Source: Pseudomonadota bacterium
GTDB taxonomy: Bacteria > Desulfobacterota > Binatia > UBA9968
Reading direction: 5' to 3'
DNA length: 64,000 bases
Assembly: GCA_021324155.1 (NCBI GenBank)
Contig: JAJPJQ010000013.1
Location: 1-64,000 of the forward strand
Shown: piece by piece, positions 1-64,000 of the stretch
How positions within the stretch are numbered: the first letter of the stretch is position 1
Layout of the letters: every line of letters begins with the position of its first letter
Notes under the pieces: generated by a model
Database searches by the model: none
Told to the model about the DNA's origin: nothing
The model's input: the letters and a program-made list of their open reading frames with translations, nothing else
Translations under genes and position numbers: made by a program

Positions 1-1
1 C

Positions 2-226
2 TACCTCGCTGGACATCCGGATAAGTACATGTTGATCGACCTCTACGATGCGCGCACGGGAGACGCGATCGGAGAGTTCGGCTGGGGTGGGTTTAAGCTG
101 TTTAATGCAGCTCACCCCGAAAACGAAGGCGGAAACCTCACTTCCGCAGACAAGCCTCCGGCGCCCGCTGAGAAAATCCCCGTAGCGGAAGATAAGATTC
201 CCGCAGCTGAGAAGCCCTCTCGCTGA
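2..226 (+). CDS. C-terminal fragment of an unknown protein
   Basis: The reading frame is open from the window edge to the TGA at 224-226, giving the last 74 residues of a protein that begins upstream. The fragment starts with a compact stretch (YLAGHPDKYMLIDLYDARTG) and ends in a Pro/Ala/Lys-rich tail with a short repeated unit (EKIPVAEDKIPAAEKP), which looks like a flexible periplasmic or surface linker. I do not recognise the family. It is followed within 30 nt by the tRNA-Sec gene on the opposite strand and does not look like the C-terminus of SelA or SelB. Confidence 0.55.
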   Translation, partial: YLAGHPDKYMLIDLYDARTGDAIGEFGWGGFKLFNAAHPENEGGNLTSADKPPAPAEKIPVAEDKIPAAEKPSR

Positions 227-252
227 ATTTTCACGCCTCTTTAGAATTCGAT

Positions 253-347
253 TGGCGGAGAAGGGAGGGAGTCGAACCCTCCGGGCACCTTACGATACCC
301 AGACTGGTTTTGAAGACCAGCGCCACCACCGGGCAGCTTCCTTCTCC
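253..347 (-). tRNA. selC: tRNA-Sec (anticodon UCA)
   Basis: On the minus strand, 95 nt fold as a selenocysteine tRNA. The acceptor stem has 8 bp (GGAGAAGG at 340-347 with CCUUCUCC at 257-264), followed by discriminator G and an encoded CCA (253-255). The anticodon arm is CUGGU-CUUCAAA-ACCAG with anticodon UCA (plus-strand TGA at 311-313). A long variable arm follows, and the T-arm is GAGGG-UUCGACU-CCCUC. The 8-bp acceptor stem, UCA anticodon and long extra arm are the hallmarks of bacterial SelC. It shows that the organism decodes UGA as selenocysteine, which matters for the interrupted rhodanese gene at 11007-11708. Confidence 0.96.
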
Positions 348-470
348 CTGTAAATCCTGAAACCCTAACAGTTTTTCGTTACAAGAGCCAACCGTCTCGC
401 ACCGTTTTCGCCGGCTATTACTTTTTAGTGGAGCTTTCTCTAAATTTCATGTACATAGAGTTCTTACCTG

Positions 471-1448
471 ATGGGTTTTCGACGCATCTTCAAACCCTTC
501 GTACTAATCTTCCTCCTCTTTTATCCGCTTCCTGCAAGTACACACGGCGGTCTCCTGACCGATGCGAAGGAGCTACAAGCTCAAGGGCCTGCCTTTACCT
601 GGGACCACGCGCGCTCACGCAGCCTTAAAATCGTGGTCCAGCGGAAAGACGCCAACGGCCCGCCCGCTCTCATCGGCTCTGGCTTCATCATCTCACCCGA
701 CGGACTGTTCGTTACGGCATATCATGTCATGAAGTATTGCCTGGAGAATAATAGAACCCGGCGCAGCGTGTCGGCCGCTGTCGATTGCTCATTGGAACAT
801 CCGAACATCGAGTACCGCGCGCTGAACAACGGCGTCGAGTATGAGATCGAGCTTGTGGCCTATCTTACCAGCGAAGAATCGACGAAATCGGGCAAACAGA
901 GTCCTGAAGAAACAATTAAGTTGAAAGACTTCGTCATCGGACGACTCAAGGGTCCGAACGTCCGCTTCGATTATTGGAAGCTGCACGATTTCGGTCAAGA
1001 TTTCCACGATCAGGCTGCCCCGAGCGCCAGTTTAGAGCTTAAGCCTCTTATGCCGCCCAAAAAGGTTTTCATTGCCGGCTATCCCGAAGGAACGGATTTC
1101 GCGATCGCCGACGGATTTTTGAATTTAACCGAAGACCGACGCCGTGCCTACTTCGCGTGGAACCATGAAATCTATGACCCGCGGTTTCTCGCGGCCAACA
1201 ACATTCCTGCCAGCACCGTTTGGGGGATACGCGTCGAGAACCATATGAGCGGCGGCGCCGTAATCGATAAATCCGGCAGTGTTATCGGGATTGTCGTCAA
1301 TAGCGGTGGTCGCGCCGCCGGGGTCCTATCTATCGAGAATCTTCTCGGAACATTCTTTTCCCGCCTCCCCCAGCCGGGCAGCCGTCCCGCCCTGTCACTC
1401 GCCCCTGCGGGAGTTCCATTATACTTAGGCCACACGATTTCGCATTAA
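471..1448 (+). CDS. Secreted trypsin-like serine protease
   Basis: The 325-residue protein has an N-terminal signal peptide (basic MGFRRIFK, then a hydrophobic core to about residue 22). A chymotrypsin-fold protease of the Trypsin_2/S1C kind follows. The triad can be placed at His85 (VTAYHV, after the GSGFIISPDGLF strand), Asp153 (LKDFVIGRL) and Ser260 (HMSGGAVID). The usual GNSGGP is reduced to MSGG, but the Ser and following glycines remain. No PDZ domain is present, so it is not a DegP/HtrA protease of normal size. A periplasmic or secreted protease of unknown substrate is the best call. The ATG lies behind a weak ribosome site, and no close operon partner is visible. Confidence 0.75.
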   Translation: MGFRRIFKPFVLIFLLFYPLPASTHGGLLTDAKELQAQGPAFTWDHARSRSLKIVVQRKDANGPPALIGSGFIISPDGLFVTAYHVMKYCLENNRTRRSVSAAVDCSLEHPNIEYRALNNGVEYEIELVAYLTSEESTKSGKQSPEETIKLKDFVIGRLKGPNVRFDYWKLHDFGQDFHDQAAPSASLELKPLMPPKKVFIAGYPEGTDFAIADGFLNLTEDRRRAYFAWNHEIYDPRFLAANNIPASTVWGIRVENHMSGGAVIDKSGSVIGIVVNSGGRAAGVLSIENLLGTFFSRLPQPGSRPALSLAPAGVPLYLGHTISH

Positions 1449-1615
1449 TTCGTTCGTGGGTTTATTCCGCTCAAGTATCTTCCTAAATTGACAAAGAACC
1501 GGCCCGCCCGCACGCTTTAATTGCGTGGCGGTGTTCTCGCCTCCGTTGGCGCAAAAAATCTTTGACGGAAAGTGCGAGCAGGCGCATCGAGACTCCCTGA
1601 AAGGAGGGACGCAGT

Positions 1616-2452
1616 ATGTGCTATTCTAATCGGCTCTCATCGGCATTGGTGCTGATGGGAGCGCTCGTGATAGGGGCCGCGCCCGTTTGGGCACAGACCG
1701 GTTCAGGCTCGACCAGCGGCTCGGCCACCGGTCAAGGCTCCAGCAGCGGCGCGACCGGCCAGAGCAGCGGAAGCAAGGGAGGTTACGGGCAGAGCGGTAC
1801 AAGCACCGATCAAGGTATGACGCAAGGCTCTCAAGGGACAGAGGGGAGCCGAAGCGGCCAGACGGGGAGCAAATCGAGCGGCTCCGGCATGTCGTCTTCG
1901 TCCAGTACGTCCGGCATGAGCTCGGATACCTCGTCGACCGGCATGTCGTCATCGCGTGCGACTGGTGCGGCGGCGGGCAGCGAGGATGTGAAGAAAGTGC
2001 AGCAGGCTTTGAAGGATCAGGGACAAGACCCCGGGCCGATTGACGGCATCATGGGCCCGAAAACGAAGCAGGCGTTGCAAGCGTTCCAGCAGCAGCAGGG
2101 ACTCAGCGCGTCCGGCACGCTCGATAATCAAACCAAAGAGAAGCTCGGCGTAAGCGGCAGCGGCTCCTCCTCCGGTAAAAGCCCTTCATCGAAAAGCTCC
2201 TCATCGAAGAGCAATGGATCGTCGGATTCGAGCAGCCTCGGCAGCTCCGGATCGGGCTCGACCGGCTCCAGCTCCGGCCTAGGCTCCTCCGGATCGAGTT
2301 CTTCCGGCAGTTCATCGGGTATGAGCGGTTCTTCAAGCGGCTCATCGAGTTCCGGCATGGGTTCATCGGGTAGCTCCTCCGGCGCTTCGGGACGAAGCTC
2401 TAAGAGCGGCGGCGGGTCTTCGTCAAGCGGATCGAGCAGCGGCAATCAGTAA
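1616..2452 (+). CDS. Ser/Gly-rich secreted protein with peptidoglycan-binding domain
   Basis: The 278-residue protein has a signal peptide (residues 1-26, ending VWAQ) and a Ser/Gly/Thr/Gln low-complexity segment to about residue 118. A single PG_binding_1 domain lies at about 121-178, with the typical VKKVQQALKDQG, GPIDGIMGPKTKQALQAFQ and GTLDNQTKEKLG motifs. The final hundred residues are almost entirely Ser and Gly. The PGB domain should tether it to the cell wall, and the tails are probably disordered. A strong ribosome site (AAAGGAGGG) precedes the ATG and a rho-independent terminator follows. No catalytic domain is present. Proteins of this form occur in many proteobacteria without a defined function. 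Confidence 0.8.
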   Translation: MCYSNRLSSALVLMGALVIGAAPVWAQTGSGSTSGSATGQGSSSGATGQSSGSKGGYGQSGTSTDQGMTQGSQGTEGSRSGQTGSKSSGSGMSSSSSTSGMSSDTSSTGMSSSRATGAAAGSEDVKKVQQALKDQGQDPGPIDGIMGPKTKQALQAFQQQQGLSASGTLDNQTKEKLGVSGSGSSSGKSPSSKSSSSKSNGSSDSSSLGSSGSGSTGSSSGLGSSGSSSSGSSSGMSGSSSGSSSSGMGSSGSSSGASGRSSKSGGGSSSSGSSSGNQ

Positions 2453-2477
2453 GCAGCAAACAATCCGCGCAAAAAAA

Positions 2478-2512
2478 CGGGCGAGAGGCCGATGGCTCTC
2501 GCCCGTTTTTTT
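2478..2512. terminator. Bidirectional rho-independent terminator
   Basis: A 10-bp perfect stem (ACGGGCGAGA at 2478-2487 with TCTCGCCCGT at 2497-2506) is followed by seven T on the plus strand and preceded by seven A, so it can terminate both the gene ending at 2452 and the convergent gene ending at 2549. Confidence 0.9.
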
Positions 2513-2548
2513 GTCCCGCCGGACTAACCGGCTGGAGCATCTCGGACG

Positions 2549-3325
2549 CTAACGTTTTGCCTGGGTCTTATCCTGGTTGCGTTTCAAAGCCTCGTCGGTT
2601 TCTTTTGCCCGCCACATGTTCGTGCCGACGTCGACCTTGTTGGCGCGGTGGCTGTTTTTCTCGAAATCGATGGCGATCTCATAACTGCGATCGCCTTTGA
2701 CGATCTCGTATTCCGTGTACTCCGGCTTGTCCGAGTTAACCGAGGTAATCTGATAGCCCAGTTTATGCAGCTCGCGGCGGTAGAAAGGTTTCTCCTCACC
2801 GATCTTCAACGAGCGCACCAACTCCTCTTTGCCTGCTTCCCAGCTACTTTTGTGATCGCGATCGCTGAAACGAGAGTTTCGCGCGTGAAAAAGACCCTGG
2901 TCGGTCTTTTCGCGGTCGGCCAGCTTGTGGCCCTGCAAAACTCGATTGGTGGTGTCCGCCTTGTAGAGATTCGCCGTCACGTCGACTTTGCTTGCGCGAT
3001 GGCTTGCCTTGTCGATGTCGAGCTGGATTTCGTAGGTCTGATCGCCTTTGACGACCTCGTATTCGAGATAATCAGGCTTATCATAGTTGACGGAAGTAAC
3101 TTGGTAGCCTAGTTTTTCGAGTTCACGTCGATAAAAACCCTTTTCTTCGCCAATCTTCAACTCGCGTGTGAGTTCCTCTTTACCACGTTCCCAATTTCCT
3201 TTATGCGCGCGCTCGCTATAACGAGCGTTGCCGGAAGAATCCCTTCCGAGTAGGTCGGCGGCAGTAGCCTGACCGATCCAGCCCAAACCAACCGTCAACC
3301 CAATCGCCACCACGATCTTACACAT
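2549..3325 (-). CDS. Secreted protein with two tandem ~90-residue repeats
   Basis: The 258-residue protein has a signal peptide (about residues 1-22, ending QATAA) followed by two copies of one domain, at about residues 35-125 and 151-241. Both copies share the order W-x-x-G-K-E-E-L, LKIGEEK-x-FYRRELxKLGYQ, TSVNxDKPxYxEYExVKGD, YEI and SHRAxKVDV. The gene thus arose by internal duplication and the copies remain about 60-70% alike by eye. The charged Tyr/Glu-rich units suggest a soluble periplasmic fold, perhaps related to PepSY-like domains, but I cannot assign a function. A strong GGAGG site precedes the ATG. It converges on the shared terminator at 2478-2512. Confidence 0.7.
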   Translation of the reverse strand: MCKIVVAIGLTVGLGWIGQATAADLLGRDSSGNARYSERAHKGNWERGKEELTRELKIGEEKGFYRRELEKLGYQVTSVNYDKPDYLEYEVVKGDQTYEIQLDIDKASHRASKVDVTANLYKADTTNRVLQGHKLADREKTDQGLFHARNSRFSDRDHKSSWEAGKEELVRSLKIGEEKPFYRRELHKLGYQITSVNSDKPEYTEYEIVKGDRSYEIAIDFEKNSHRANKVDVGTNMWRAKETDEALKRNQDKTQAKR

Positions 3326-3380
3326 AGACCTCCCCCTCCTCGTTGGTCCACAACCCTAAAATCGACGCACCCCGAGCTAT

Positions 3381-3551
3381 TTAAGCAACCGGTGGCGTCC
3401 GCCGTCCCATGATGAGGCTGACCAAAAACAGCACCATGAAGACAACGAATAAAATCCAAGCGATCTCCGTGGCGGCGCCGGCAACGCCCGATAGTCCCAG
3501 CACGCCGGCAATCAGCCCGATAATCAAAAAGGTTATCGCCCAGTTCAGCAT
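3381..3551 (-). CDS. DUF1328 (UPF0391) small membrane protein
   Basis: This 56-residue reading frame encodes two hydrophobic helices: residues 3-20 ([17 protein letters not shown]) and 30-48 ([18 protein letters not shown]), joined by SGVAGAATE. The pattern matches the DUF1328/YtjA family of tiny inner-membrane proteins, which are often stress-associated in proteobacteria. GGAGG lies at the expected distance before the ATG. It is transcribed divergently from the gene at 3734. The function of the family is unknown. Confidence 0.85.
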
Positions 3552-3628
3552 GGCTTATCCTCCTTTCCGGGGTGATTTTGCGCCTGCACCTTGCTTAACA
3601 AGATAAGTCACCTCCGGGCGGCTTCAAT

Positions 3629-3644
3629 TGAGGTATTTGCCTCA
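3629..3644. promoter_or_regulatory. Short inverted repeat in divergent intergenic region
   Basis: TGAGG-TATTTG-CCTCA, with two perfect 5-bp arms and a 6-nt spacer, lies between the divergent DUF1328 gene and the gene at 3734. It could be an operator half-site pair, but arms this short also arise by chance. Confidence 0.2.
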
Positions 3645-3733
3645 TATAGGTAAACAATAGCGGTCCGACTATATTTCACTGCGGCGGATGCTATCTTCAC
3701 AAATAGGATTTAAAAAGTCATCGAGGTGTTAAG

Positions 3734-4000
3734 ATGATCGATTTCGAGAAGGCGTTGCTCGATCCGGCGCTGGTCTTTAAGAATCCCGCCGACGTGTTGC
3801 ACAGTACAGAATTGTCGCGCAGCCAAAAGATTCAAATCCTGCAAAGATGGGAATATGATGTTCGCGAGCTTCAGGTCGCGGAAGAAGAAAGCATGCGCGG
3901 GCCGCAGACGATTACGCTCGACGTCGTGCTGAACGCGCTGCGAGCGCTAGGCGCAGAGCCGAAGGATCGCTCGGCGCCGACCAAGCACGGAGGCAGGTAA
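3734..4000 (+). CDS. Small conserved hypothetical protein
   Basis: This 88-residue soluble protein begins MIDFEKALLDPALVFKNPAD and contains a helical core, LSRSQKIQILQRWEYDVREL followed by VAEEESM. It ends with a short helix (LDVVLNALRALGAEP) and a basic tail. Proteins of this pattern recur in proteobacteria as uncharacterised genes. GAGGTGTTAAG precedes the ATG. It lies 66 nt before ligD, so it could be cotranscribed with the repair ligase. No catalytic motif is visible. Confidence 0.65.
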   Translation: MIDFEKALLDPALVFKNPADVLHSTELSRSQKIQILQRWEYDVRELQVAEEESMRGPQTITLDVVLNALRALGAEPKDRSAPTKHGGR

Positions 4001-4066
4001 GCGCCGGACCGACTTGCCGAGCGTTTAAAATCTGTATCCCTCGATGGACGAGCGGCGATTGGCGGG

Positions 4067-6049
4067 ATGATGGGTGGAAGCATAGCGCGAAATGTCCGCA
4101 AACCAGGCCTGCGAAAACCACAGCGTAAAGCTGCAAGCTCAGGAACCGAGCCTCGCCCGACTGTGGCCTCCGCGAAGCTGCCCGCCTTTGTCGAGCCCGA
4201 GCTTACGACGCTGATCGATGCCGTTCCCGAGGGAGAGGAATGGCTCTATGAAATCAAATTCGACGGTTATCGCGCACTATGCAGGATCGAAGGCGGCCGT
4301 TCACGGTTCTTTACGCGCGAGGGGAACGACTGGACCGAGCGGTTCGGCGACTTGGCGCCGGCCGCGGCGCATCTTCCTGTAACGGAAGCATTCCTCGATG
4401 GCGAGATCGTCGTTATTGACTCGGACGGCTCGAGCAATTTTCAGTCTTTGCAGGAAGCACTTGGCCGAAACGACACCGGTCGGCTCGTCTATTACGCCTT
4501 CGATCTTCTTTTTCACAACGGCTATGACTTGAGAGTGTTGCCGCTGCTCGAGCGTAAAACGCTTCTGTCCCGGTTGCTCACTGATCGCCGCCACAAGACA
4601 CCTGCGATTCGCTTCAGCGACCACGTGACCGACAAAGGGAAGGAGTTTTATCAGCGTGCTTGTCAAAGCGGTCTCGAAGGCATCATTGCCAAGCGCAAGG
4701 ACTCGGCATATCGCGCCGGCCGCGCGCGCGATTGGTTCAAGATCAAATGCCATGCGAGTCAGGAGTTTGTCATCGGCGGGTTTACCGAGCCTTCCGGCTC
4801 ACGCACGGGCTTGGGCGCGCTGCTTCTAGGCGTGAATAATGAGCGAAGCGAATTAGTCTATGCCGGGAAGGTTGGTACGGGGTTCAGCCACCGCTCACTG
4901 CAGGATCTTCGCGCACGATTGGGGAAAATTGAAATGTCTAATCCGCCGTTTGCCAATCCGCCTCGGCTTCCGCGGCGCGAAGGAGTTCATTGGGTGCGTC
5001 CCCGCCATGCCGCGGAAATTGAATTCACCGGCTGGACGCGCGACGGTATGCTGCGTCATCCTTCTTTCAAGGGCCTCCGCGAAGACAAGTCGCCGCGGGT
5101 GATTGCTCGCGAGCTGCCGGAGCCGGCTCCGGCGAACGTCGCGCAAAACTCGCATAACGTCGCAATTGCCGGTGTTGTCCTGAGCAATCCCGAGCGCGTT
5201 CTTTATCCGGAATTAGGTATCACGAAACTGGACGTCGCTCGTTATTACGAAGAGATCGCCGAATGGATTTTACCGTACATTACGCGGCGGCCGCTGACGA
5301 TGGTGCGCTGTCCGGAAGGCTACCGAAAATGCTTTTATCAAAAGCATATCGAGGACAACCTTCCGGAATCGTTCAAGCGCGTCAATGTAAAAGAGCGCAG
5401 GGGCTCCGGCCGCTACGTCATGATCGATTCGACTTCGGGTCTGATCTCTCTGGTACAAATGGGCGTGCTCGAAATGCACACGTGGGGCTCTCGTGCCGAG
5501 CACGTGGAGATGCCGGACCAACTGGTTTTTGACTTGGACCCGGATACCGGCTTGCCTTGGAAACAGATAGTCGAAGCGGCACGGCTGTTGCGGCGCCGGC
5601 TCGCGGAGTTGGAACTCGAGGCGTTCGTCAAAACTACAGGCGGCAAAGGATTGCATGTCGTTGTTCCAATTGTCCCGCAGGTTGAATGGGGCGACGCGAA
5701 ACAATTTACCAAGCGGATAGCGGAGAGCGTCGCGCGCGAGGTCCCTAACAAGTACCTAACGAACATGTCGAAGGCGAAGCGCGCGGGGAAAATTTTTATC
5801 GATTACCTGCGAAACGGTCGCAGCGCGACAGCTATCGCGGCGTATTCGACCCGCGCGCGCAGCGGCGCGCCGGTGTCGGCGCCGCTCCGCTGGGAAGAGC
5901 TCGACGATCTGGATGGTGCCGATCATTTCACCCTCCTCAATATACGTAAGCGCCTCGCCCGTTTGCGCAAGGATCCCTGGGCGAACTTCTTCACTTCACG
6001 CCGCTCAATTGTGAGAGCCATCCGTCAGGGCGGCGCCCGCCGCCCATGA
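4067..6049 (+). CDS. ligD: ATP-dependent DNA ligase LigD (ligase + polymerase domains)
   Basis: The 660-residue protein seals and processes double-strand breaks in bacterial non-homologous end joining with Ku (7711-8589). The ligase domain occupies about residues 40-350: nucleotidyl-Lys64 in motif I (EIKFDGYR), GEIVV (III), EGIIAKRKDS (IV) and WFKIKC (V), then an OB-fold. The primase/polymerase domain (about 370-650) has its metal site at DLDPD (about residue 489), followed by TTGGKGLHVVVP and FIDYLRN. The N-terminal 3'-phosphoesterase domain found in many LigD proteins is absent, and I see no separate one nearby. A second ATG follows immediately (4070), so the exact start is uncertain by one codon. 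Confidence 0.93.
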   Translation: MMGGSIARNVRKPGLRKPQRKAASSGTEPRPTVASAKLPAFVEPELTTLIDAVPEGEEWLYEIKFDGYRALCRIEGGRSRFFTREGNDWTERFGDLAPAAAHLPVTEAFLDGEIVVIDSDGSSNFQSLQEALGRNDTGRLVYYAFDLLFHNGYDLRVLPLLERKTLLSRLLTDRRHKTPAIRFSDHVTDKGKEFYQRACQSGLEGIIAKRKDSAYRAGRARDWFKIKCHASQEFVIGGFTEPSGSRTGLGALLLGVNNERSELVYAGKVGTGFSHRSLQDLRARLGKIEMSNPPFANPPRLPRREGVHWVRPRHAAEIEFTGWTRDGMLRHPSFKGLREDKSPRVIARELPEPAPANVAQNSHNVAIAGVVLSNPERVLYPELGITKLDVARYYEEIAEWILPYITRRPLTMVRCPEGYRKCFYQKHIEDNLPESFKRVNVKERRGSGRYVMIDSTSGLISLVQMGVLEMHTWGSRAEHVEMPDQLVFDLDPDTGLPWKQIVEAARLLRRRLAELELEAFVKTTGGKGLHVVVPIVPQVEWGDAKQFTKRIAESVAREVPNKYLTNMSKAKRAGKIFIDYLRNGRSATAIAAYSTRARSGAPVSAPLRWEELDDLDGADHFTLLNIRKRLARLRKDPWANFFTSRRSIVRAIRQGGARRP

Positions 6050-6230
6050 TGGCATATCCCTTGCTCCTCTTTATTCACTGATAAAAGGCCGCGAGTTTTC
6101 CAATGAAACACGCGGCAGTCGGCCGCAAAGCCGGATCGAAGGAGGTGACGCAGATAGTAAAATTTACTTTCCGCCGGGAAATACTTCCCTAGGGTGAACC
6201 GGCGGATTGGGTAACGTTTAGGTGGGATAC

Positions 6231-6249
6231 AACGCGTTAGCATCGCGTT
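6231..6249. promoter_or_regulatory. Inverted repeat upstream of DUF3309 gene
   Basis: AACGCG-TTAGCAT-CGCGTT has perfect 6-bp arms and lies 20 nt upstream of the small gene at 6270. This is a plausible operator or mRNA hairpin in a 220-nt intergenic region that otherwise shows nothing I can name. Confidence 0.25.
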
Positions 6250-6269
6250 AGGAATAAAGGAGGTGGACC

Positions 6270-6422
6270 ATGGGAACGATCTTGGTAGTTATCCTTATCC
6301 TCTTGCTACTCGGCGCCTTACCTACGTGGCCGTATAGCGCCGGCTGGGGCTATTTCCCGAGTGGCGGTCTCGGTTTAATTTTACTGATCGTCATCATTTT
6401 AGCCCTGGCCGGACGCATCTAA
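6270..6422 (+). CDS. DUF3309 small membrane protein
   Basis: This 50-residue gene starts behind a near-perfect AAAGGAGG site. The protein is MGTILVVILILLLLGALPTW, then PYSAGWGYFPSGG and a second helix GLILLIVIILALAGRI. The central GWGY-P-SGG turn between two hydrophobic helices is the signature of the DUF3309 family. It is expected in the inner membrane. The family has no defined role but often sits among stress-response genes, as here beside DUF1328, DUF2231, Ku and LigD. Confidence 0.88.
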   Translation: MGTILVVILILLLLGALPTWPYSAGWGYFPSGGLGLILLIVIILALAGRI

Positions 6423-6470
6423 TGTAAATCTGCAATTAGACGCCGCCGCCTCAATTGAGAGGAGCATCAT

Positions 6471-6965
6471 ATGACCACTTCAGCCAGTATTGGCAAACAT
6501 CCCGTTCACCCCATGCTCGTCGTCATGCCGGTGGGGTTGTGGATCTTCTCTTTGGTGGCCGATCTTTTCTCGACGACAGGCGGCGGCGGTGTCTGGAAGG
6601 CTATCGCCCTGTATACAATAGGCGGCGGAATCGCGAGTGCGATAATCGCGGCGATTCCCGGCCTGATCAACTTTTTTTCCCTCGAAGAAAGCCGTAGTCG
6701 ACAGTTTGCGCGCTACCACCTGTTCGTCAACCTCACGGGGACGGGTATTTTCGCAGCCGATTTTTATCTGCGAGTTTCCAACTCGCAACAGGCATTCTTT
6801 CCGTTTGCCTTGTCGATCTTTGCGCTTGCGGTGATCGGTGTAGGCGGCTGGATCGGCGGGGAGTTGGCGTATGTGCAGGGCGTCCGCGCAGTGCCGCCGG
6901 CGGCCCGGCGAAATGCTCCCGAACTGCGCGCCATTCCAGGCGGGAGAGCGCGGCAGGTCATGTAA
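6471..6965 (+). CDS. DUF2231 family membrane protein
   Basis: The 164-residue integral membrane protein has four hydrophobic helices (about residues 15-35, 42-66, 80-100 and 108-132). It carries the family's early HPVHPMLVVMPVGLW motif and an EESRSRQFARYHLFVN loop. DUF2231 proteins are predicted inner-membrane proteins, and some resemble haem- or cytochrome-related membrane domains. The function is unknown. The C-terminal 30 residues are polar. GAGAGGAG precedes the ATG. Confidence 0.8.
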   Translation: MTTSASIGKHPVHPMLVVMPVGLWIFSLVADLFSTTGGGGVWKAIALYTIGGGIASAIIAAIPGLINFFSLEESRSRQFARYHLFVNLTGTGIFAADFYLRVSNSQQAFFPFALSIFALAVIGVGGWIGGELAYVQGVRAVPPAARRNAPELRAIPGGRARQVM

Positions 6966-7098
6966 TGCGATCCAGGGTAAAATCGCTGCTGCCGCTCTGC
7001 CGCCGATATCTACAATACTTAGCTGGAAGTGCTAGTTAAAAATTAGAGGTAGAATGTGACGCCAAGCGCGTTGGCGAAAATAGCCGCAAGGATGGAAC

Positions 7099-7707
7099 AT
7101 GAATGATCATGAGGCGACGCATATGTCGATTCGCATAGCGCTGCCGCGTCACCGCTGCAGCGAGGTACGCGACGTTATCGGAGTGCTTTCCGCGCTGGAG
7201 GATGTTTACGACCATGTTTATGCATGGCACGAAATCGCTTGCGCCACCGGTGCCGCCGGACACGCGGCGCGCGAAGCGCTGAGTCGTGGGTCGCTGCCCG
7301 ACCTCGCCGAGGTGCATGACATAGTTCCCATCGATCGCCGTCTTTGTCTCGCTCGTATCGAAGTGGAGGACCCGGCGTTCGTCGAGGTTGTCGGCGCACG
7401 CTATCCTCTCGAAGTCATTTACTGCTACCTGCGCGAGCGCGGCAACGGCAATGGCCACAACAAAGCTCGCGCCGTCGAACGAATCGAGGCGGTCCGTAGC
7501 GAGATCGACCATCTCTGCGAATCGAGCCTGCCGGAAGGAGATATTCAGGAGGCGGTGTCGCGGCATTTGATCGCACCATTGAAGCGCCTCGAGCGGCTCG
7601 TCGGAATCCACATTTACGATAATGACGAGCCGGGTAAGCCGCCGTCGGCTCGTCGCCATTCGGAACGACCGCCGATCGACATTTCGCCTTTGGCGCGCGG
7701 GCACTAA
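7099..7707 (+). CDS. Hypothetical protein directly upstream of Ku
   Basis: The 202-residue soluble protein shows no signal peptide or membrane segment. It has an N-terminal SIRIALPRHRCSEVRD region, a central RYPLEVIYCYLRERGNGNG and helical, Glu-rich stretches. I do not recognise it. AGGATGGA precedes the ATG at 7099, and a second ATG lies at 7123 just before SIRIAL. Its stop lies 3 nt before the Ku start, and Ku has no clear ribosome site of its own, so the two are probably translationally coupled. A role in end joining or DNA-damage survival is only inference from that position. Confidence 0.6.
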   Translation: MNDHEATHMSIRIALPRHRCSEVRDVIGVLSALEDVYDHVYAWHEIACATGAAGHAAREALSRGSLPDLAEVHDIVPIDRRLCLARIEVEDPAFVEVVGARYPLEVIYCYLRERGNGNGHNKARAVERIEAVRSEIDHLCESSLPEGDIQEAVSRHLIAPLKRLERLVGIHIYDNDEPGKPPSARRHSERPPIDISPLARGH

Positions 7708-7710
7708 TTT

Positions 7711-8589
7711 ATGGCGCGCAATCGGAGACGAGCTTCACGTCGGAAAACGTCGGCACGGAGATCGACCGGCTCACGTCCAATATGGCGAGGCAGCTTGAGC
7801 TTTGGTCTGGTAAACATTCCCGTCGCTCTCCACGCCGCGGAAACTTCCAACGATATCAGCTTTAAGCTCCTCGACCGCAGAAACCTTGCACCGGTCCATT
7901 ATCGCCGGGTCAATGAAGAGACCGGCAATGAAGTGCCCTGGGACGAAATCGTCAAAGGCTATGAGTACGAAAAGGGCGAATACGTGCCGATGACGGAGGC
8001 GGATTTCGAGCGGGCGAACAGCGAGGCGACGCAAACGATCGAGATTACCGACTTTGTTGACGACGGCGATATCGACCCCGTGTACTACGACAAGCCTTAC
8101 TATTTGGCGCCGGCAAAAAATGCCGGCAAAAGCTATGCGCTGCTTCGCGAGGTAATGCGGCGGACAAAAACCGTCGGCATCGCGAAAGTCGTCATTCGGT
8201 CGCGACAGCATCTTGCCGCCGTCTTCCCGCAAAAGTCGGCTCTGGTACTCGAACTTTTACGGTTCGCGCACGAGCTGCGCGATGCGTCGGGGCTGGACAT
8301 TCCCGGCGATGTCGCCATTGGGGAGAAAGAACTGAAAATGGGCGAGCGTCTGATCGAGGCCATGGCCGACAAGTGGCAACCGGAAAAATACCGCGACGAA
8401 TACAGAGAAGACCTGCTGGCTCTGATCGAGCGCAAGGTGCAGGAAGGCAAGACGAAGGTCATCGACGAAAGGCCGCCGCAAGCGCCTAAGCGGCGGGCGA
8501 AGGTGATCGATATCATGGATCTGTTGAAACGCAGCGTCGAGCAGGCGGGGCAGAAGGAGGAAACTACGAGGCAGCGCAAAGCGAGCTGA
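7711..8589 (+). CDS. ku: Non-homologous end-joining protein Ku
   Basis: The 292-residue protein is a bacterial Ku homodimer subunit that binds DNA ends and recruits LigD. After a very basic N-terminus (residues 1-21), the Ku core opens with RPIWRGSLSFGLVNIPV. It continues through the family segments CxxL-like FKLLDRRNLAPVHYRR, EVPWDEIVKGYEYEKGEYV, DPVYYDKPYYLAP and VGIAKVVIRSRQHLAAV, and ends in a helical tail rich in Lys/Arg that in relatives extends onto DNA. The length is typical. It is the second gene of the 7099-14584 operon, with ligD 1.7 kb upstream on the same strand. Confidence 0.95.
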   Translation: MARNRRRASRRKTSARRSTGSRPIWRGSLSFGLVNIPVALHAAETSNDISFKLLDRRNLAPVHYRRVNEETGNEVPWDEIVKGYEYEKGEYVPMTEADFERANSEATQTIEITDFVDDGDIDPVYYDKPYYLAPAKNAGKSYALLREVMRRTKTVGIAKVVIRSRQHLAAVFPQKSALVLELLRFAHELRDASGLDIPGDVAIGEKELKMGERLIEAMADKWQPEKYRDEYREDLLALIERKVQEGKTKVIDERPPQAPKRRAKVIDIMDLLKRSVEQAGQKEETTRQRKAS

Positions 8590-8612
8590 AGACTCTTTTC
8601 AGGAGGTCGCGT

Positions 8613-9254
8613 ATGAATGCAATCACAGTAATGGTGACCGGCGCCGGTTTGGGTTGCCTCGCCATGTACGAGCTCGACCCCGAAATGGGGCGCCGCCGCC
8701 GCGCGCTGGCGCGCGACAAAATGGTCAGAATGCAACGCAAGGCGGCCGACGCCGCAGTAGTCGCGGCGCGCGATTTGAGGAATCGCACGCTCGGTAGTTT
8801 GGCCCAAGCCCGCGGTCATATCACGGAAGGCGATGTTTCCGACACGGCGCTTGAAGAGCGCGTCCGGTCGGAGCTCGGATTTTTGGTGCGCTACCCTTCG
8901 TTCATCAATGTGCACGTCGAAAACGGAGAGGTGACGCTCACGGGCCGCGCCTTCACCGACGAATGCGAACAGCTGATCGCCGGCATCCGCGGGTTGCGCG
9001 GGGTCCGGCGCCTACAAAATCAGGTGCAGGCCCACGATCGTGCGGAAGATTTTCCCGGTCTCGAAGGCCAGCAGATAAATCCGAAACCGACCGGTCGGCG
9101 GCTCGACATCATGCAGCAGCATTGGGCGCCGGCGACGCGTCTCATCGTCGGCATGGCGGCGGTTTTCGGCGTCGGCGCGATCGCCTATTGCCTGGCAGCA
9201 AGCAGCAGCGAAGCGCCTGGGTCCGGCAAGACCTTCGCCGAAGGAGTCCGTTAA
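8613..9254 (+). CDS. BON domain protein
   Basis: The 213-residue protein starts with a short hydrophobic segment (ITVMVTGAGLGCLAMYELDP) followed by MGRRRRALARDK, a layout seen in YtxH/BON-type membrane-anchored proteins. A BON domain spans about residues 72-140 (ALEERVRSELGFL, INVHVENGEVTLTGRAF, IRGLRGVRRLQNQVQ). A second hydrophobic helix lies near the C-terminus (LIVGMAAVFGVGAIAYCLAA). BON domains bind phospholipids and occur in envelope-stress proteins. The stop overlaps the next start (TAATG), indicating translational coupling. Confidence 0.8.
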   Translation: MNAITVMVTGAGLGCLAMYELDPEMGRRRRALARDKMVRMQRKAADAAVVAARDLRNRTLGSLAQARGHITEGDVSDTALEERVRSELGFLVRYPSFINVHVENGEVTLTGRAFTDECEQLIAGIRGLRGVRRLQNQVQAHDRAEDFPGLEGQQINPKPTGRRLDIMQQHWAPATRLIVGMAAVFGVGAIAYCLAASSSEAPGSGKTFAEGVR

Positions 9255-10999
9255 TGGTAACCGCGGCCGATGTGCTCGTTAACACGCTGTGTGAATGGGG
9301 CGTGAGCGTCGTGTTCGGCCTGCCGGGCGACGGCATCAACGGCATCATGGAGGCGCTGCGCAAGGAGCGTGAAAACATCCGCTTCGTGCAGGTGCGGCAC
9401 GAAGAATCCGCGGCGTTCATGGCGTGCGCTTACGCTAAATATACCGGGAAGCTCGGCGTTTGCCTTGCGACCTCGGGACCGGGAGGCATTCATCTCCTGA
9501 ACGGTCTCTACGACGCGAAGCTCGACGGCCAACCCGTGCTCGCGATCACCGGACATCACTATCACGACCTGATCGATACGCATGCGCAGCAAGACGTCGA
9601 TTTGGATAAAGTTTATATGGATGTCGCCCTTTACAATGCTCGGGTCATGGGACCGTCGCACGTCGAGGAGATCGCGAATATCGCCTGCCGCACCGCGCTC
9701 GGCCGGCGCGGTGTTGCACATATCAACTTCCCGGTTGATTTCCAGGAGCAGGAGATCGAGGAACATTCGAAGCGAAACGTTCCGGGACACGTTTCGCATG
9801 TCCTCGCGTCGGCGATCGAGCTGCCGCCGGAAACCGCTTTGAAGAATGCGGCCGCGGAGCTCAACCAAGGAAAGCGCGTCGCGATTCTCGCCGGCCAGGG
9901 GGCTCTCGCAGCAGGCGCCGAGCTGGAGGAATCTGCGGAGAAATTGGCCGCGCCGATCGTCAAGGCGCTGCTCGGCAAGGCGGTGGTTCCCGACGATAGT
10001 CCTTACACGACCGGCGCGATCGGCCTTTTGGGCACGAGGCCGTCGCAGGAGGCGATGGAGAGCTGCGATACGCTTTTCATCGTCGGCAGCTCTTTTCCTT
10101 ACATCGAATTCCTGCCCAAGCCGGGACAAGCGCGCGGCGTTCAAATCGACATGGACCCCACACGCATCGGACTTCGTTATCCGGTCGAGGTCGGTCTTGT
10201 CGGCGACAGCCGAGCTACATTGAAGCGGCTCTTGCCGCTGCTCGACCGCAAACAGGACCGAAGCTTCCTGGAAAAAGCGCAGGACGGCATGCGCCAATGG
10301 TGGAAGCTGATGGAAACCCAGGGGACCCGTCCGGACAAGCCGATGAAGCCGGAAGTCGTTGCGTGGGAGCTCGGCAAGCGGCTCGCGCCGGAAGCGATCG
10401 TCTCCTGCGACTCGGGGACGATTACGACCTGGTTCGCGCGGCAGATACCGGCGCGGCGGGGGCAGAAGTTCTCGGTATCGGGAACGCTCGCGTCGATGGC
10501 GAATGCCCTCCCGTACACGATCGCGGCGCAGATCGCATATCCTGAAAGACAGTGCGTCGCGTTCGTCGGCGACGGCGGCTTTTCGATGCTGATGGCGGAA
10601 TTCGCTACTGCGGTAAAATACCGCCTGCCGATCAAAGTCGTAATCGTGAAAAACAACGCCTTGGGGCAGATCAAGTGGGAGCAGATGGTTTTCTTGGGCA
10701 ACCCGGAATACGGCTGCGATCTGCATCCTATAGACTTTGCCGCCATCGCGCGCGCCTGCGGCGGCACGGGCTTCACCGTCGAGGATCCGGCTGATTGCGG
10801 CCGGGTGCTCGACGAGGCGCTTGCCGCTCCCGGCCCTGTCATTGTCGAGGCGGTCGTAGATCCGTATGAGCCGCCGATGCCGGCGAAGGTCACGCTCGAG
10901 CAGGCGACCAAATTCGCGAAATCGCTCGCGCGCGGCGAGCCCGACAGATCGAAGATCGCATGGACGGTTTTGTCGGACAAAGTGCGCGAGCTTATCTGA
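9254..10999 (+). CDS. ThDP-dependent oxidase/decarboxylase, PoxB-like
   Basis: The 581-residue protein belongs to the thiamine-diphosphate enzymes of the pyruvate oxidase/acetolactate synthase class. The Pyr domain has FGLPGDGINGIMEAL and the catalytic Glu in VRHEESAAF (about residue 50). The central domain shows IDMDPTRIG. The PP domain carries FVGDGGFSMLMAEFATA and KNNALGQIKWEQM (about 437-475), the Mg/ThDP-binding motif. The length and HHYHDLIDTHAQQDVD favour a PoxB-type pyruvate:quinone enzyme over acetolactate synthase, but the substrate is not certain. The frame is open 97 codons further upstream. The start at 9254 is chosen because it matches the family N-terminus and forms a TAATG overlap with the BON gene. 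An NDH-2-type dehydrogenase in the same operon suggests a quinone-linked redox unit. Confidence 0.85.
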   Translation: MVTAADVLVNTLCEWGVSVVFGLPGDGINGIMEALRKERENIRFVQVRHEESAAFMACAYAKYTGKLGVCLATSGPGGIHLLNGLYDAKLDGQPVLAITGHHYHDLIDTHAQQDVDLDKVYMDVALYNARVMGPSHVEEIANIACRTALGRRGVAHINFPVDFQEQEIEEHSKRNVPGHVSHVLASAIELPPETALKNAAAELNQGKRVAILAGQGALAAGAELEESAEKLAAPIVKALLGKAVVPDDSPYTTGAIGLLGTRPSQEAMESCDTLFIVGSSFPYIEFLPKPGQARGVQIDMDPTRIGLRYPVEVGLVGDSRATLKRLLPLLDRKQDRSFLEKAQDGMRQWWKLMETQGTRPDKPMKPEVVAWELGKRLAPEAIVSCDSGTITTWFARQIPARRGQKFSVSGTLASMANALPYTIAAQIAYPERQCVAFVGDGGFSMLMAEFATAVKYRLPIKVVIVKNNALGQIKWEQMVFLGNPEYGCDLHPIDFAAIARACGGTGFTVEDPADCGRVLDEALAAPGPVIVEAVVDPYEPPMPAKVTLEQATKFAKSLARGEPDRSKIAWTVLSDKVRELI

Positions 11000-11006
11000 G
11001 GTAGAG

Positions 11007-11708
11007 ATGCAGGTGATCGGACGTGAAGAGGTGCAGCGGTTGACGGCGAACGGCGCCGCGCTCGTGGAGGTCTTGCCCCAAAAAGAATACGAGCGAGCGC
11101 ATTTGCCGGGAGCGATCAGTCTGCCGCTTACCGACCTCTATCCGTTTTCTGCCGACGCCCTCGCCAAGGATCGAGTTACTGTCGTTTACTGCTACGACTC
11201 GCAGTGAGATTTGAGTCGCAGGGCCGCGGCGCGGCTCGATCATATGGGATATAGGCACGTTTTCGCTTACGCAGGTGGAAAAGCCGAATGGATGGCCTTC
11301 GACCTGCCGATCGTTCGCGGTCGGGACTTGCCGCAGCTTGTGTGTGACGTTGTCGAGCGGGATGTGCCGCATTGTCGGCCGCAGGATCCGGTCGGAGTCG
11401 CGCGTAACGCAGCTTACGACCGCGGGATGGATATCTGTCCGGTAATCGACTCCGAAGGGATTCTCCTGGGTCTTTGCACGCGCATATCACTGCACGCGCA
11501 TCCGTCGGTCGCGGTCGAGCTTGTGATGGAGCCGGGGCCGACCACGGTGCGTCCGAGTATGCCGGTGAAAGACGCAGTTAAAATTCTCGAGCGCAAGAAA
11601 GAGCACTCGCTGTTGGTCACAACGCCCGACGGAAAATTGATCGGGTCTCTCAACGACAGAGCCGTTGCATCCGCCCGCGACGGGGCGCAAAAGGGACTTT
11701 CGACATGA
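11007..11708 (+). CDS. Selenoprotein: rhodanese-like domain with Sec at the active site, plus CBS pair
   Basis: Read through the in-frame TGA at 11205-11207, this gene gives one 233-residue protein. Residues 1-66 are the first half of a rhodanese domain (EVLPQKEYERAHLPGAISLP, then VTVVYCYDSQ). Codon 67 is UGA. The frame continues DLSRRAAARLDHMGYRHVF and YAGGKAEWMAF, the second half of the same domain, then two CBS motifs (about 110-225). In this family the residue before DLS-x-RAA is the catalytic Cys of the C-x4-C loop. Here it is UGA, so Cys62-x4-Sec67 is the predicted active site. A stem-loop starts 3 nt after the UGA and tRNA-Sec is in the window. The likely role is persulfide, selenium or redox chemistry gated by adenine-nucleotide binding to CBS. 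It lies 7 nt after the ThDP enzyme and overlaps the next gene by ATGA. Confidence 0.88.
11205..11239 (+). promoter_or_regulatory. Candidate bacterial SECIS stem-loop
   Basis: Directly after the UGA (11205-11207) the RNA can form a 9-bp stem. Positions 11211-11219 pair with 11231-11239 with two G-U wobbles, and the 11-nt loop at 11220-11230 has G as its second base. Bacterial SECIS elements bound by SelB sit within the coding region shortly after UGA and usually carry a G in the first two loop positions. The loop begins 12 nt after the UGA, near the short end of the usual range. Confidence 0.55.
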
Positions 11709-12493
11709 AAACCAAGGATCAGAATTCTGTGCGTCTCGCGGCGATGGGCGATCTCCATTATACGAAAACATCGCACGGACAATTGCAGCCGATATTCGAG
11801 CAGGTCGCCGACAACGCGGATATTCTCCTCCTCTGCGGCGACCTCGTAGACTACGGTCTGCCGGAGGAGACGGAAGTTCTGGCCAAAGAATTATCTGTCG
11901 TGAAAATTCCGATGCTGGCTGTGCTCGGCAACCATGAATTGGAATCCGGCAAGCAAGACGAGGTGCAAAAGATTCTCGCGGCGGCCGGCGTCAATATTCT
12001 CGACGGCAGCGCTTGCGAAGTTCACGGCATCGGTTTCGCGGGAGTGAAGGGCTTCGCTGGGGGATTTGGGCAGCATGCGCTTCAGCCGTGGGGCGAGCCC
12101 CAGATCAAGAAGTTCGTTCAGGAATCGATCGATGAAGCGCTGAAGCTCGAGTCAGCACTCGCCAAGCTCCGCACGCAGCACCGCATAGCGCTCCTTCACT
12201 ATTCTCCCATTCAAGCGACCGTTGAGGGCGAGCCGCAGCCGATTTATCCGTTTCTGGGCTCAAGCCGTCTCGAAGAGCCGCTGAATCGATACAACGTGAC
12301 CGCTGTATTTCACGGTCACGCGCATCACGGGACCCCGGAGGGGCGAACGCAGAGCGGAGTGCCCGTGTACAACGTGGCGATCAAGGTGCTGAGGCAGAAT
12401 TTTCCAGACAAGCCGGTTTTCCGCCTTATCGAGATTCCCGCCGCGGTGCGGGCCGACCAGGGCAATGGGATGAGCCGGGAGGTGCGGCCGTGA
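11705..12493 (+). CDS. Calcineurin-like metallophosphoesterase
   Basis: The 262-residue cytoplasmic protein has the complete dimetal phosphoesterase motif series: GDLH (residues 15-18), GDLVDYG (45-51), GNHE (about 78-81), a lone His in IALLHYSP, and HGHAHHG (about 203-209). The substrate may be a nucleotide, phosphoprotein or phosphodiester and cannot be told from sequence. The ATG overlaps the stop of the rhodanese-CBS gene by 4 nt (ATGA) and its own stop overlaps the next GTG start, so all three are coupled. Confidence 0.85.
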   Translation: MKTKDQNSVRLAAMGDLHYTKTSHGQLQPIFEQVADNADILLLCGDLVDYGLPEETEVLAKELSVVKIPMLAVLGNHELESGKQDEVQKILAAAGVNILDGSACEVHGIGFAGVKGFAGGFGQHALQPWGEPQIKKFVQESIDEALKLESALAKLRTQHRIALLHYSPIQATVEGEPQPIYPFLGSSRLEEPLNRYNVTAVFHGHAHHGTPEGRTQSGVPVYNVAIKVLRQNFPDKPVFRLIEIPAAVRADQGNGMSREVRP

Positions 12494-13293
12494 ACGGCAA
12501 TGGTGACGAGGGTCCGGAGAAGGCGGGGAAAGAGTTCTACGTCCGGGTTTTGACGACGCTGACCCAAAGCGCGGTGCCGTTTTTGATCGGCGGCGCTTAT
12601 GCGCTCGAATGCTACACCGGCATCTGGCGCGACACGAAAGATCTCGATGTCTTCATTCGCCCCGACGACTGCAAGCGGGCGCTTGACGCCCTCGCGGTCA
12701 TGGGCTGTCACACGGAGCTGACCTTCCCCCATTGGCTCGGCAAAGCCTACTGCGGAGAATATTTCGCCGATCTGATCTTCAGCTCCGGCAACGGCACGGC
12801 ACGCGTGGACGACGAATGGTTTCGCTACGGCGTAGACGCGGAGATACTCGGCTACCGAGTAAAGCTGTGCCCTGTGGAGGAGACTATCTGGTCGAAATCC
12901 TACGTGATGGAGCGCGAGCGCTACGACGGCGCCGATGTCGCGCATCTACTACGCGCGCGCGCGAAAGAGCTCGACTGGGAGCGGCTTCTGCGTCGGTTCG
13001 GTCCGCATTGGCGCGTTCTCTACAGCTACCTTTTGCTGTTCGGTTTCATCTATCCGTCGCATCGCGCGGATATTCCCGCGCGCGTCATGGACCGATTGAC
13101 CGATGCGTTGAGAGAAGAGATGGCTACGCCGCCGCCCGAAACGCGCATCTGCCAGGGAACGCTTCTTTCGCGCGAGCAATTTCTCATCGACATCCAGCAG
13201 TGGGGTTATCTCGATGCCCGGCTTCTGCCCGAAGGCAATATGACCCGCACCGAAACCGATCTTTGGACGGCGGCGATCGGCGAGAAGAAATAG
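12490..13293 (+). CDS. Nucleotidyltransferase-fold protein
   Basis: The 267-residue protein starts with GTG at 12490, overlapping the previous stop (GTGA). The N-terminal region has the nucleotidyltransferase-fold pattern LIGGAYALECYTGIWRDTKD followed by LDVFI, with Gly34-Gly35 and Asp51/Asp53 placed like the metal ligands of MNT/KNTase-type enzymes. The rest is helical (YDGADVAHLLRARAKELDWERLL) and matches the C-terminal half of predicted nucleotidyltransferases. A third catalytic acid is not obvious, so activity is uncertain. It sits between the metallophosphoesterase and an NDH-2-like gene. A link to nucleotide or AMPylation-type signalling is inference only. Confidence 0.65.
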   Translation: MNGNGDEGPEKAGKEFYVRVLTTLTQSAVPFLIGGAYALECYTGIWRDTKDLDVFIRPDDCKRALDALAVMGCHTELTFPHWLGKAYCGEYFADLIFSSGNGTARVDDEWFRYGVDAEILGYRVKLCPVEETIWSKSYVMERERYDGADVAHLLRARAKELDWERLLRRFGPHWRVLYSYLLLFGFIYPSHRADIPARVMDRLTDALREEMATPPPETRICQGTLLSREQFLIDIQQWGYLDARLLPEGNMTRTETDLWTAAIGEKK

Positions 13294-13312
13294 ACAAATT
13301 TTCAACCCACTC

Positions 13313-14584
13313 ATGGCTCATCGCGTCGTTATCATCGGCGGGGGCTTCGGCGGCCTTTACGCCGCGCAGTCGTTAAAGAACGCGCCCGTGGAGGTGACGC
13401 TTCTCGACCAGCGGAATTTCCATGTGTTTCAGCCGCTGCTCTATCAGGTGGCGACCGGCTGGCTGTCGCCGGCGAACATCGCCTCCACGCTGCGCGCCGT
13501 CTTAAAGCGGCAGCAAAACACGCGCGTGCTTCTCGGCCAGGCGATCGACATCGATATCGGCGCCCGCCAAGTGATCCTAAGCGACGGCAGCGTGCCTTAT
13601 GATACACTCATCGTGGCGACAGGCTCGCGCCATCACTACTTCGGGCACGATAACTGGGAAGCGATCGCACCGGGGCTTAAAACCATCGAGGACGCGATCG
13701 AGATGCGCCGACGGATTTTCCTCGCTTTCGAAGCCGCGGAAAAAGAACCGGATGCCGGCAAAAGAAAGTCGCTTCTGAATTTCGTCATCGTCGGCGGTGG
13801 TCCGACGGGCGTTGAGCTTGCCGGCGCCCTAGCGGAAATCACCCGGGATATTCTGAGAAACGATTTTCGCACGATCGATCCCGCATCCGCCGAGATACTA
13901 CTGCTCGAAGCGGCTGACCGGATATTGCCTACATATCCTCCCGCTCTCTCCGCCAAGGCGGCGTCGTTTCTCATCAAAGAAGGCGTAACGGTGCGTACGG
14001 GGGTCACCGTCACGGACATACGGCGAGACTGCGTCGTAGTGCAAGACGGACAGCGGAACGAAGAAATCCCGTGCCGCACCACGCTATGGGCGGCCGGCGT
14101 CAAAGCATCGTTTCTGGGCAAAGTTTTGGCGGATGCGACGGGCGCTAAGCTGGATCGCGCGGGCCGCGTCCTCGTCGAGCCGGACATGACGCTTCCGTCT
14201 CATCCCGAGGTTTTCGTTATCGGCGATCTCGCCAACTACCCGCATCAGACCGGCTCCCCGCTGCCCGGCGTCGCGCAGGTGGCGATACAGGAGGGCGAGT
14301 ATGTGGCGGAGGTTATACGCGAGCGGCTGGAAGGCAAAGCCGTTACGCCGTTTCACTATCGCGACCGCGGCCAACTGGCGATCGTCGGACGAGGAACGGC
14401 AGTCGCAGACCTAAAAAGATTTCATCTCTCAGGCTTTTTCGCGTGGCTCGCGTGGCTTTTCGTTCACATCGTCAATCTGATCGAGTTCGAAAACAAACTG
14501 CTGGTACTCATTCAATGGGGATGGGCTTATTTTCGTCGCAACCGCGCTGCGCGCCTGATTACGGGCGAGCATCGCATGCCGTGA
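13313..14584 (+). CDS. ndh: NDH-2-type NADH dehydrogenase (FAD-dependent)
   Basis: The 423-residue flavoprotein has an N-terminal FAD-binding Rossmann motif (VVIIGGGFGGLYAAQSL, residues 5-21), LYQVATGWLSPANIA, and LIVATGSRHHYFGHDNW. A second NAD(P)H-binding Rossmann motif follows (FVIVGGGPTGVELAGAL, about 156-172), then FVIGDLANYP. The C-terminal region (FFAWLAWLFVHIVNLIEFEN) is hydrophobic and fits membrane attachment of type II NADH:quinone oxidoreductases, which pass electrons to quinone without pumping protons. It is the last gene of the 7099-14584 operon, 19 nt after the previous gene. Confidence 0.88.
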   Translation: MAHRVVIIGGGFGGLYAAQSLKNAPVEVTLLDQRNFHVFQPLLYQVATGWLSPANIASTLRAVLKRQQNTRVLLGQAIDIDIGARQVILSDGSVPYDTLIVATGSRHHYFGHDNWEAIAPGLKTIEDAIEMRRRIFLAFEAAEKEPDAGKRKSLLNFVIVGGGPTGVELAGALAEITRDILRNDFRTIDPASAEILLLEAADRILPTYPPALSAKAASFLIKEGVTVRTGVTVTDIRRDCVVVQDGQRNEEIPCRTTLWAAGVKASFLGKVLADATGAKLDRAGRVLVEPDMTLPSHPEVFVIGDLANYPHQTGSPLPGVAQVAIQEGEYVAEVIRERLEGKAVTPFHYRDRGQLAIVGRGTAVADLKRFHLSGFFAWLAWLFVHIVNLIEFENKLLVLIQWGWAYFRRNRAARLITGEHRMP

Positions 14585-14722
14585 GCGCACCTTGAGCTGC
14601 GAGTCGGCCGACGCCCCATGATCGTCGGGAAATAGGGCAGGGCTATTCGTATAGGATGAGGGTGAAGACGCCGACTTTCGGAGTTATCCGGACGGCGATA
14701 AACAGAAATGAGCCGCGCGCCG
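14585..14722. other. Convergent intergenic region
   Basis: These 138 nt separate the ends of two convergent genes (14584 plus, 14723 minus). I see no clear T-tailed hairpin or small gene. Confidence 0.5.
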
Positions 14723-15751
14723 CTAAGCGGCGTCGGCCTTGGCGGGAGACGCGGCGGAGCGCCCGTGCGTCACGGCGGGTTCATAGGTGTTCACGAAATA
14801 TAGCGGCCGTTGTTTGCTTTCATCGAACATTCGACCGATGTATTCACCCATGATGCCGACGGTGATGAGCTGAACACCGCCGAGGAAGAGAATCACTACC
14901 ATTAGCGACGGATAACCGGCAACGGGTTCGCCGTGAAGCAGCGTCTTTGCGATGATAATGCCCGCGTAAATAAACGCCGCGATAGCCGTTGCAAGACCTA
15001 GGTAAGTCGCAACCTTGAGCGGACCGATCGTAAACGACGTGACGCCCTCGAGGGCGAAATTCCACAGGCGCCAGTAGTTCCACTTCGTCTCGCCTGCATA
15101 CCGCGGGTCGCGGCGATAGGGAATACCCTTTTGCGCATAGCCGATCCAGGTAAACAGACCTTTCATAAAGCGGTGCTGTTCGCGCAGCTTTAGCAGCGAG
15201 TTCACGGCCCGCCGGCTGAGTAACCGGAAGTCCCCGGTATCCTGGGGAATCTTGACGCGGGTTAGTTGATTGATTACCCGATAAAAAGCGTAGGCCGTCG
15301 CTTTTTTCAGCCTGCTCTCTCCCTCGCGCGACATGCGCGTCGCGTAAACCACGTCGTAGCCGTTCTTCCGCTCTTCGACCAATCGTGGGATCAACTCCGG
15401 CGGGTCCTGCAGGTCGGCGTCGATCAGGATCACAGCGTCTCCCTTGCTGTAATCCAGGCCTGCAGTAACGGCGATTTCCTTGCCGAAATTACGGCTTAAG
15501 TCGATAAGGGCGATGCGGGGATCCTTCTCGCGCAGTTGACGAATGACTGCGAGTGTTGCGTCGCTGCTGCCGTCGTTGATGTATATGACTTCGCTTTCCA
15601 TCGGTAATTCGGCGAGGACGGCCGTGAGCCGGCGGTGAAATTCGGGCAGCACCTCCTGCTCGTTGTATGCGGGTACGACGATGGAAAGCCCCGGCACCGC
15701 CGGCGCGCGTTCAGCATCGGTGGACGCCATAATGGAACCTGACATTATCAC
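14723..15751 (-). CDS. Polyprenyl-phosphate glycosyltransferase (GT2, DPM/GtrB-like)
   Basis: The 342-residue protein has a GT-A GT2 domain (SIVVPAYNEQEVLPEF at about 23-38, INDGSSD at 58-64, DADLQDPPE at 111-119, TGDFRLLSR). Two C-terminal membrane helices follow (VATYLGLATAIAAFIYAGI and SLMVVILFLGGVQLITVGIMGEYIGR), the standard layout of DPM1/GtrB enzymes. These load a sugar onto undecaprenyl phosphate on the cytoplasmic face. The start overlaps the stop of the GT-C-like gene (ATGA). The pair probably works as donor-lipid synthase plus membrane glycosyltransferase acting on the exopolysaccharide or another envelope glycan. Confidence 0.9.
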   Translation of the reverse strand: MIMSGSIMASTDAERAPAVPGLSIVVPAYNEQEVLPEFHRRLTAVLAELPMESEVIYINDGSSDATLAVIRQLREKDPRIALIDLSRNFGKEIAVTAGLDYSKGDAVILIDADLQDPPELIPRLVEERKNGYDVVYATRMSREGESRLKKATAYAFYRVINQLTRVKIPQDTGDFRLLSRRAVNSLLKLREQHRFMKGLFTWIGYAQKGIPYRRDPRYAGETKWNYWRLWNFALEGVTSFTIGPLKVATYLGLATAIAAFIYAGIIIAKTLLHGEPVAGYPSLMVVILFLGGVQLITVGIMGEYIGRMFDESKQRPLYFVNTYEPAVTHGRSAASPAKADAA

Positions 15752-17304
15752 ATGCCCTTGGGTTTGGCGATCAGTTTTAACCCGTCGGCGTCGAGCCCAA
15801 GAATCAGCGCGTCGGGTCTCTGCCGGGCGCGCGCTATGCCGCTCTCGTCAATAATCGCGAGGTCAATGTCCTCGCGGGCGTGCAGTTTTTTTATGCCGGC
15901 CTCGCCGAACTGCAACACGTTGAATCCGTTCATGAGATAAACGGCATATTCCGCGTGCGAGGACCGTGGATTGACCAGGAGTAAAGCGCCGTTTTGCGGC
16001 ACTTGGTCGAAATACGGCGCGAGTCGATCGAGCAGCATCGTGGCCCGCTCGCCGTTCTCCTGCATGAGCAAGGCTTTGTCGCGCACTGCCGCAACGTGGC
16101 TCGCGAACAGGAGGAGGATGCCACCGCCTAAAGCCGATGCGACATAGCGCCGTGCTTGCAGACACTCCAGAGCCGCGCCGAGCCCAATTCCCGCGAGAAT
16201 CGAGAAGAACGGCGTTGAATTGTAAATATATAGCTCGCTGATGTGGTTCATCAGGACCATGGGAAATAAGGATCCGAGCATCAGGACGAAAACGACTGCC
16301 GGCTTCCAGTAACGGCGTTTCAGCCAAAGTCCGTAACCGATCACAGCAACGAAGAGAAGCGTCGCGGTCGCGATGACTGTAATCGTCATTAAATCGCGTT
16401 CTATGAGTTTTTCGAAAACCGTCACGCTCGAGAGCGGAACGACCAGCGCCGACAAGTCCATGAGCACATTTATAATAATGTTGGTGCCGACGTGAAACTG
16501 ATATCCGCCCGGACCGAACGACGGACTATTCGCGCCGACCAGCGCGCGAACGCCGAGATAGCAGAGAAATACGCAAATGTACGGAACAGCCATCACAAAC
16601 GATCGCGTTATAACTCCGCGAAGCGAAAATTTTCGATAGTTGATCAGCGCGACGACGCAAAGCAGAAGCGGCAGAAAAGACGATGTCGTCTCCTTGAAGA
16701 GAAGAGCGATTCCAAATGCGGCGACGCTTACGAGATAGGCGATCGAAGCGCCCCGAGGCGCCGGACGGCGCAGGTATGGACTCGCCAATGCCCAGAGGGC
16801 AAGACAGCCGAAAAACGTCCCGGCAACTTGCGACAATGTATCGTTGCTCAACAGCGCAAAAGCGTTCGCTTGCGACAGCGCCATAAAAACGCCGGCGAGC
16901 AATGCCGAGACTCCGCCATAACCCAAGTCCGCCGTCGCTTTGATCACGAGAACGCAGAGCAATGCGTGCATGAAAAGCATGGCGACGTGAATCGGTATCG
17001 TGCTCAGCTCGAACTGTTTCTGCACAACCGTGTAGATGGCGGCTTGCAGAGGACGATACCATCCATCCGTGTTCACCTGAAGAAAATGCCGCCATGGGCT
17101 CGATACGGCGTCGATCCAGCCGAGATCGTCGCCGTAATACGGTATCGCGATGCCCGGCAAATAGACGAGAAAGATCACAAGGCCTAGGATCAGGAAGCAC
17201 CCCAGCTCAACTAAAACGACGCTTTTGGCTGTGATCGCCGAGTCCGTTGGCGCGCGCTCGAATGCGTTCGGCATGCCGCGTGCCGGGGCAGATCTTTTTC
17301 GCAT
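15748..17304 (-). CDS. GT-C-like integral membrane protein
   Basis: The 518-residue protein has about eleven hydrophobic helices. Near the start, GIAIPYYGDDLGWIDAV places acidic residues in the first extracytoplasmic loop, the usual site of the catalytic Asp in GT-C glycosyltransferases. NTDGWYRPLQAAIYT follows. The soluble C-terminal domain is about 120 residues. The gene sits 3 nt after the response regulator and overlaps the GT2 by ATGA, so a lipid-linked sugar made by the GT2 is a likely donor. No precise family is certain. Confidence 0.7.
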   Translation of the reverse strand: MRKRSAPARGMPNAFERAPTDSAITAKSVVLVELGCFLILGLVIFLVYLPGIAIPYYGDDLGWIDAVSSPWRHFLQVNTDGWYRPLQAAIYTVVQKQFELSTIPIHVAMLFMHALLCVLVIKATADLGYGGVSALLAGVFMALSQANAFALLSNDTLSQVAGTFFGCLALWALASPYLRRPAPRGASIAYLVSVAAFGIALLFKETTSSFLPLLLCVVALINYRKFSLRGVITRSFVMAVPYICVFLCYLGVRALVGANSPSFGPGGYQFHVGTNIIINVLMDLSALVVPLSSVTVFEKLIERDLMTITVIATATLLFVAVIGYGLWLKRRYWKPAVVFVLMLGSLFPMVLMNHISELYIYNSTPFFSILAGIGLGAALECLQARRYVASALGGGILLLFASHVAAVRDKALLMQENGERATMLLDRLAPYFDQVPQNGALLLVNPRSSHAEYAVYLMNGFNVLQFGEAGIKKLHAREDIDLAIIDESGIARARQRPDALILGLDADGLKLIAKPKGM

Positions 17305-17307
17305 AAG

Positions 17308-18189
17308 CTATCTTTGCGATTCGCGAGCTTCGGATGCGGGCAACGGCTCTAGCCATTCCTTGTCGACATAAAGCCGGCCGCGTTGTGGCGAGTCCTTTTT
17401 GACGCGCTGGCGGAGCGCTTCGTCCTGCTCGCGCATTAGGTGGGGATTGATGAGACCGCGGGTTAACGCTTCATAGTACAGCCGCCCGCGGCTCTCGAGC
17501 AGCGCCGTGACGCCCTGCGGCGCGTCGCGGCGAGTGGGGATTTTCATTTTCTGATAAAGACCGGTCAAAATGCGCTCGATGCTCTGCCGCGACGTGCCCA
17601 CGAGCCAGGCAATGCCGTCGTTCGTGACGCCGAGACAGCTGTAAAGCAGCACCGTGAACTCGATATCGCTCAACTCCCTGGAAGGAGAATCCTTCAGGTT
17701 TTGGCTAAAGACTTCCGTAAAGGAAAGCTCGTAAATGAAAACCTGCTCGACGGCGTTTTGCACGAGCCGCTTTGGCATGGCGCCTTTGTCTACGAATCCC
17801 CACACGGCGGGTTTGTTCTTTTCGTCATTGATGAGCTTGGCGATCTGATGCAGGTAGCTGGGATCGCCTGCATGGACGGTGCGAAAGAGGATGCGCGTGC
17901 GGATTTCTTCGTCATCGGCTCTTGCCAGTAGAATTCGGCGAGCGATCTCCACTCCCGAGACGCGCGGCACCACAAAGTCGAGATCGAGCACGATGTTCTC
18001 CACCTCTTCATCGTCGGCGATCGCCACCGCCTCGTCCGGCGTCTGCGCACGGTACACCTCGGTATCCGGCCAGCGCTCCCGGATCCACGAGCTCATCTGG
18101 TCGATGGAATCCGGAGAGTCGTCAGCAATCAGAATTCTGAGGGCCGGCTTATGACCGTTCTGAGGTTTTTGCCGTGCTTTGCTTACCAC
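17308..18189 (-). CDS. NarL/LuxR-type response regulator
   Basis: The frame is open far upstream into the kinase gene. The chosen start is GTG at 18189, giving 293 residues and beginning just before the receiver domain. The receiver has RILIADDSPDSID with the acidic pair at 23-24 and the phospho-acceptor strand NIVLDLDF (Asp69 or Asp71). A linker of about 60 residues follows, then a LuxR/NarL-type HTH (LSDIEFTVLLYSCLGVTNDG, IAWLVGTSRQSIERILTGLY). An extra 60-residue charged tail follows the HTH. It is cotranscribed 17 nt after the histidine kinase and 3 nt before the GT-C gene, which implies that it regulates envelope-glycan genes. The exact start is uncertain because no good ribosome site is visible. 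Confidence 0.78.
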   Translation of the reverse strand: MVSKARQKPQNGHKPALRILIADDSPDSIDQMSSWIRERWPDTEVYRAQTPDEAVAIADDEEVENIVLDLDFVVPRVSGVEIARRILLARADDEEIRTRILFRTVHAGDPSYLHQIAKLINDEKNKPAVWGFVDKGAMPKRLVQNAVEQVFIYELSFTEVFSQNLKDSPSRELSDIEFTVLLYSCLGVTNDGIAWLVGTSRQSIERILTGLYQKMKIPTRRDAPQGVTALLESRGRLYYEALTRGLINPHLMREQDEALRQRVKKDSPQRGRLYVDKEWLEPLPASEARESQR

Positions 18190-18206
18190 GTGATAATGCC
18201 GATGGA

Positions 18207-20504
18207 TTAAATGACGCCGGCAAGCTCCGGACCTTTGCCGGCTTCCGCTGAGGAGCTGCCGAGCCGGATAAGCACGGTCGTACCGCCGGCGGCCGAAGTT
18301 TTTCGGTAATCGATCTCCGCCCCGATGTCTTCGGCCCGCCGCTGCATGAGATCGATACCGAAGCTCTGCTCGAACGGCCCGCCGCCGCCCCGACCGTTGT
18401 CGCTTACCGAGATATCTATGACGCCGAAGCGCGGGCGGCGAAGTCGCACGATGATCTGCGTGCCCTGCGAATGCTTTCGCGCGTTGATGAGCGCCTCGGA
18501 GACGATCCGATAGAGCAGCACGAGGTGAGACTTGTCGCGCAAGCTTGCGGTGATCGCTTCGTCCGTCACATCCGGCGGGCAATCAAAGTCGACGGCGAAT
18601 TCAGGCACACGACGCCGCATCTGCATCCGTACATCGTCCAGCCGTTTGCGGATCGTGGCGATAAAACCCTCGGCTTCGAGATCCTTCGGGTAAAGATGGT
18701 TCATGATGCGTCTTAGTTCGGTGACCACGTCGCCGAGTCGCGCCTCCGCATCGGCGAAATCGCGTTCGTCGATTGCCGTCGCAAGATAGCTGCAGAGCGT
18801 GTTCAAGACCTCATGATGAATTTCCTCGCCGATGCGGAAAGCCTGCTTCTCGAGGTAGCTCAATAGCTGCTCGCGGCGGTTCTCGAGACGGAGCACCTCA
18901 CCCTGCAACTCCTCCACGCGCTCGAGCAGCGTCGCGAGACTGACGCCGAGCGCCGTCTCGAGATCCACCCGCGCGCGCTCTTTATCCTTGACCCGGTATA
19001 CTTTCTCGGCCAGCTTTCCGGAAATGTCGTGGATGACCGTGAATATCTCCTGGTTGCGAAACGCGGCGAGTGTGCGAATCGTACGCATCATGTCGAGACG
19101 GATACCGTAGTGCTCGTCAGAAAGCAGCGACATGAGCTTGATGTAATGTTTCGATTTGAACCAGTCCGGGTGCTCACGCGCGCATTGATAGCAGAGCGTC
19201 GCCGCGTTCCAGCGCACGTAATCGGATTCTTCGTCCAGCGCTTCGAAGAGAAAATCGACCTTCTCCTCCGTGTCGACGATCGCCAAGTCCTCGTCGTCCC
19301 GGAGCCGATAATGAATTCCGCCCGCGCGATACGGCATCAAAAACAGCTGGCAGAAAAACTCCGCCCGCGGCGAAGGCTGCACGGCCGGCAGGGCATAACT
19401 CAGCAGCGAGAGCAGGGACGCGGCCGTGTGGCGCGTCTTTGTGCGAGTCTTGTTGTCCAGCAGGACAGATTCAAGAAGGGGCGGATCGGAAGGGTTTAGA
19501 AGCGTCGCATCGCCCGCACGGGGTCTGGCGCGCCGTTCGCCCTGCGCGCTCCACGGGGCCGCGGCGACCTCCAGGACGGTCGCAACAGCGCGATCGATGA
19601 TAAGCGCCATCACCAGGTTGGAATCGTCGTCGAACGATTCCGCGCCTGTTTGCTCGACTGCTGTGAGACGCGCCTCGCGGCGGGTTCCGTTTGCCGCCTT
19701 TATGTGGCTCCGATCGGTGCCGGTTTTCGCTCGCCATTCGGGAAGCTGCGTCGTGAGCCGCAGAATACGCAGCAATATTCCGAGATAATCCGAGGTCATC
19801 GCACCGGAGGACTGCTGCAGAACAGTTTCCAATAAATCGACAATTTCGCGGTAGTTTGACTGGCCGCGGGTTTCGGCCGCAGTGGTGACGTCGGCGGGCG
19901 GATTTCGCGTTAAGGCCGGGAGCATACGGCTAACCGACTGGAGCTCTTTGGCGAGCTTGTCGTGATTTTTCGCAATTCCGGTCACTGTGTCGCGGTTCAC
20001 TTCGGCGAGAATATCGTTGAGGGAGCGAAGCGTCTCTTCGACCGGTGCCGCAGGCCGGAAAGCGCGCCGGCCGAGCGCAAGCCGGGTGAAGAGTGCTTCG
20101 AGCGCCCGAATCCGGAGCTGTAGCAGCTGGCTTTCACCTTGAACGATTTCTCCGACTAACGACAGCAGCACGCGTGATCGGGGCGCGGTCTCGAATATCA
20201 CGTCTGTGATCGGGTCCTGGTAGTGCAGCTTCATGTCGTCGAGCAGCTCGCGGAGAACCCCCGTCGTGAGCTCGGGGTTCGCATTGACGAGCGCCGTCAG
20301 CATATCGGCTGCCCATGGAATCTTCGCGGTTTTGTCGATCCAAGAAGCGCGGTAAAGCTCGCCGTTAAAGCGAATAAAGAATTCGCGGAGCGCGGCAACT
20401 TCCCGCGTTCCGGAGACCTCCCGAACGAATAGTCTAAACCCTTGATTTATAAAGGGATCTTGTGCCCTGAAAATTTCTTCGAAGCTATGCCTCCGGACGG
20501 CCAT
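18207..20504 (-). CDS. Soluble histidine kinase with long alpha-helical (HEAT-like) N-terminus
   Basis: Starting at the ATG at 20504 (behind AGGAAAAGAGGG; a GTG at 20549 is the longer alternative) the protein has 765 residues and no membrane segment. The C-terminal 230 residues are a NarX/DegS-type kinase: H-box region FRIGEEIHHEVLNTLCSYL (about 555-575), helical dimerisation segment, N-box VSEALINARKHSQG (about 670), DNGRG and GGTTVLIRLG. The first 500 residues are helical with HEAT-like stretches (DYVRWNAATLCYQCAREHPD, EHYGIRLDMMRTIRTLAAF). A coiled coil (VEELQGEVLRLENRREQLL) precedes the H-box. A cytoplasmic sensor fed by protein-protein contact is inferred. The partner regulator follows directly. 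Confidence 0.8.
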   Translation of the reverse strand: MAVRRHSFEEIFRAQDPFINQGFRLFVREVSGTREVAALREFFIRFNGELYRASWIDKTAKIPWAADMLTALVNANPELTTGVLRELLDDMKLHYQDPITDVIFETAPRSRVLLSLVGEIVQGESQLLQLRIRALEALFTRLALGRRAFRPAAPVEETLRSLNDILAEVNRDTVTGIAKNHDKLAKELQSVSRMLPALTRNPPADVTTAAETRGQSNYREIVDLLETVLQQSSGAMTSDYLGILLRILRLTTQLPEWRAKTGTDRSHIKAANGTRREARLTAVEQTGAESFDDDSNLVMALIIDRAVATVLEVAAAPWSAQGERRARPRAGDATLLNPSDPPLLESVLLDNKTRTKTRHTAASLLSLLSYALPAVQPSPRAEFFCQLFLMPYRAGGIHYRLRDDEDLAIVDTEEKVDFLFEALDEESDYVRWNAATLCYQCAREHPDWFKSKHYIKLMSLLSDEHYGIRLDMMRTIRTLAAFRNQEIFTVIHDISGKLAEKVYRVKDKERARVDLETALGVSLATLLERVEELQGEVLRLENRREQLLSYLEKQAFRIGEEIHHEVLNTLCSYLATAIDERDFADAEARLGDVVTELRRIMNHLYPKDLEAEGFIATIRKRLDDVRMQMRRRVPEFAVDFDCPPDVTDEAITASLRDKSHLVLLYRIVSEALINARKHSQGTQIIVRLRRPRFGVIDISVSDNGRGGGGPFEQSFGIDLMQRRAEDIGAEIDYRKTSAAGGTTVLIRLGSSSAEAGKGPELAGVI

Positions 20505-20622
20505 TTCCCTCTTTTCCTGAGGCGATTCCCTCATACAAATATGTATCACATCGAAGCAGGTAAGGGCACTCTTAGCCGCAAAGCCTACGGGCTCATTTCA
20601 TTCAGCAAGGAGACCCAGCGTA

Positions 20623-23124
20623 ATGAAGTTAAGAGACCCGCGGCCGGCAATGTTGGCTGCACTTATTCTGCTATTAATAGGAACGTTAATGATGGCCGTT
20701 GATCCGGCAACCGCTCAGCAGTTTCCGGGCGGATTCATTAAGAAAAGTTACGACGCTACGAACCGACCGAGGCTTACCGCTTCGCAAATACAGAGTTTTG
20801 TTCCCTCCGGTCGAGGAAAGTTCACGTTTCCCGCTCCATATAATACGCAGGGCGTCCGCATCACAATTCCGAGCGATTGTGGGGGCGCCGACTGCGTTAA
20901 TTATGTTGAGTACGCTTATTGGAAAAACATGAACAATCACCAAAACAGCGACACGATGTACATCGTGCTGGGATTGAACAAAAGCAAGGGGGGGACTGGG
21001 CCTACACTTTTCAGCTACAACAAGAATACTGACGTGGTCACGAATATGGGCCCGATATTCGATCCGTCAACCGGTTGGAGCTGGCTCAACATGGGCTGGT
21101 ATTTCAGCGCGACAATGCCCACCAAGTTATACATCACTTACTGGCATACGTCGTCATTTTACCGTTACGACATTCTGAGCCACAATTTCGAGCAGATATT
21201 CGATGTTGCGTCGAGATCCGACATTTTCGGCGGTGGGCGATGGATTACCCAACTGCACTCCAGCGACAACGATAAGGTGCACTCATTTACTGTTGCGAAT
21301 TCTTCAACGGACGAGATGTTGGGGTGCGGCGTTTATCACGAAGATACCGGAAATTATCAATATTTCCCGAAAATTGGGAATTACAACGAGTGCAACCTCG
21401 ACGCGACAGGCCGCTGGCTCGTTATCCTTGACGGCTCCTCGGATTTGGACAATCGCGTCATCGACTTACAGAATAATTCGGAGAAGATGATTCTCAACCA
21501 AAACGGCCGCCTAGGACACCTCGACATGGGCGGCGGGTACATGGTCGGCGGCAGCGGATCTGTGCCGCTTCCGCAGGCGAATCTCTTATATAAGTTCCCG
21601 CTTGCTACCACGAGTTATCCCGTCGGACCGATGGTCTTCTACACTGACGACTGGCACAACGGAATCGCCAATCACGTGAGCCACCAGAACCGGAAAATCG
21701 GAGTTCCGCCAGAGCAGCAGTTCGCTTGCGGGAGCAATCTGGACACCAATCCGCGGGAGAACGAAATCGCGTGTTTCCGTCTCGATACGACCGATGACAC
21801 TTTATTCGTCGCGCCGGTCATGACAGACATGAACGCGCCCGGCGGCGACTGCGAGTATTGCAAATATCCGAAAGGCAATCTCGACGTAACCGGCAAATAT
21901 TTCATCTGGACGAGCAATATGTACGGCAACCGTCTCGATGCGTTTATCGTGAAGGTCCCATCGCAGCTCCTGGTGGCCGACTCCGGAGGCTCGACAACGC
22001 CGCCGCCACCGCCGCCTCCTGATTCGGCTCCCGTCATCAGCGGCGTATCGGCGCCTGTCATCTCATCCTCAGGCGCGACGATCAATTGGACCACGGACAA
22101 GGCCAGCGATTCCCAGGTGGAATATGGTCCGACGACTTCTTATGGAACCGCCAGTTCGGTTAACTCGACCATGGTGACGTCGCACGGGCAAAATATCGCG
22201 GGCCTCTCAGCCAATACGACCTACCACTACCGCGTAAAGTCGAAGGATTCGGCTGGAAACGCATCGACGTCGAGTGATTTCACATTCACCACGACCGGCT
22301 CCTCCACCGGTCCCTCAACCGACCCGAGCACCGGCGGGAGCGCGCCGAGTGTTGCGATTACTTCTCCGCGCGGTGGGGTAACCGTGAAGGGCAAAATTAA
22401 GGTGACCGCAACCGCCGCGGATAGCGACGGCATCGCAGGCGTTCAATTCCAGGTTGATGGTCAAAATATCGGCGCCGAGGACACCGTCGCGCCTTACACG
22501 ATCACGTGGAATACCGCCACAGCGTCGAACGGAACACATACCCTCACCGCCATCGCCAGAGATCGCCTCGGCAATCTGGCGACCTCCGCGGCTGTAGTCG
22601 TAACGGTAAAAGGCTCGCGGCTGGTATCTGCGCCGTCGTCCTCCACGCAGAACGTCACATGGACGCGTGTTGCCAATGCCTCGGCGTCCGGCAACTCGCT
22701 TCAGAAGACGTCGAATTGCGACGGGTGCAGCGATTCGGGAGCGACGTCGGTGCAGCAGATCCAATCGGGCAACGGATACCTGCAATTCACCGCCTCGGAG
22801 ACGACGACCAACCGAGCGATCGGCTTGAGTCATGGAGACAGCAACACGACGCGCGCGGATATCGATTTCGCCGTCATGTTGTGGAATGTCAACGGCGGCA
22901 TCGTCGAAATCTTCGAGGACGATGTCTACAAGGCGAGCGCCGGCTCGTTTAGTCCGGGCGATGTGTTCCGCGTCGCCGTCGACAGCGGCGTGGTGAGGTA
23001 TTACAAAAACGGCGCGCTGATTTATACCAGTGCGCAGCGACCGCGTTTCCCGCTGCAGGCAGATACTTCGCTATGGAGCGCCGGGTCGACGATCGCGAAC
23101 GCGGTCATTTCGCGGACACCTTAG
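20623..23124 (+). CDS. Large secreted protein: conserved N-domain + FN3 + Ig-like + C-terminal sandwich domain
   Basis: The 833-residue protein has a signal peptide (hydrophobic core at about 10-26, then DPATAQQ). Residues 33-450 form a domain shared with the protein at 38842-40254, with FPGGFIKK, RPRLTASQIQSFVP, FPAPYNTQGVRIT, YWKNMNNH, TGPTLFSYN, CNLDATGRWL, HVSHQNR and KGNLDVTGKYFIWTSN. After a Pro-rich linker come a fibronectin-III domain (about 467-560), an Ig-like domain (about 570-662, VAITSPRGGVTVKG to LTAIARDRLGN) and a 160-residue C-terminal beta-rich domain. Repeated Trp/Asp/Asn-rich motifs in the first domain suggest a beta-propeller-like fold. It is transcribed divergently from the kinase operon and overlaps the convergent GT2 by 20 nt. 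I infer a surface or matrix protein linked to the polysaccharide. No catalytic motif is recognised. Confidence 0.75.
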   Translation: MKLRDPRPAMLAALILLLIGTLMMAVDPATAQQFPGGFIKKSYDATNRPRLTASQIQSFVPSGRGKFTFPAPYNTQGVRITIPSDCGGADCVNYVEYAYWKNMNNHQNSDTMYIVLGLNKSKGGTGPTLFSYNKNTDVVTNMGPIFDPSTGWSWLNMGWYFSATMPTKLYITYWHTSSFYRYDILSHNFEQIFDVASRSDIFGGGRWITQLHSSDNDKVHSFTVANSSTDEMLGCGVYHEDTGNYQYFPKIGNYNECNLDATGRWLVILDGSSDLDNRVIDLQNNSEKMILNQNGRLGHLDMGGGYMVGGSGSVPLPQANLLYKFPLATTSYPVGPMVFYTDDWHNGIANHVSHQNRKIGVPPEQQFACGSNLDTNPRENEIACFRLDTTDDTLFVAPVMTDMNAPGGDCEYCKYPKGNLDVTGKYFIWTSNMYGNRLDAFIVKVPSQLLVADSGGSTTPPPPPPPDSAPVISGVSAPVISSSGATINWTTDKASDSQVEYGPTTSYGTASSVNSTMVTSHGQNIAGLSANTTYHYRVKSKDSAGNASTSSDFTFTTTGSSTGPSTDPSTGGSAPSVAITSPRGGVTVKGKIKVTATAADSDGIAGVQFQVDGQNIGAEDTVAPYTITWNTATASNGTHTLTAIARDRLGNLATSAAVVVTVKGSRLVSAPSSSTQNVTWTRVANASASGNSLQKTSNCDGCSDSGATSVQQIQSGNGYLQFTASETTTNRAIGLSHGDSNTTRADIDFAVMLWNVNGGIVEIFEDDVYKASAGSFSPGDVFRVAVDSGVVRYYKNGALIYTSAQRPRFPLQADTSLWSAGSTIANAVISRTP

Positions 23125-24313
23125 CGTGTAAGCGTCTGCCTTCCACATCCACGGTCTTGCGCGGCGCGGTCGCCCATGTCGGCCGCGCCGCGCCAAGGCT
23201 CAGCCGCACAAGACCCAGAAGCAGCCCCGCGTTAAGAATGACGAAGTAACGCGCCGCCACGGCCAAACCGCCGATGACCGGCAAAGGCCGAAAAGTCGTG
23301 CCGGCGGCGGCTAAAGCATAAAAGATAACCTGCGCCCCGAGCAAAAACTCAAACAGCGGCTCGTCCAGCAGCATTACCGTACCGATGAATCCCGCCAGCA
23401 GGAACCACGGTCCCAGCCAGCGCAATACTTTGTGGGAGAAATAAATCAGCGCGATCATCCCGTAAGTCGGCAACAGAAGAGCCCATGTCCATTTCAAGGC
23501 CTGGAAATCGCCAGCGCCGATCCTGACGCGGCGGCGAAACTCGTGCTTGACCTCCTCCGGCGATTCCTCCCATGCGCGCGCCGCAGGAACGAAGAAAATC
23601 CGATCGCCGCAATCGCGCCGCATGAGCATGGGGATGAGGAAATCGTCGACGATCGCCTCTGCCGGAATGCGCCTATAGCGCTCGCGGCGGAACGCATAGA
23701 TGGCGCCGTTCGCGCCCAACAGGCTGCCGAACCGCGACTCGAGGGTTTTGATCCACGTCTCATAGCGCCAATACGCGCCGTCGAGATTTCCTTTGTCAGA
23801 CGACGACCTGAGCTCGAGTCGGCCGACGACGATTGATCCGAAAGGATAACGCCAAAGCGCCTGCACGAGCTTCTGCACCGCGTCGACACGAAAGTAGGTG
23901 TTGGCATCCGTCAAAACCACGATCTCATTGCGCGCCGCCGCTACAAGATCGTTCACCACGCTGGCCTTGCCGCGTCTCTGAGCGAAGTCGAGCAGACGAA
24001 TGCCGGGATAGCACGCGACGATAGCGGCGGTTCGGTCGGTCGAACCGTCCGAGCCGACGAGGATCTCGATCCGGTCTTTCGGGTAGTCGAGCTGTAAGAG
24101 ATTCTCAATGCGGGCGCGTATCGCGCGCTCTTCGTTGTATGCGGAAATGAGAATGCTAACCGCCGGCCACTCCCGTGGTGCGCTCAAAGACTGCTCCGGA
24201 CTTCCCGCTAACTTGCTCATGAGCCATAGAAGTCCGGGGTACCCCACATACGTGTAGAATAACAGCCCGAAGGACAGCAGCGTTAACCAATCAAAAATCT
24301 GCGTGATGTCCAT
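23105..24313 (-). CDS. Membrane-bound GT2 glycosyltransferase
   Basis: The 402-residue protein has one N-terminal membrane helix (LTLLSFGLLFYTYVGYPGLLW), then a GT-A domain: SILISAYNEERAIRARIENL, VGSDGSTDRTA, TDANTYFRVDAV and a QALKWTW motif near RRVRIGAGDFQ, as in processive GT2 enzymes. Three to four C-terminal helices follow. The layout is that of inner-membrane EPS synthase-type transferases that use nucleotide sugars. It lies at the downstream end of the large minus-strand cluster, 39 nt after the FemAB-like gene. Confidence 0.87.
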   Translation of the reverse strand: MDITQIFDWLTLLSFGLLFYTYVGYPGLLWLMSKLAGSPEQSLSAPREWPAVSILISAYNEERAIRARIENLLQLDYPKDRIEILVGSDGSTDRTAAIVACYPGIRLLDFAQRRGKASVVNDLVAAARNEIVVLTDANTYFRVDAVQKLVQALWRYPFGSIVVGRLELRSSSDKGNLDGAYWRYETWIKTLESRFGSLLGANGAIYAFRRERYRRIPAEAIVDDFLIPMLMRRDCGDRIFFVPAARAWEESPEEVKHEFRRRVRIGAGDFQALKWTWALLLPTYGMIALIYFSHKVLRWLGPWFLLAGFIGTVMLLDEPLFEFLLGAQVIFYALAAAGTTFRPLPVIGGLAVAARYFVILNAGLLLGLVRLSLGAARPTWATAPRKTVDVEGRRLHAKVSAK

Positions 24314-24352
24314 TGCGATATACTTTCGGCGGCAATCTCGTGTTGCCGTAGT

Positions 24353-25546
24353 TTAGCTCAGCGCCATCAATTGAAGGAGGATTTCATGCTCCTCGACAAG
24401 GCCGGGCAGCAGCAGGCCGAGCGTTTTTTGGACTTTCCGCTTAATCCACGGCATCCACTGACGAACAATCGGACGCAATCGGCGGTATCCTTCGTCCGTC
24501 GCGGTTGCCAGCAGCCAGAGAAATTGCGAATAGCCGTCAGGCGGAAAGAGACTTACATCGATCAACGGCCGCTTGGCATTTGCGAACAGAAGCTTGTAGT
24601 CAGTTATGCCGCGACCGAAATCGAGCGCTCCCACCGGTCGGTTCTCGTGCAGATCTTCTAAGATTTTATACAGAAGCACTTTGCCTGGATTGAGCTTGGT
24701 AAATTGTGCGTTATAGCCGACGGTTTCGTAAGCCAATTCACCATGGCGAATCGTCGCATAGCAGTAAGCGGCTGGCATGCCGCGAATGTATAAAATGTAG
24801 CTGCGCAGCTTGCCGGCGCGCGCGATGTACGACAATCGTTGGACATTTTCCGGCGTCATGTGCGCCGTAGTCATGCCCATTTTCCATTGATAGCTCAGGC
24901 GGGCGATGTTTTCGGCGTCTTTGAGGAAGGGCGCCGCATCTTCCGGAGAGCGGTAGATCTTTATCTCCACTTCGCCGCCAGCCGCTTCTTCAAGCAGTCG
25001 AACCTCGCGCTTCAGATTGTACCGGGCTTTCTTATGAAAGCGGTTGTTGAGGTAATCTTCGAACGTGCCGTCGAGTTTTATCTGAACGGTGGGCACCTCT
25101 TTGCGGATGATTCGAAAGCCGCGTGGTAGGCGTAAGGCCGCGAGGCGGCCCGCGAGAGGATCATGGGGCGCTATTTCGAACATTTCGGCGATGTCCCATT
25201 CCTTTTGAGCCAGGAGCTGACGCAAAAATTCGTCAATGACGTTATCGGGCGGAGAGCCTACAATGCCGAAGATCCTGAGCTGCTTTACGGGCAAGTGCCC
25301 GAACGATAACGAACCGATCGCCGCACGGAACCCCTTTGACCGCACCGCATAGGTTAGGTACGCCGACGGCACGCTCTCGCGGTAGGCAACCATTGCACCC
25401 GAGTGTTGCCCCTCAAAGCCTTCGGCGAGAAATTCAGGATCCAGCCCCGGAAGCGCGGTAGACAAAAGTCCGGCGCTGCGGAGTTGGAGGGCCGCGCAGC
25501 GGAGCGCTTTTTCACCGCAATAGTGTTGAACGTTGATATTCAACAA
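24353..25546 (-). CDS. FemAB/BioF2-like GNAT acyl- or aminoacyltransferase
   Basis: The 397-residue protein starts most plausibly at a TTG (25546, or 25543) downstream of an AAGGAGG site at 25558-25564. The frame is open further upstream but overlaps the dehydrogenase gene. The C-terminal half is an Acetyltransf_6 (FemAB-like) domain: YLNNRFHKKARYNLKREVRL, LSYQWKMGMTTAHM, LRSYILYIRGMPAAYCYATI, YETVGYN and LDFGRGITDYKLLFA. Relatives in exosortase-type EPS loci are annotated as peptidoglycan-bridge-like or GNAT proteins and probably acylate a sugar amine. It is a paralogue of the gene at 44763-45938. The leading 150 residues are a second, degenerate GNAT-like unit. Confidence 0.78.
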   Translation of the reverse strand: MLNINVQHYCGEKALRCAALQLRSAGLLSTALPGLDPEFLAEGFEGQHSGAMVAYRESVPSAYLTYAVRSKGFRAAIGSLSFGHLPVKQLRIFGIVGSPPDNVIDEFLRQLLAQKEWDIAEMFEIAPHDPLAGRLAALRLPRGFRIIRKEVPTVQIKLDGTFEDYLNNRFHKKARYNLKREVRLLEEAAGGEVEIKIYRSPEDAAPFLKDAENIARLSYQWKMGMTTAHMTPENVQRLSYIARAGKLRSYILYIRGMPAAYCYATIRHGELAYETVGYNAQFTKLNPGKVLLYKILEDLHENRPVGALDFGRGITDYKLLFANAKRPLIDVSLFPPDGYSQFLWLLATATDEGYRRLRPIVRQWMPWIKRKVQKTLGLLLPGLVEEHEILLQLMALS

Positions 25547-25572
25547 GGCTAGTTCATCCTCCTTGAGAACTG

Positions 25573-26886
25573 TTATGCGGCCGTTTCGAGTCGCCGTTCG
25601 AGCTTCTTTTTGCGCACCATGCCGCGTGTAAGGTCGATGACGATGTGCCGAGGCGTCACGGCATCGAGTATCGCCGCGGCCTCCGCGTCGGCGTTGCCGA
25701 TGACGATGACCTCCGCGTGCGCCAGCAGGTCTTCGGCGTTTTCGCACATGAGCGACGAGATGTGCGGAATTTCCTCCTCGATATAGCGGCGGTTCGCGCC
25801 CATCAACCGCGCTAGCGAGACATTTCGGTCTAGGATGCGGACATCGCATCCTTTTCCGATCAACGCCTCCGCCAGCGTGACCATGGGACTCTCGCGCAGA
25901 TCGTCGGTTGCGGGCTTGAAGGAAAGGCCGACGATGCCGACTTTGCGCTTTCGCGTTTTCAAGACGGCGTCCACCTGCTCGCGGATCTGGCCGTCGTTGG
26001 ACGGGATAATCGACGACAGCAGCGGCACGGCGACATCTGCCGAACGCGCAGCGTAGATGAGCGCGCGCAAATCTTTCGGCAGGCAGGAGCCGCCGAAGGC
26101 AAAACCCGGACGCAGATACATTTCGGAGATGTTGAGCTTCCGATCCATCATGAAAATACGCATGAGTTCCTGCGGGTCGACTGAGAAGGCTGCACAAACG
26201 TCGCCGATCTCGTTCGCGAACGCGATTTTGAGCGCGTGAAACGTGTTAGAAACGTATTTCAGCATCTCGGCCGTCCGTATCGTGGTCTGCACAAATGGCG
26301 TCTCAAGACTGGCATAGAGCTTGCGCAGCTGATCGGCCGTCTCGTCGTCGCTCGTGCCGGCGAGAGTGAAAGGTGGCTGGGCGAAATCCTTGAGCGCGCT
26401 TCCTTCGCGCATGAATTCCGGATTCACGGCGACGCGCAGGCCGGAATCGAGTCCTCGTCCCGCACCGCTCAGCAGCGCGGGAATAAAAGTCTGCTCGGTG
26501 GTGCCGGGAAGGACCGTGCTGCGCAGCACGACCGTGAACGGATCCGAGCGCGCGGAGAGCGCCGCGCCGATCTCGTGCGCCACGCGTTCGACGGCGTTGA
26601 TGTCGAGGCGGCCATTGGATCGGCTCGGCGTTCCGACGCAGACGAGCGCGAGCTCCGTCTCCTTCACGGCGTTTTCCGTGGAAGAAATCGCGCGCAGACG
26701 TTTATCCCATACCACTTCCGCCAAGACTTCTCCGAGACCGGGCTCCACGACCGGCGGCACTGCGTCGTTCAGCATCACGACTTTTTCCGGAGTAATGTCA
26801 ACGCCGATCACCTGATGGCCGGCCTTCGCCAGGCACGCTGCCGTGACGCATCCCACATAACCGAGTCCAAAAACGCTAACGCGCAT
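25573..26886 (-). CDS. algD: GDP-mannose 6-dehydrogenase (AlgD-like)
   Basis: The 437-residue enzyme oxidises a nucleotide hexose to its uronate with two NAD+. The N-terminal Rossmann motif is VFGLGYVGCVTAACLAKAGH (residues 5-24), CVGTPSRSNGRLD follows, and the catalytic Cys268 lies in FGGSCLPKD. The length and Cys position coincide with Pseudomonas AlgD. The segments YLRPGFAFGGSC, KVGIVGLSFK and TDDLRESP are also AlgD-like, as is RILDRNVSLARLMGANRRYI. That favours GDP-mannose over UDP-glucose. It implies that the polysaccharide contains mannuronic or a derived acid. It overlaps the upstream GT4 by 11 nt. Confidence 0.85.
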   Translation of the reverse strand: MRVSVFGLGYVGCVTAACLAKAGHQVIGVDITPEKVVMLNDAVPPVVEPGLGEVLAEVVWDKRLRAISSTENAVKETELALVCVGTPSRSNGRLDINAVERVAHEIGAALSARSDPFTVVLRSTVLPGTTEQTFIPALLSGAGRGLDSGLRVAVNPEFMREGSALKDFAQPPFTLAGTSDDETADQLRKLYASLETPFVQTTIRTAEMLKYVSNTFHALKIAFANEIGDVCAAFSVDPQELMRIFMMDRKLNISEMYLRPGFAFGGSCLPKDLRALIYAARSADVAVPLLSSIIPSNDGQIREQVDAVLKTRKRKVGIVGLSFKPATDDLRESPMVTLAEALIGKGCDVRILDRNVSLARLMGANRRYIEEEIPHISSLMCENAEDLLAHAEVIVIGNADAEAAAILDAVTPRHIVIDLTRGMVRKKKLERRLETAA

Positions 26887-28084
26887 CGTTGATGACCTCC
26901 TCGCAGTTTAGTTCGAATTCTTGCGCCGCTCGATTCCACGAGTAGCGCTCTTCAACCAGTTTCCGTCCAGCTTGCTCGATGGCACGGCGTCGCTCCGGTT
27001 GGCGGATAAGCTCGACCACGGCCCGAGCGAAATCCTCAGGGTCGTCGGCCTCGAGGAAATGCTCGCCGGAGAGCAACGGCAGTCCTTCAGCGCCGATCCG
27101 CGTAGATACCACGGCTTTACCCATCGCCAGCGCTTCGAAGATTTTGATGCGCGTGCCGCCACCGATGCGAAGCGGCACGACGTAAACGGCCGCGTCGTCG
27201 ATGTAAGGCCGCACGTCGTCGACGGTGCCGGTTACGTGGACCGTTTCGTTCGCCGCCGCGCGGAGCCGTGCGCTCGGGTTGCGTCCGACGACCGTGAGTG
27301 AAACCTCGGGGATCGCGCGGCGGATCAGCGGCAGCACCGAGTCGATGAAATAGAGCATCGCTTCCTCGTTCGGATACCAATCCATCGATCCGCTGAAGAC
27401 GAGCTTCGCGGCGGAGCGGCGCGCGCCGTTCGGGTGAAAATACGAGGTGTCAACGCCGGTCGGAATCGCGCGCACACGCGCACGCGGCGCAGCCTCCAGC
27501 AGCGCGGCGCGGTCGTTTTCCGACACAGCGAGCGTCATCGCCGCTTTCGTGCAGGCCGAAGCTTCCGCGCGGCGGAGTTTTTTCCACTCGATCTTCAACA
27601 ACGCGCGCCTGATGGGGCGCTTCTCCGCTTCGTACAATCGCTTCCAGATGAGGTATTCGGCGTTATGCTCGAACAAGACGGTCGGAACCGCGATATCCCG
27701 CGGCAGGTTGGGGACGGCGTAGAGAAAATCGACGACGCAGAGGTCAGTGCGCTCAGGCGTTAGCAGTCGCGCGGTTTCTCTCTGCAGCGCCGGAATTCGC
27801 CACTTCCAGAGCGTCACCGGCAGTTCCGAGAGCCAGGAGCGCAACAGTGCCAGCCCGAACGCGGCGCTTCCCCGTTTGGGCAGCGCATAAGGAACCGAGA
27901 CGACCTCGCAGCCCGGCAGCTGCGCAGCCAGCGTCAGGTGATCGTCGCCTGCACCCTCCGTGGTCAGCACTGTCAGTTGATGGCGTCGTGCGAGCTGGGA
28001 AATAATATTAAAGCTCCGCTGCCTGCCACCGGTATTAAGCGGCCATAGTCCGCCGACGTTGAGCCAGAGTATGCGCATGGTCAT
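26876..28084 (-). CDS. Glycosyltransferase family 4
   Basis: The ATG at 28084 overlaps the amidotransferase stop (ATGA) and gives 402 residues starting MTMRILWLNVGGLWPLNTGG, which fits the family. The frame is open 26 codons further upstream but that part lies inside the neighbour. It has the GT-B fold with the donor-site region VFSGSMDWYPNEEAMLYFID, VVPLRIGGGTRIKIFEALAM and GKAVVSTRIGAEGL, including the E-x7-E-like loop. It resembles the TIGR03087-type glycosyltransferases of exosortase-linked loci. It probably adds a sugar to the repeat unit in the cytoplasm. Confidence 0.88.
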   Translation of the reverse strand: MTMRILWLNVGGLWPLNTGGRQRSFNIISQLARRHQLTVLTTEGAGDDHLTLAAQLPGCEVVSVPYALPKRGSAAFGLALLRSWLSELPVTLWKWRIPALQRETARLLTPERTDLCVVDFLYAVPNLPRDIAVPTVLFEHNAEYLIWKRLYEAEKRPIRRALLKIEWKKLRRAEASACTKAAMTLAVSENDRAALLEAAPRARVRAIPTGVDTSYFHPNGARRSAAKLVFSGSMDWYPNEEAMLYFIDSVLPLIRRAIPEVSLTVVGRNPSARLRAAANETVHVTGTVDDVRPYIDDAAVYVVPLRIGGGTRIKIFEALAMGKAVVSTRIGAEGLPLLSGEHFLEADDPEDFARAVVELIRQPERRRAIEQAGRKLVEERYSWNRAAQEFELNCEEVINDAR

Positions 28085-29988
28085 GCCGCGCGAAGGACGA
28101 CGCTGCGATCTTCGCCGTCGAGAAAAATCCGCTGCCACATCTCGAGATTGATCAACAGCCACAAGCGATCACCGTGAGGGCGTGCGCCGTTACGGTGCTC
28201 CTCGGCGAGCCGTTCGACGGCGGCGCGATTGAAGATCCCGCGCTCGCGCGCCCGCGGGCTCAGGACGAATTCGTCGACGAGCGGTGCGAACGCGCCGCGA
28301 AGCCATTTACCCATGGGAACGGGAAAGCCCATTTTGCCGCGCGTCAGGATTTCCTTGGGGATGAGATCCTTGACGGCTTCGCGGAGGACGGCTTTGGTCG
28401 TCAGGCCGCGGACCTTTAAGTGACTGGGCATGCGCACGACATGCTCGACCAGCGCATGGTCGAGGAACGGCACGCGACTCTCGATCGAAGCTGCCATGCT
28501 CATCTGATCCTGCTTCATCAATAATTCGACGAGATAGGTCTGCAAGTCGGCGGCGCTCATGCGCGCGAGCGTGTCGCCCTCGCCTTCGTCGTAGCGCCGG
28601 AGACACTCGATGTAGGGATCGCGTTCGGCGAGCCCGCGGTCCGCAAGGATAACGGCGCGTTGGCGATCGGAAAAGACGGCGAAATTCTCATAGAAAAGAC
28701 CACGCGGGCCCGGATCGAGAGCGAGAAAGCTCCGCTCGGTATACCGTCGGAGCCGCCGCGGCAATCGCCGCGCGAAAGCTTTGGCGCGTGCGCGGAGCTT
28801 CTCGGGCATGAATGGAAAGTACATTCGGCCGAGGCGCTCGTTCCAAACGGTGGCGCGATACCACGGATAACCGAGAAACAGCTCGTCGGACCCCTCGCCG
28901 GTGAGCACGACCTTGACGTGCTGCCGCGCTAGGCGCGAGACGAAGTGGAGCGGGACGCTCGACGGGTGCGCGATCGGCTCGTCTTCGTGCCAGATGAGAT
29001 TCGGCAGGGCGGAGAAAAATTCATCCGGCCGCAGCACGATCTCGCGATGTTCGGCGCCGACAGCGCGCGCGACGAGACGGGCATACCCGAGCTCGTTAGC
29101 TTCGGCTTCGGCGAAGCCGACCGAGAAAGACCGGATCGGCTCGCGGACCATCGGCGCCATGAACGCTGCGATAGCGCTCGAATCCAGACCGCCGGAAAGA
29201 AAAAGACCCAGGGGCACATCGCTCATGAGATGACTTCGAACCACGACCGCAAGCCGCTCGCGTACATCGTCTGCTGCTTCTTGGATAGAAATCTCGCTCC
29301 GCTCGTCCGGTGACGGCAATTCCCAATAACGCCGCAGCTGCGCACCCGTCTCAGCTGACCATGAAAGCGTCCGTCCAGGCATGAGCTTGTAGACCCCGCG
29401 GAAGAAAGTTTCGTCGCCGGCGACGAACCGATTCGCCAGGAATTCCGGAAGCACCGCTTCGTTGAATTCCGGGCGAAGCGCGCCCGCGGCGAGGATCGCC
29501 TTGATCTCCGACGCGAAAACGATTTCCTTATCGGTAATCGCGTAATACAGCGGCTTGATGCCGAGCCGGTCGCGCGCGAGCAGCAGCCGCCGCTGCTTCT
29601 TGTCCCAGATCGCGAAAGCGAACATTCCCTGAAGTTTCTCCACGCAGCGCTCGCCTTCTTCTTCATAGAGATGAAGAATCGTCTCGGTATCGCTGCGCGT
29701 GCGGTACATGTGACCGGCCGCTTCGAGAACTGGACGAAGAGCGGCGTGGTTATAAATTTCGCCGTTGTAGGTGATCCATACCGACTCGTCTTCGTTCGCC
29801 ATCGGCTGGTGGCCGCCGGCGAGGTCTACGATCGAGAGTCGGCGATGACCGAAGCCGACCGATCCGTCGATCCATAGACCCGCGCCGTCGGGGCCGCGGT
29901 GGCGCAAAACGTCGCGCATGCGTTTGAGCCGCGCCTCGTCGACGCGCAAAGACGGATTCAAATTAACGATGCCGGCGATGCCGCACAT
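28081..29988 (-). CDS. Asparagine synthase-like glutamine amidotransferase (first copy)
   Basis: The 635-residue protein matches AsnB-type enzymes. The N-terminal nucleophile Cys2 lies in MCGIAGIVNL. The Ntn-glutaminase motifs are RGPDGAGLW, GFGHRRLSIVD and ITYNGEIYNH, and the synthase PP-loop is LFLSGGLDSSAIAAF (about residue 255). Such proteins in EPS loci are thought to amidate a uronic acid or other carboxylate of the polysaccharide rather than make asparagine. The AlgD-like dehydrogenase next door would supply such a carboxylate. A full-length paralogue lies at 40285-42192. Confidence 0.88.
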   Translation of the reverse strand: MCGIAGIVNLNPSLRVDEARLKRMRDVLRHRGPDGAGLWIDGSVGFGHRRLSIVDLAGGHQPMANEDESVWITYNGEIYNHAALRPVLEAAGHMYRTRSDTETILHLYEEEGERCVEKLQGMFAFAIWDKKQRRLLLARDRLGIKPLYYAITDKEIVFASEIKAILAAGALRPEFNEAVLPEFLANRFVAGDETFFRGVYKLMPGRTLSWSAETGAQLRRYWELPSPDERSEISIQEAADDVRERLAVVVRSHLMSDVPLGLFLSGGLDSSAIAAFMAPMVREPIRSFSVGFAEAEANELGYARLVARAVGAEHREIVLRPDEFFSALPNLIWHEDEPIAHPSSVPLHFVSRLARQHVKVVLTGEGSDELFLGYPWYRATVWNERLGRMYFPFMPEKLRARAKAFARRLPRRLRRYTERSFLALDPGPRGLFYENFAVFSDRQRAVILADRGLAERDPYIECLRRYDEGEGDTLARMSAADLQTYLVELLMKQDQMSMAASIESRVPFLDHALVEHVVRMPSHLKVRGLTTKAVLREAVKDLIPKEILTRGKMGFPVPMGKWLRGAFAPLVDEFVLSPRARERGIFNRAAVERLAEEHRNGARPHGDRLWLLINLEMWQRIFLDGEDRSVVLRAA

Positions 29989-30050
29989 GAATGCTCCTTA
30001 AGACGCGGAAAATCCGACTGGCGAGTTTCCGGATTTATAGAGTCGCGGAA

Positions 30051-31784
30051 TTACTCGAGACCGTCGAACAAGCTGTTGTTTTTGGGGGACCTGGCAAGAA
30101 GAACGAAGCCGTCATTTCCACCTACTGCTTGGCCATAGTCGAATTGCAAAAAGTATTCGTAGACGTCGCGCCACGTGACGCGCGGATCGTCTCCTTCGAC
30201 CCAGTGCGTTTCGGCGCGCGGCGGCCGGCTCTCTAGGGCGCGTTTGCTAACCCAGAGATCGCCTTCGACAGCCCAAACGTCGAGCGTAAGCTGCGCAAAC
30301 CTTTCGCGCCATTGCGGTGTGTCGACGCTGCCTCGATCGATGATGTCGAATGCCGCGGGAAGGCGCAGCTCTGAGTCGTAGGCCAACATCCCGGTCGTAC
30401 TTAAAGAATCGAATGGATAGTCAGATGCAAAACGGAATACATCGTCGTGGATCAACAAGGTCGCGATTCGACTGTGCTGCTTCCACAATGGCTGGAGGTC
30501 TTTGATCCTCGCGATCGACCGGTCGTGGACGGCCTGTATCGTCGTATTCGACAACGCGGTGCCGTTGGTATACACCATGCCGACCACCCAGATCACTGCG
30601 AAAACACGACTCCAGACGATCATCCGCCCTTCAGACAAGGCATAGGTGAGCATCAAGAAGAAGGCCGGATATAGCGGAAAGTACCGTTCCGTATCGCCTC
30701 CCTGCCAGCTATAGGCAAAGAGCATCATCGGTCCGGCGCTGGCGATGAAAACCGCCGCGAACCGCCGGCCCGTGGCAGAAGTCAACAAAGCGAAAATCCA
30801 AATGCCGAGAGCTGCGTAGAAGAATAGAACCTTCCCCAAACTAAAGCGCAGCAATTCGAAAATGGAGACGGGATTGTAAGGATCGTGGAGTAGATATCGT
30901 TTAAAGACCACACCATCCGTCCCCATGTTGAAGAAAGACCTCGCGAAGCCAAAAACCATTCGATTGAAGCCGCGTACTTGACTGCGCAGCCCCGGCTCGA
31001 TCGCCCATTGTCTGAACGCATCGAGACTGTAAATTCCCTGCAGCGCGCAAGCGGTGCCGTATAAGATTACGCAGAATACCCCGAAGGCCAAGACCATGCG
31101 CGCGAATTGATATAAGCGCCAGCGGCTTAGGCCGAAAAGAATTATCGTGGAGAGCGTGAGAGCCGGCAGGGCGAAGATGTAGGGAACCCAAAAACCTACG
31201 GCTGCGGCGAAAGCGAGTCCCGCGACAATACCGCTCGCCCGCGAGTGCTCGACTGCCTCCTCCTCCCGCATAAGAAGCCACACACCCAAAAGGATCATGG
31301 AAAGGCCCGGAACGTACGAGCTGCCGGTTTGCGCGAAATTGAGAAACGCATGCGTGAAAATCAATCCGATCGTAACAAACTCAGGGACCCAGCTTTGCTT
31401 TGCGATCAAGCGGCTGATGTCATACAGCAGTACAACGCTCAGAAGTCCGGCAAACCAGTTTACTGTCATGAGCGTGAACACCGCGTGGCTCATCGTATGG
31501 AGGCTTGTAAAAGGCTGAATGGCGCTTGCCGCAACCCACCCTAGAACGATCCACAGAAGATGGCCGAAGTCGGACAGCGGCGCGGTGCGTATGAGGTTGG
31601 CGTACCGATCGGTATCGCTCAAAGAAACAGCGCCCGTGAAGAGAGTAGCGGCAACATAAAGCGCCGTAATGCGCCAGTAGTTTCGCAGCCATGCGACGAC
31701 ATGGCCGCCGACGGTGATGACGAAAGGACGGCGTACGGCCGAAACGATTTGGGTAGATTCGTTGTTCGTGTCCGTCATCGTCAT
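30051..31784 (-). CDS. GT-C-like membrane protein (tandem paralogue A)
   Basis: The ATG at 31784 follows GGGAGG and gives 577 residues. The frame is open further upstream but overlaps the next gene. The protein has about ten membrane helices. Acidic residues (SLSDTDRYANLIRTAPLSD) sit in the first periplasmic loop, and the motif FKRYLLHDPYNPVSIFELLR is shared with the neighbour (FKRFLLHDPFNPVSLFELMR). A 150-residue C-terminal soluble domain follows and ends with GGNDGFVLLARSP. It resembles PMT/ArnT-like GT-C enzymes, which transfer sugars from lipid carriers on the periplasmic side. It is not a clear Wzy or exosortase. Confidence 0.7.
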   Translation of the reverse strand: MTMTDTNNESTQIVSAVRRPFVITVGGHVVAWLRNYWRITALYVAATLFTGAVSLSDTDRYANLIRTAPLSDFGHLLWIVLGWVAASAIQPFTSLHTMSHAVFTLMTVNWFAGLLSVVLLYDISRLIAKQSWVPEFVTIGLIFTHAFLNFAQTGSSYVPGLSMILLGVWLLMREEEAVEHSRASGIVAGLAFAAAVGFWVPYIFALPALTLSTIILFGLSRWRLYQFARMVLAFGVFCVILYGTACALQGIYSLDAFRQWAIEPGLRSQVRGFNRMVFGFARSFFNMGTDGVVFKRYLLHDPYNPVSIFELLRFSLGKVLFFYAALGIWIFALLTSATGRRFAAVFIASAGPMMLFAYSWQGGDTERYFPLYPAFFLMLTYALSEGRMIVWSRVFAVIWVVGMVYTNGTALSNTTIQAVHDRSIARIKDLQPLWKQHSRIATLLIHDDVFRFASDYPFDSLSTTGMLAYDSELRLPAAFDIIDRGSVDTPQWRERFAQLTLDVWAVEGDLWVSKRALESRPPRAETHWVEGDDPRVTWRDVYEYFLQFDYGQAVGGNDGFVLLARSPKNNSLFDGLE

Positions 31785-31818
31785 AGCCTCCCAATTGAAC
31801 CGGCCATGGGGCGTACGA

Positions 31819-33549
31819 TCAATTTGTCTTAGCCACCTGAGCCAAGATGCGCTTGTTGTGCATAGACGGGGAGAGCAGAAGAAATCCGTTTTCACCCCCG
31901 ACCGAGCGATCCGTTTCCAGCGCCGTGAAAAAGCGCGGTACCTCGGGCCATGTTACCGTCGGGTCGTCGCCTTCGACCCATGCGGAGTCCGGCCGCGGAC
32001 GCGCAGAAAACGCCTCTTTCGACACCCACATGTCGCCGCCGCGCGACCAAACGGTCAGTACATCCGCGGCAAAAATCTGCCGCCATCGCACTGCGTTCGG
32101 GCCGTTCCGGTCGATGATGTCGTAGATGACCGGAACGTCGCCGCGCGGCTGCGATAAAATTCCCGTGCGATTGATCGGGTTGAAAGGGTAGTTCCAGTAA
32201 AACGAGATGATGTCGTCCTGCCAAAGCACCGTCGCGATGTGACTGTTGGGCTTCCAACTCTGCTGGATCTCGACGAGTCGTCGCATGATATCCGCCTGGC
32301 GCCGCTCAGCCGCCCCGCGGCTCAGCGGGCCGCTGTTGACGATGACGAGAAAGATCAGAAAACCAGCCGCTGACCAGCGGACGAGACGCAGCCAGGGCCC
32401 GTCGGATAACGCATACGCGAGCGACACAAAAAGCGCAGGGTAGAGCGGCAGGTACCTCTCCGGGTCGCCGCCTTGCCACGACCACGCAAAGGCGATGACC
32501 GGGAGCGCGCTCAGCGCGAAGAAGCCGAGATACCGCCTGCCTGTGGCTGAAGTCGCCAGCGACAGCAACACGATGGCTAAGAATATGTAGACCAGAGCCA
32601 GTTTTCCCAGACTTACGCGCATGAGCTCGAACAAGGACACGGGATTGAATGGGTCGTGGAGCAGAAAGCGCTTAAAAAGAACGCCGTCGTTGCCCATGTT
32701 GACGAACGACCGGCCGACGCCGAAAACCATTCGGCTGAAGCCGGCGGTCGTGATGCCATGGCTCGAAGACGACACCCAAGCGTGCAGTCCGGGGAGGGTG
32801 TAAATATGTTGAGAGGCAGCGGCGCTTCCATAAACGGCGATGGCGGTCAGCCCAAACGCGACCGACGCGCGCGCCGCAGAAAAGAAGCGCTGTCTGCTCC
32901 AGCCGTGAATGAAAAGCGGCGCGGCGACGGCCCCCGGCATTGCGAGCACATAGGGGAACCAGACACCGACAGCCACGGCGAAAGCCACTCCGGCCCCGAC
33001 GTCATACAGCGCCGCAGAAGGCTTTGCATCGTCACGCAGGAATACAAGCCGCATCCCGAGCAGGAAGAATGCTAAACCCGGTACATAGGCGCAGCCTGTG
33101 TGCGCATAATCGAGAAACGCTTGCGACCAAACGAAGGACGCCGTCACGAGCAGCGCGATCCATACTCGTCCGCCGATTCGTAGAGCCACATCGTAAAGCA
33201 GAACGGTGCTCGCCAGCCCGGCGATCCAGCAAAGCGTCGTCAAACCTGCTGCGAGCGTGGCGCGGTCGGGCGCGCCGCCGATTGCCTGCATCGCCTGCCA
33301 CAGCACTTGGCCGGATAAAAGCCAGAGCAGATGGCCGAAATCTGAAAGCAACGCGCCGGGCGCGTCCATGATCACCTCGGCGTAATGCATGGTGTCGCCC
33401 ATGAAGGACGCTTCCGTGAAGTACGTCACGACGACGTAAAACACGACCGGCGGGGCATAATGCACGAGCCACGCCGACGGCCAAGCGGCGCGCGCGCGCC
33501 GCAGCGGATAGGGGAGGGGCACAAAACGTTCGGCGCGCGACTCAGCCAC
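31819..33549 (-). CDS. GT-C-like membrane protein (tandem paralogue B)
   Basis: The 576-residue membrane protein starts at GTG 33549, overlapping the GT2 stop by 8 nt. It is a diverged tandem copy of the protein at 30051-31784: same helix layout, first loop GDTMHYAEVIMDAPGALLSD, central FKRFLLHDPFNPVSLFELMR, SWQGGDPERYLPLYP, and C-terminal GGENGFLLLSP. Like its partner it looks like a GT-C glycosyltransferase. The DPM-like GT2 directly upstream (33542-34597) may make the polyprenyl-phosphate sugar that it uses. Confidence 0.7.
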   Translation of the reverse strand: MAESRAERFVPLPYPLRRARAAWPSAWLVHYAPPVVFYVVVTYFTEASFMGDTMHYAEVIMDAPGALLSDFGHLLWLLSGQVLWQAMQAIGGAPDRATLAAGLTTLCWIAGLASTVLLYDVALRIGGRVWIALLVTASFVWSQAFLDYAHTGCAYVPGLAFFLLGMRLVFLRDDAKPSAALYDVGAGVAFAVAVGVWFPYVLAMPGAVAAPLFIHGWSRQRFFSAARASVAFGLTAIAVYGSAAASQHIYTLPGLHAWVSSSSHGITTAGFSRMVFGVGRSFVNMGNDGVLFKRFLLHDPFNPVSLFELMRVSLGKLALVYIFLAIVLLSLATSATGRRYLGFFALSALPVIAFAWSWQGGDPERYLPLYPALFVSLAYALSDGPWLRLVRWSAAGFLIFLVIVNSGPLSRGAAERRQADIMRRLVEIQQSWKPNSHIATVLWQDDIISFYWNYPFNPINRTGILSQPRGDVPVIYDIIDRNGPNAVRWRQIFAADVLTVWSRGGDMWVSKEAFSARPRPDSAWVEGDDPTVTWPEVPRFFTALETDRSVGGENGFLLLSPSMHNKRILAQVAKTN

Positions 33550-34597
33550 GGGGATGTGCCTCGGCGCGTTCCGATGTTTTGATCATCGTGACCCGCTGTC
33601 GTCCCAGCGGCTTGTTGATCTGCTGGAGCAGATCTTCGCTTAAAAGCTGAAGCTTGTGGTCAAGCTCCTGAAACCGGCGCGTAATCGTATGAATAATCAA
33701 GCCTGAGACGAACAGCAGCATCCCGGCTGAAATGCAGCCGACGGCCAGAATCGCCGAAGGAAACCGGAGAACGAGGCCGGTGCGCAGATACTCGACGATA
33801 ACGACCACGCCGGGAATAATGCCGGCGATGATCAAGACCGAACCGAGAAGCGCGAAAAAGGTAAGCGGCTTGTAGTCGCGAAAAAGCGCGAGAATCGTAT
33901 TGAGGATCAATAGCCCGTCCTGAAGCAGACGAATCTTCGAAAAACTGCCTTCAGGGCGGCTTCCAAGATCGACGGGCACTTCGACGACGCGGTGGCCGCG
34001 CTGCAGGGCTTTTATCGTGAGCTCGGTTTCGATCTCGAAGCCATGCGAGAAGAGCGGCATGTCTTTCACGAATTTTCGGTTGAACGCGCGGTACCCCGAT
34101 AGAATATCCGTGAGTTGAACATTAAAGAGCCGGTTAAGGATCGTCAGAAATAGCCGGTTGCCGACACGGTTGAGTAGGCGAAAGCGGCTATGAGAATCCG
34201 TGTGCAAGCGCGATCCGACGACCATGTCGGCCTCCCCGGCTAGAATCGGCGCGATCAAATCGTCGACCGCCTCGGCGGGGTACGTGCCGTCGCCGTCCAC
34301 CATGATGTAGACATCGGCGTCGAGCCGGTGAAACATCGATTGCACGACGTAGCCTTTACCTTGCCGCCGCTCGCATAACAGCATCGCGCCGGCCGCGGTC
34401 GCCTCGTCGGCGGTGCGATCCGAAGAGTTGTTGTCGAAGACGCAGATGGTCGCGCTCGGTAGTTTCGCGCGGAACTCGCGCACCACCTGGCCGATCGTCA
34501 ATTCTTCGTTGTAGCAGGGGATCAGCACCATGACGGAAACAGCGGGCGAACCCTGCGTGGCCATGGCAGAATCGGGAGCCAGTAATTCTGGTTCCAT
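33542..34597 (-). CDS. DPM-like GT2 glycosyltransferase
   Basis: The ATG at 34597, 8 nt after GAGG, gives 351 residues (a GTG at 34606 is possible). The GT-A domain has VLIPCYNEELTIGQVV, FDNNSSDRTADEA, MVDGDGTYPAEAVDDLI and ILSGYRAFNRKFV. Two C-terminal membrane helices follow (FFALLGSVLIIAGIIPGVVV and AILAVGCISAGMLLFVSGLI). This is the dolichyl/undecaprenyl-phosphate sugar synthase layout. It is the second such enzyme in the window after 14723-15751 and likely feeds the tandem GT-C proteins that follow it. Confidence 0.88.
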   Translation of the reverse strand: MEPELLAPDSAMATQGSPAVSVMVLIPCYNEELTIGQVVREFRAKLPSATICVFDNNSSDRTADEATAAGAMLLCERRQGKGYVVQSMFHRLDADVYIMVDGDGTYPAEAVDDLIAPILAGEADMVVGSRLHTDSHSRFRLLNRVGNRLFLTILNRLFNVQLTDILSGYRAFNRKFVKDMPLFSHGFEIETELTIKALQRGHRVVEVPVDLGSRPEGSFSKIRLLQDGLLILNTILALFRDYKPLTFFALLGSVLIIAGIIPGVVVIVEYLRTGLVLRFPSAILAVGCISAGMLLFVSGLIIHTITRRFQELDHKLQLLSEDLLQQINKPLGRQRVTMIKTSERAEAHPRG

Positions 34598-34630
34598 GAT
34601 TTTCACCTCGAAAAAAAGTGGAGCTTGAGA

Positions 34631-36844
34631 CTACGAAAGTTTCGCGCCGGTCGCTTCGAAGACCACCGTGTCGTCGTCGAGCCTTATGGATTCCCCTGTA
34701 TCGCGAAATCGAAGACCTGTAGGGCCGGGGTCTCCTGGCATGGGCAGGACATCCGGCGCCGCTGCAGACGCATTGTCGAGAGGAAACAGAAGAGTCAGGA
34801 TGCGGAGCGGCAGGCGAACTTCGGACGAACAGGTCACGACGGGCGCGGCGATGCGGCGGCCGTAATCGGGCGAAACCCAACCCTGAATCGGGGTCGTGCG
34901 TCCTTCGGCGACTGCGACGTCTATCGGCACGGTCGCGAAGCTTCGAACCAGGAGGCCATGGCCGGTATTACCGCGTGCCCGTATCCAGTTGTCGCCTTCA
35001 TCGGTCACGCTCATGGGCGCGAATTGAAATCGTACGTCGATCCGGTGTTTCGCGGCGCCCAGGAAATCGTCGACGACTATCCAATAGCGGTTTTTGACGA
35101 AAACGACGCGCCGACGATGGATCACCGGGTCGACAAGCCGCGCATAGGCGTCATGATCGGCATCGGCAAACACGAACTCGACTGTCGATACGCAACGCCG
35201 CAGGCGGGCGCGCGGATGATGATCCCAGTGAAACGGCCCCACAGGACAGGCTTGGTTTTCGCTGTCGACGGTTGCCGTGCTATGCGCCGCCGTCCCGCGA
35301 AAGAAATCCCGCCATTCGGGCTCGGATGTATAGCAGTAGGTGCCCGGGTCGATGAGGAAGGGCTCGCCGAAGACCGAGCACTGCACACTCAGGAGATCAG
35401 CGTGACCGTGGCCGCTCTTAGGCGAGCTCAGCGGGCCGACGTCGAAAATCAGCTGGTGCGCGCTCGCGGTCCAGTTGCTGCGCATCGCAACATAACCGCC
35501 GCACGGATAAACCATTGCGTGACGGGCCGTCGGCGGCGAGACAGTCGTTATCGCGGGACGATGCCGTCCGGGGCCGAGAAGCCATATGCTTTCCGGGACC
35601 GGATCGCTCGCGGCCGACGCATAATCGGCGCAATCGAAAAGCCGCGCGGCGATGGCGAAAATACCTCGGCAATCGCCTGGAACCCGCGACGTGAACGGGA
35701 GCAGCCAGCCGCTGTCCGCGTCCCCGATGTCGGGAAGGCAGCCGTCCGGCTTTTGAAAGACGCGAAGAACGTCGAGAAGCCGCCGGAGGCGCTCTTCGAC
35801 TGCCGCAGGAACAAAAGTCCCATTGCGCTTGGCAAGGAGAATAAAATGAAGATAGATCTCCGCGGTATAGCGTTGATAGCAAGTGGACTGCTCGAAGTAG
35901 ACGCCGTCGGCCAAGATCTGCCGCTCGCTTTGTTCGATCAAGATGCGCGCGCCGAGATCGCGCCAGCGGCGCGCGGATTGGAGCTCCGGAAAAACGACGC
36001 CGGCGTAAAATAGGCCTAGCGCCTCGCCGGTAAGATGCGTATTCGGAGCGAAGTAGTACGATAGATATTTTTCTACATGCGTCGCGTGCAGCGAGATGCA
36101 TTCGAGCAAGCGGACGTAGAGCTCGGGGGAGAGCGCGGTGGAGTCACGAAATAAGTACAGCGTCCACGACCAGGAAATAATGCGCAGCGCCGCTTCGAGG
36201 CTGCTCGCCCAGTTGATGCCCATGCCTGGCGGATTCGCCCTGAGCCACTGGCCGAGATATCCGGCGAAACCGCGGCCATACTTTTCGTCGCCGGTAAGCC
36301 GGTAAGCCTGGCCGAGAAGGATCATCCATTGTAGGCGGTTCAACTCCCACACGACCTTGTGGTCACCGGCGGCGGCGAAATCGAGATGGTCGATGCGGCT
36401 CCAATGTGTAAGGGGGCTTCTGCGACCGGAGATCGGATCGAAACGCCAGTCGACGGGATCGCCGAAATAAAGACCGCCGTATCCGAGGAGGTTAAAACGG
36501 CCGGCCAGCGCTTTATCGGCGGCCGCGATGATCGCAGCGCACGCTTCGGGAGCGTGTTGCCGCAGCAATTGGACCGACAGCGCATCGGTCGCTCCGGCGA
36601 AGAACCGCTTCGGGCCGGAGGTCTGAAACCGCTCGCGGAGCGCGCGCGCGAGCGCGTGGAAGTCGCCGTCCGAACCGCCGCGGAATTCACTTAGCGCATC
36701 CGGCGCGAGGCATTTCTTCAACAAGTCTCCGGCCGCATGGCCGTTGCCGATGCCGCCGACACGCTCGAATATCTTGTTCGCTTCCTGGCGGCCGCGGTAG
36801 GCAATTTCCCCGAGCCCCATGCTTTTCAGGCGATGCAATTTCAT
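34631..36844 (-). CDS. Heparinase II/III family polysaccharide lyase-like protein
   Basis: The ATG at 36844 overlaps the stop of the upstream GT4 (ATGA) and gives 737 residues. The N-terminal 350 residues form an (alpha/alpha) toroid (NRLQWMILLGQAYRLTGDEK, NWASSLEAALRIISW, NTHLTGEALGLFYAGVVFPE). The C-terminal heparinase II/III beta-sandwich includes GHGHADLLSVQCSVFGEPF, then LIDPGTYCYTSEPEWRDFF and STATVDSENQ. The His/Tyr residues that act in heparinase II-type lyases are plausible in NTHLTGE, GHGHADLL and GTYCYTS. No signal peptide is seen. In EPS loci these proteins are thought to cleave or edit uronic-acid-containing polymer. Confidence 0.82.
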   Translation of the reverse strand: MKLHRLKSMGLGEIAYRGRQEANKIFERVGGIGNGHAAGDLLKKCLAPDALSEFRGGSDGDFHALARALRERFQTSGPKRFFAGATDALSVQLLRQHAPEACAAIIAAADKALAGRFNLLGYGGLYFGDPVDWRFDPISGRRSPLTHWSRIDHLDFAAAGDHKVVWELNRLQWMILLGQAYRLTGDEKYGRGFAGYLGQWLRANPPGMGINWASSLEAALRIISWSWTLYLFRDSTALSPELYVRLLECISLHATHVEKYLSYYFAPNTHLTGEALGLFYAGVVFPELQSARRWRDLGARILIEQSERQILADGVYFEQSTCYQRYTAEIYLHFILLAKRNGTFVPAAVEERLRRLLDVLRVFQKPDGCLPDIGDADSGWLLPFTSRVPGDCRGIFAIAARLFDCADYASAASDPVPESIWLLGPGRHRPAITTVSPPTARHAMVYPCGGYVAMRSNWTASAHQLIFDVGPLSSPKSGHGHADLLSVQCSVFGEPFLIDPGTYCYTSEPEWRDFFRGTAAHSTATVDSENQACPVGPFHWDHHPRARLRRCVSTVEFVFADADHDAYARLVDPVIHRRRVVFVKNRYWIVVDDFLGAAKHRIDVRFQFAPMSVTDEGDNWIRARGNTGHGLLVRSFATVPIDVAVAEGRTTPIQGWVSPDYGRRIAAPVVTCSSEVRLPLRILTLLFPLDNASAAAPDVLPMPGDPGPTGLRFRDTGESIRLDDDTVVFEATGAKLS

Positions 36845-37986
36845 GCTTCGCAACCCGAATATGCGGCGAGCCATTCTCCGTGAACGGCCGGCCACGTATA
36901 TTTCTCGACTTCGGCGCGTGCGCGGCGAGCCATCGCTAGCGCGCCGTCCGATTCGGCGAGTAGGCGCGCAATGGTTGCGGCCATTGCTTCTGGATCGTCT
37001 GCCGAAACGATCGAGCCCGTGTCGCCTTCGCGGACCATAGTGGCGAGTTCTCCCGTCGGTGTGGATACGACGGGTAAGCCCGCTGCGAATGCTTCGAGGA
37101 CCGATAGCGGCTGGTTGTCCACCACCGATGAATTGACGAAGATGTCCGCTTCGTCGTAAATGCGCGGCATCGAAGCGGGCTCGACGCGTCCGACGAATTG
37201 AACGGAGCCGGCGAACGGCGCCGCCTGACGGCGGAGCCGCTGTTCTTCGCTGCCGCTCCCGGCGATCGTTAAAGTGGCCTCGGGATGGCGCGAGCGTAAA
37301 AGAGCAAACGCGCGCAGCGTGTTGTCCACGCGGTAAATCGGCTCGAGATTACGCGTCGAGACAAGCCGAGGGCGCAGCGGCTTGCGCTCGCGGAAGCGAA
37401 AGCTCGAAGTGTCGACGACGTTTCGAATAACGCGCGCGCGATAGCCGTGGCGCGCGAAGACTTCCTTAAGGTATTCCGATGGCACGACGATCTCGTCGGC
37501 GAGCTTGAGAAATGGATGCACGAGGATTCCCCAGCGGCTCAAATGATCGGACGCCTCGCCGCTGTGATAGTTTAAGACCACGCGCTTGCCCAAGACTTTC
37601 GCCGCGAGCATCGCCGGCGCGGGGGCGAGAAGAAATGACCAATACGAAGCGGAGAAGACGTGCACGACGTCCGCTCGGCGAAGCCGCGGGAGGGTGGGGA
37701 TGTACAGAGCCTCGTTCAGGACCGTTCTCAGATAAGGTACCCGGCGAAGCCACCCGACGGCGCGCGGAAAACGGGGATTGATGGGAATAAAAGCGACCCC
37801 GTATCCTTGACGGCGAAACCGTTCGCACAATACGCTTGCCTGCACCTCCTGGCCGCCGACGATATCGAGGCTGCCGGCGACGATCGCGATGGCCGGTTTG
37901 TCCGCGGCCTCGGCGGTGACGGCGCGCTCGCGCGCTCCGACGGCGGGCGCAATATCATCGCGGGCGACAGAGAATTTCGAGCGCAT
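36841..37986 (-). CDS. Glycosyltransferase family 4
   Basis: The 381-residue GT-B glycosyltransferase has the N-domain motif IVAGSLDIVGGQEVQASVLC. The donor site includes VSTRNLEPIYRVDNTLRAFA, LTIAGSGSEEQRLRRQA, FVGRVEPASMPRIYDEADIF, VNSSVVDNQPLSVLEAFAAG and LPVVSTPTGEL. The retaining-GT4 acidic site is NQPLSVLEAFA. It lies 18 nt after the methyltransferase and overlaps the heparinase-like gene by ATGA. It likely contributes one linkage of the repeat unit. Confidence 0.88.
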   Translation of the reverse strand: MRSKFSVARDDIAPAVGARERAVTAEAADKPAIAIVAGSLDIVGGQEVQASVLCERFRRQGYGVAFIPINPRFPRAVGWLRRVPYLRTVLNEALYIPTLPRLRRADVVHVFSASYWSFLLAPAPAMLAAKVLGKRVVLNYHSGEASDHLSRWGILVHPFLKLADEIVVPSEYLKEVFARHGYRARVIRNVVDTSSFRFRERKPLRPRLVSTRNLEPIYRVDNTLRAFALLRSRHPEATLTIAGSGSEEQRLRRQAAPFAGSVQFVGRVEPASMPRIYDEADIFVNSSVVDNQPLSVLEAFAAGLPVVSTPTGELATMVREGDTGSIVSADDPEAMAATIARLLAESDGALAMARRARAEVEKYTWPAVHGEWLAAYSGCEA

Positions 37987-38004
37987 GATAATTCCGATGA
38001 CCGA

Positions 38005-38823
38005 TTACTTGCCGCGGCCGTCGTTTCGCTGACCGACGTAGAACACGTGCGGCGCGAGCCACGGAAATTCCGGTGCGAAAAGCCTGCCGCCGGTTCGGCT
38101 CCATGCCTCCGTACCCATGCCGAGCATCCAGCAAACCCGTTCGTGGATGCGCCGGCGGAGCGCTGAGGTCGTCGGCTGTGAAGCAGTCAGCCAGCCGTCG
38201 CAAAAACCGATGTAACCGACCTCGACAGTTTTCAATCCCGCGTCTTCATGGACGCGCGCGAGTTTTTCGGGATTGTAGATGACATGCATCTCATACCGCT
38301 CAAGATCTGCGAACCGCTGCAGGATTTTGTTCACTCCCTGCAAGTTGGGCACGATCGTCAAAAGGCGGCCGCCCGGACGCACATATTGTGACAACAGGCG
38401 GGCGCGGTGCGCGGGATCGTCGAAATGCTCCATGACGCCCCACGAATAGACGAAATCGAATTGCGCAATCAGGTCTTCGTTGCCCTTTACGTCGAAAGCG
38501 TCGCGGCAAAACACGTCGGCGCGCGCGCCGGCGCCGACGAGATTGGCTCGTGTGAGCTCGACGGCATGAGGCTCTATATCGACGCCGGATACGGAGCAGT
38601 TCTTTTGCTGGCCGAAATAAGCCAGCCACGGCGAGCGGCCGCAGCCGATCTCGAGAATGCAGGGCGCGGCGGACCAATTCACGTGCCGGTTAAGCAATGC
38701 GATAATCCGCTGGTCGCAAAGCCGCTTCGGATTCGGCACGATGGGAGATTGACGCAGTTGGTCTTCCGTTTCGAAGTAATAACCCCCTCCTTCCTTCCAC
38801 AGTTTTTCACTTGCTATGACCAT
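38005..38823 (-). CDS. SAM-dependent methyltransferase
   Basis: The 272-residue class I methyltransferase has motif I ILEIGCGRSPWLAYFG, the acidic end of strand 2 at VSGVDIEPHAVEL, and FDFVYSWGVMEHFDD and VRPGGRLLTIVPN downstream (Methyltransf_11/23 type). There is no membrane segment. It could methylate a sugar hydroxyl or uronate of the repeat unit. It sits 18 nt upstream of a GT4 and directly after the secreted protein gene at 38842. Confidence 0.85.
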   Translation of the reverse strand: MVIASEKLWKEGGGYYFETEDQLRQSPIVPNPKRLCDQRIIALLNRHVNWSAAPCILEIGCGRSPWLAYFGQQKNCSVSGVDIEPHAVELTRANLVGAGARADVFCRDAFDVKGNEDLIAQFDFVYSWGVMEHFDDPAHRARLLSQYVRPGGRLLTIVPNLQGVNKILQRFADLERYEMHVIYNPEKLARVHEDAGLKTVEVGYIGFCDGWLTASQPTTSALRRRIHERVCWMLGMGTEAWSRTGGRLFAPEFPWLAPHVFYVGQRNDGRGK

Positions 38824-38841
38824 GAAGCGTCCTCCTTGGGC

Positions 38842-40254
38842 CTACTGTCGCGGGAAAAGCATCTGCGAGGGAATCTTCGCGATGAACGCGTCCATCCGGC
38901 TTCCGCCGAGATTACTCGTCCAGATGAAATACCGTCCCGTCACGTCCAGGTTGCCTTTGGGCATCTTGCAATAATCATCGCATTCGCCCGGCGCTTTCGG
39001 GTTTGTCATGATCGGCGCGACAATCAGCGTGTCGTAGGATTCATCGAGGCGGAAGCAAACGACTTCGTTTTCGGCTTTGTGGTCGTCCAAGTTGCTGCCG
39101 CAGGCATATTGTTTTTCGGGCGCAACGCCCGACTGGCGGTTCTGATGGCTGACGTGACCCGCGAGCGCCGTATCCCAATCGCTGTTGTAGTGGACGACGG
39201 TGCCGGGCCGACCCGGGCCGGTAATCGGAAACTTGATAAGCACCGTGGTGTTGGGCAGGCGATTGTTGCCATTGCCGCCGACGGCATAGCCGTCGCCCAT
39301 GTCGAGGTGACCGAGACGGCCGGCGGCCTGATTCGCGAGCACCCTTTCGGTGTTATCTTGCAAATCGATGACGCGATTGCCGAGCTCTTTCGTCTCGCCT
39401 TCTATGATCAACAGCCAGCGGCCGCTTTTGTCCAGGTTGCATTCATCATAGAAGCCGCGGCGTGGAAAATAGGTGAATGTCTTCGAATGCTCGCGATAGA
39501 CGAGGCATCCCATCGCCTCGTCGTCTTTCTTGGCCGTGTGCACGCCGTCCGTGCAGCCCGGCTTCTTGCATAAGAGCGTAGCGGAATGGACCTCGTCGTC
39601 GCCGCTCGAGTGCATTTGCGTCGCCCCCTTGTCGGCTCCGAAGCGGCTATGGACGTCGAAAACGGTGTCGAATGATTTCGCGATGACGTCGTAGCGGTAA
39701 AACCTCGAACCCTTGTCGGAGACGTAGAGCTTGGTCGGCTGCCGCGCGCTGAAATACCAGTCCACTCCGGGATACCAGCTGAAAGACGTCCTCTGATCAA
39801 AAATCGGCCCTAGATTCTTCACTTCGTCGGTAACTTTGTTGTAGCTGAACAGCGTCGGCCCAGTGCCGCCTCGTCGCCGGTCGAGACCGAGGAAAATGAG
39901 CATGGTGTCGCTTCCTACATGGTTGTTCATGTTCATCCAGTAGGAATATCCGACGGACGAGACGCAATCCTGCCCGTGGCAGTCCGCCGGCACCGTTATG
40001 CGTATCCCTTCCGTGTTGTACGGGGGGGGAAATTTGAAGAGACCGCGGCGCGGCGGAACAAACGATTGAATTTGCGATAGCGTGAGCCGCGGCCGAGTCG
40101 CGGTGCTCCCGGCTTTCTCAATAAAGCCGCCGGGAAACGAGCCTGCGCGCACCAGAACCGGGCTGCATAATGCCGCGATAAATATCAGGAGCCATCGGCG
40201 GCGAACGCGGGCGATTATAATATCTCGAAGTCGCAAAGCTGAAACACCGAGCAA
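38842..40254 (-). CDS. Secreted protein, short paralogue of the 20623-23124 N-domain
   Basis: The 470-residue protein has an N-terminal membrane/signal segment (RRWLLIFIAALCSPVLVRAG) and consists of one domain matching residues 33-450 of the protein at 20623. Shared motifs are FPGGFIEKA, RPRLTLSQIQSFVPP, FPPPYNTEGIRIT, YWMNMNNH, GGTGPTLFSYNK, CNLDKSGRWLLI, RLGHLDMGDGY, HVSHQNRQSGV, ACGSNLD and KGNLDVTGRYFIWTSN. It lacks the FN3, Ig-like and C-terminal domains. The conserved Cys pairs (DC..DC, CDDYC) suggest disulfides in the periplasm. The function is unknown. The conserved pairing of this domain with EPS genes suggests binding to, or processing of, the polymer. Confidence 0.75.
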   Translation of the reverse strand: MLGVSALRLRDIIIARVRRRWLLIFIAALCSPVLVRAGSFPGGFIEKAGSTATRPRLTLSQIQSFVPPRRGLFKFPPPYNTEGIRITVPADCHGQDCVSSVGYSYWMNMNNHVGSDTMLIFLGLDRRRGGTGPTLFSYNKVTDEVKNLGPIFDQRTSFSWYPGVDWYFSARQPTKLYVSDKGSRFYRYDVIAKSFDTVFDVHSRFGADKGATQMHSSGDDEVHSATLLCKKPGCTDGVHTAKKDDEAMGCLVYREHSKTFTYFPRRGFYDECNLDKSGRWLLIIEGETKELGNRVIDLQDNTERVLANQAAGRLGHLDMGDGYAVGGNGNNRLPNTTVLIKFPITGPGRPGTVVHYNSDWDTALAGHVSHQNRQSGVAPEKQYACGSNLDDHKAENEVVCFRLDESYDTLIVAPIMTNPKAPGECDDYCKMPKGNLDVTGRYFIWTSNLGGSRMDAFIAKIPSQMLFPRQ

Positions 40255-40284
40255 TATCGATCCGTTGAATGTGCGATAAATTCG

Positions 40285-42192
40285 TCAGGCGGTTATTCGG
40301 ATCGGCTCTCTCATTGTCTTCGCTGATGTCGAAGCTGCAGGAACGTCAAGAAAAGTCCGGCACCACATCTCGATGGAAATCAGCAGCCATAGCTCCGTCT
40401 CGCGGCGACGGCCGCTTTCGTGAATTTTCAGAAGCTTCTCGATATGCGCGGGATTGAAGATGCCGCGCTCGCGGCTGCGGCGCGACAAAAGCAGATCGCG
40501 GACGAAGCCGGAGAGCCGGCCGCGGAACCAGTGCTCGAGCGGCACGCCGAACCCTTGCTTCGGGCGGTCGATGATGGCGTCCGGCAGGATGCCGCGCATC
40601 GCCTGCTTGAAGATGTACTTGGTCGTCCCGCCGCGGAGCCTCAGCTCGGCTGGAATGGTCGCGGCGAATTCGACCAGCTTATGATCGAGAAGCGGCTCGC
40701 GCGCCTCGATCGAATGCGCCATGCTCATCCGATCGACTTTCACGAGGATGTCGAGCGGCAAATACCGGTGAATGTCGATATACTGCGCGCCGGAAAGCCA
40801 GTCGTTGCCGGCGCGGCGGAGGGCTTCGCGTTCCCATTCGAGCGGTATGAAAGCACCGATCATTTCGAGGATCTCGGGCTGAAACAGCGACTTTTTGTCG
40901 TCCTCGGGAAAAAGTGTAAGCCAATCGAGGTAGCGCTCATTCCGGTCGAGCGAGAAGTGATAGACGTAGTTTCTTCCCGTCATGCCGATCGGCATCAGTT
41001 TGGCGGCGCCCCCGAGTGCTTTTCGCAACGGCGAAGGCACATGGATTCTCCGGTCCCCCGCTTCGTCGACATACTTGCCGTAGCCGGCGAAGATCTCGTC
41101 ACCGCCGTCACCCGAGAGCGCGACCTTCACGTGCTCCGACGCGAGCTTCGACACCATGTACGTCGGAATACATGAGGCGTCCCCCAGCGGCTCGTCGAGA
41201 TGCCATATGATGCTATCGAGGACCGAGAGAGCGTCCGGCTCGAGGATCAACTCGTGATGTTCGGTGCCGAATTGTTTGCTGACGGCGCGCGCATGATCGA
41301 GCTCGTTGTAGCGATCCTCTTTGAACCCGATGGAGAATGTCTTTACCGGCGATGCGACGAGCGACGCCATCGTCGCGACCACCGAGCTCGAGTCGATGCC
41401 GCCGCTCAAGAACGCACCGAGCGGGACATCGCTGACGAGGCGCAATCGCACCGATTCGGTTAAGAGCTCGCGCAGTTTTTCGACAAAGTAGGCTTCGCTC
41501 CGGCCGGTTTCGGGCTCGAAGCGCACGTCCCAGTAGCGCTGGACCATCGGCTTGCGGCTCGGCGCAGCAATCAAGATGTGCCCCGGTTCCAGCTTCTTCA
41601 CGCCTTCGAGGATGCTTTGGTCGGACGGCGTACACTCCGACGTCAAAAGCGTGCTCAGTGCCCGCGCGCTCAGCCGCCGCTCGATTTCGGGCAGTTCCAG
41701 TATCGATTTCAGCTCCGAGGCGAAGATGAGCCGCCCGCCGTTCTCCGCGTAATACAGCGGTTTTACGCCCAGGCGATCGCGGCCCAATAACAAGGTCTCG
41801 CGGCGGGCATCCCAGATTGCGAAGGTGAACATGCCGCGCAACGGGTCGACGCAACGCGCGCCGTATTCCTCGTAGAGGTGCGCGATGACTTCGGTGTCCG
41901 TCGAGGTGTAAAAGGCGTGCCCGCGCCGCTCGAGATCGCGGCGTAGGTCCCTGAAATTGTAGATCTCCCCGTTGAAGACAACCCACACCGTGCCGTCTTC
42001 GTTGTGCACCGGCTGATGACCCGTCGTGAGATCGATGATGCTCAAGCGACGCATGCCTAAGCCGACGCGGGCTCCGAAATAAAAGCCGTCGTCATCCGGG
42101 CCGCGGTGGACGATAGCGGCGCACATGCGCTTGAGATCCTCTTTTTCAATCGGCGCGTCGCCGAAGCTGAATATTCCCGCAATGCCGCACAT
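40285..42192 (-). CDS. Asparagine synthase-like glutamine amidotransferase (second copy)
   Basis: The 635-residue AsnB-type protein has Cys2 in MCGIAGIFSF, RGPDDDGFY, GLGMRRLSIIDLTTG and VFNGEIYNFRDL in the glutaminase domain. The synthase domain has FLSGGIDSSSVVATM and ALSGDGGDEIFAGY. It has the same length as the copy at 28081-29988 but differs throughout, so it is an old paralogue rather than a fresh duplication. It resembles the amidotransferase 1 type of exosortase-linked loci. It probably amidates a carboxyl group of a sugar in the repeat unit. Confidence 0.88.
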   Translation of the reverse strand: MCGIAGIFSFGDAPIEKEDLKRMCAAIVHRGPDDDGFYFGARVGLGMRRLSIIDLTTGHQPVHNEDGTVWVVFNGEIYNFRDLRRDLERRGHAFYTSTDTEVIAHLYEEYGARCVDPLRGMFTFAIWDARRETLLLGRDRLGVKPLYYAENGGRLIFASELKSILELPEIERRLSARALSTLLTSECTPSDQSILEGVKKLEPGHILIAAPSRKPMVQRYWDVRFEPETGRSEAYFVEKLRELLTESVRLRLVSDVPLGAFLSGGIDSSSVVATMASLVASPVKTFSIGFKEDRYNELDHARAVSKQFGTEHHELILEPDALSVLDSIIWHLDEPLGDASCIPTYMVSKLASEHVKVALSGDGGDEIFAGYGKYVDEAGDRRIHVPSPLRKALGGAAKLMPIGMTGRNYVYHFSLDRNERYLDWLTLFPEDDKKSLFQPEILEMIGAFIPLEWEREALRRAGNDWLSGAQYIDIHRYLPLDILVKVDRMSMAHSIEAREPLLDHKLVEFAATIPAELRLRGGTTKYIFKQAMRGILPDAIIDRPKQGFGVPLEHWFRGRLSGFVRDLLLSRRSRERGIFNPAHIEKLLKIHESGRRRETELWLLISIEMWCRTFLDVPAASTSAKTMREPIRITA

Positions 42193-42207
42193 GAAAAATC
42201 CTTCGAT

Positions 42208-43701
42208 CTAACTTTTTACGGGTGCGCCGACCTTCGCGGTGCGCCAAGGAATACGCTGCAGCGCGCCGCCGAGCGCGCGCCATTCTTCCGCGGATATGAC
42301 TCCGGATGCGAGCGCTAGCCCGATATACGCCGTGGCGAACAAAGCGCCCGTCGCGATGAGGATCACCAGCGTGGGCGCGTACAAATACGGCTTAACCAAC
42401 AGTACGGCGGCTACCGCGGCCGTCGTGATGGCGGCGTTCGATGCGAGGCTTTTCCACGGCAGTAGATCCGGCAGCGGGATTTTCGCAAGCCGCTTAAATC
42501 TCGCCACGCATAAAATCTTCGTCATAAACGCTACGGCCACGGTTATGACGGCAGCGAACCAAACGTCGAACAAACGCATGAAGGCGTAAAACAGCGCTAC
42601 GGTCGCAACGAGTTTGAACGCATACGCGTACAATAGAAAACGAGTTTCAGCGTAGACCCGAAGCACAGCGTCCGTCTGAAAGACCGGCAGCAGCATGGTG
42701 AATGACCAAATGATGAATATCGGCACGCTGGCAAGATAGTTGCTGGTAAAAAGAAGAACGATGACTTCCCGGGCGCAAACGATGCTCATCCCAAGCATAG
42801 GAAAGAACACGAGCGCGAGCTTCCTTGTCGTGTCATTCCAGATCGAAAGCACGGCATCGTTCCGGCCATCTTTTACGTACTCGGCCATCCGCACCATCAT
42901 GACGTTTCCGACGGGACTATGGACCAACTCCACGAGCGGCACGTTCAGACAGCCGACCGCATAAATCGCGAACGTGGCGGCATCGAAGTAGTGGGAAACC
43001 GCATACTGGTGAAACTGCGATCCCCAATCCGCAAGCAGGGTGGAAGCCGCGAAGGGTAGCGCATATACCAGTTGTTCCCTGAGCGCCCCTGCGTCGGGAA
43101 CCACATAGCCGCCGAACTCGCGAAAAACATAGATGACCGTCACGACCAAGCGGACCGCGGCGTACGCGATCACGCCGATGAGCAGCCATTCCAAACGTCC
43201 CGTGAGGAGCGCGGGAAAAATAAAAGCCGCTGCGCGTACCATTTCGGAAATCGCGTAAGTCGCCGCAGTCGTGAAAAAGCGCTGACGCGAAGTCATGACG
43301 ATTTCCAAGACAATGGCTATAACGCTCAGGAGCACATACAGGCCTACCCCGGGTAGGTAAGCGGCGAGGGCGTTGTTGCCTATCCAGCCCGCGACAAGCG
43401 GTGCATTCCACGTGATCAAGGCGAGGCCGACGGAGCCGGCGACGGCGAGAACGATCAAGGTATTGGCTGTGTACCTGCCCGCCTTGTCGCCGGTGAGCGG
43501 GATGAAATAGTAAAGGCTCTCCGCCATCCCCAATTGCAAGATGCCCAGCAGCGTCGCGTACACCAAAAACATCTGCTTGTACGTGCCGAATTCGGTCTGG
43601 TCGAAAACCCGCACCAGGACGACCGGAATGAAGAATGTCGTGGCAAAAGCCACCATTCTTCCGCCCATCAGCAAAAGCGCAGGCTTAAACGTTGAGTTCA
43701 T
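42208..43701 (-). CDS. Wzx-like polysaccharide flippase
   Basis: The ATG at 43701 gives 497 residues (the frame is open far upstream inside the deacetylase gene). The protein has about fourteen helices in the MOP/PST fold, beginning LLLMGGRMVAFATTFFIPVV then LVRVFDQTEFGTYKQMFLVY, the usual early motif of Wzx/oligosaccharide flippases. It should move the lipid-linked repeat unit to the periplasmic face for the Wzy-like polymerase at 53094-54419. The start overlaps the deacetylase end by 17 nt. Confidence 0.85.
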   Translation of the reverse strand: MNSTFKPALLLMGGRMVAFATTFFIPVVLVRVFDQTEFGTYKQMFLVYATLLGILQLGMAESLYYFIPLTGDKAGRYTANTLIVLAVAGSVGLALITWNAPLVAGWIGNNALAAYLPGVGLYVLLSVIAIVLEIVMTSRQRFFTTAATYAISEMVRAAAFIFPALLTGRLEWLLIGVIAYAAVRLVVTVIYVFREFGGYVVPDAGALREQLVYALPFAASTLLADWGSQFHQYAVSHYFDAATFAIYAVGCLNVPLVELVHSPVGNVMMVRMAEYVKDGRNDAVLSIWNDTTRKLALVFFPMLGMSIVCAREVIVLLFTSNYLASVPIFIIWSFTMLLPVFQTDAVLRVYAETRFLLYAYAFKLVATVALFYAFMRLFDVWFAAVITVAVAFMTKILCVARFKRLAKIPLPDLLPWKSLASNAAITTAAVAAVLLVKPYLYAPTLVILIATGALFATAYIGLALASGVISAEEWRALGGALQRIPWRTAKVGAPVKS

Positions 43702-44782
43702 AGGGCGAGGAAAATCTTTGCGCCGAGCGCTCGCTGGCGCGCGGCGCGCCGTGATCGAAAATGCCATGGATGAGACAGTCCAGCAGCGCCGGCGAAAACC
43801 GGCCGACGGGATCGGCGCATGAATTTTCCCACAACAGACGGCGCGGGATCGTGAACAGGGGATAACCCGTCTGGCGGCCTCGAGAAGTCGTGTAAGCGTA
43901 CTTGTATCCCGAAGCGGCGACGGCATTGATCGTCGATTGATTGAACCTGCCGTCGGGATAGGCAAAATGGCGCACGGCAGTCTGCAACCGCCGTTCAAGC
44001 TCGATACGCGAGCCTTCGATCTCTTCGAGCACTCTTTCCGGGCTTTCGTTCGGCAGTACCGCATGCGTCCGAGTGTGCGATCCGATAATCACCCCCGCCC
44101 GATGCATCTCGTGGATCATCTCCCAAGTGACGGAGCGATGCGTCTCCAGCGGCAGGGGAACGAACTCCGTTTCCGATTCGAGGATGGCGATGATGCGCTC
44201 GATGTCGGCACGGGGCAGCAGCGCCAACAGGGAGTTTACGGCCTTCGAGTAGTCGATGCTGCCGTTGCCTAAGCTCTCGATCTCCGGAGGGCGTATTCCC
44301 GATTTGCGAAGATATGCGATGATGTCGCGGGGCGATTTCGACATGAAAGCGCGCATGAGCAGGAGATAAAGCTGATCGTGATATTGCAGGCGCTCAGTTC
44401 CGATCAAATCCGTGACGACGAAGACGGCCGCCGGGATTCCCTTACGCTTCAGCAAGGGCAGCGCATGATGATAGACGTCGGCGTAGCCGTCGTCGAATGT
44501 GACGGCGGCAATTCGCGGCGGAGTTTTCCTGCCGTCTTCCAGCGCGGCCGCCAGCTCGTCGAGAGAAACGAAAGTATACCGGGCCTGCACCCAATCGAGC
44601 TGCCGCTCGAGCATCTGCGTAGTGACGAGCATTGGCGGAATTGAGTCGCTTACGTGTTTCGAAAAGTCCTCTACCACTCTGTGGTAACTCAGGACGAGCG
44701 GTGTGTCGTTTCCCATCCAGCGGGTGACGCCGCTCCAATGGAGCGCCGACGCGGCGCCGGTTTTAACGAGATTGCGTAGCAT
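43685..44782 (-). CDS. Polysaccharide deacetylase (NodB-type)
   Basis: The 365-residue carbohydrate esterase 4 protein has motif 1 AVTFDDGYADVYHHALP (Asp catalytic base and Asp metal ligand) and motif 2 VIIGSHTRTHAVLP with the two metal His residues. HFAYPDGRFN follows as motif 3, as do YHRVVEDF near the start and a C-terminal YAYTTSRGR. It matches deacetylases of exosortase-type loci, which remove acetyl groups from amino-sugars. No signal peptide is obvious, although the N-terminus is weakly hydrophobic. It overlaps the FemAB-like gene by 20 nt. Confidence 0.87.
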   Translation of the reverse strand: MLRNLVKTGAASALHWSGVTRWMGNDTPLVLSYHRVVEDFSKHVSDSIPPMLVTTQMLERQLDWVQARYTFVSLDELAAALEDGRKTPPRIAAVTFDDGYADVYHHALPLLKRKGIPAAVFVVTDLIGTERLQYHDQLYLLLMRAFMSKSPRDIIAYLRKSGIRPPEIESLGNGSIDYSKAVNSLLALLPRADIERIIAILESETEFVPLPLETHRSVTWEMIHEMHRAGVIIGSHTRTHAVLPNESPERVLEEIEGSRIELERRLQTAVRHFAYPDGRFNQSTINAVAASGYKYAYTTSRGRQTGYPLFTIPRRLLWENSCADPVGRFSPALLDCLIHGIFDHGAPRASERSAQRFSSPYELNV

Positions 44783-45938
44783 AGTGTCCTCTCAACTGAG
44801 CCATGCGTCTTGCCGTCGCGATTTTCTCGGCCATCGCCTTCGGGAGAATCGTCCAGCCGATTTTCCGTGCGAGGTGTCCGGCATGCGAGATATTGCCTTG
44901 CACCAGGCCCGTCACTCCGCGCGGATAGAGTTCAAGCTTGTGAATGCCGCGCTCGTGTCGCGCCCAAAGAGATTTATAGCTTTCGTTGCCGTGCAACAGA
45001 TCGTATTCTTCGGCGCCCTCTTCGAGGGCGCTTTTGATGGCGAGACCCATGGTCACGAGGCCGACGCTGTAGCGGGAGTACTCCGGATCGAGTCCCGACT
45101 GAAAAAAGGAAAACCGGCCTCCACGGCAAAAGCCATAAAGCGCCGCGGCCGGACGGTTGTTGAGCCAAAGCACAAACAGCCTGAGCCAGCCGCGCTCGAG
45201 GGCGAGCAGGGAAAGCTCGTGATGGAATGCGATCATATCCGGAGTCGAAAAGGCTTCGGACGAACCTTTCTCGCTCCACCGCTTTCGGTGCAGCTCGAGC
45301 AGGATCGCAAGGAACTCGCGCCGCGTTTCTTCGCTGCTCGCCCGCGCGAACCGCATTTCGAATTCGCGATTTAGCTGTTTGCATCTTCTGAGAAGATTCG
45401 CGCGGTGAGAAGAACCGAGCGTGCTCAAGTACGAAGTCCACGTTTGGCCTGCCAAATCGATGTATGGGCATACATCGGTTTTCAGCGGGAATGGACGATA
45501 ACCGCTTCGCTCCTCGAGAGTTCGTGCGAGCCGCCAGGCCAAAGCCGAGCTTCCTAGTTGGTTCAAGGCGAGCATCAGTTTTCGCTCTCCGAGATAGCCG
45601 GCGATGCTTTCGATCGCTTCGATTTCCTTACCGCTGCGAACGATCAGATCGAGATAATCCGAACCGATCGCCCCGGAGCCTAAAAATTCCAGCGTGCGCA
45701 GAGAAGCGCCGAATCGCACCGGCCGCTCAACGAGCGGCGCGATACCGATCGTTTCGTCGCCCGACCGAACAGTGAGGATGAAGAGTTTCCGTTGTCCGGC
45801 GAGATGGGTCCACCAAGTGAAAAGCCATTCCCAGGTCAGGAAAAAACAATTCGCTGAGCTGGATTCGAGAACCTGATCCCATGTGTCTTTCAGCTTCTCG
45901 AACGCTTCGGTCGTGTGGACTTCTTGGATCATGTTCAT
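44763..45938 (-). CDS. FemAB-like GNAT acyltransferase (second copy)
   Basis: The 391-residue protein has a BioF2/Acetyltransf_6 domain: FFLTWEWLFTWWTHLAGQRK, YLSTLGSSHRANLLRRCKQL, FLAILLELHRKRWSEKG, LRLFVLWLNNRPAAALYGFC, FFQSGLDPEYSRYSVG and LLHGNESYKSLWAR. This is the CelD-like acyltransferase pattern common in cellulose and EPS loci. The ATG overlaps the carbamoyltransferase stop (ATGA). It likely N- or O-acylates a sugar exposed by the neighbouring deacetylase. Confidence 0.83.
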   Translation of the reverse strand: MNMIQEVHTTEAFEKLKDTWDQVLESSSANCFFLTWEWLFTWWTHLAGQRKLFILTVRSGDETIGIAPLVERPVRFGASLRTLEFLGSGAIGSDYLDLIVRSGKEIEAIESIAGYLGERKLMLALNQLGSSALAWRLARTLEERSGYRPFPLKTDVCPYIDLAGQTWTSYLSTLGSSHRANLLRRCKQLNREFEMRFARASSEETRREFLAILLELHRKRWSEKGSSEAFSTPDMIAFHHELSLLALERGWLRLFVLWLNNRPAAALYGFCRGGRFSFFQSGLDPEYSRYSVGLVTMGLAIKSALEEGAEEYDLLHGNESYKSLWARHERGIHKLELYPRGVTGLVQGNISHAGHLARKIGWTILPKAMAEKIATARRMAQLRGHYATQSR

Positions 45939-47698
45939 ACCAGGCGACGGCGCCGCACGAGAGTGTTATCCAGAAAGAGGAAATCTATCCCCGTGCCGAG
46001 GAAAGTTTCGATCGCTTCGGCGGGCGTATTGACGATCGGCTGTCCTTTGATGTTAAAGCTCGTATTCAGCACCATCTCGCGGCCGGTGGTTCGTCCGACG
46101 GCGGTAAGCAGCGAATGGAAATCCGCATTGTCCCCGCGTGACACGGTTTGCACACGCGCCGAGCCGTTCACATGCGTGATCGCCGGCAATTCCGCTCGAT
46201 AGCGCTGGCGCACGTCAACCGTCATGATCATATAGGGCAGCTCGGACATAGGCGCGACTTCGAACCAATGGTGCACCTGTTCGAGCGTCACAGCGGGGGC
46301 GAACGGCCGAAACGCTTCGCGCATCTTCACCATCGCGTTGATGCGGTCGCGCATCTCCGGGTGCCCGGGATCCGCTAGAATGCTGCGGTGTCCCAGCGCG
46401 CGCGGGCCGAACTCCATCCGTCCGCGGTACCATGCGAGGACCTTGCCGTCGGCGATCAGCCGCGCGGCCTCCCTGCATGCATCGTCCAGAGACGCGAAGC
46501 GAACCGTTTCGACGCGGTCGCTGAAGCGACCGACCGCCTCATCGATCTCTATGGTCGCGTGGCCGGGACCGTAAAACGGCGTAGCGATTCGTTCGTTGAC
46601 GAGTTTTCCGTTGACGGATGCGCGATAAAGCGCTGCGCCGAGCGCCGCGCCGTCGTCCCCCGCGGCCGGCTGAACGTAAATGTCGTCGAACATACCCGAG
46701 GAGAGCAGACGGCCGTTCGCCGTGCAGTTGAGCGCCACGCCGCCGGCGAGCGCGAGGCGTTTGAGCCCGATCTTTCTGCCGAAATAGCCGCACAGGTGAA
46801 GCATAGCGCGATCGAGACACGCTTGAAGCGCCGCGGCGACGTCGCGATGCACGTCCGTGATCTCTGCTTCGGGATCGCGGGCGGGCACGAGCTCGCGCGC
46901 GAGGTATTCGCGCGTCCGCAAATGGTTCTCGCGCTCGTCGCGGGTCCGGTTCAGCTTGAATATGGGAATCAGAATCGAACCGTCTTCACCCAGCAGCACC
47001 GTCTGTTCGAAAAACGATCGGAACCTCTCCGGGTCTCCGTAAGGGGCGAGTCCCATGATCTTGTATTCGTCCGCGTTAAAGTCGAAGCCGAGATGAAACG
47101 TGATCAACGAGTACAAAATGCCGATCGAATTGGCGGCGGAAATCTGATGGACGCGCTCCATGCGCTCGCCGGCGGCGCGATAGACGGAGGCACTATGCGC
47201 TTCGCCCATGCCGTCGATCACGACTACGAGACATTCGTCCCACCCGGAAGTGAAATACGCGCTTGCCGCGTGCGACAGGTGATGATTGACAGACTGCACG
47301 CGCGCGAGCGGAAAATCGGTGAGGTGACGCTCGACCGATTTTAACAGCGCGTCTTTGGAATACACCTCGCGATAGCATGCGGCGCCGACGGGGTCGACCG
47401 AATAAGCTGCGGCGAAAGGGGAGTAATCGAACGCATGGGCGATTTCGTCGACATCGTCGAGCTCCATGCCGGCTTCGGCCAGACAATATTGAATCGCCTG
47501 GCGCGGAAATGCGCCGCTGTGCTTTTGGCGATTGAAGCGCTCCTCGGCCGCCGCGGCGACCAGCGCGCCGTCGACAATCAGCGCCGCGGCGGCGTCGTGT
47601 CCCTGCGACATGCGGTACTCGCGCTCGTCGAGCCCCGGCCACTGCCGGCGCTTAAATGCCATTGAATTTTCCAAGCCGCTGATGCCGATGACATTCAT
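45935..47698 (-). CDS. NodU/CmcH-type O-carbamoyltransferase
   Basis: The 587-residue protein opens MNVIGISGLENSMAFKRRQW. The Carbam_trans_N domain has GHDAAAALIVDG, EERFNRQKHSGAFP, VNHHLSHAASAYF and VVVIDGMGEAHSAS. The ATPase-like centre has LALAGGVALNCTANGRLL. The C-terminal domain has GRMEFGPRALGHRSIL, FRPFAPAV and LNTSFNIKGQPIVNTP. The family transfers carbamoyl from carbamoyl phosphate, via carbamoyl-AMP, onto sugar hydroxyls. A good GGAG site precedes the ATG. It likely decorates the EPS repeat unit. Confidence 0.92.
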   Translation of the reverse strand: MNVIGISGLENSMAFKRRQWPGLDEREYRMSQGHDAAAALIVDGALVAAAAEERFNRQKHSGAFPRQAIQYCLAEAGMELDDVDEIAHAFDYSPFAAAYSVDPVGAACYREVYSKDALLKSVERHLTDFPLARVQSVNHHLSHAASAYFTSGWDECLVVVIDGMGEAHSASVYRAAGERMERVHQISAANSIGILYSLITFHLGFDFNADEYKIMGLAPYGDPERFRSFFEQTVLLGEDGSILIPIFKLNRTRDERENHLRTREYLARELVPARDPEAEITDVHRDVAAALQACLDRAMLHLCGYFGRKIGLKRLALAGGVALNCTANGRLLSSGMFDDIYVQPAAGDDGAALGAALYRASVNGKLVNERIATPFYGPGHATIEIDEAVGRFSDRVETVRFASLDDACREAARLIADGKVLAWYRGRMEFGPRALGHRSILADPGHPEMRDRINAMVKMREAFRPFAPAVTLEQVHHWFEVAPMSELPYMIMTVDVRQRYRAELPAITHVNGSARVQTVSRGDNADFHSLLTAVGRTTGREMVLNTSFNIKGQPIVNTPAEAIETFLGTGIDFLFLDNTLVRRRRLV

Positions 47699-47716
47699 CC
47701 TGACTCCTGCGCTCGG

Positions 47717-48907
47717 TTATGAGGGCGACCGCGCCACGTCGAGGGGAACGGGCGGAACCTCATGGTAAGAGATGCGAAGTTTCCGCTGCCTGGGCGCCGG
47801 CCATTGAGGGATAAGCCGGAAGCGCATGCTCCACTCGCCCTCTAAACGCGTCAAAAAGGCGTCCCCGCGGTGGATCGCCTGCGCCAGCTCGGAGTTGTTC
47901 GAATGAACCAGCAGCCAGTGCCCGCGATGGTGGAACATCGAATATTTTTCGTGGAATTGCTGCACAAAGCTCGGCTCGAATCGGCCGGAGAGCGCCGCCG
48001 CGCCATGGCGCGCCGCGTCATCGAAAAGGTGGTCGAGGACCAGCTTGATCGTCCTCTCATCGGCGCCGAGCTGCAAAACCTCGCCGAGGCCGTTCGGCGT
48101 CACGATATAAATATACCAGCCGGCGACCTCGCCGCGTTCGTTGCGCACTGCAACCTTGCGCAGATCGCCGCACTCATCATTGTGCGCGATCACACTCAAA
48201 AGCCATTCAAGCGAGCGCTCGTTGTACTCCGGACGCAGCGCGCAGCGTCGCGGCACGCGCGAGAGACACTCAAGCAGATGCGCAGTCCCGAGATCGATGC
48301 CGATGACGGAAGGCTCCGAGCGGCGCAGCGGACTGTGCGGGAGCCGGACCGTGACGGCGTCGATGAGTCGGCAAACCGGTAGCAGCGTGCGTGCGATGCT
48401 CCGCGGCATGCCGCCCCCGGCGCGTGAAAGCAGGAAGCGCGCGGGCTGCAAGATACGGAACCAGTAGAGACTGTAGAGGAGGGCCGTGCTGCCGCCGAGC
48501 GATCCGAGAAGCTTCCGCGACGCATCGTTCGCCTCATCGGCGATCGAGAGATCCTGTGGACCGCTGACGAACGCTTGGAGCAGCTTGACCGCCGCGAGCG
48601 TCGAGCGCCGGGCGGGGGCGACGATGAACTGGGAGCTGATAGCGGCGCGGACGGGCCTTCCGTTGAACGACATCGGCCGCGGCACGACGCCGAGAAAGCC
48701 GGTGATCTCGCCGGAATTCTCCTCAAAGACGAGCGAGGTTATGCCGCTTTGGTCGCGCCACGGATGGCGCAGGAATATCCGCGTCAAGTAGGATCGATAG
48801 GCGTGCTGAAGGTCGAGCGACGGCGCATCGCCCGTGTGAAAGACTTTTCGATGCAGTTAGGCGACGCCCGGGATGTCTTCCTCGACGAATGTCCTGACTA
48901 TTCCCAT
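47717..48907 (-). pseudogene. GNAT acetyltransferase interrupted by a nonsense codon at codon 17
   Basis: From the ATG at 48907 (4 nt after the carrier-protein gene) the frame reads MGIVRTFVEEDIPGVA, then TAA at 48857-48859, then continues without interruption LHRKVFHTGDAPSLDL and on to 47717. The two parts join into a normal GNAT N-terminus (VRxFxEEDIPxVAxLHRxVF), so the TAA replaces one internal codon. The remaining frame has SLVFEENSGEITGFLGVVPR, FIVAPARRSTLAAVKLL and SIADEANDASRKLLGSLGG. A TTG at 48787 could restart translation and yield a 356-residue protein lacking the first GNAT strand and helix. Either a recent inactivation or a base-call error explains it. UAA is not decoded by tRNA-Sec. 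Confidence 0.75.
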
Positions 48908-48911
48908 TTCT

Positions 48912-49223
48912 TCAGGTTGTTTTGTCGCCGTTCCGATGAAAGCCGTTCCGAGACATGAGAAAATGGGCGATGCGTTCAATCGACCGAAAGTGATCGAGAT
49001 CGACGACTTCCAGTGAAATCTTGAACCCCAGATCCTGCTCGATATAAAACAACAACTCCACGAGCGTGAGCGAGTCGAGGACGCCGCTTTCCATTAGGTC
49101 CGTCTCCGGCGAAGGCACTTCGAGATGGAGCTTTTCGGAAAACAAGGCGGCGATTCGGTCGCACAGCGGCGGAGCGGCGGCAATCGACGCGTCTATTTCA
49201 CCATCACGCGGCAGGGGCTTCAT
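48912..49223 (-). CDS. Acyl/peptidyl carrier protein
   Basis: The 103-residue protein has the carrier fold: RIAALFSEKLHLEVPSPETD, then LMESGVLDSLTLVELLFYIE with Ser51 of the DSL motif as the phosphopantetheine site, and IEQDLGFKISLEVVDLDHF with RSIERIAHFL. The spacing around DSL fits DltC and other stand-alone carriers. It overlaps the adenylation gene by 20 nt, so the two should work as a loading pair. It probably carries the residue activated by the protein at 49204-50811. Confidence 0.88.
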   Translation of the reverse strand: MKPLPRDGEIDASIAAAPPLCDRIAALFSEKLHLEVPSPETDLMESGVLDSLTLVELLFYIEQDLGFKISLEVVDLDHFRSIERIAHFLMSRNGFHRNGDKTT

Positions 49224-50811
49224 GGTTCTTAAAGTCCTCCACGAGTTTTGGCCGGTCGATCTTGCCGTTGGCGTTTTTCGGCAGCGAATCGAATTCGAGC
49301 CAGTGCGTCGGCAGCATGTACGAGGGAAGCAGGCGGCTCAGCTCTTTACGCAGCGTCAGCGGACCGGTGGAGTGTCCTGAAAGAGGAACGTATGCGCAGC
49401 AGATGCGCGCACCTTCGAATCCGCCGAGAGTTACGGCGACGACCGCGCACTCCTGAAGGCCTTCCAGCGAATGGAGCGCCGACTCGATCTCGCCGAGCTC
49501 GATGCGATAGCCGCGACTCTTGATCTGACAATCCGAGCGCCCGACATAATACACGAGTCCGTCTTCGCCGACCGATGCGAGATCTCCGGTCTTATAGATG
49601 CGTTCTGAGCCGTCACCGCTGCAGTGCTTGCGCACGAAAACCTCGAGCGTTTTCTCCTCGTCGCGCCAGTATCCGGGGCTCAGGCCGGCGCCGCCGATGT
49701 ATAGATCGCCAATCTCGCCGGCGGGGACGGGTTCGAGGTTTTTATCCAAGACCATCAACGACTCGCCGGGACAGGGCGTGCCGATTGGGATCGAGCTTCT
49801 TTCGTCGGCCGGACACGTCGGTAGGGTGTAGTAGCTGCTCGCGATCGTAGCTTCCGTCGGGCCATACAGATTGGTAAACCGAACATGGGGGAGCCGCCGC
49901 ATCCAGTAGATCAGCGCCGGGGTAGGGAAGACCTCGCCGCACCAGAGCAGCTCGCGCAGGTGCGGAAAGTCGTTGTCTTTCACGGCGTCGAACTTCGCCA
50001 TGTAATTCAGGATCGACGGAACGGAAAACCACTGTGTGAGTTCCGACCGGCGGATGAAGTCGGCGAGCTTGTGCGGCAATAGATTGGCTTCCGCCGGCAC
50101 TAGATGCAGCTCGGCGCCCGCCGCGAGCGTTCCATAGATGTCGAAGGTGGAGAGGTCGAAGTGAAGCGGCGAATGGCACGAGTTCCGACCGCCGGGAAGC
50201 ATGTGAAAGTACGTCTTCCCCCACTCGACGAACGGAATGACGTTCGCGTGCGTGATCACGACGCCCTTTGGAACGCCGGTCGAGCCCGAAGTGAACAGGA
50301 TGTGCGCCGGATCGGCACTGTCGTTCCGATATTCAAGCGGCGCGGCCGAATAGGTCGAAAAATCCGACGAGGAGAATCCCGCGCGGCAGTGCGGCCCCTC
50401 GATGCGCGCGTCCCCGAGGGAGCCGACCGAAAATGGAAAATCGAAAGCGCCGGCGGCGAAGATTTCGTCGAGCAGCGGCGCGGTATTCCCGGCGGCGAGG
50501 ATACACCGGCATTCGCAGCTCTCGATGATCTTGCGGTGGCGTGCGGCCGGGGATTGCGGATCGAGCGGGACAAAGGTGCAATCGGCCTTGATAATGCCGA
50601 GAATAGCGACGATCGCGTCGATGGATTTCGGCGAGAGCAGGCATACCCGGTCGCCGCGCCGGCAGTCTGCGTCCTTTAGGCCGCGCGCGAGCCGGTTCGA
50701 TAGGCGTTCGAGCTCGCCATACGTAATCGCCTGACTCTCCATGACGACGGCGATACTCTCCGGCGCGCGCTCGGCGTTAAGCGTCAACCAGTTGTGCAGC
50801 AAGCGAGTCAT
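49204..50811 (-). CDS. Amino-acid adenylation protein, DltA-like
   Basis: The 535-residue ANL-superfamily enzyme has P-loop ILFTSGSTGVPKGVVITH (171-188), FDLSTFDIYGTLAAGAELHL, LLWCGEVFPTPALIYW, NLYGPTEATIASSYY, GDLASVGEDGLVYYVGRSDC followed by QIKSRGYRIELGEIE, and the catalytic Lys in NANGKIDR near the end. FDLS-x-x-DIY, CGEV and YGPTEAT resemble D-alanine:carrier ligase DltA more than modular NRPS domains. By alignment in my head the pocket reads D-L-F-S-L-C-L-I-A-K, with low certainty. It overlaps the LLM oxidoreductase (ATGA) and the carrier gene. No DltB/MBOAT partner is visible. Confidence 0.85.
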   Translation of the reverse strand: MTRLLHNWLTLNAERAPESIAVVMESQAITYGELERLSNRLARGLKDADCRRGDRVCLLSPKSIDAIVAILGIIKADCTFVPLDPQSPAARHRKIIESCECRCILAAGNTAPLLDEIFAAGAFDFPFSVGSLGDARIEGPHCRAGFSSSDFSTYSAAPLEYRNDSADPAHILFTSGSTGVPKGVVITHANVIPFVEWGKTYFHMLPGGRNSCHSPLHFDLSTFDIYGTLAAGAELHLVPAEANLLPHKLADFIRRSELTQWFSVPSILNYMAKFDAVKDNDFPHLRELLWCGEVFPTPALIYWMRRLPHVRFTNLYGPTEATIASSYYTLPTCPADERSSIPIGTPCPGESLMVLDKNLEPVPAGEIGDLYIGGAGLSPGYWRDEEKTLEVFVRKHCSGDGSERIYKTGDLASVGEDGLVYYVGRSDCQIKSRGYRIELGEIESALHSLEGLQECAVVAVTLGGFEGARICCAYVPLSGHSTGPLTLRKELSRLLPSYMLPTHWLEFDSLPKNANGKIDRPKLVEDFKNHEAPAA

Positions 50812-51860
50812 GCGACCGGCCGCAGCGCGCGGTCGAACGCGATGCGGCTGTGGTTGAGCTCTTCGGCACCGCGGGGAATGTCGAGGATGAATGTCGTGTA
50901 GCCCGACGCAAGATACCGCGCGATCTCCGCGCCGACGGTGTCGTAGCTACCGACGAGATACGGGCACATCGTCTTGTAGTTTTCGAATGGCACGAGCCAA
51001 TAGGGGGTCCGTTCGGAAACTTTGTCCAGCTCAGCGAGCTGCCGGTGCCATAAAGAATCGGATACCTTAGTGGCCAACTGCCGGGTGAGCTGGCCTTTGC
51101 GATCTTCGGGAAACTCATTATGGGCGAATGCCCACGCGTCGTCTTCGCGCGCACGAGCGATCACGCCCACGCGGATGCCGCAATCGATGCCGCAGGCCAA
51201 GACCGACTCCTCTTCGCACGTCGGCCGCGGGTATTTGATTGCGGTGCAGCCGATCGCCCGCGCAGCTGCCATGCCCGCTTCCGACGAGCCGGAGATAAAA
51301 ATCCCCGGAAACAACGCAGGCGGCAGAGGCGGAGAAAGCTTCAACTTGTCCACCCTGTAGAATTTGCCCTCGAATGAGACCGTTTCACCTGAGAGCAGAC
51401 GCTTGATGATTACAGTGTATTCCACCAACCGGTCATAGCGCTCGTCGTGCGGTGTCGAATCGTTCAAGGCCGAGAGATCGTTCTTGAAGCCGCCGGCAAT
51501 CATGTTGAGGTAGATGCGCCGGCCATAGAGCTGCGCGAAGGAGGCGACGATCTTTGCGACGGTAAACGGATGCATGTAGATCGGCTGCACCGCGACCAGC
51601 GGGCAGAGCGCATTCGTGTTTTCGATGATGATCTGCGAGAGCAGCCATGGATCGAGCAGCGAATTGTCCGAATAGACGAGAATGCCGCGGCAGCCCGCCG
51701 CGTCGCTCCAGCGTGCCACGTCAATCAATTGGCGGCGATAAAGCTCCGGCGCAACGCGGCTCGATTCGGGACAGGTGGAAAAGATTTCCACCTCAATGCG
51801 CCCCGCCGGCTTGTCGGCGCAAAGGCCCAGGCCGTTTATATCGACGCCTGCTTGGTTCAT
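50808..51860 (-). CDS. LLM-class flavin-dependent monooxygenase
   Basis: The ATG at 51860 follows GGGAG and gives 350 residues (an in-frame ATG at 51872 lacks a ribosome site). The luciferase-like TIM barrel has EIFSTCPESSRVAPELYRRQ, LVAVQPIYMHPFTVAKIVAS, RIYLNMIAGGFKND, HDERYDRLVEYTVIIKRLL and VSFEGKFYRVDKLKL, like alkanesulfonate-monooxygenase/SsuD-type proteins that use FMNH2. LFPGIFISGSSEAGM is the usual late flavin-contact motif. In this context the substrate is likely the residue bound to the carrier protein or a sugar precursor. I cannot tell which. Next to adenylation and carrier genes it resembles tailoring steps in small NRPS-like pathways. Confidence 0.83.
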   Translation of the reverse strand: MNQAGVDINGLGLCADKPAGRIEVEIFSTCPESSRVAPELYRRQLIDVARWSDAAGCRGILVYSDNSLLDPWLLSQIIIENTNALCPLVAVQPIYMHPFTVAKIVASFAQLYGRRIYLNMIAGGFKNDLSALNDSTPHDERYDRLVEYTVIIKRLLSGETVSFEGKFYRVDKLKLSPPLPPALFPGIFISGSSEAGMAAARAIGCTAIKYPRPTCEEESVLACGIDCGIRVGVIARAREDDAWAFAHNEFPEDRKGQLTRQLATKVSDSLWHRQLAELDKVSERTPYWLVPFENYKTMCPYLVGSYDTVGAEIARYLASGYTTFILDIPRGAEELNHSRIAFDRALRPVA

Positions 51861-51876
51861 GGTGACTCCCATCGGC

Positions 51877-53112
51877 TTATTGCGCGGGCGGCCAATCTAT
51901 ATTGCGATACCTGCGGCCGCCGTCCTCGACCGCCGCTTCGCGGTACATTTCACGATCCTTTTCGGATACTCCGATGTCGCGGTTCAGTGCGCGGAGGTAG
52001 AAGTTCTCGGTCCGGCGCACCATGCGTTGCAGCGAAAATTCCGTCTCGACGCGCTGCTTTCCGGCCGCGCCGAACGCGCGCGCCTTTTGCGGATCCGCGA
52101 GCAGGAGCGACATCGCGTTCGCCAGGGCGCCCGGGTCGCGGGGCGGCACCAATAGCCCCGTCTTCCCGTCGGCGACGAGTTCGGGATTGCCGCCCACGGT
52201 GGTGGCAACGACCGGCAGCCCTACCGACATCGCTTCGAGAATCGCGTTCGAAAGGCCCTCGCCGGCGGTGCACGGCAGCACGGACATTGTCGCCTCTGAG
52301 AGAATTTCCTGCACATCGAGTCGGAAGCCGGCGAAAACGACACGCCGGCCGAGGCCTAGGCGAATCGCCTGGCGCTTAAGCGTCGCTTTGTAGGCCGGGT
52401 CGTCTTTAAAATCGCCGACGATCAAAAACCGCGCATCCTCGAAGCGTTTAGCGACAGTTGCCGCCGCCTCGACAAAATAATCGACGCCTTTCACGTTGCT
52501 CAGACGTGACAGGACGACAATCAACGGAGCCGTCGGATAAAGGCCGAACTCCTGGCGCAGCTTGCCGCTTTCGTTTTTGCGCGCAAAGCGCGACAGATCG
52601 ACGCCGTTTTTCACGACATTGATCTTTGCGCCGTTGTAGCCGTCGGCGATGAGTCGATCGCGGATGACATCCGCGTTCACGAAGATGGCGTCGGCAAAAC
52701 GGCAGACAAACCTATGAACGGCGCTTTGCACGCGCGGGAATTCGAGCGTGTCCCGGATCGAAGCGATCACGTACGACGCCCCCCCGAGCTTGGCGGCCGG
52801 AATACCAAAAACATTGGAGTAGAATCCGTACGTGTGCACGATCTGAACTCCGTTGGCGCGAATCCAACGGGCGCAGCGGAGCTGCTCCTGGATCGCCTTT
52901 CGGCTCCGAAAGCTACCGAGACTGTACTCTTCGACCGGAATGTCCAGACGCTCGACGTCTTTCAAAAACGGCCCCTGTTTGCGCAGGCACGCCATCGAGA
53001 CGTCGAATTTCGTCCGGTCCAGACCCCGCAGCAAATTCACCACGTGGCGCTCGGTGCCGCCGATGTCGAAGCTCGTCAGAAACTTCAAAATTTTTATTTT
53101 GCTCGTTTCCAT
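51877..53112 (-). CDS. Glycosyltransferase family 4
   Basis: The 411-residue GT-B enzyme has FLTSFDIGGTERHVVNLLRG, INVVKNGVDLSRF, PLIVVLSRLSNVKGVDYFVE, FLIVGDF, VVFAGFRLDVQEILSEATMS and LPCTAGEGLSNAILEAMSVG. It matches exosortase-linked TIGR03088-like and general GT4 proteins. The upstream polymerase gene overlaps it by 19 nt. It probably adds an inner sugar to the undecaprenyl-linked repeat unit. Confidence 0.9.
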   Translation of the reverse strand: METSKIKILKFLTSFDIGGTERHVVNLLRGLDRTKFDVSMACLRKQGPFLKDVERLDIPVEEYSLGSFRSRKAIQEQLRCARWIRANGVQIVHTYGFYSNVFGIPAAKLGGASYVIASIRDTLEFPRVQSAVHRFVCRFADAIFVNADVIRDRLIADGYNGAKINVVKNGVDLSRFARKNESGKLRQEFGLYPTAPLIVVLSRLSNVKGVDYFVEAAATVAKRFEDARFLIVGDFKDDPAYKATLKRQAIRLGLGRRVVFAGFRLDVQEILSEATMSVLPCTAGEGLSNAILEAMSVGLPVVATTVGGNPELVADGKTGLLVPPRDPGALANAMSLLLADPQKARAFGAAGKQRVETEFSLQRMVRRTENFYLRALNRDIGVSEKDREMYREAAVEDGGRRYRNIDWPPAQ

Positions 53113-54419
53113 GCCACGTCCTGTCGTACTGCGAAGGCGTTCTTGGCCGCCACCGCGAGGCCGGCGAAGTAGAAGAGGTACATATGATAAGCGATGGGAT
53201 GGAACATCGCCGCGACGCCGAAGGCGATGAGACTGACCTGAATCGCTTCCCCCATGTAGAGCATCTCGGTGTCTCCCTCCTCGGCCGCGCGCCGCTGGAC
53301 CGACGCCGCCGATTTTATGCTCGCGAAATAGAACAGCAGGAAGATCGCAAGCCCGATCAACCCGAGTTCAGATGAATATTCGAGGTAGACGTTATGAACG
53401 ATTCCGCCCTCCGGCCCGCGTTCCTCCTGGACAGCCAGGTGGTTCTGGCCGATGCCCGCGCCGAGAAAGGGATGATCGACCGTGAAGGCGGCGGCCGCAC
53501 TCATGTCCGCCCAACGCTCGCGCGCCGAGCCCGTCTTGTCGGCTTCTATACTGGTAATCGTCGATAGCCGTTCGAGGTAGGCCGGTCCGACAATCGGAAT
53601 GCATATTAAAATCAACACAACAAGGGCCCAGACCCAGCGCCGGCCCCGGCGGCCGCGCAATTTCCAAAGGTAAAGGGGCAGCAGCGTCACCAACGTCAAG
53701 AACCCTGTCCGTGAGAAGGTCACGATAACGCCCGCGGCCGATAAGAAGATCGCCGTGAGCAAAAGGAGGCGCACCGAGAACCTCCGGTGAGTCAGCAATA
53801 GCGCGATGGTCAGTGGCAGAATGAGATTGAGCATCAGCGCCAGATCGTTGGGATTTCCGGTTAGCGGAGCGTCATAGCCCGCTATTCGATCTGCGGCACT
53901 CGGTGAAGAGTAGACGCCGGTGAAAAAATTCATCATTCCCGTGACCGCCAAAGGCACGGCCATTAAGCTCAAGGCCCAAAACGTGCGATGAAGTCTTTCC
54001 TTCGAGTCGATGATATTGCTGACCAACCAGAACACGACCAGAGTCCTGCTGTAGGTGTTCAGCAAAAAATTCCAGCTGTCTTCAGGGGAATAGGAGAGCG
54101 GAGCCGTGAGCGCGGCCCACGCGGTAAGGCAGAGTATCAGCCAAAACTCCAAGGCTCCGTAAGTGAGCGGCACATTACGAATGATGCGGTCCCAGACGTA
54201 AGCCGCGGTCGTTAGAATGGCGACGATTAAAGGAAGACGAAAGGGTTGAAGCGCCGGAAAAAAGCTTTGGGGCGCAAGGAGCATTAAGAAAGTAAACGTC
54301 ATGAACACCGAGAAAGGCACGGCTCCGCTCGAACGGCGGAGCGCTGCCCCTTCGGCAGTCGCGGCGGCCGGGTTAACGGCGGCTGGGCGCCACCATTCCA
54401 GAGATGAACTTCGAGCCAT
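53094..54419 (-). CDS. O-antigen ligase/polymerase family protein (Wzy-like)
   Basis: The 441-residue membrane protein has eleven to twelve helices and one large periplasmic loop carrying HPFLGAGIGQNHLAVQEERG and VHNVYLEYSSELGLIGLAIF, the Wzy_C signature. It resembles the TIGR03097-type putative polymerases of exosortase loci. It would polymerise repeat units delivered by the Wzx at 42208-43701, with chain length set by the protein at 59017-60606. No ribosome site is clear before the ATG. Confidence 0.85.
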   Translation of the reverse strand: MARSSSLEWWRPAAVNPAAATAEGAALRRSSGAVPFSVFMTFTFLMLLAPQSFFPALQPFRLPLIVAILTTAAYVWDRIIRNVPLTYGALEFWLILCLTAWAALTAPLSYSPEDSWNFLLNTYSRTLVVFWLVSNIIDSKERLHRTFWALSLMAVPLAVTGMMNFFTGVYSSPSAADRIAGYDAPLTGNPNDLALMLNLILPLTIALLLTHRRFSVRLLLLTAIFLSAAGVIVTFSRTGFLTLVTLLPLYLWKLRGRRGRRWVWALVVLILICIPIVGPAYLERLSTITSIEADKTGSARERWADMSAAAAFTVDHPFLGAGIGQNHLAVQEERGPEGGIVHNVYLEYSSELGLIGLAIFLLFYFASIKSAASVQRRAAEEGDTEMLYMGEAIQVSLIAFGVAAMFHPIAYHMYLFYFAGLAVAAKNAFAVRQDVAWKRAK

Positions 54420-54483
54420 TACCAGTGACGTTCAGAGGACCATCGCCGGCGGCGAGAGGGATGTTGCCGGCGCAAACAAAAGT

Positions 54484-55479
54484 TCAGCCCGCAAGCTGCT
54501 GGACGCGTTGTATAGCCTCAGCCTCGGGGTGCTGGCGACGTTGAAGGGATTTTCTGCCCGACATCCGGATTGGCTCGTCAGACATCATGATCCTATGGAA
54601 GCGATGTTCGCGGAACCAACGATGCACTTCCGGGTAAAACATTTTCCATTGGTACTTCGGCGTATACCAGTCGAAGGTTTCGAGCCATCGCCATCGCCAA
54701 TCGCGGTGCATGGAGATGGGAAGAAAAATGTAGAACAGGCTGCCGAGCTTGAGGATGCGATACAGGTAATAGAGAGGAACGGAGACCGTGCTCAGATAAA
54801 AAACGACTTTCAGCGGCAGACGCGTCGTGACGACGCGAATCATGTCGGAGAAATGGTTGCTGAAGCCGTAGCGGTCGTAAAGATAGACGGCCAAGCCCCC
54901 GCCCGGCTTGACCATCTCGGCTGCGCGGTCGAAAGCCGCTTTGGTATCGGGAGTGTGATGCAGTACTCCGATCGAATAGACGAGATCGAAGCTCTCCTTC
55001 CGAAAAGGCATCGAAAAGAGATTCGCCTGGACGAGGTGTACGCGCTCGCGCGCGCCGATATTCTCGTAAGCGGCGTCAACGGCGGACGTCAGGTCTATGC
55101 CGACAATTTCGCCGCCTTTGTTCGCGACGATCTCAGCGAAGCGACCGCAACCGACTCCCACGTCGAGGGTCAGGCGTCCTTTATAATCCTGCGCCGTCCA
55201 GCCGGTCGTCGCGTCCAGAGTCTCCTCCGATTGGCGCGTACCGTTTTGAGAATCTAACTGGACTGTACTGAACCAGTTCCATTCGCGGCCGAAGCTGTCC
55301 GCGTACGAGTCGTCGTTGACGAATCTGGGCACGCCTCGGATGATGGGATATGCAGCGCCGCAGCTGGAGCATTGAAGCCGCCCCTCCATGATCTCCGCGG
55401 CTTTGCGACTTTTCTCTTCGAGCTTGAGCTCGGTTTGGCACGGGGGACAGACCAGAAACTTCAAAGCGCCGGTTTTCAT
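54484..55479 (-). CDS. Methyltransferase with N-terminal zinc-ribbon (Trm112-like)
   Basis: The ATG at 55479 gives 331 residues. The open frame extends further upstream but overlaps the sugar transferase gene. The N-terminus is a Trm112-like Zn ribbon (FLVCPPCQTELKL, LQCSSCGAAYPIIRGVPRFV). Class I methyltransferase motifs follow: TLDVGVGCGRFAEIVA, VGIDLTSAVDAAYEN, FDLVYSIGVLHHTPD and VKPGGGLAVYLYD. A hydrophobic segment (VVFYLSTVSVPLYYLYRILK) may associate with the membrane. The ribbon-plus-MTase form is common in envelope-glycan loci. A methyl transfer onto a lipid-linked sugar is likely. Confidence 0.83.
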   Translation of the reverse strand: MKTGALKFLVCPPCQTELKLEEKSRKAAEIMEGRLQCSSCGAAYPIIRGVPRFVNDDSYADSFGREWNWFSTVQLDSQNGTRQSEETLDATTGWTAQDYKGRLTLDVGVGCGRFAEIVANKGGEIVGIDLTSAVDAAYENIGARERVHLVQANLFSMPFRKESFDLVYSIGVLHHTPDTKAAFDRAAEMVKPGGGLAVYLYDRYGFSNHFSDMIRVVTTRLPLKVVFYLSTVSVPLYYLYRILKLGSLFYIFLPISMHRDWRWRWLETFDWYTPKYQWKMFYPEVHRWFREHRFHRIMMSDEPIRMSGRKSLQRRQHPEAEAIQRVQQLAG

Positions 55480-55490
55480 GGCCCCCCTGT

Positions 55491-56963
55491 CTACGCCGCG
55501 CTTCCCAGCTCTTGGCCGGACTCGGCGGTCAATTCTTCCGCGGGCAAGTCGCGCGACTCCTGACCGAACAGAACGACTTTGATCGTCTGAAAGAGGATGC
55601 GGACGTCGAAGTAAAAGGACATGTGCTTGATGTAGTAGAGGTCGTACCGCATTTTCTCGATCTCTTCGTCGAGGCCGTTGGCGTAGCGGTAGCGAATCTG
55701 TGCCCAGCCTGTAATTCCAGGGCGCACCATCGAGCGCAGCGAGTAAAACGGAATCGGCTGCCCGCACTCCGGGGCGTTGCGCGAGACGAGAACGAAAAGC
55801 GCGAAGTTGGACGCCGGGTGCGGCCGTGGGCCGACGAGGTTCATGTCGCCCTGGAAAACGTTGACGAACTGCGGCAGCTCGTCGAGACGAAATTTTCTAA
55901 GCCATTTTCCCGCGCGCGTGATGCGATCGACGTTGTCGCCCGCCCACTCGGATGTCTCTTCCTTGGCCGGGTGCATGGTGCGGAACTTGAGTAGATTGAA
56001 ACGCTTGCCGTTTCTTCCGATTCGCTCTTGGATGAACAATATCGGCCCGCGTGAATCGAGCTTGATAACGAGCGCGACGAGAAGAAAAAAGGGCGCGAGA
56101 ACGATCAGGCCTACGACCGAAGCGACAAAGCTCGTGAGGCGTGCGAGTCCCTCGTCGAACCGGGACCGGCGAAAGTCTTTAGAAAAAAGCAGCGTCTCGG
56201 GCTTCAGCCATTCGATGGCGACTTTGCCCGTCATTCGCTCGTAGACCTCGACTCCGTCCTCGATGACGATGCCGCGTGGGCGATATTCCAGGAGGATATG
56301 ACGAACCGGGCAATGCTCCAGGCCCTCGGGCTGCGCGACAATGATCCGGTCCGGCCGTGAAATGTCGATGATCTGCCGCAGATGGCGCAGCGGGCCCATG
56401 TATGGATAGCCGAGCCCCTCGAGCACGTGTCGGAGCGAGTCGTCTTCGAAGAGGGTGGAGCTCGCCGAGTCGTCGACAATCCCGGCGATGTGATACCGGC
56501 AGGCCGGCTGCAGCTCCATCTGCCGGATGAGTTTTTGTGCCAGAGGGCCGGTTCCCAAAATGAGAACCCGATAAGAAAAAGGGCGATGCCGGAGTATCCG
56601 GTAAAACAGCGCGCGGCAAGCGAGCAGCACGCCGGCCACGGCGCAGGCGCTCAAGATCAAAAGTCCCGGCGTGATTTTGCTACCGGGAAATATAGTGTAG
56701 AGCAGCGCGAGCAGCAGGAGCGCCAGCGGAATGGAGCGGATGAGGCGCGGAGACGTCTCGGCCAAGTTACGGACGTTTCTGAGGTTGTAAAGGCCGTTGT
56801 AATAAAAAGCGAACGAGCAGCAGATCGAGAATCCGAACGCCTGCTGGGTCGCCACGTGCATTAGGCTCCAATCTCTGAATAAGAGATGCATCCAGCCCGC
56901 AAGGACCAGATAGACGGCGCCGAAAATCGAACTTCCTTCGATGAAGAGCAGCGTAGCGGACAT
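55491..56963 (-). CDS. Priming sugar-1-phosphate transferase (WbaP/TIGR03013-like)
   Basis: The 490-residue protein has four to five N-terminal helices, then a CoA-binding-like central domain (RVLILGTGPLAQKLIRQME). The C-terminal bacterial sugar transferase domain is preceded by a helix (FVASVVGLIVLAPFFLLVAL) and has GPILFIQERIGRNGKRFNLL, KFRTMHPAKEETSEW, RKFRLDELPQFVNVFQGDMN, LVGPRPHP, VRPGITGWAQI and EKMRYDLYYIKHMSF. These are the marks of polyprenyl-phosphate hexose-1-phosphate transferases that start repeat-unit synthesis. The closest match by eye is the sugar transferase of exosortase-linked EPS loci. Confidence 0.9.
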   Translation of the reverse strand: MSATLLFIEGSSIFGAVYLVLAGWMHLLFRDWSLMHVATQQAFGFSICCSFAFYYNGLYNLRNVRNLAETSPRLIRSIPLALLLLALLYTIFPGSKITPGLLILSACAVAGVLLACRALFYRILRHRPFSYRVLILGTGPLAQKLIRQMELQPACRYHIAGIVDDSASSTLFEDDSLRHVLEGLGYPYMGPLRHLRQIIDISRPDRIIVAQPEGLEHCPVRHILLEYRPRGIVIEDGVEVYERMTGKVAIEWLKPETLLFSKDFRRSRFDEGLARLTSFVASVVGLIVLAPFFLLVALVIKLDSRGPILFIQERIGRNGKRFNLLKFRTMHPAKEETSEWAGDNVDRITRAGKWLRKFRLDELPQFVNVFQGDMNLVGPRPHPASNFALFVLVSRNAPECGQPIPFYSLRSMVRPGITGWAQIRYRYANGLDEEIEKMRYDLYYIKHMSFYFDVRILFQTIKVVLFGQESRDLPAEELTAESGQELGSAA

Positions 56964-56975
56964 GCGTTGTGTTCC

Positions 56976-57953
56976 TTACGATCCGGCCGATACTCTCGAG
57001 GGCGCCATTTTCCTTACCAGACGATCTCTCAATTGCCCGCGGCTTCGCTGCCCGTAACGGCCGTATGCGTAGCCGTATTCATAGTAGTTAGCCAGCGGGA
57101 AATCGTCGCGGTTGAAGACGAGCCCCAGTACTTTGTTCGGTTCCAGCGCGTTTAAAGTCTCCTCCAGAAGTTTTTTGGGCGTCTTATGGGCGGCGACGAT
57201 GACGAGAAACGTTTCGACCCATCGCGCGATCACGCGGCAGTCGGGAACCGGAAGGACCGGCGGCGTGTCCACGATGATGTAGTCGTAACGCTCACGGGCT
57301 TCCTCGATGAACGCTTCGGCGCGTTGAGACTTCAGCGCTTCATAGGGAGATTCCAGCACCTGACCCGCGGTAATGATCGTGAGATTGTAGGTCGGCAGCG
57401 TTCTCTCGACGCTTTTCAGCGTGAGCGATGAATCTTGAATGGCGTCGATGAATCCCGGTCCATCGAAATTGTCGAGTCCGAAATGACTCCCGATCGAAGG
57501 CTCGCGAAGATCCGCATCGATGAGAAGAACACGGTTCTCCGGCGTTTGCGCCAGAGTCGCGGCCATGTTGATCGAAGTCAATGTCTTCCCCTCGCCGGCG
57601 CCGGCGCTGGTGATGCCGACGACTTTCAGGTTCGTGCTGCCGTGCGCTTCTTCGACAGCGCAGCAAAGAGTCTTATACTGTTCGGCGTCGGGGCTCGCCG
57701 GGCTCAGCAGAGTCACCAAATGATCTTCCAGCACTCCGGCGTGGGTGTCTGACCGCAGTTTCCATCTGGCCGGTGCGACCGGCGCGCGAACCGGTGGCGG
57801 CTCTACGGGGTCTTGCCGGGTGCTCTTCGCCAAAGACGCGGGTGCCTCGTCGGACCGTGGCGCCTCGCCGTTCTTGTCTAGTGCCACTCGCTCCTGCTGT
57901 AAGCGCTCTTGCTCCGCCTGCTCCAACGCTTCGAAAAACTTGCTCATCATCAC
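56976..57953 (-). CDS. CpsD/CapB-like bacterial tyrosine kinase
   Basis: The 325-residue cytoplasmic BY-kinase-like ATPase has Walker A AGAGEGKT (117-124), A' VLLIDADLREPS (about 142-153) and Walker B YDYIIVDTPPVLPV. The C-terminal Tyr cluster YYEYGYAYGRYGQRSRG provides autophosphorylation sites. The N-terminal 70 residues start SKFFEALEQAEQER and are a Pro-rich linker, as in the TIGR03018 proteins of exosortase loci. It would act with the Wzz-like protein at 59017-60606 to set chain length. It is 13 nt upstream of the priming transferase. Confidence 0.9.
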   Translation of the reverse strand: MMMSKFFEALEQAEQERLQQERVALDKNGEAPRSDEAPASLAKSTRQDPVEPPPVRAPVAPARWKLRSDTHAGVLEDHLVTLLSPASPDAEQYKTLCCAVEEAHGSTNLKVVGITSAGAGEGKTLTSINMAATLAQTPENRVLLIDADLREPSIGSHFGLDNFDGPGFIDAIQDSSLTLKSVERTLPTYNLTIITAGQVLESPYEALKSQRAEAFIEEARERYDYIIVDTPPVLPVPDCRVIARWVETFLVIVAAHKTPKKLLEETLNALEPNKVLGLVFNRDDFPLANYYEYGYAYGRYGQRSRGQLRDRLVRKMAPSRVSAGS

Positions 57954-57977
57954 CTCGCTTCCAAGCCCGTCCTCGGG

Positions 57978-59003
57978 TTATGTAATCATCGCAAACATGC
58001 TGAAAACCGAGCGCAGGACTTCGACGATATAGTTCTCAACGTGCAGCGAGAAATCTTCTGGGCCGTTTTGCCTCAAGGCGAAAAACATGACTGCCAGCAG
58101 CAGCAAGGTCGCCAGCGCTCCGGAAATCCAGTGAAATGGCGCTTTGACAAGCGACCAGCCTCCGCCAAAACGATTCTTCCGTGGATGCTCGGGACGGGCG
58201 CCTTGCTCGATATAAGCGATTACCTGGTCGATTGTGTCCTGATCGATGCGGCGCTTTTGCTCGGCGTAGCCGAAAAGCAGGGCATGATCGCAGACGATAT
58301 TGACAAGCCGCGGAATCCCGCCGGCGTAGCGCGTGATCCGCTGGAGGGCGGCGTCGCTAAAGATATCAATGCGGCGTCCTCCGGCAATGCGCAGCCGGTG
58401 CTGGATGTAGTCGCGCGTCTCTTCCGTGGTGAGTGGACGAATGACGCAGCGGAGCGAGATGCGCTGCTTCAGCTGCCTGAGCTCCGGCAGATCCAGTTTG
58501 GATTGAAGCTCGGGCTGGCCGGCCAGGAATATCTGCAGCAGTTTCTCCGTCGGAGTCTCGAAGTTCGAGAGCAGACGGACCTGCTCCAGCGCCGGCGGGT
58601 CGAGGTTCTGCGCTTCGTCGATGATCAGGACGCTTTTTTGTCCGGCGCGCCTGCGCTCGATCAAAAAATTATTCAGCGCGAAGAGCCGCTGCGGGAGCGA
58701 CTCGAAATTCTCCGTGATGCCGAAATCCCTCAGCATATATTCCACGAGGGCGTCGAACGGCAGCTTCGAATTAAAGATGTAGGCGACCTCGGTCTTCTCG
58801 TCGAGGCGGCGCAGGAGCGTCTGGATCAGCGTCGTCTTTCCCGTCCCGACCTCTCCCGTCAGCACGATGAAGCCTTTGCCTTCCTGGACGCCGTAGAGAA
58901 TTTGCGCCAGGGCTTCGCGGTGGCTCGGCGTCAGGTAGAGAAACTTGGGATCCGGCGTCGGATTAAAAGGCTTCTTTTCCAGACCGTAGAAGTTCAAGTA
59001 CAT
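57978..59003 (-). CDS. ExeA-like AAA ATPase (XrtA-locus type)
   Basis: The 341-residue protein begins MYLNFYGLEKKPFNPTPDPK then FLYLTPSHREALAQILYGVQ, the classic ExeA/TIGR03015 opening. It has Walker A GEVGTGKT (50-57), Walker B SVLIIDEAQNLD (about 127-138), a sensor region ETPTEKLLQIFLAGQPEL and a C-terminal membrane helix (ISGALATLLLLAVMFFAL). In exosortase-linked EPS loci this ATPase always sits between the Wzz-like and kinase genes, as here. The substrate is unknown. It probably energises export or assembly at the inner membrane. Confidence 0.9.
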   Translation of the reverse strand: MYLNFYGLEKKPFNPTPDPKFLYLTPSHREALAQILYGVQEGKGFIVLTGEVGTGKTTLIQTLLRRLDEKTEVAYIFNSKLPFDALVEYMLRDFGITENFESLPQRLFALNNFLIERRRAGQKSVLIIDEAQNLDPPALEQVRLLSNFETPTEKLLQIFLAGQPELQSKLDLPELRQLKQRISLRCVIRPLTTEETRDYIQHRLRIAGGRRIDIFSDAALQRITRYAGGIPRLVNIVCDHALLFGYAEQKRRIDQDTIDQVIAYIEQGARPEHPRKNRFGGGWSLVKAPFHWISGALATLLLLAVMFFALRQNGPEDFSLHVENYIVEVLRSVFSMFAMIT

Positions 59004-59016
59004 GACAGACCCGGTT

Positions 59017-60606
59017 TTAACGAGCGGCCGTGTCGCCAGAGCGCGCGCTGCGGCTCAGCATGTAGACGATGCCTTCGTTGTTGCGCGCGAAATAATAGGA
59101 GAACGCGACGACAAGCGCCAAAACGGCGGTCACCGCGGCAAGGCGGACGCCGATCGTGCGGCGATTGCGCCAGCGGTCCTTTTCGGTTTTGATTTGCCGA
59201 ATGCTCGCGAGCACCGGCACCCGCGTGAAGCCGCGCAGACTGTCGACGGAGTGGAACGAAGTATCGATGCGCTCTGCGAGTAGGACGACTCCGACAGCGA
59301 AGGCCAGCGACAGCAGAAAACTGAAAACCTTGAGAATCATGCGGTTCGGCGCGGCGGGCGCCTTTGGCGGCAGCGCTGAATCAAGAATACGGAAGCGGTC
59401 GCCTTTCTGACTCTGCTCGACGAGCTCTGCCTGCTGCGCATCGGCGTATTTTTTTAGCATGCCGACATAGAGCTCTTTTGTCGTTTCGTAATCGCGCACC
59501 GCATCCGGCGCGCGCGACTCCGCCGTCCGCGCCGCCTCGAGTTTGCGCTGGTAATCGCCGATTCCGCCCTGAATCTGGCTCCCTTCGTGTTTGACACGCT
59601 GGATTTCGGCGTCCACTTCACGCAGATCGTTGCGCAGCCTCTGGATCGTGGGATCGGAGCCAGTATCGCTCCGCGATTTGACATTGAACTTCGCGTCCGC
59701 CGCGCCGCTCTCTATCGAGGCGATCTCGGCCTGCGCCCGGATCACGTCGGGATGCTCCGGCGTTAGGCGCGTGCGCAGTTCATTCAAATCGCGGCGGAGC
59801 TTGGCGAGGTACTCCGCCTTGCCGCGCGGATCGCCGCCATCGAGCTCGGAGAGCTGCTTCTGGATCGCTTCGCGCCGATCGGCCAGGCGGGCAAGTCTGT
59901 CCATGTTGAGCCGCAGCTGATCGCCCAGGCGCTCGTAGGGCACGAGGTATTCGGTCGCTCCGCCCGGTCCGATACGCCCCATGCCTGCGAGCCGTCGCTC
60001 TTTATCGTCGAGCTGCTTCTTCATGTCGTCGAGCTGGGCCTTAAAAAATGCCGCGGTTTCGGTCGCCTGCTGCCCGCGCGTGCGCCAATTCTGATCGACA
60101 AAAAAGGACGCTAGCGCGTTCGCGACGAGCGCCGCAGTCCGCGGGTCTCTCGCACGGTAGCTTACGTTGAAGGCGATCGTCGAGCGTTTGCCGGGCTCTT
60201 GCTCCAGGGTTTTGAGCTCCAGTCGAATGTCTTGCCGCATTCGCTCGGCGAGGTCTTCAATAGGAACTCTGCCGCGCGCCGTCGGATATAAATTGAGACG
60301 CTCGATGACTTCCTGAAGCCGCGCGCGGCTCAGCACTTGCTGGTTGATGGTTTGAAGGCGCATTTCGACGGTCTGCTGCCGTGACGGGTCGGTCTCGTTG
60401 GGTCCCGCCGGGCGCACGAGCGAGCCTAGCTGATCCTGGTCGACGAGCACCGTCGCGGTCGCGGTGTACATGTCCGGAAGGAATACGGCAATTCCGACTA
60501 ACAGCGCGAAGGCGAGCGCGAAGGCGGCGAACGCAAGCCATTTGCGTCGCTGCCAAATCGCCCACAAATGCTCGGCGCCGGCTGTTTCCATTTGCTCCAT
60601 AACCAC
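59017..60606 (-). CDS. Wzz/GumC-like chain-length determinant
   Basis: The 529-residue polysaccharide co-polymerase has an N-terminal membrane helix (WLAFAAFALAFALLVGIAVF), Wzz motif YTATATVLVD and a long periplasmic coiled coil (about 150-420, e.g. LDDMKKQLDDKERRLAGM and LRLNMDRLARLADRREAIQK). Two further helices follow (NRMILKVFSFLLSLAFAVGV and TIGVRLAAVTAVLALVVAFS). It lacks a fused kinase domain. The separate kinase lies two genes downstream. It sets polymer length with the Wzy-like protein. Confidence 0.9.
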   Translation of the reverse strand: MVMEQMETAGAEHLWAIWQRRKWLAFAAFALAFALLVGIAVFLPDMYTATATVLVDQDQLGSLVRPAGPNETDPSRQQTVEMRLQTINQQVLSRARLQEVIERLNLYPTARGRVPIEDLAERMRQDIRLELKTLEQEPGKRSTIAFNVSYRARDPRTAALVANALASFFVDQNWRTRGQQATETAAFFKAQLDDMKKQLDDKERRLAGMGRIGPGGATEYLVPYERLGDQLRLNMDRLARLADRREAIQKQLSELDGGDPRGKAEYLAKLRRDLNELRTRLTPEHPDVIRAQAEIASIESGAADAKFNVKSRSDTGSDPTIQRLRNDLREVDAEIQRVKHEGSQIQGGIGDYQRKLEAARTAESRAPDAVRDYETTKELYVGMLKKYADAQQAELVEQSQKGDRFRILDSALPPKAPAAPNRMILKVFSFLLSLAFAVGVVLLAERIDTSFHSVDSLRGFTRVPVLASIRQIKTEKDRWRNRRTIGVRLAAVTAVLALVVAFSYYFARNNEGIVYMLSRSARSGDTAAR

Positions 60607-60626
60607 CCCGTCCTATCTTCTCCGCG

Positions 60627-61193
60627 CTAAGCGGCCACGATGAGCGTACAGTCGATCTCGACGGCGACGCTGCGCTGAAGCAGGTCGACGGAGACGACGA
60701 AGAGTCCCTTCTCGGGCTTAATCTTCAGAAGCATACCCTCAACGTCTTTGAGCGGCCCGCGGCTGATGCGGACCCGCTGGCCTTCACGGACGTAGGCGTG
60801 CGGCACGGCGTGCAGGCGGCTGTCGAGGACTTTTTTTATTCCTTCGATTTCCTTTTCGGGAATCGAAGCCAGTCGATCCCAGCGCTCGCCTAGAATGCGC
60901 ACCAGTCCGCGCGTTTTGCAGATCTCGTTGTAGCTTTGTTTGTCGACCGCCCGGCGGAGAAAAAGATAACCGGGAAACAGCGGCACCTGAGTCAAACACC
61001 GCAGGCCGCCGCGCCGCGACCAGATGTTTATCTTCGGCAGGAACATCTCGAAATTTTTGGCTTGTAGCTGATCGTGTACGATCTGTTCGAAATGACTGCG
61101 CGTCCACAGCGCGTGCCACTTCGGCTCTCCTAGCGCCGCGCTGTCTTCGTCTTCATCGAGCTGCCACAGCAGCCGCTCCGCATCTGCTTTCAT
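60627..61193 (-). CDS. NusG/RfaH-like transcription antiterminator (NusG-like)
   Basis: The ATG at 61193 gives 188 residues (a GTG at 61256 would add 21). The N-terminal NGN domain has KWHALWTRSHFEQIVHDQLQ, AKNFEMFLPKINIWSRRGGL, VPLFPGYLFLRRA, and the KOW domain has VREGQRVRISRGPLKDVEGM. It belongs to the specialised NusG paralogues (RfaH, UpxY, LoaP) that sit at the 5' end of long polysaccharide operons and let RNA polymerase read through them. Here it precedes a minus-strand run of about 38 kb. The upstream RNA is hairpin-rich. Confidence 0.85.
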   Translation of the reverse strand: MKADAERLLWQLDEDEDSAALGEPKWHALWTRSHFEQIVHDQLQAKNFEMFLPKINIWSRRGGLRCLTQVPLFPGYLFLRRAVDKQSYNEICKTRGLVRILGERWDRLASIPEKEIEGIKKVLDSRLHAVPHAYVREGQRVRISRGPLKDVEGMLLKIKPEKGLFVVSVDLLQRSVAVEIDCTLIVAA

Positions 61194-61226
61194 ATCGACT
61201 GGCAAGGCTTCGCCCCCTTCGGTTTT

Positions 61227-61359
61227 CCTCCCGTCCAGCGGGAGGCACCGATCCACCTATGTCTGCCGTCACTAATGCGCCCGCTATCCAGGAGGCGGGC
61301 TCGGTATCTCCCCGCGACTCGCACGGGGTACTCTCCACGGGGCCGGATCGGACCGGCCC
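61227..61359 (-). promoter_or_regulatory. Hairpin-rich leader before the antiterminator gene
   Basis: Between the small gene ending at 61370 and the NusG-like ATG, the minus-strand RNA can form at least three GC-rich hairpins: 61340-61359 (7-bp GGGCCGG/CCGGCCC), 61279-61300 (6-bp GCCCGC/GCGGGC) and 61227-61245 (7-bp CCTCCCG/CGGGAGG, 5-nt loop). None has a T tract, so they do not look like plain terminators. They could be attenuation or recruitment structures. I do not recognise a known riboswitch. Confidence 0.35.
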
Positions 61360-61369
61360 GATTCGGCGC

Positions 61370-61591
61370 TTACTTTACACCCGACTGCACGTTGACCTCG
61401 CAGATCGAATCCGGCTCCGGCTCCGCAACTTCATCGACGATGTGTTCGAAGCTTTTTCTAAGATCCGCACCCGCCCGCTCGCGCCGCCTCTTATAAGCGA
61501 CCAATGCGCGCGGATCGCTCGACCACGTGCGTCCGCCATCGATCGAGCAAAACTCGAATCGTTTGCCCTGTAACTCGACTTGCTTCAACAT
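61370..61591 (-). CDS. Small conserved hypothetical protein at head of the EPS run
   Basis: Starting at the ATG behind AAAGGAGG (start 61591), this encodes 73 residues: MLKQVELQGKRFEFCSIDGG, RTWSSDPRALVAYKRRRERA, then a helical ADLRKSFEHIVDEVAEPEPD tail. It is soluble with no membrane segment. An upstream ATG in the same frame (61630) lacks a ribosome site. It is the first recognisable gene of the minus-strand EPS run, 176 nt before the antiterminator start. The function is unknown. Confidence 0.6.
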   Translation of the reverse strand: MLKQVELQGKRFEFCSIDGGRTWSSDPRALVAYKRRRERAGADLRKSFEHIVDEVAEPEPDSICEVNVQSGVK

Positions 61592-62263
61592 GACGGACCT
61601 CCTTTCGGCGTGTCCAGATATTCCGGCCACGCGGTGAATGAGTGGAGTATAAATTGGCGGTTAAGTTACGGTAAGAGGGAGAATCATGTAGATGTTTCGA
61701 GAAAATGCCTGAAGACAATAAGGGAAATCCCGGGATACTATTAATCGCTCGTGTCAGTGTTGTCCGGTGATATACCCACACTTGCAGCGCAGCTGCGGAG
61801 CGCCACTCAACGGATGCAAAAGGTATTTTTTCGCTGGATCAGGTGACAATGCTTAGAGCGTCACCACAGAATGACGCTCAATGTGAGGCCGGCCAGCAGC
61901 GCGATTGCGAGCGGAAGAGCGAAGATAAGGAGAGTCTCGCCTTCGAGCGGCGGACGGTCTTCAACGAGAATTCGTTTTTTCATAGCTACCTCGATGGCTG
62001 TTCGGTGAACAGCTGTGCTGCGGGAAAATCTTAGGCGCGATTAATACTGCCCGCGTGTTTTTGCGCGCGCAGAAAATAACCGTGCGGCTGGTGCCTCGTT
62101 GAAACGTCGTATATAGGAGAGGGATCTCTGCGGCAGGAACGAGCACGAACGCGCCCGTACGTTTATACTCGCGGTTCTCCACCACGCGATTGTAAGTTGC
62201 TCACACTAGGATACAAGCCAGTGATTGCCTTATTTAGGAAGGAAAAGAACCTGAACGCTCGGC
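61592..62263. other. Sparse region upstream of the EPS run
   Basis: This region of about 670 nt separates the EPS head gene from the regulator genes. The only gene-like unit is the 40-codon membrane protein at 61861-61983. The rest is lower in GC than its surroundings and must contain the main minus-strand promoter(s). I found no convincing sigma-54 (GG-N10-GC) element, tRNA or repeat. A short palindrome (CGCAGCTGCG) lies near 61788. Confidence 0.4.
61861..61983 (-). CDS. Tiny single-helix membrane protein
   Basis: A 40-codon frame behind GAGG encodes MKKRILVEDRPPLEGETLLI then FALPLAIALLAGLTLSVILW and a TGA. A charged N-terminus and one membrane helix running to the last residue are a typical small-protein layout. 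It has no recognisable family. The ribosome site and coherent hydropathy argue for a real gene, but 40 codons could occur by chance. Confidence 0.45.
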   Translation of the reverse strand: MKKRILVEDRPPLEGETLLIFALPLAIALLAGLTLSVILW

Positions 62264-62641
62264 TCAAGCGCCGAATTTAATCCAATTGTAGAAGATGTCG
62301 AAGCGGTAGCCGACGTTTTTGACGGTGAGTATATGGCCGCCTTCCGGCCCGAGTTTTTGACGCAAACGCTGAATATGAACGTCGATCGTACGGGAGTCGA
62401 CCTCGGAGGCTTTTCCATAACCCCAGATCTTTTCCAGGAGAAATTCGCGGCTCAATACCTCGCCGCGCGTCTCCATCATCTCCCGCAAAAGCTCGAATTC
62501 TTTAGTTGTTAGCTTGACGGGTTTGCCATGGACTGTCACGGAGGAGCGCTGAAGGTTGATTTCGATGGCTCCCGCTCGAAGCGTGCGCATTGGCGCGGTC
62601 GGTGCCCCGCGGCGTAGTGGTTTAATATCTTTATCGTTCAT
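62264..62641 (-). CDS. OmpR/PhoB-type winged-helix DNA-binding protein without receiver
   Basis: From the ATG at 62641 the protein has 125 residues. It contains only a Trans_reg_C winged-helix domain: VTVHGKPVKLTTKEFELLRE, MMETRGEVLSREFLLEKIWG, SRTIDVHIQRLRQKLGPEGG and ILTVKNVGYRFD. No receiver domain or membrane helix is present. It is encoded 57 nt downstream of a lone receiver protein (62699-63073), so a split two-component regulator is possible. Its target may be the EPS leader next to it. The in-frame start upstream (62680) lacks a better ribosome site. Confidence 0.8.
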   Translation of the reverse strand: MNDKDIKPLRRGAPTAPMRTLRAGAIEINLQRSSVTVHGKPVKLTTKEFELLREMMETRGEVLSREFLLEKIWGYGKASEVDSRTIDVHIQRLRQKLGPEGGHILTVKNVGYRFDIFYNWIKFGA

Positions 62642-62698
62642 ATAGCGGGGCTGTTCAGGTCGACCGTCTTGCCGACACATGAAGCCGCAGCGGCGGCT

Positions 62699-63073
62699 TC
62701 ATGCGTTCGCATGCGCCGCCCTTCTCATCGTCGAATTTAGATCCGTAAGGATCGTCTTCTTCAGGACGAAGCCGTCGGCGCCGCTTTCCGTAGCGGCGCG
62801 CCGATAGGCTTCTTCTTCGTGAACAGAAAGGATGATGACTTTCACGTCGGGCCGGCGCGCTTTAATCCGCCGCGTTGCTTCCAGGCCGTTCAACCGCGGC
62901 ATTGTGATATCCATGAAAATTATTTCCGGCCGGAGCTCGTGATCGAGACGCAGCGCTTGCTCCCCATTTTCCGCCTCGCCGACGAGATTAAAATTGTTTT
63001 CCCTTTCGGATAACCGCCTCACAGCCTTGCGGAACCCAGCATCGTCATCTACGAGCAGTACATTCACAGACAT
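62699..63073 (-). CDS. Stand-alone response-regulator receiver domain
   Basis: The 124-residue protein is a complete receiver: acidic pocket VLLVDDDAGFRK (residues 9-11), phospho-acceptor Asp55 in IIFMDITMPRLNG, conserved Thr/Ser in VIILSVHEE and Lys in GFVLKKTI. It ends right after the fold with no output domain. The sequence is closer to NarL/FixJ receivers than to OmpR ones. It could be a phosphate relay or a partner of the lone winged-helix protein downstream. Confidence 0.85.
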   Translation of the reverse strand: MSVNVLLVDDDAGFRKAVRRLSERENNFNLVGEAENGEQALRLDHELRPEIIFMDITMPRLNGLEATRRIKARRPDVKVIILSVHEEEAYRRAATESGADGFVLKKTILTDLNSTMRRAAHANA

Positions 63074-63172
63074 GATAAACAGGTATAAAGGCAGAGCGTA
63101 TATACAACAATCAGGTAATCTCTCAAGTTTACGTCAGAAATTACTTGAGCGGCGTAACGCTTGACAAAATCA

Positions 63173-63214
63173 GCGGAAAAAACGACGGCCTGGAGCGAAA
63201 GCGCTCCAGGCCGT
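63173..63214 (-). terminator. Strong rho-independent terminator
   Basis: A perfect 13-bp stem (63185-63197 with 63202-63214, 4-nt loop) is followed on the minus strand by GTTTTTT. It terminates the NarL-type regulator gene ending at 63242, so the two lone regulator genes downstream need their own promoter. Confidence 0.92.
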
Positions 63215-63241
63215 CTTGAGACACGCGCGGTTTCGAGTGAA

Positions 63242-63874
63242 TTAAGGCTGGATGAGGCCTGTTCGTATGGCGTAGCGCACAAGGCTCGCCGTCTCATGTA
63301 CGTCGAGCTTTTCCATGAGTCGGGTGCGATGCGACTCAGCGGTTTTGACGCTCACGCCAAGGACGACGGCGATCTCTTTGGTTGTCTTTCCCTCCGCGAC
63401 GAGCTGCAGGACCTGCCGCTCGCGCGGCGTCAGCGGGTCCGAGGGCAAATGCGTTTTGGACAGATACGCTTCGACGAGCGCGCGCGATACGCCCGGACTC
63501 AAATAGACCGTTCCACGATAGACTTCCTGCACGGCCTGGATGAGATCCGGCGTCGCTTGCGACTTGAGCACGTAGCCGCGGATGCCGGCCCGCAGCGCCT
63601 CGATGACGTACTGGTCTTCAGTATGCATCGTCAGCAGAATGGTCTTCGTTTTCGGCGAGCTCTGAATGATCTCGCGCGCCGCATCGAGCCCGTTCAGGTT
63701 GGGCATCGCTAGATCGAGCACGGCAACATCGGGATGAAGCGTCCGGGCCAAGCGAATCGCCTCGTGGCCGTCCGACGCCTCCCCGACGACCTCGAGGTTC
63801 TCGCGCTCGAGGACCGCCTTTAATCCCTGGCGAAACATCAAATGATCTTCCGCTAACAACAATCTCATCCTCAT
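63242..63874 (-). CDS. NarL/FixJ-family response regulator
   Basis: The 210-residue regulator has a receiver (RLLLAEDHLMFRQGLKAVLE, phospho-acceptor Asp54 in AVLDLAMPNLNG, Lys in GYVLKSQ) and a LuxR-type HTH (LTPRERQVLQLVAEGKTTKE, IAVVLGVSVKTAESHRTRLM). GAGGAGG precedes the ATG. It starts 20 nt after the stop of the partial histidine kinase at the window edge, so those two form the operon and the likely phospho-pair. It is a candidate controller of the neighbouring EPS run. Confidence 0.9.
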   Translation of the reverse strand: MRMRLLLAEDHLMFRQGLKAVLERENLEVVGEASDGHEAIRLARTLHPDVAVLDLAMPNLNGLDAAREIIQSSPKTKTILLTMHTEDQYVIEALRAGIRGYVLKSQATPDLIQAVQEVYRGTVYLSPGVSRALVEAYLSKTHLPSDPLTPRERQVLQLVAEGKTTKEIAVVLGVSVKTAESHRTRLMEKLDVHETASLVRYAIRTGLIQP

Positions 63875-63894
63875 TGTGACCTCCTCGATGCCTT

Positions 63895-64000
63895 CACGCC
63901 TCGATAGGCACCGTAATAATGATTTCCGTTCCTTTTCCCGGATGCGAATTAATTTGAACAGTCCCGGCCAGCACGGCGACGCGCTCGCGGATTCCGAGCA
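63895..64000 (-). CDS. C-terminal end of a histidine kinase (partial)
   Basis: The last 34 codons read LGIRERVAVLAGTVQINSHP then GKGTEIIITVPIEA and stop. This is the G2-box end of a HATPase_c domain of the NarX/DegS/LiaS kind (GIRERV-x-x-L-x-G, PGKGT). The gene begins beyond the window. It is cotranscribed with the regulator at 63242-63874. Confidence 0.85.

Follow-up and report, generated by a model that had tools for sequence, protein, structure and literature searches.

The active loop of rhodaneses comprises six residues, the first of which is the catalytic cysteine and the last of which is Arg, Thr or Ser in 13 solved rhodaneses; changing this loop-end residue abolished, or nearly abolished, thiosulfate cleavage in the enzymes tested (PMC8533005). 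Cys-only CxxxxC loops, with Cys at the loop end, occur in BH2092 of Bacillus halodurans (PDB 3nhv, 3o3w; loop YCWGPAC) and in ArsR-rhodanese fusions (loop YCRGPYC). Selenocysteine (Sec) has also been described in this fold. A 2026 review, which catalogues 119 families of prokaryotic selenoproteins, distinguishes five forms among the rhodaneses, with the motifs UxxS, UxxG, CxU, UxxG and UxxxxU; it contains no CxxxxU rhodanese-CBS family, and CBS is mentioned nowhere in it (PMC13188914). CBS pairs such as those of CBSX1 and CBSX2 from Arabidopsis, or of AcuB, carry no rhodanese fusion.

The locus described here lies in a stretch of 64,000 nucleotides, hereafter the window, and joins a rhodanese domain whose loop ends in a UGA codon to a CBS pair (Table 1). 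With its only internal TGA (codon 67) taken as a residue, the frame at 11007-11708 yields a protein of 233 residues and closes with a further TGA at 11706-11708, overlapping the ATG (11705) of the next gene; TGA likewise terminates neighbouring genes (e.g., at 10997-10999). Pfam places a Rhodanese match at residues 8-97, across the internal TGA, and a CBS match at residues 173-223, both far over cut-off, and the residues flanking the TGA read VVYCYDSQ-U-DLSRRAA. A preceding sequence-only reading had proposed a single frame with one TGA at codon 67, two sides belonging to one rhodanese domain, and a TGA within the active loop ahead of DLS-x-RAA; re-reading of the frame, the Pfam match and the flanking residues bear out these points in turn. 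We judge that the UGA is decoded as Sec in a genuine selenoprotein, with Sec at the loop end, at a probability of about 0.93, an estimate built on comparison of sequences.

Table 1. Features of the rhodanese-CBS locus and of the tRNA-Sec gene, in window coordinates.
Feature	Position	Strand	Remarks
Rhodanese-CBS selenoprotein gene	11007..11708	+	233 aa, Sec at codon 67, stop codon included
Rhodanese domain, residues 1-105	11007..11321	+	PF00581, E 2e-13; model pLDDT 95.5; VIA Z 18 to 3tp9 and BH2092, 16 to GlpE
Cys62 codon (canonical catalytic Cys, residue 1 of the active loop)	11190..11192	+	Invariant in 118/118 and 61/61 aligned proteins
UGA codon assigned to Sec67, at the end of the CxxxxU loop	11205..11207	+	116 TGA and 2 TGC in 118 distinct family members; natural Cys in relatives
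bSECIS-like hairpin, GGGCCGC-GGC-GCGGCTC	11221..11237	+	13 nt 3' of UGA; G first in apical loop
CBS pair (residues 108-232), likely to sense adenine nucleotides	11328..11702	+	PF00571; VIA Z 18.7 to CBSX2, 18.4 to AcuB
tRNA-Sec gene	257..347	-	ARAGORN; RF01852, 74.8 bits (gathering score 47)
Upstream neighbour, TPP-dependent pyruvate oxidase/dehydrogenase-like enzyme	9254..10999	+	Ends 7 nt before the rhodanese-CBS gene
Downstream neighbour, calcineurin-like metallophosphoesterase	11705..12493	+	ATG overlaps the rhodanese-CBS stop

The source genome is equipped for such decoding. Clustered selD, selB and selA genes, with profile scores over cut-off, lie beyond the window on the same contig (68287-72650), and selD (contig C16, 68287-69216; L009) is itself a selenoprotein gene, with an in-frame TGA in the context AAG-U-AAK that fits the UxxK motif of known Sec-SelD proteins (PMC13188914). 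Together with the tRNA-Sec gene, selA, selB and the Sec-type selD thus make up a full Sec system within one genome, in agreement with the earlier claim of Sec decoding.

The UGA recurs at the same column in relatives. Among 97 related genomes, TGA was found in L015 (full length, approximately 50% identity), L016 and L020, while L017, L018 and L019 carry Cys (TGC) there, as does a natural version from Nonomuraea gerenzanensis. In a collection of 84,980 genomes at least 118 loci match a DNA pattern for the UGA motif, with Actinomycetota, Chloroflexota, Thermomicrobiales, Dormibacterota, Binatota and others among the matches listed. Two of the checks proposed with the sequence-only reading, for Cys in the UGA column of homologues and for UGA homologues in other genomes, were thereby answered in its favour, and its broader claim of a Sec-containing rhodanese-CBS protein agrees with the Sec machinery, the UGA relatives and the Cys-column relatives alike. 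The same pattern had no match in viral contigs, and exact peptide patterns of the window protein, too specific as queries, retrieved no relatives.

Codon usage at this column was counted with a motif pattern permitting TGA, TGC or TGT. The ratio of TGA to Cys codons was 42:0 in 396 Actinomycetota genomes (37 of which held a match). The phylum around a Chloroflexi MAG, sampled with 151 genomes, gave 12:0, and 148 genomes from the window's class gave 13:1, which makes 67 TGA and a single Cys over the three samples. A reversed-motif control on the same 396 Actinomycetota genomes gave 0 matches against the 42 of the true motif, so these matches are not due to chance. For 118 distinct family members the count was 116 TGA to 2 TGC. 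The Cys proteins L017 and L018 are 89-91% identical to their UGA sister L157, in a clade that also holds a Binataceae MAG; as these Cys proteins belong to the window's class, the window genome is probably a member of Binatota. Two TGA/Cys changes suffice to explain the family tree; Sec therefore looks ancestral within the set of sequences in that tree. In some actinobacterial genomes the UGA gene is present twice or three times (L106; G134, G341, G352, G354).

The distribution of the Sec machinery across these genomes was also surveyed. Of 50 genomes with the UGA gene, 40 gave a selB match over cut-off; isolates among these 40 include Pseudonocardia sp. N23, three Micromonospora, Rubrobacter marinus and Actinomycetospora lemnae. 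In nine of the 50 selB was not found and in one more it fell below cut-off; these genomes are mostly MAGs, and four of the ten (G107, G119, G127, G138) hold a strong tRNA-Sec, a combination of strong tRNA-Sec and no selB over cut-off that was also seen in G011 and G021, where selB was not found. Two genomes with Cys versions (G055 and G062, 97% and 96% complete) gave no selB match, and their tRNA-Sec scores lie near noise (50.1 and 43.7 bits), while a third, G048, has its Cys version alongside an intact Sec system. As few genomes are involved and selB is common in the window's class (74 of 97 genomes), the co-occurrence in G055 and G062 is suggestive rather than statistical. In G021 the gene copy (L020, 320-382) is broken 19 codons past the UGA, possibly through decay or an assembly break.

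A hairpin downstream of the UGA offers a further line of comparison. A stem of the form GRGCNGC / GCNGCTC, or its six-pair core, begins 13 nt past the UGA in all 116 distinct UGA genes; six of six core pairs are formed in 116/116, against 4.5/116 expected when synonymous codons are shuffled by each locus's own usage. Positions 20 and 28 covary (C-G in 104 genes, T-A in 11, A-T in one, with no mismatch), and the Ala73 codon changes with residue 76, being GCC with Arg, GCT with Gln and GCA with Leu. Synonymous choice in the stem is frozen, with Ala74 as GCG in 116/116, Arg76 as CGG in 104/104 and Leu77 as CTC in 116/116, and the conserved fourfold codons beyond the stem stay at or below 0.73. 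These results were unchanged for 26 representatives that share less than 50% identity. The folding energy of the window hairpin is not unusual (z about 0), and as the z-score alone is not significant the case for a SECIS element is a comparative one. The Cys protein L018 has a C-A mismatch at the covarying pair where its UGA sister L157 has T-A, but the other Cys versions still pair, and loss of the hairpin in Cys genes is thus not general. On this comparison, the hairpin is shown to be a probable bSECIS directing Sec insertion, and the UGA would be decoded by the genome's own SelA, SelB, tRNA-Sec and SelD under its direction.

An AlphaFold2 model, computed with Cys in place of Sec (pLDDT 95.5), divides the protein into a rhodanese part (residues 1-105) and a CBS pair (108-232). 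The former matches 3tp9 and BH2092 at a VIA Z of 18 and GlpE at 16, the latter known CBS pairs at 17-19, including CBSX2 (with AMP; 18.7) and AcuB (with AMP/ATP; 18.4). All of the 61 family members aligned match PF00581. No single solved structure spanning both domains was found, the best query-normalised TM among the Foldseek matches listed being 0.49. BH2092 thus shares the fold (Z 18) but has Cys at its loop end and no CBS pair, and the ArsR-rhodanese fusions differ in the same loop-end residue and in their regulator domain. CBSX1, CBSX2 and AcuB share the fold of the C-terminal half (Z 17 to 19), a likeness drawn for the CBS pair from its predicted fold.

Among described selenoproteins, TsoB (NF045694), a rhodanese/DsbD fusion-like protein with the motif UxxxxU (PMC13188914), has a rhodanese-type domain and a second Sec spaced like Sec67. 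Unlike the window protein, it starts its loop with Sec in place of Cys, is a DsbD-like fusion of approximately 572 aa, and lacks a CBS pair. The TsoB model is matched by 43 of the 61 family members at E 1e-5 or better; the window protein, however, reaches 23.7 bits where the cut-off is 805, and its membership was rejected. The LYCAU type (NF041203, rhodanese-related (seleno)protein) resembles the window protein in placing Sec close behind Cys in a rhodanese-like loop, but with CxU spacing, a single domain and 126 positions; here too membership was rejected (29.9 bits, cut-off 115). In NCBIfam (release 20.0, June 2026) no model covers the family, the window protein falls below cut-off on all models, and those matched by the 61 members describe rhodanese or CBS families of other architecture. 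A search of openly readable literature found no paper joining rhodanese, selenocysteine and a CBS domain. Relative to the catalogue and to NCBIfam the family appears new. The main caveat is rhodanese-like selenoprotein form 1 (UxxS, WP_010941598.1, PMC13188914), compared here by its motif: it also has a rhodanese domain, and U67-D-L-S of the window protein fits its U-x-x-S.

A mode of action can be proposed for the two ends of the loop. Cys62 would accept sulfane sulfur as a persulfide, and Sec67, at the opposite end of the same loop, could then attack this persulfide and release sulfide (or selenide, or another leaving group). A Cys62-Sec67 selenenylsulfide would close after sulfide release, to be reduced by a thioredoxin-like partner. 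We give this Cys/Sec redox pair roughly even odds. Adenylate binding by the CBS pair may in turn couple rhodanese activity to the energy state of the cell, and the fold of the pair makes such gating, also put forward in the sequence-only reading, about as plausible as not. The fullest version of the proposal, which we advance only tentatively, is that of a large selenoprotein family missed by the sources consulted and present in approximately one tenth of sampled Actinomycetota, Chloroflexota and window-class genomes. In it the loop-end Sec, as one half of a Cys/Sec redox pair, might change a sulfurtransferase to a reductase that is gated by adenylates and acts on persulfides or thiol-reactive metals, and a sister family would carry the CxxxxU rhodanese in fusion with a potassium channel. 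Should this be right, the selenoprotein would be a common one (approximately 8 to 9% of sampled Actinomycetota, Chloroflexota and window-class genomes), could help explain why many of these bacteria retain selenocysteine, and would join Sec at a rhodanese position to a Cys nucleophile, a combination absent from the catalogue (PMC13188914). The persulfide-reducing mechanism would be directly testable in cultured strains.

The alternative that fares best also accepts a selenoprotein, but casts Sec67 as a ligand for a substrate or metal, such as mercury or organomercurials, rather than as the redox partner of Cys62. It draws on the genomic neighbourhood of a part of the loci. No single operon is conserved across loci, and the commonest neighbour, a DF family (seleno)protein (NF049942), occurs in approximately one quarter of them at most: two queries placed it near the gene in 23 to 29 of about 118 loci listed. 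MerR-type regulators were found near the gene in 14 loci listed, MerB-like lyases in 5 of 117 and mercury reductase-like flavoproteins in nine. Mercury genes are nonetheless absent from most loci, the window included, where the neighbours are the TPP enzyme and the phosphoesterase; a TPP-dependent pyruvate oxidase-like gene also precedes the homologues L016 and L020. We thus regard a ligand role as unlikely, at perhaps one chance in five. The DF family protein is a candidate partner of the Sec rhodanese in roughly one in four or five loci, and the copies seen (L190 475-1050, L163 4586-4936, and others) have Cys at the GCP/ECP/DCP position. On a mobilizable plasmid of Pseudonocardia autotrophica (L163, 3487-5669) the Sec rhodanese lies behind MerR, a MerB-like lyase and the DF protein, which suggests possible horizontal spread with a mercury-type cassette.

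The sequence-only reading had Sec replace the nucleophilic catalytic Cys itself, and the position of Sec within the active loop lends this some appeal. The loop of the window protein, C62-Y-D-S-Q-U67, does not support it. The canonical catalytic position, the first of the loop, is held by Cys62, as is typical of rhodaneses, and Cys62 is invariant along with Asp64, Sec67, Asp68 and Arg72 across 61 aligned members; Sec67 is the sixth residue, where the Arg, Thr or Ser of solved structures – typical of these, but no requirement for belonging to the Pfam family – gives way to Sec, or in a few members to Cys. Sec67 thus stands in for the loop-end residue and leaves the nucleophile in place. The arrangement is one of Sec at the rhodanese loop end, CxxxxU, with Cys62 the presumptive nucleophile, and a catalytic Sec in the older sense is improbable.

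Current annotation favours a different division of the locus, into a short piece of rhodanese that stops at the UGA, followed by a CBS protein re-initiated just beyond it. RefSeq splits the gene into 'rhodanese-like' and 'CBS' coding sequences in plasmids of Pseudonocardia autotrophica and P. broussonetiae and lists the CBS half only in Rubrobacter marinus, such that all three annotated plasmid records examined split or halve it, as had been foreseen from the sequence. An in-frame ATG also occurs within 19 codons past the UGA in 82 of 116 genes, and some re-initiation there is conceivable. As an account of the family, two genes are very improbable: the UGA would cut one rhodanese fold at its active loop, leaving a downstream part that starts inside the domain, and the first in-frame start available in the window is a TTG one codon past the UGA. 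That downstream part is under purifying selection, with dN/dS in close pairs mostly 0.1-0.5 (values for distant pairs being inflated by saturation); Cys takes the place of the UGA in relatives, and the codon is nearly always UGA and then followed by a constrained, covarying hairpin. A pseudogene or a sequencing error with a premature stop, for which the broken L020 shows at least that decay occurs in single genomes, has a negligible chance of being correct, being refuted by conservation: 116 distinct homologues from different phyla share this UGA, with frames intact on both sides of it and selection downstream.

The CxxxxU column was also encountered outside the rhodanese-CBS family. Further loci (L021, L022, L025, L026, L027 and L028; 1414-2652 in L022) represent a second family with a UGA at this position, in the contexts CAGPT-U or CASDT-U, within proteins of approximately 405 aa that join a CxxxxU rhodanese to a potassium channel of the two-helix type (PF07885, filter GYGD). 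Several genomes from the window's family carry such genes, as does one from another family of the same class, and a possible hairpin follows their UGA.
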